Under the pieces are notes generated by a model. That model made no database searches and was not told the origin of the DNA. It saw only the letters and a program-made list of their open reading frames with translations. From an uncultured Eubacteriales bacterium (GTDB taxonomy: Bacteria > Bacillota > Clostridia > Lachnospirales > Lachnospiraceae), in the NCBI GenBank assembly GCA_900557175.1, contig USSL01000035.1, forward strand, positions 1-11,281: a DNA stretch of 11,281 nucleotides, in the 5' to 3' direction. The translations under genes were made by a program, and so were the position numbers. Numbering within the stretch: the stretch's first letter is position 1; each line of letters starts with the position of its first letter. This document shows, piece by piece, positions 1 through 11,281 of the stretch.

Positions 1-381
1 ATAAATACCACTCCGGATGGTCGCCTCGGTTCCAATCACGCCAATCTTTCCATTATGGGTTGCCTCGGCAGCCGTGCGCGCGCCCGCGTAGATAACCCCG
101 ATGATCGGGATATCCAATTCCTGTCTGACCGTCTCCAGTGCACACGCCGAGGCCGTGTTGCAGGCAATCACGATCGCCTTGACTCCCTGTGTTTTCAGAA
201 AACGGATGATCTGGCGGGAATAGCGCAGCACCGTATCCTGCGATTTGCTTCCATATGGAACGCGCGCCGTATCTCCAAAGTATACGATGCGCTCCTGCGG
301 CATCTGACGCATGATCTCACGGGCTACCGTCAGACCGCCGATGCCTGAATCAAAAACTCCGATCGGGGCATTTCTATCCAT
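1..381 (-). CDS. murI: Glutamate racemase, N-terminal 127 residues (cut by the window edge)
   Basis: MurI interconverts L- and D-glutamate in the cytoplasm and supplies D-glutamate for peptidoglycan. The reading frame starts at an ATG (379-381), preceded on the minus strand by an AAAGGAAGG ribosome binding site, and runs off the left edge in frame. Visible family motifs are the N-terminal PIGVFDSGIGGLTV with the Asp11-Ser12 pair, GDTARVPYG near residues 36-44, and VIACNTASA with the first catalytic cysteine at Cys74. The segment GKIGVIGTEATI follows at residues 111-122. The second catalytic cysteine, expected in the C-terminal half (family length about 260-280), lies outside the window. Base composition is high: 136 of the first 240 bases are G or C, against 33 of 120 in part of parA (841-960). 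The gene diverges from parA. Family assignment is secure; whether it truly adjoins parAB in this genome is less so. Confidence 0.93.
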   Translation of the reverse strand, partial: MDRNAPIGVFDSGIGGLTVAREIMRQMPQERIVYFGDTARVPYGSKSQDTVLRYSRQIIRFLKTQGVKAIVIACNTASACALETVRQELDIPIIGVIYAGARTAAEATHNGKIGVIGTEATIRSGIY

Positions 382-402
382 GTTTACCTTCCTTTCGGCA
401 AA

Positions 403-542
403 ATTCTTATGGTCATGTTTCCATTCTTTCCCGAACATCTGTGTATATCGAATCATATAACGTCCAAAAGTAGATTCTCTCACACTGTTTCAGGATTCTG
501 AAACATTTTTATTTATTTCCCCATTCTTATGGATATGTCCCC
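403..542. repeat. Pair of imperfect 20-bp direct repeats in the murI-parA gap
   Basis: ATTCTTATGGTCATGTTTCC at 403-422 and ATTCTTATGGATATGTCCCC at 523-542 match at 16 of 20 positions and lie 120 bp apart. The first copy is just upstream of the murI ribosome binding site (minus strand). The second overlaps the predicted parA -35 element. They flank the hairpin at 486-505. They could be operator sites for a shared regulator of the divergent genes, or chance. Confidence 0.4.
486..510 (+). terminator. Hairpin followed by a T tract, upstream of the parA promoter
   Basis: TGTTTCAG (486-493) and CTGAAACA (498-505) form a perfect 8-bp stem with a GATT loop. TTTTT and further T-rich sequence follow on the plus strand, so it has the form of an intrinsic terminator reading rightward. 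No plus-strand gene precedes it here, so its role as a terminator is unproven. It may insulate parAB, lie in the murI leader, or be a protein-binding palindrome; the outer arms match parS half-sites. Confidence 0.4.
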
Positions 543-558
543 AAAACTATGTTATAAT
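530..558 (+). promoter_or_regulatory. Likely sigma-A promoter of parAB
   Basis: A perfect TATAAT -10 hexamer at 553-558 is preceded, after a 17-bp spacer, by TGGATA at 530-535, a 4-of-6 match to TTGACA. Transcription would begin near 565, leaving a leader of about 125 nt before the parA start at 692. No better promoter is seen between murI and parA on this strand. Confidence 0.6.
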
Positions 559-632
559 TGTTTTTAAATGAACTGAAATTGCCATTTATTGAAGATTCAC
601 GGCATTTTCTGTTTTACATTAAACCATTACCG

Positions 633-670
633 ACATTAGCATGTGAATATTTGTTTTCCATAGCTGATGT
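633..670 (+). promoter_or_regulatory. Possible stem-loop in the parA leader
   Basis: ACATTAGC (633-640) can pair with GCTGATGT (663-670), giving 8 bp with one U-G pair in RNA. The stem can be extended by AUG/CAU past a bulged A. It ends 6 nt before the parA ribosome binding site (677-684). It could tune translation start, but it is short and has a 22-nt loop, so chance is a real alternative. Confidence 0.25.
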
Positions 671-691
671 AATATAGAAAGAGGCATTTTT

Positions 692-1471
692 ATGAGCAGA
701 ATTATTTCTATTGCAAATCAGAAAGGCGGCGTCGGAAAAACAACAACAACTATCAATTTATCCGCCTGTTTAGCTGAAAAGAACAAAAAAGTGCTTGTCG
801 TTGATATTGATCCACAGGGAAATACAAGCAGCGGACTCGGAATAGATAAAGATAACATAGAAAACACAATATATGAGCTGTTTTTAGATGAATGTTCCCT
901 TGAAGAATGTGTGCAAAAAAGTATTGTAGACAATTTAGATGTTATTCCGTCAAATATCAATCTGTCAGGCGCTGAAATTGAACTTATTTCTATTGAAGAC
1001 AAAGAATATTTATTAAAGAATATTCTTGATCCGCTTCGCAGCCGCTATGACTATATTCTTATCGACTGCCCACCGTCATTAAACTTACTTACTGTCAATG
1101 CAATGACGGCATCTGATACTGTTTTAGTTCCTATTCAGTGCGAATATTATGCACTCGAAGGATTGACACAGCTCATTCACACGATCGACTTAATTACAGA
1201 CAGATTAAATGACAAACTTGAAATCGAAGGTATTGTATTCACAATGTATGATGCCCGCACAAATCTTTCAACACAAGTTGTTGAGAATGTTAAAGAAAAT
1301 TTAGACAGACGTATATATAAAACAATTATTCCGCGAAATGTCCGTCTTGCAGAAGCGCCAAGCTACGGTATGCCAATTATCATGTATGATTCCAAATCAT
1401 CCGGCGCAGAAGCTTACAGATTTTTAGCAGAAGAAGTCATAGAAAGGGAGACTGAAGGAGAATGGCTGTAA
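692..1471 (+). CDS. parA: Chromosome partitioning ATPase ParA (Soj family)
   Basis: ParA is a deviant-Walker ATPase that binds DNA nonspecifically as an ATP dimer. ParB stimulates its hydrolysis, and the cycle helps position and separate replication origins; in Bacillus the orthologue Soj also acts on DnaA. The 259-residue protein is of normal length for chromosomal ParA. It has the deviant Walker A box KGGVGKTTT at residues 11-19, VVDIDPQGN (A' box) near 36-44 and the Walker B region ILIDCPPSL near 122-130. The later VLVPIQCEYYALEGL and RNVRLAEAPSYGMPI are family hallmarks. There is no N-terminal helix-turn-helix extension, which fits chromosomal rather than plasmid type Ia ParA. The ATG at 692 follows a GAAAGAGG ribosome binding site. 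Its last 10 bases overlap parB, so the two are surely co-translated. Codon use is strongly AT-rich. Confidence 0.97.
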   Translation: MSRIISIANQKGGVGKTTTTINLSACLAEKNKKVLVVDIDPQGNTSSGLGIDKDNIENTIYELFLDECSLEECVQKSIVDNLDVIPSNINLSGAEIELISIEDKEYLLKNILDPLRSRYDYILIDCPPSLNLLTVNAMTASDTVLVPIQCEYYALEGLTQLIHTIDLITDRLNDKLEIEGIVFTMYDARTNLSTQVVENVKENLDRRIYKTIIPRNVRLAEAPSYGMPIIMYDSKSSGAEAYRFLAEEVIERETEGEWL

Positions 1472-2484
1472 AGAAAAAAGGCGGACTTGGCAAGGGATTG
1501 GACTCCCTTATCCCAAGCAATAAAGTACAAACGCACACAAGTGAAAAAACAGGCTCAAAATCTGAAAAAATCGTTGAAAAGATTGTTGAAGTGCCTGTAG
1601 AGAAAGTTGTTGAAAAAATCGTTGAAAAACCGGTTGAGAAGATTGTCGAAGTACCCGTAGAAAAAATTATTGAAAAAGTTATTGAAAAACCGGTCGAAAT
1701 TATGATTAAGGTTGATGAAATTGAGCCAAATAGAAGTCAGCCAAGAAAAAACTTTGATGAAGATTCGCTTCACGAACTGGCCGAATCTATCAGGCACGTC
1801 GGCGTCATTCAGCCTCTGCTGCTGCAAAAAGCTGACGGTTATTACCAGATTATTGCCGGCGAACGGCGCTGGAGAGCTGCAAGACTTGCCGGATTAACAG
1901 AAATTCCCGCGATTATTAAAGAATTTTCACCAATGGAGACAGTTGAAGTTGCACTCATTGAAAATATTCAGCGTGAAGACTTAAACCCAATTGAAGAAGC
2001 TCAGGCTTTTCAGCGTCTGATTTCAGAATTTGGATTAAAACAGGATGAAGCTGCAGAAAGAGTTTCCAAGAGCCGTACCGCTGTCACAAATGCACTCCGG
2101 CTTTTGAAGCTGGACGAACGTGTACAGCAGATGATTATTGACAGTATGATTTCAAGTGGTCACGGACGTGCGCTTTTAGCCATCTCTGACGCCGAGCTTC
2201 AATATAATATTGCAACACGGATCTTTGACAATTCCATGAGTGTCCGGGAAACAGAACGTCTTGTCAAAGAACTTTGCTCAGAAAAACCTGAGAAACAAAA
2301 ACCCGAAGCGCCGTCACTTGAAACTCAGCTTGCCTATCAGTCTATCGAAGAAAAAATCAAAAACATTATGGGCACAAAGGTCACAATCAAGACAAAAGCA
2401 AACAATAAAGGAAAAATTGAAATTGAATACTACTCTATGGATGATTTTGAAAGAATTGTTGACTTACTGGAATCCCTGCAATAA
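1462..2484 (+). CDS. parB: Chromosome partitioning protein ParB (Spo0J family) with a repeat-bearing N-terminal insert
   Basis: ParB is a CTP-dependent DNA clamp that loads at parS, spreads, stimulates ParA and recruits SMC near the origin. The 340-residue protein opens with the basic GGLGKGLDSLI segment (residues 7-17) typical of the ParA-activating N-terminus. The CTP-binding motifs are present: GERRWRAA near 133-140 and ENIQREDLNP near 167-176. A helix-turn-helix region follows (about 192-213, KQDEAAERVSKSRTAV), then GHGRALL near 233-239, a charged linker (273-285) and the C-terminal dimerisation domain (about 287-340). Unusual is an insert of twelve tetrads at residues 35-82, built from EKIV, EVPV and EKPV, which helps explain why it exceeds the usual 280-300 residues. 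The ATG at 1462 overlaps the end of parA and has GAAGGAGA before it. Confidence 0.96.
   Translation: MAVKKKGGLGKGLDSLIPSNKVQTHTSEKTGSKSEKIVEKIVEVPVEKVVEKIVEKPVEKIVEVPVEKIIEKVIEKPVEIMIKVDEIEPNRSQPRKNFDEDSLHELAESIRHVGVIQPLLLQKADGYYQIIAGERRWRAARLAGLTEIPAIIKEFSPMETVEVALIENIQREDLNPIEEAQAFQRLISEFGLKQDEAAERVSKSRTAVTNALRLLKLDERVQQMIIDSMISSGHGRALLAISDAELQYNIATRIFDNSMSVRETERLVKELCSEKPEKQKPEAPSLETQLAYQSIEEKIKNIMGTKVTIKTKANNKGKIEIEYYSMDDFERIVDLLESLQ
1576..1695 (+). repeat. Two 60-bp tandem coding repeats inside parB
   Basis: ParB residues 39-58 and 59-78 are two copies of a 20-residue unit beginning EKIVEVPVEK and ending EKPV. They match at 16 of 20 residues, with only Val/Ile exchanges between copies. 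The DNA copies (1576-1635 and 1636-1695) differ at synonymous positions too, so the duplication is not very recent. On a finer scale the whole stretch 35-82 is a four-residue periodic pattern. Confidence 0.9.
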
Positions 2485-2542
2485 CATACCAGACGTACAA
2501 TATGCAGGACAATGATTTTACGATCAAAAGCACTCAATATCT

Positions 2543-2598
2543 AAACAAAAACAGCTGCATCATATGCAAACAAACATATGATGCAGCTGTTTTTGTTT
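2543..2598. terminator. Bidirectional intrinsic terminator between convergent parB and rsmG
   Basis: Bases 2543-2566 and 2575-2598 form a perfect 24-bp inverted repeat around the 8-nt loop CAAACAAA. The inner core is CAGCTGCATCATATG. The outer stem is A-rich on the left and T-rich on the right, so RNA from either strand ends its hairpin in a U-rich tract. It lies 58 bp after the parB stop and 34 bp beyond the rsmG stop on the other strand, as expected for a shared terminator. Confidence 0.92.
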
Positions 2599-2609
2599 CA
2601 CGTGAAACT
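2594..2609. promoter_or_regulatory. parS: parS centromere site (ParB loading site)
   Basis: TGTTTCACGTGAAACT matches the Firmicutes parS consensus TGTTTCACGTGAAACA at 15 of 16 positions; only the last base differs. It contains the central CACGTG palindrome. The first five bases are shared with the right arm of the parB/rsmG terminator. Position beside parAB and about 7.5 kb from the DnaA boxes fits origin-proximal parS. In Bacillus subtilis a comparable site lies inside spo0J itself; here it is intergenic. Confidence 0.93.
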
Positions 2610-2632
2610 TTTTCAAAAAATCTTACCATCAC

Positions 2633-3373
2633 TTAGCAAATCGGCTCTTTTGACGGTTTTCCCGCCTTACGCGGATACGCTTTTTTGGTCGCCTCTTTCT
2701 TTTCAATCACAACAAGACTTCTTTCAATATCTGTCTCCGAAAGGACAAATGTATGAACATCCTTTATTGTTCCACCCAAAACTCTTACAGCTTTTTTCGC
2801 CTGTTCCAGTTCCTCACTAATATTTCCAGATTTATATGGGATAAAACTGCCCCCGACACAGACGAAAGGCATACAATATTCAGATAATGTTGAAAGATTA
2901 GCGACTGCTCTTGAAACACAATAGTCAAACTGCTCCCTGAAATCCTTCTGACGGCCGTAATCTTCTGCCCGGCCGTGATAACCTTCAATCTGCTCAAGCG
3001 CAAGCGCTTCAATAACTTCATTTAAAAAGGCGATGCGCTTATTTAAAGAATCAAGCAGCGTCACTTTAAGCTTCGGAAAAACAATTTTCAAAGGTATTCC
3101 GGGAAACCCTGCACCTGTGCCTAAATCCAAAAGCGTTTTACCATCAAGGGCAGCTTCCGCATTTTTTTGTCCACCAAACACATTTGCCAAAGCAAGACTA
3201 TCCACAAAATGTTTGTTGACAACTTCCTCAAATTCCGTAATTGCTGTAAGATTCATAACCTTATTTTTCTCAACAAGCATTTCATAATACATCATTAACT
3301 GATCATACTGGCGCTCGCTCAGAGAAAATCCTGCGGCATACAGCCTGTCTTTTAAATATTCCTTATTTTTCAT
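2633..3373 (-). CDS. rsmG: 16S rRNA (guanine527-N7)-methyltransferase RsmG
   Basis: RsmG (formerly GidB) uses S-adenosylmethionine to methylate N7 of G527 in the 530 loop of 16S rRNA; loss gives low-level streptomycin resistance in several bacteria. The 246-residue length is normal. Motifs in order are MNLTAI (40-45), KHFVDSL (54-60), the SAM-binding LDLGTGAGFPGIPL (82-95), LLDSLNKR (106-113), SRAVA (154-158) and the basic C-terminal YPRKAGKP. The ATG (3371-3373) is preceded on the minus strand by a modest GTGGAG site. It follows mnmG after a 137-bp gap with no clear terminator, so it is probably the last gene of an mnmE-mnmG-rsmG transcript. Only weak promoter-like matches are present in that gap. 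Downstream it converges on parB across the shared terminator. Confidence 0.96.
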   Translation of the reverse strand: MKNKEYLKDRLYAAGFSLSERQYDQLMMYYEMLVEKNKVMNLTAITEFEEVVNKHFVDSLALANVFGGQKNAEAALDGKTLLDLGTGAGFPGIPLKIVFPKLKVTLLDSLNKRIAFLNEVIEALALEQIEGYHGRAEDYGRQKDFREQFDYCVSRAVANLSTLSEYCMPFVCVGGSFIPYKSGNISEELEQAKKAVRVLGGTIKDVHTFVLSETDIERSLVVIEKKEATKKAYPRKAGKPSKEPIC

Positions 3374-3510
3374 TTATTAACTCCACTTATAAGAACTCTG
3401 TTATTTAATTAGTCATCTAACTTCTTTTTGAAATTGGCATATAGTCCGTGCAAACAGAAACAGCCAAATATTGTTCAGAAAAATGAATCTCAAATTATCA
3501 TAGTCCGCCT

Positions 3511-5394
3511 CTATTTTTGATGGCGAAGCTGTTCAAGATAAATAAGAAGTACTGACACATCCGCCGGTGAAACACCAGAAATTCTTGATGCCTGACCGAC
3601 AGAAGCCGGACGGATTGCCGAAAGCTTCTGTTTTGCCTCGATTCTAAGACCGTTAATTTCCATATAATCAATATCTTCCGGAAGCTTTTTCGACTCCAGT
3701 TTTTTAAACTGCTCCACCTGCTTCATCTGACGCGTAATATAACCGTCATATTTTATATTTATGTCAACCTGTTCAATAACATCTGCCGGAAGCGGCTGTC
3801 TGTCATGATCCAGCGGTGCCAGCGCCTCATAGCTTAATTCCGGCCGTCGTATAAGTTCTGCCAGAGAAACTGCTGTCTTTAACGGTGTGCTTTCGTACCG
3901 CTCAAGAAGTGCCTGAACCTCCTTATTGCCGCCAATATGAATATTGCTGACGCGCTCAATTTCTGCCGCAATCATTTTCTCTTTTTCCAAAAGCCGCTCA
4001 TAACGCGCTTTACTTATTAGTCCGACTTCATAACCAAGCTTCGTCAGACGCAAATCCGCGTTATCCTGACGGAGAAGCAAACGGTATTCTGCTCTCGATG
4101 TCATCATTCGATATGGCTCTTTCGTTTCTTTTGTTACCAAATCATCAATCAGTACCCCAATATAACCTTCCGAACGTTTGATAATCAACGGATCACGTCC
4201 AAGAAGCTTCATTGCCGCATTAATACCTGCCACAAGCCCCTGAGCCGCCGCCTCCTCATAGCCTGAACTTCCGTTAAACTGACCGCCGCTGAAAAGTCCG
4301 CTGACATTTTTAAATTCCAGAGACGATTTTAACTGGGTAGCCGGAATACAGTCGTATTCAATCGCATAAGCATTACGCACAATTTTCGCATTTTCGAGGC
4401 CGGCCACAGAACGGTACATTCTGTACTGGACATCCTCAGGCAAAGAACTCGACATGCCGCCGATATACATTTCATTCGTATAATTGCCCTCCGGTTCAAT
4501 AAATACCTGATGTCTTTCCTTGTCTGCAAATTTGACAACCTTATCTTCAATGGACGGACAATATCTCGGTCCGGTTCCCTCGATCACACCGGCATAAATC
4601 GGCGAGCGGTCAAGATTTTCACGTATAATCTCATGCGTTTCCTTGTTTGTATATGTGAGCCAGCATGATACCTGTGGCTTTTGTATATCTTCCGGATTTG
4701 TCGTAAATGAAAATGGCACAACGCGTTCATCGCCAAGCTGTTCTTCCATTTTCGAAAAGTCAATTGTCCGCCTGTCAATTCTTGCAGGTGTTCCCGTCTT
4801 AAAACGTACAAGCGAAATACCAAGTCTTGTAAGCGCCTCTGACAGACTGTTGGCCGCCTGAAGTCCGTTCGGTCCTGTATAAGTAATCGTCTCTCCGCAA
4901 AGACAGCGCGCCTTTAAATAAGTTCCTGTCGCAAGCACCGCCGCACGGCATGGATAAATACCGCCCGTATGTGTGACAACACCGCTGACCTGATTATTTT
5001 CTGTAAGAATATCAATAATCTCAGCCTGCTTTACCGTCAGATTTTCCTGATTTTCAAGCACGCGGCGCATTTCACGTGTATAATCAGCCTTATCCGCCTG
5101 GGCGCGAAGTGAATGTACGGCGGGTCCTTTAGATTTATTCAGCATTTTTGACTGAATAAAAGTCTTGTCAATCACCTTGCCCATCTCGCCGCCAAGCGCA
5201 TCAATCTCACGCACAAGATGTCCTTTAGAGCTGCCGCCGATATTCGGATTACACGGCATGAGGGCAATACTCTCCACACTCACCGTAAATACAATTGTCT
5301 TAAGTCCCAGTCTTGCACAGGCAAGCGCCGCTTCACAGCCGGCATGGCCCGCACCAATGACTGCAACGTCATATGCTTCATATGTGTATGACAT
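3511..5394 (-). CDS. mnmG: tRNA uridine-5-carboxymethylaminomethyl modification enzyme, FAD subunit MnmG
   Basis: MnmG (GidA) works with MnmE to install the cmnm5 or nm5 group on the wobble uridine of tRNAs reading split codon boxes. It uses FAD, NADH and methylenetetrahydrofolate. At 627 residues it has full normal length. The dinucleotide-binding [10 protein letters not shown] is at residues 14-23. The conserved [13 protein letters not shown] around Cys48 and [13 protein letters not shown] with Cys279 carry the two cysteines typical of the family. The C-terminal helical domain that contacts MnmE and tRNA ends with [17 protein letters not shown]. The ATG at 5394 follows a strong GGAGG site. 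It lies 30 bp after mnmE on the same strand, so the two partner subunits are almost certainly co-transcribed. Codon use is moderate in GC, unlike AT-rich parAB. Confidence 0.97.
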
Positions 5395-5424
5395 AAATTT
5401 CCTCCATTTTAGTTATCTGTACGC

Positions 5425-6801
5425 TTACTTGCCCATACAGAAATCACTGAATATTGTGTCGATTAAATCTTCACCGACAGACTCGCCGATAATACTTCCA
5501 AGCTGCTCGTAGCTATTCATCAAATCAATTGAGAAAAAGTCTTCCGGCATTCCGTCCTCAATACTTTTAAGCACAAGCTTAAGACTTTCCATCGCATCAG
5601 CAATCGCCGTTTTATGCCGGACATTTGTAATATAAATCTCATCATTAAATGAAATATCTCCGCCGAAAAACATATCTTTTAAAATCTGCTCAAAGGCATC
5701 GATGCCTTTTTCCTCTTTCGCTGAAATCTCAGCAACCGGCTTGTCAATATACTGTGCTATTCTATCCTTTGTAATGACTGTATTCAAGTCAATTTTATTA
5801 ATAAGAACAATCGCCTTTTTATCCTTAATAAGCTCGATAATCTGATGATCATTCTCATCAAGCTCTTTTGAACCGTCAACAACATAAATAACGAGATCTG
5901 CATCTTCTGCGAAGTTTTTTGCCTTATCAACACCGATTTTTTCGACAATATCTGTCGTATCTCTGATGCCTGCCGTATCCACAATGTTTAAAGGAATACC
6001 GTGGATATTAATAAACTCCTCCAGCGTATCTCTCGTTGTTCCTGCAATATCCGTCACAATCGCCCGCTCATCGCCGACAAGAATATTTAAAAGTGAAGAT
6101 TTTCCGGCATTCGGCTTTCCGACAATCACGGTCTTTATGCCTTCCTTCATCATGCGGCCGTTATCTGCCGAATCATAAAGCTTCTGAAGGTCTTTTAAAT
6201 CATTCTCAACCTTATTTTTAAGCTCATCGCCAAAATTGTCTGCATTAATATGCTCAGGATCATCAAGCGCTGCCTCGATAAAAGCAACACTGCCAATAAT
6301 ATGGCTTCTTATTTCTTTAATCTTCTGCTGTATATTACCTTTCAGCTGTCTCACTGAACCGGCAAGCGCCATCTCATTTTTTGCATTAATTACATCAATC
6401 ACAGCTTCAGCCTGAGACAGGTCAATACGGCCGTTTAAAAATGCCCGCTTTGTAAACTCTCCCGGTTCAGCCGGACGCGCCCCGTACTTTATGACAGTTT
6501 CCAAAAGCTTTTTCATCACAATAACGCCGCCGTGACAATCTATCTCGACAACATCCTCTTTTGTATAGCTGTTTGGCCCTCTCATAAGAAGCACAAGGAC
6601 TTCATCAATCAAATCGTCACCATCATAAATATAGCCGTAATGAATCGTATGGCTCGGTGCGTTTTGAAGACGCTTTTTATTTTGAGGACTTCTGTATATT
6701 TTATCAACAATTTCTATCGCTTCACTGCCGCTTAACCGTACCTTTCCGATACCTGAATTTGTCATTCCCGTTGATATTGCGGCGATTGTATCCTTAATCA
6801 T
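5425..6801 (-). CDS. mnmE: tRNA modification GTPase MnmE
   Basis: MnmE (TrmE/ThdF) is a dimerising GTPase and the partner of MnmG in wobble-uridine modification; its N-terminal domain binds the folate one-carbon donor. The 458-residue length is normal. The N-terminal domain (about 1-118) is followed by a helical domain interrupted by the G domain. The G motifs are GKPNAGKSS (228-236, G1), AGTTRDT (253-259, G2), DTAG (275-278, G3), NKID (335-338, G4) and ISAK (G5). The protein ends in CMGK (455-458), the conserved C-terminal cysteine motif. The ATG at 6801 follows GGAGGAAAGG. It heads the mnmE-mnmG-rsmG set and is separated from jag by a terminator and a long hairpin, so it needs its own promoter or read-through. 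I could not identify a good promoter in the 113-bp gap. Confidence 0.97.
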   Translation of the reverse strand: MIKDTIAAISTGMTNSGIGKVRLSGSEAIEIVDKIYRSPQNKKRLQNAPSHTIHYGYIYDGDDLIDEVLVLLMRGPNSYTKEDVVEIDCHGGVIVMKKLLETVIKYGARPAEPGEFTKRAFLNGRIDLSQAEAVIDVINAKNEMALAGSVRQLKGNIQQKIKEIRSHIIGSVAFIEAALDDPEHINADNFGDELKNKVENDLKDLQKLYDSADNGRMMKEGIKTVIVGKPNAGKSSLLNILVGDERAIVTDIAGTTRDTLEEFINIHGIPLNIVDTAGIRDTTDIVEKIGVDKAKNFAEDADLVIYVVDGSKELDENDHQIIELIKDKKAIVLINKIDLNTVITKDRIAQYIDKPVAEISAKEEKGIDAFEQILKDMFFGGDISFNDEIYITNVRHKTAIADAMESLKLVLKSIEDGMPEDFFSIDLMNSYEQLGSIIGESVGEDLIDTIFSDFCMGK

Positions 6802-6832
6802 GGCCTTTCCTCCTCATTTTTCATACTTTTGC

Positions 6833-6873
6833 GATATACACAGTACACGATATGATCATACACTCTGTATATC
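6833..6873 (-). promoter_or_regulatory. Long hairpin in the mnmE leader
   Basis: Read on the minus strand, this 41-nt element folds into a 19-bp stem with a 3-nt CAU loop. There is one G-G mismatch and three G-U pairs; the outer 8 bp (GATATACA/TGTATATC) are perfect. On the plus strand the G-U pairs become C-A mismatches, so the fold favours RNA from the mnmE direction. It begins 2 nt after the jag terminator T tract and ends 31 nt before the mnmE start. No T tract follows it, so it is not itself a terminator. A central TGATCA palindrome would also suit a protein-binding site. Confidence 0.6.
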
Positions 6874-6875
6874 AC

Positions 6876-6906
6876 AAAAACCCCCATCTTGCTTAAAAGA
6901 CGGGGG
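6876..6906 (-). terminator. Strong intrinsic terminator after jag
   Basis: On the minus strand, CCCCCGTCTT and AAGATGGGGG pair over 10 bp (one G-U pair) around the loop TTAAGC, followed directly by TTTTT. It begins 8 bp after the jag stop codon (6915-6917). It marks the end of the rnpA-yidD-yidC-jag transcript and separates it from mnmE. Confidence 0.93.
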
Positions 6907-6914
6907 CTTCAATA

Positions 6915-7592
6915 TTACTGAACATTTTCCGAATGATAACCGTTCTTTCTGTAGTCTCTGTTATGACGCTTTAATGTTACAACAACCTTGCGGTAAGGCT
7001 CATCGCCCTCGCTGTGTGTTTCAACGTATTTGTCATTCTGAAGCGCTGAATGAATAATACGGCGTTCATACGGATTCATCGGTTCAAGAGATATCGGTCT
7101 GCGGCTGCGCTTTACCTTATAAGCAATATTTCTTGCCAATGTTTCGAGCGTTTCTTTTCTGCGCTCTCTGTAATTTTCAGTATCAATCTTTACACGGACA
7201 TACGCATCGCTTTCCTTATTCACGACAAGGCTTATAATATATTGAAGGGAATCTAATGTCTGACCACGTTTTCCTATCAATACACCCATCTCGTCACCGG
7301 AAAAATTAATATCCATATTACGGTTTTCTTCATCATACTGAATTTCTGCTTTAACATCAAGCTTCATTGCCTTAAATAAGTCGTTAAGAAACTCATATGT
7401 AAAGTCAACCAAATTAAACTTTTTACGGACACGGATCACTGCATCTGTTTTACCGATAAAACCTAAAAATCCGGCGCTGCCCTTTTCAATCACTTCATAT
7501 TCTATCTTATCACTTGTTGTTTCAAGCTTTAATAATGCTGCTGTAATCGCATCATCTACAGTTTTGGCACTGATTTCAATATATTCGCTCAT
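6915..7592 (-). CDS. jag: RNA-binding protein Jag/KhpB (Jag-N, KH and R3H domains)
   Basis: Jag (KhpB, also called EloR or SpoIIIJ-associated protein) is a cytoplasmic RNA-binding protein linked to cell elongation and division in Firmicutes; with KhpA it binds many transcripts in streptococci and clostridia. The 225-residue protein shows all three parts. A Jag-N domain is at about 1-55 with the loop GSAGFLGFIGK. A KH domain at about 65-137 has the RNA-binding GKRG loop at 107-110. An R3H domain at about 140-210 contains Arg177-x3-His181 in PYERRIIH. Start is the ATG at 7592 behind GGGAGG. It sits 25 bp after yidC, the usual neighbour, and is followed at once by a strong terminator. The C-terminal tail (NRDYRKNGYHSENVQ) is a short species-specific extension. 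Confidence 0.95.
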   Translation of the reverse strand: MSEYIEISAKTVDDAITAALLKLETTSDKIEYEVIEKGSAGFLGFIGKTDAVIRVRKKFNLVDFTYEFLNDLFKAMKLDVKAEIQYDEENRNMDINFSGDEMGVLIGKRGQTLDSLQYIISLVVNKESDAYVRVKIDTENYRERRKETLETLARNIAYKVKRSRRPISLEPMNPYERRIIHSALQNDKYVETHSEGDEPYRKVVVTLKRHNRDYRKNGYHSENVQ

Positions 7593-7617
7593 TTTATTGA
7601 AAACCTCCCGACCACTA

Positions 7618-8952
7618 TCACTTTTTGTTCTTATTGTTATAATTTTTATCTTTCAACATATTAGCGATATTGGCAATATTTGCATTTTCAGGCTCTCCCT
7701 TTTTGCCCTTCTTATGCTTACTGTTACTATCCTCATTGGAAGATACCGACGGCTGATTCACCTTCGCAGGACTTTGCTTTTTATTATCCACTGCACTGCC
7801 AAGTTTCTCTGTGGAAGTATTTGCAATCTCTTTAATTGATTTGCGTTTCTGAACTTCTTCAAAATTCTTTGTGCTCATCTTTGCATATTCTTCAAACTTA
7901 GACGGCTTATCGCCACGCTTCTCAGCCTTCTTCTTTGCTTTCGCCTTATTTTCCTCAATAATCTTATCAAGACCTTTTTTATCAATCATCTTGTTAGCTA
8001 AAACCATCGTAATTGTTCTGAATACCGCACTGGCAATCCAGTAAATACCAATACCTACCTGGAAAGAGAAACCGATGAATACTGAGAATAACGGCATCAT
8101 GACATTCATCATCTTCATAGAACTTGCCATAGGGTTTTCATCACTATTTGCCTGAGGCTGTGATGCCTGTGAAATCTTCACGCTGGCATACTGCGTTACA
8201 CCGGAAAGGATTGGAATCAATGCACCCGGCCACCATCCTGCTGCCGTTGGTGTATTGGCAATATTTAAACCGCCGATAAATGAGTTGACATGCTCAATCT
8301 CCGGTGTATAAGCTGCAATGGCATTGACAACATCCGGCGCTGCAGAAAATGCGTCCGAAACAGCCGGAAAATCTGTAAACCTTAAATTATATAAAAAGTC
8401 TACAATTTTATTCATATTTGAAAAATCAAAGCTTGTTACTCTGACACCAAGGTCGTTAATCAATCCGGTAACAATCTCACCGCCGTTTGATACTCTGCTG
8501 ATTGGCTCTGCAATCTGCATGTATAAATCATTCAGTGAATTTACATATGCAGGCACTGCATAAATAACCTGATACAATGCAAACAAAATCGGAAGCTGAA
8601 TCAACATATAAAGACAGCCGCCTGTCGGGCTTGAGCCATATTTCTGATAAACTGCTGATGTTTCAGCCTGCATTCTCCTTACTGAAACCTCATCTCTCTT
8701 GCCCTTATATTTTGCCTGAATCTTTTGGAGTTCAGGGTTCATCACTGCCATCATCTTAGATGACTTCTGCTGCTTGATTGTCAACGGAAGCAAAAGAAGA
8801 TTGACAATTAATGTAAACAGAATAATTGCCAAACCGATATTAGGAATACCAATCATCTCAAGAAATTCATAAATCGCATTAATAATGAATCCGAGAACCG
8901 TGGCAAAAGGTCCTAATATTCCGCCGACCTTCGTCAATACGAGAAACTCCAC
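7618..8952 (-). CDS. yidC: Membrane protein insertase YidC/Oxa1 with a long basic C-terminal tail
   Basis: YidC inserts membrane proteins alone or with SecYEG. The 444-residue protein has a hydrophobic N-terminal stretch (about 11-33) without a lipobox cysteine. Likely transmembrane helices are near 36-57, 112-135, 240-258, 283-299 and 302-320. The hydrophilic cytoplasmic loop near 58-108 contains LTIKQQKSSKMM and MNPELQKIQAKYK, strong YidC signatures. The external loop (about 136-239) is long for a Gram-positive YidC. The tail after 321 is about 120 residues, rich in Lys, fitting ribosome binding. At the position of the groove arginine (E. coli IVRGIMYPL) this protein has Asn51 in IVNLLLLPL. 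The start is a GTG (8950-8952) 7 nt after AGGAGG. It follows yidD by 16 bp. Confidence 0.95.
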   Translation of the reverse strand: MEFLVLTKVGGILGPFATVLGFIINAIYEFLEMIGIPNIGLAIILFTLIVNLLLLPLTIKQQKSSKMMAVMNPELQKIQAKYKGKRDEVSVRRMQAETSAVYQKYGSSPTGGCLYMLIQLPILFALYQVIYAVPAYVNSLNDLYMQIAEPISRVSNGGEIVTGLINDLGVRVTSFDFSNMNKIVDFLYNLRFTDFPAVSDAFSAAPDVVNAIAAYTPEIEHVNSFIGGLNIANTPTAAGWWPGALIPILSGVTQYASVKISQASQPQANSDENPMASSMKMMNVMMPLFSVFIGFSFQVGIGIYWIASAVFRTITMVLANKMIDKKGLDKIIEENKAKAKKKAEKRGDKPSKFEEYAKMSTKNFEEVQKRKSIKEIANTSTEKLGSAVDNKKQSPAKVNQPSVSSNEDSNSKHKKGKKGEPENANIANIANMLKDKNYNNKNKK

Positions 8953-8968
8953 CGTGCTACCTCCTTAT

Positions 8969-9187
8969 TTACGGCACCGGGTCATAACCGCCCTTTGCGA
9001 ACGGATGACACCTTAATATTCTTTTTATTGCGAGAAAACCTCCCTTAAAAGGTCCATACTTTTCAATAGCTTCGATTGCGTATTGAGAACATGTGGGTAT
9101 ATAAATGCAGTGAAAACGCTTCATCGGCGATATATACTTCCGATAAAAGCGTATCATGGCAAGCATTATTTTCTTCAAAATATTCAT
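8969..9187 (-). CDS. yidD: Membrane protein insertion efficiency factor YidD
   Basis: YidD is a small, membrane-associated protein that aids YidC-dependent insertion in E. coli; its exact mechanism is not settled. The 72-residue protein has the family pattern in order. An amphipathic basic N-terminus ([18 protein letters not shown]) is followed by [19 protein letters not shown], then [24 protein letters not shown] with its conserved cysteine-histidine-proline. The ATG at 9187 begins 2 bp after the rnpA stop codon, and no strong ribosome binding site is seen, so it probably depends on translational coupling to rnpA. It precedes yidC by 16 bp, consistent with a joint function. Confidence 0.95.
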
Positions 9188-9189
9188 AC

Positions 9190-9534
9190 TTATCCCATCT
9201 TTTCTGTAATATGATGAAGACCGGCAAGGTGCATCAGCGCACTCTCTATGTCATGATAACCGGCTTCCTTTGCTGTTACTCGTGCAATAACGACTATATC
9301 TAGGCCATGAAAAAATCTCTGCTCATTCAGTCTGTAGCTTTCTCTGACCAAACGAGTAATTCTGTGTCTGACGACACTATTACCAACTTTCTTACTGACA
9401 GATATCCCCAAATGGTTGCTGTTCGTTTGATTTTCCAATACATACATGACAAGATATCTGTTCGCATACGATTTGCCTTTTTTATAAACAAGGCCAAAAT
9501 CCCTGTTCTTTTTCAATGAGTCTGAAAAATCCAT
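9190..9534 (-). CDS. rnpA: Ribonuclease P protein component
   Basis: RnpA binds the RNase P RNA and helps recognise the 5' leader of precursor tRNAs. The 114-residue length is normal. The N-terminal [21 protein letters not shown] and the central [17 protein letters not shown] are family hallmarks. In the so-called RNR motif the central asparagine is replaced by histidine (Arg56-His57-Arg58), followed by [10 protein letters not shown]. The ATG (9532-9534) lies behind a purine-rich AAGGAAAAGG site. The gap to rpmH (9535-9715) holds a terminator at its far end. A TATAAT at 9613-9618 on this strand could be a -10 element, but its -35 region (CACTGT) is poor. So rnpA is probably expressed by read-through from rpmH, perhaps with help from a weak internal promoter. 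Confidence 0.95.
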
Positions 9535-9690
9535 AATCTTCCTTTTCCTTAATTAACGGAGCTTACTGTTGTCAAAGCCCCCAGACATTTCCCAACTACA
9601 AGTTTCTTCTTTATTATATATAGAAGCAATATTAAACAGTGCCATCATTGATTACTTTCTCGGAAACGTTCTGTTTTCGTTATCTTTATA

Positions 9691-9717
9691 AAGAAAAAGG
9701 TCACAAATATGCGACCT
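9691..9717 (-). terminator. Intrinsic terminator overlapping the rpmH stop codon
   Basis: On the minus strand AGGTCGC and GTGACCT form a 7-bp stem (one G-U pair) around the loop ATATTT, followed by TTTTTCTT. The 5' arm begins within the rpmH TAG stop (9716-9718), so terminating ribosomes cover it. The stem is modest, suggesting partial termination that would make L34 more abundant than RnpA. Confidence 0.75.
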
Positions 9718-9850
9718 AAGCTGATAATCTCTTTCTTCCTTTAGCTCTCCTTGCAGCTAAAACTTTTCTGCCGTTAGCTGTTCTCATTCTCTTTCTGAAA
9801 CCATGCTCTTTAGCTCTCTGTCTCTTTTTAGGCTGGAATGTCATCTTCAT
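9716..9850 (-). CDS. rpmH: 50S ribosomal protein L34
   Basis: L34 is a small, very basic protein of the large ribosomal subunit and is almost always encoded beside rnpA and the origin. The frame gives exactly 44 residues, the standard length: [20 protein letters not shown] first, then [20 protein letters not shown] and the C-terminal RLSA. These match the family throughout ([14 protein letters not shown] and [14 protein letters not shown]). The ATG at 9850 is 7 nt after a perfect AAGGAGGTG ribosome binding site (9858-9866); a second in-frame ATG at codon 3 is too far from it. A strong sigma-A promoter lies about 100 bp upstream. Confidence 0.97.
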
Positions 9851-9874
9851 CTGTATGCACCTCCTTCTTTTTGG

Positions 9875-9926
9875 AAATAGCACTGTCTAAATCCTGCAGT
9901 TTCCCACAAACAAAATAATGCTATTT
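9875..9926 (-). promoter_or_regulatory. Possible structured leader of rpmH
   Basis: AAATAGCA (9875-9882) and TGCTATTT (9919-9926) are perfect 8-bp complements enclosing 36 nt. A smaller ACTG/CAGT pairing (9882-9885 with 9897-9900) is possible inside as an alternative. The element lies between the predicted transcription start (near 9942) and the ribosome binding site. It could be a leader stem-loop controlling L34 synthesis; I recognise no known ribosomal protein leader motif. Confidence 0.3.
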
Positions 9927-9948
9927 TATTAGATAAAATATCTACTCT

Positions 9949-9977
9949 ATTATATTAATTTGTCCCCGCTTCGTCAA
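9949..9977 (-). promoter_or_regulatory. Sigma-A promoter of the rpmH-rnpA operon
   Basis: On the minus strand TTGACG (9972-9977) and TATAAT (9949-9954) are separated by exactly 17 bp, an 11-of-12 match to the sigma-A consensus. Transcription would start near 9942, giving an rpmH leader of about 90 nt. It fires away from the DnaA boxes. Confidence 0.9.
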
Positions 9978-10076
9978 GTGATTTTATAAAATTTATAAAA
10001 GAATTATTCATGCGGCAGCTCAAAAGAAGTATGTATTTTATGATATGAGCCTGTGAAAGAGTTTCCCACAAAAAAG

Positions 10077-10126
10077 TTATCCACAAAGCCATAATTTACA
10101 TAACTTTATCCACATTTTGTGGATAA
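10077..10126. promoter_or_regulatory. Cluster of three perfect DnaA boxes
   Basis: TTATCCACA occurs on the plus strand at 10077-10085 and 10106-10114, and on the minus strand at 10118-10126 (TGTGGATAA). All three match the consensus fully. The last two face each other with 3 bp between them. These are the strongest DnaA binding sites in the window. Confidence 0.95.
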
Positions 10127-10292
10127 CTTGTGTATAACTTGCGGAAAACCTGTTTATAACTTTTGGAAATTCAACATTATTCCCTAAAAAGTGTTGATTT
10201 TTCAAGGTTTTGTCGTTTGTTGATATTTGGGATAAAATTTTTGACTTATCCCCCAAGATTAAAATGGAAACATTTTATGTAAATTATTATTG

Positions 10293-10301
10293 TTATCCAC
10301 A
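10293..10301 (+). promoter_or_regulatory. Perfect DnaA box near the dnaA promoter
   Basis: TTATCCACA at 10293-10301, plus strand, is a full consensus match. It stands apart from the main cluster, about 60 bp upstream of the predicted dnaA -35 element, so it may serve both origin assembly and autoregulation of dnaA. Confidence 0.93.
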
Positions 10302-10359
10302 TTTATCACGCCGAAAAAAGTTTTTTCAACAAAACAGCGATTTTGTTTACATTATTGCA

Positions 10360-10388
10360 TTGTAAAAAAACCGTTTTTGTTATAGAAT
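10360..10388 (+). promoter_or_regulatory. Likely sigma-A promoter of dnaA
   Basis: TTGTAA (10360-10365, 4 of 6) and TAGAAT (10383-10388, 5 of 6) are separated by 17 bp. Transcription would begin near 10395, about 28 nt before the dnaA start. It is the best promoter match in the stretch before dnaA. Confidence 0.55.
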
Positions 10389-10422
10389 AGATAATAATAA
10401 ACTTATAATTAGGGGTATTGTG

Positions 10423-11229
10423 ATGATAAATGTAATTAAAGAAAAATGGGATGAGATTCTCGAACTTATGAAAATAGAACATGACATCTCCGACGCCGCT
10501 TTTAAAACATGGGTAAAAGCACTTTACGTCCACTCTGTCAGAGGCAGTAAGGTTTATGTAACCATCAAAGATGAGCTGGCAACAGGGATTGATTATGTAA
10601 TCAAAAAATACAAAATTCCACTTCAGGTTGCGATATGTGAAGTATTGGACTGCCAGCTTGATGTGGATATCGTAGCGCCGGATGCCATTGCGGAGATGGT
10701 GCCGGATGCCAGAGAAACAAAGGCTGCGCCTCAGGCGAAGGCCAACCTTATTAATACGAATCTCAATCCCCGCTACACTTTCGACACCTTCGTTGTCGGA
10801 AAAAATAATGAGCTGGCGCATGCTACAGCGCTTGCAGTTGCGGAAGATCCCGGTATTTACGGCAACCCTCTGTTTATATACGGCGGTGTTGGTCTTGGAA
10901 AGACGCATCTTATGCATTCCATCGCCCACTATGTTTTGCAGCGCCGCGCAAACGCCCGTATTTTATATGTAACTTCCGAAGAATTTACAAACGAGCTGAT
11001 TACAGCGATCCGTACAAATCATAATGAAGAATTTAGAAATAAATATAGAAATCTGGACATGCTCTTAATAGATGATATCCAGTTTATCGTCGGACGTGAG
11101 AGTACGCAGGAAGAATTTTTCCATACATTCAACACGCTCTATGCAGCCAAAAAGCAGATTGTTATTTCATCAGATAAACCGCCGAAGGATATTGAAAACC
11201 TTGAAGACAGACTTATTTCAAGATTTAAA
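10423..11229 (+). CDS. dnaA: Chromosomal replication initiator DnaA, first 269 residues (truncated by adapter)
   Basis: DnaA is the AAA+ ATPase that binds oriC boxes and opens the duplex. I place the start at ATG 10423, 6 nt after AGGGGT (10411-10416); an in-frame GTG at 10420 would lie only 3 nt from it. Domain I (about 1-80) and a short linker (about 81-112) lead into the AAA+ domain, which opens with [19 protein letters not shown]. Walker A GGVGLGKT is at 154-161, Walker B LLIDDIQ at 214-220 and sensor 1 ISSDKPP at 249-255. Genomic sequence ends after DRLISRFK, where the family normally continues with a WGL-type segment. The frame runs on into adapter to a false stop at 11269-11271. The rest of the AAA+ domain and the DNA-binding domain IV, about 180 residues, are missing. 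This is an assembly artefact, not a pseudogene. Confidence 0.96.
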
Positions 11230-11281
11230 AGATCGGAAGAGCACACGTCTGAACTCCAGTCACTGGAATAATCTCGTATGC
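11230..11281 (+). other. Illumina TruSeq-type adapter left on the contig end (not genomic)
   Basis: From 11230 the sequence is A-GATCGGAAGAGCACACGTC and continues as the standard TruSeq index adapter to GTCAC at 11259-11263. TGGAATA (11264-11270) sits in the index position, and ATCTCGTATGC (11271-11281) is the constant sequence after the index. The A at 11230 can be the A-tail of the library fragment, so true genomic DNA most likely ends at 11229. None of these bases should be annotated biologically. Confidence 0.98.

Follow-up and report, generated by a model that had tools for sequence, protein, structure and literature searches.

The indices of TruSeq adapters have 6 or 8 nt. A full adapter of the Illumina TruSeq type, with two constant parts flanking a 6-nt index, is printed in PMC7327805, and both constant parts occur in 115 papers of the literature searched. 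Seven-nucleotide designs appear in two further sources: in a sedimentary ancient-DNA study the P7 primer has seven Ns ahead of GTGACTGGAG (PMC10039020), and a kakapo genomics study prints a seven-N P7 primer and cites Meyer and Kircher (PMC9903828).

We compared these designs with the right end of the window, by which we mean the whole stretch of DNA analysed (11,281 nt). The tail of the window shares both constant parts, their order and their direction with the TruSeq-type i7 adapter, and differs from it in having a 7-nt slot where PMC7327805 prints 6 nt. The Meyer-Kircher-type P7 indexing primer (PMC10039020 and PMC9903828) matches the window in its flanks (read as the reverse complement) and in its 7-nt slot. 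The tail is almost certainly synthetic, the product of an untrimmed read-through from an insert end at 11229 into the i7 adapter that the assembler then followed, and the finding is an ordinary and technical one.

The 52-base tail and its index slot

The tail occupies positions 11230–11281 (52 bases), where we checked its presence, and ends on the last base of the window; that the window end is also the contig end is taken from the first-pass annotation. That annotation had described a terminal 52-base adapter consisting of a constant part, seven nucleotides and a second constant part in the right order, and had proposed aligning it to the adapter set. The alignment bears the description out base for base: the i7 constant part (AGATCGGAAGAGC...CAGTCAC) has 34/34 identities at 11230–11263, and positions 11271–11281 (ATCTCGTATGC) reproduce 11/11 bases of the next constant part, with the window edge directly after (Table 1). 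The tail points outward at the window end and reads, in order, insert, A, adapter, index and P7 side, followed by nothing.

Table 1. Features at the right end of the window
Feature	Position	Strand	Basis
Authentic 5′ portion of dnaA (270 codons in the chosen frame), cut short where the contig ends	10420..11229	+	PF00308; P0001 match
Spurious C-terminal peptide and stop, dnaA frame running into the adapter	11230..11271	+	ORF 10420–11271; P0138 peptide core
i7 adapter constant part; first base A probably the A-tail base	11230..11263	+	34/34 identities
7-nt index (barcode) slot TGGAATA	11264..11270	+	Between both constant parts
P7-side constant part, beginning only, cut by the window end	11271..11281	+	11/11 bases of ATCTCGTATGC

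The 12-mer GATCGGAAGAGC from the adapter core occurs once in the window, with 0 mismatches; because a search allowing ≤2 mismatches expects 0.86 matches by chance, this 12-mer on its own would be a weak test. Other adapters (i5, Nextera, P5, P7, and BGI), compared on both strands, gave no full-length match in the window, the best partial match being 18/24. Rfam gave 0 matches at the gathering threshold.

Base 11230 is A. The nearest relative found, G137 (locus L225), a member of the G001 family (G001 being the source of the Blautia locus L001), has G at this first position past the junction, and the A is therefore best explained as the base that A-tailing adds when a library is prepared.

The first-pass annotation had named the tail a TruSeq index adapter. 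The Illumina i7 flanks stand, whereas the TruSeq index length does not: the slot TGGAATA has 7 nt, not 6 or 8, and thus the length of the Meyer-Kircher type. "Illumina i7 adapter with a 7-nt index slot" is accordingly the more exact name. Under a slot reading rule that tolerates one or two mismatches, slots were readable in 84 of the 121 IMG/VR adapter matches listed (6 nt in 60, 8 nt in 23, and 5 nt in 1) and in 9 of the 20 adapter copies read in genomes (all 8 nt). A 7-nt slot is unusual, being found in 0/93 of these readable comparison tails (84 IMG/VR among the matches listed and 9 from genomes). Alternatively, a 6- or 8-nt index that carries a single-base error may account for the length.

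By its length, the slot fits the printed seven-N P7 primer design. If it marked a home-made library of the Meyer-Kircher type, the DNA could come from degraded or ancient material whose inserts were very short, and the contig could be a piece of the genome of an old gut bacterium. A seven-N P7 primer is reportedly also listed in a CRISPR-screen study (PMC7994904). The design is thus not specific to ancient DNA, given its use in both kakapo and CRISPR-screen work, and because an unrelated third study also prints the primer we consider the home-made or ancient library improbable. The index TGGAATA in adapter context was not found in viral_contigs and, in either orientation, had no match in the literature searched; the index paired with "Meyer and Kircher" likewise had none there.

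The end of dnaA

The reading frame that meets the tail encodes a DnaA with a Bac_DnaA domain (PF00308, E = 1.3e-69, Pfam). Among the best 120 of 7575 matches in a protein search, the closest DnaA is P0001 (452 aa; 96% identity over 270 aa), followed by P0002 at 91%, whose source is named Candidatus Scybalocola faecipullorum and which is encoded, letter for letter, by L225 of G137. A comparison of dnaA with plasmids returned 8 records at 60–80% identity.

The DNA of G137 aligns to window positions 3514–11229 at 76%, and the alignment ends at 11229. The first-pass annotation had placed a break at 11229/11230 and had named, as the contrary observation, a relative in which the sequence runs on as continuous chromosomal DNA. 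In-register identity to G137 is 234/280 bases in 10950–11229 and 8/52 in 11230–11281, so the relative's dnaA departs from the window exactly at that step; beyond it, the relative's gene continues to its stop and ends normally. The 12-mer from the adapter core does not occur anywhere in G137. The tail is not genomic, and nothing biological is left at 11230–11281.

The encoded proteins agree with the DNA on this break. We aligned 168 DnaA-family proteins, drawn from overlapping sets (the top 120 out of 7575 matches and the top 120 out of 165), to the 270 residues of the window. At the second position after the junction, 168/168 of them carry glycine. The first position holds A (69 proteins), V (51), N (25), W (15), S (6), C (1) or M (1). 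In the window these two positions are R and then S. A protein search with the 40 residues 244–283 returned 165 matches, and none of the best 120 aligns over more than 73% of that query. The tail peptide had no match in the literature searched, and among the papers listed for adapter contamination of assemblies none was on the subject.

The dnaA frame continues for 13 codons inside the tail, giving an ORF of 10420–11271, as could be expected if the end were real genomic DNA, either inserted sequence or a diverged DnaA C-terminus with a likeness to the adapter. Against this stand the chance of meeting the 45 constant bases, about 3e-28 per single position given the window's base composition, the different continuation in G137 and in all 168 fetched proteins, and the 12-mer adapter core, found in 0/80 dnaA-bearing relative loci (L001–L080). 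The probability that the tail is genuine chromosomal sequence is very small. The cut-off dnaA and the odd protein tail are artefacts.

Under the read-through explanation, the dnaA region would have supplied a library insert, probably a short one, ending at 11229. A read would then have run off this insert and on into the i7 adapter, through the A-tail base, the constant part, the 7-nt index and the P7-side constant part, and, presumably left untrimmed, would have led the assembler to extend the contig by 52 bases. Incomplete read trimming, as the first-pass annotation had supposed, would thus lie behind the tail, and few reads and low coverage would be expected behind the last bases. The adapter may have stopped the contig, or may sit on an end that was present anyway. 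In practical terms, the end needs cutting back to 11229 before annotation and sister contigs need screening; the false C-terminus that the truncated DnaA receives from the tail matters for data hygiene only.

Adapter cores in other sequences

A second DnaA, P0138 (431 aa), came up only when the fetched proteins were searched for the peptide as a string: its residues 419–431 are an adapter-derived peptide in the same frame as in the window. The tail of P0138 begins at residue 419, whereas the window's last genuine residue corresponds to residue 275 of P0138, so that the junction in P0138 lies 143 residues further along than in the window. P0138 shares the core of the tail peptide with the window and differs in its last residues (QR versus LE), a difference that probably reflects a different index. 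The same peptide at another place in a second DnaA is the pattern that contamination would give. Adapter-derived peptides thus reach public protein collections, P0138 being one example.

We also searched for a 33-base adapter core in IMG/VR, where it occurs on at least 120 stretches carrying 121 core matches, a sample that is neither complete nor random. At most 250 bases follow the core in 120/121 of the matches listed, and at most 60 in 94/121, whereas at most 250 bases precede it in only 1/121; the base directly before the core is A in 116/121. Ends are here the ends of the stretch: 80 stretches among the matches listed comprise, judged by length, 63 whole contigs and 17 parts. The exactly reversed core had 0 matches in viral_contigs.

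Among the 397 genomes of the G001 family, the core is present in 8, at 46 places in total, and the reversed control in 0/397. In the 20 genome places that were read, at most 18 bases follow the core in 18, with 68 and 383 bases in the other two, and A precedes the core in 20/20. A single genome, G386, holds 36 copies. All 10 copies read in it (L204, L210, L212, and L214–L220) lie at stretch ends; in 8 of these the core is followed by 8 or more bases, all starting with one identical 8-nt index, and the remaining 2, with 1 and 2 bases after the core, agree as far as they go. G386 is thus an analogue of what the first-pass annotation predicts for the window's own assembly, in which other contigs may carry the same tail.

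Some copies do not sit at stretch ends and count against simple read-through as the general explanation, namely L093 in IMG/VR, the exception with 1257 bases after the core, and the genome copy L201, with 383. Such long non-adapter sequence after the core, together with the IMG/VR contig L154, which has the core at both ends, is what an adapter chimera could produce. In such a chimera the adapter has been joined to a broken molecule, or to a further adapter as a dimer or concatemer, and is then sequenced as if it were insert. The window itself has the layout of the plain case, with insert, A, adapter, index and P7 side in the read-through direction and nothing after, and for its tail a chimera is highly improbable; read-through from the insert end at 11229 is the reading we retain.

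As an observation on L201 in its own right, the core lies at positions 1501–1533 of that stretch and is followed by 383 bases unlike an index and P7 side, so that the adapter is apparently inside the contig.

Gene content of the remaining window

Pfam searches on the ten translated ORFs, to which we assigned gene names, give from left to right part of murI (−), parA (+), parB (+), rsmG (−), mnmG (−), mnmE (−), jag (−), yidC (−), rnpA (−), and dnaA (+). murI, parAB, rsmG, mnmG, mnmE, jag, yidC, rnpA, and dnaA are the usual gene set around the Firmicutes origin.

The left end of the window (1–690) holds the part of murI, and its first 500 bases have 51% GC compared to 30–46% in the other 500-base bins. 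The best murI match in G137 lies on contig C8 and dnaA on C20, and similarity to the parAB region of G137 begins only at window position 678. The left end may be a rearrangement or a second technical join.

parA and parB (692–2484) are co-directional with dnaA both in the window and in G137 (L225). Among 26 relative stretches examined, 17 are without parA in the stretch, and parA runs opposite to that direction in 9/9 of those having it; parAB therefore looks inverted in the lineage of the window and G137.
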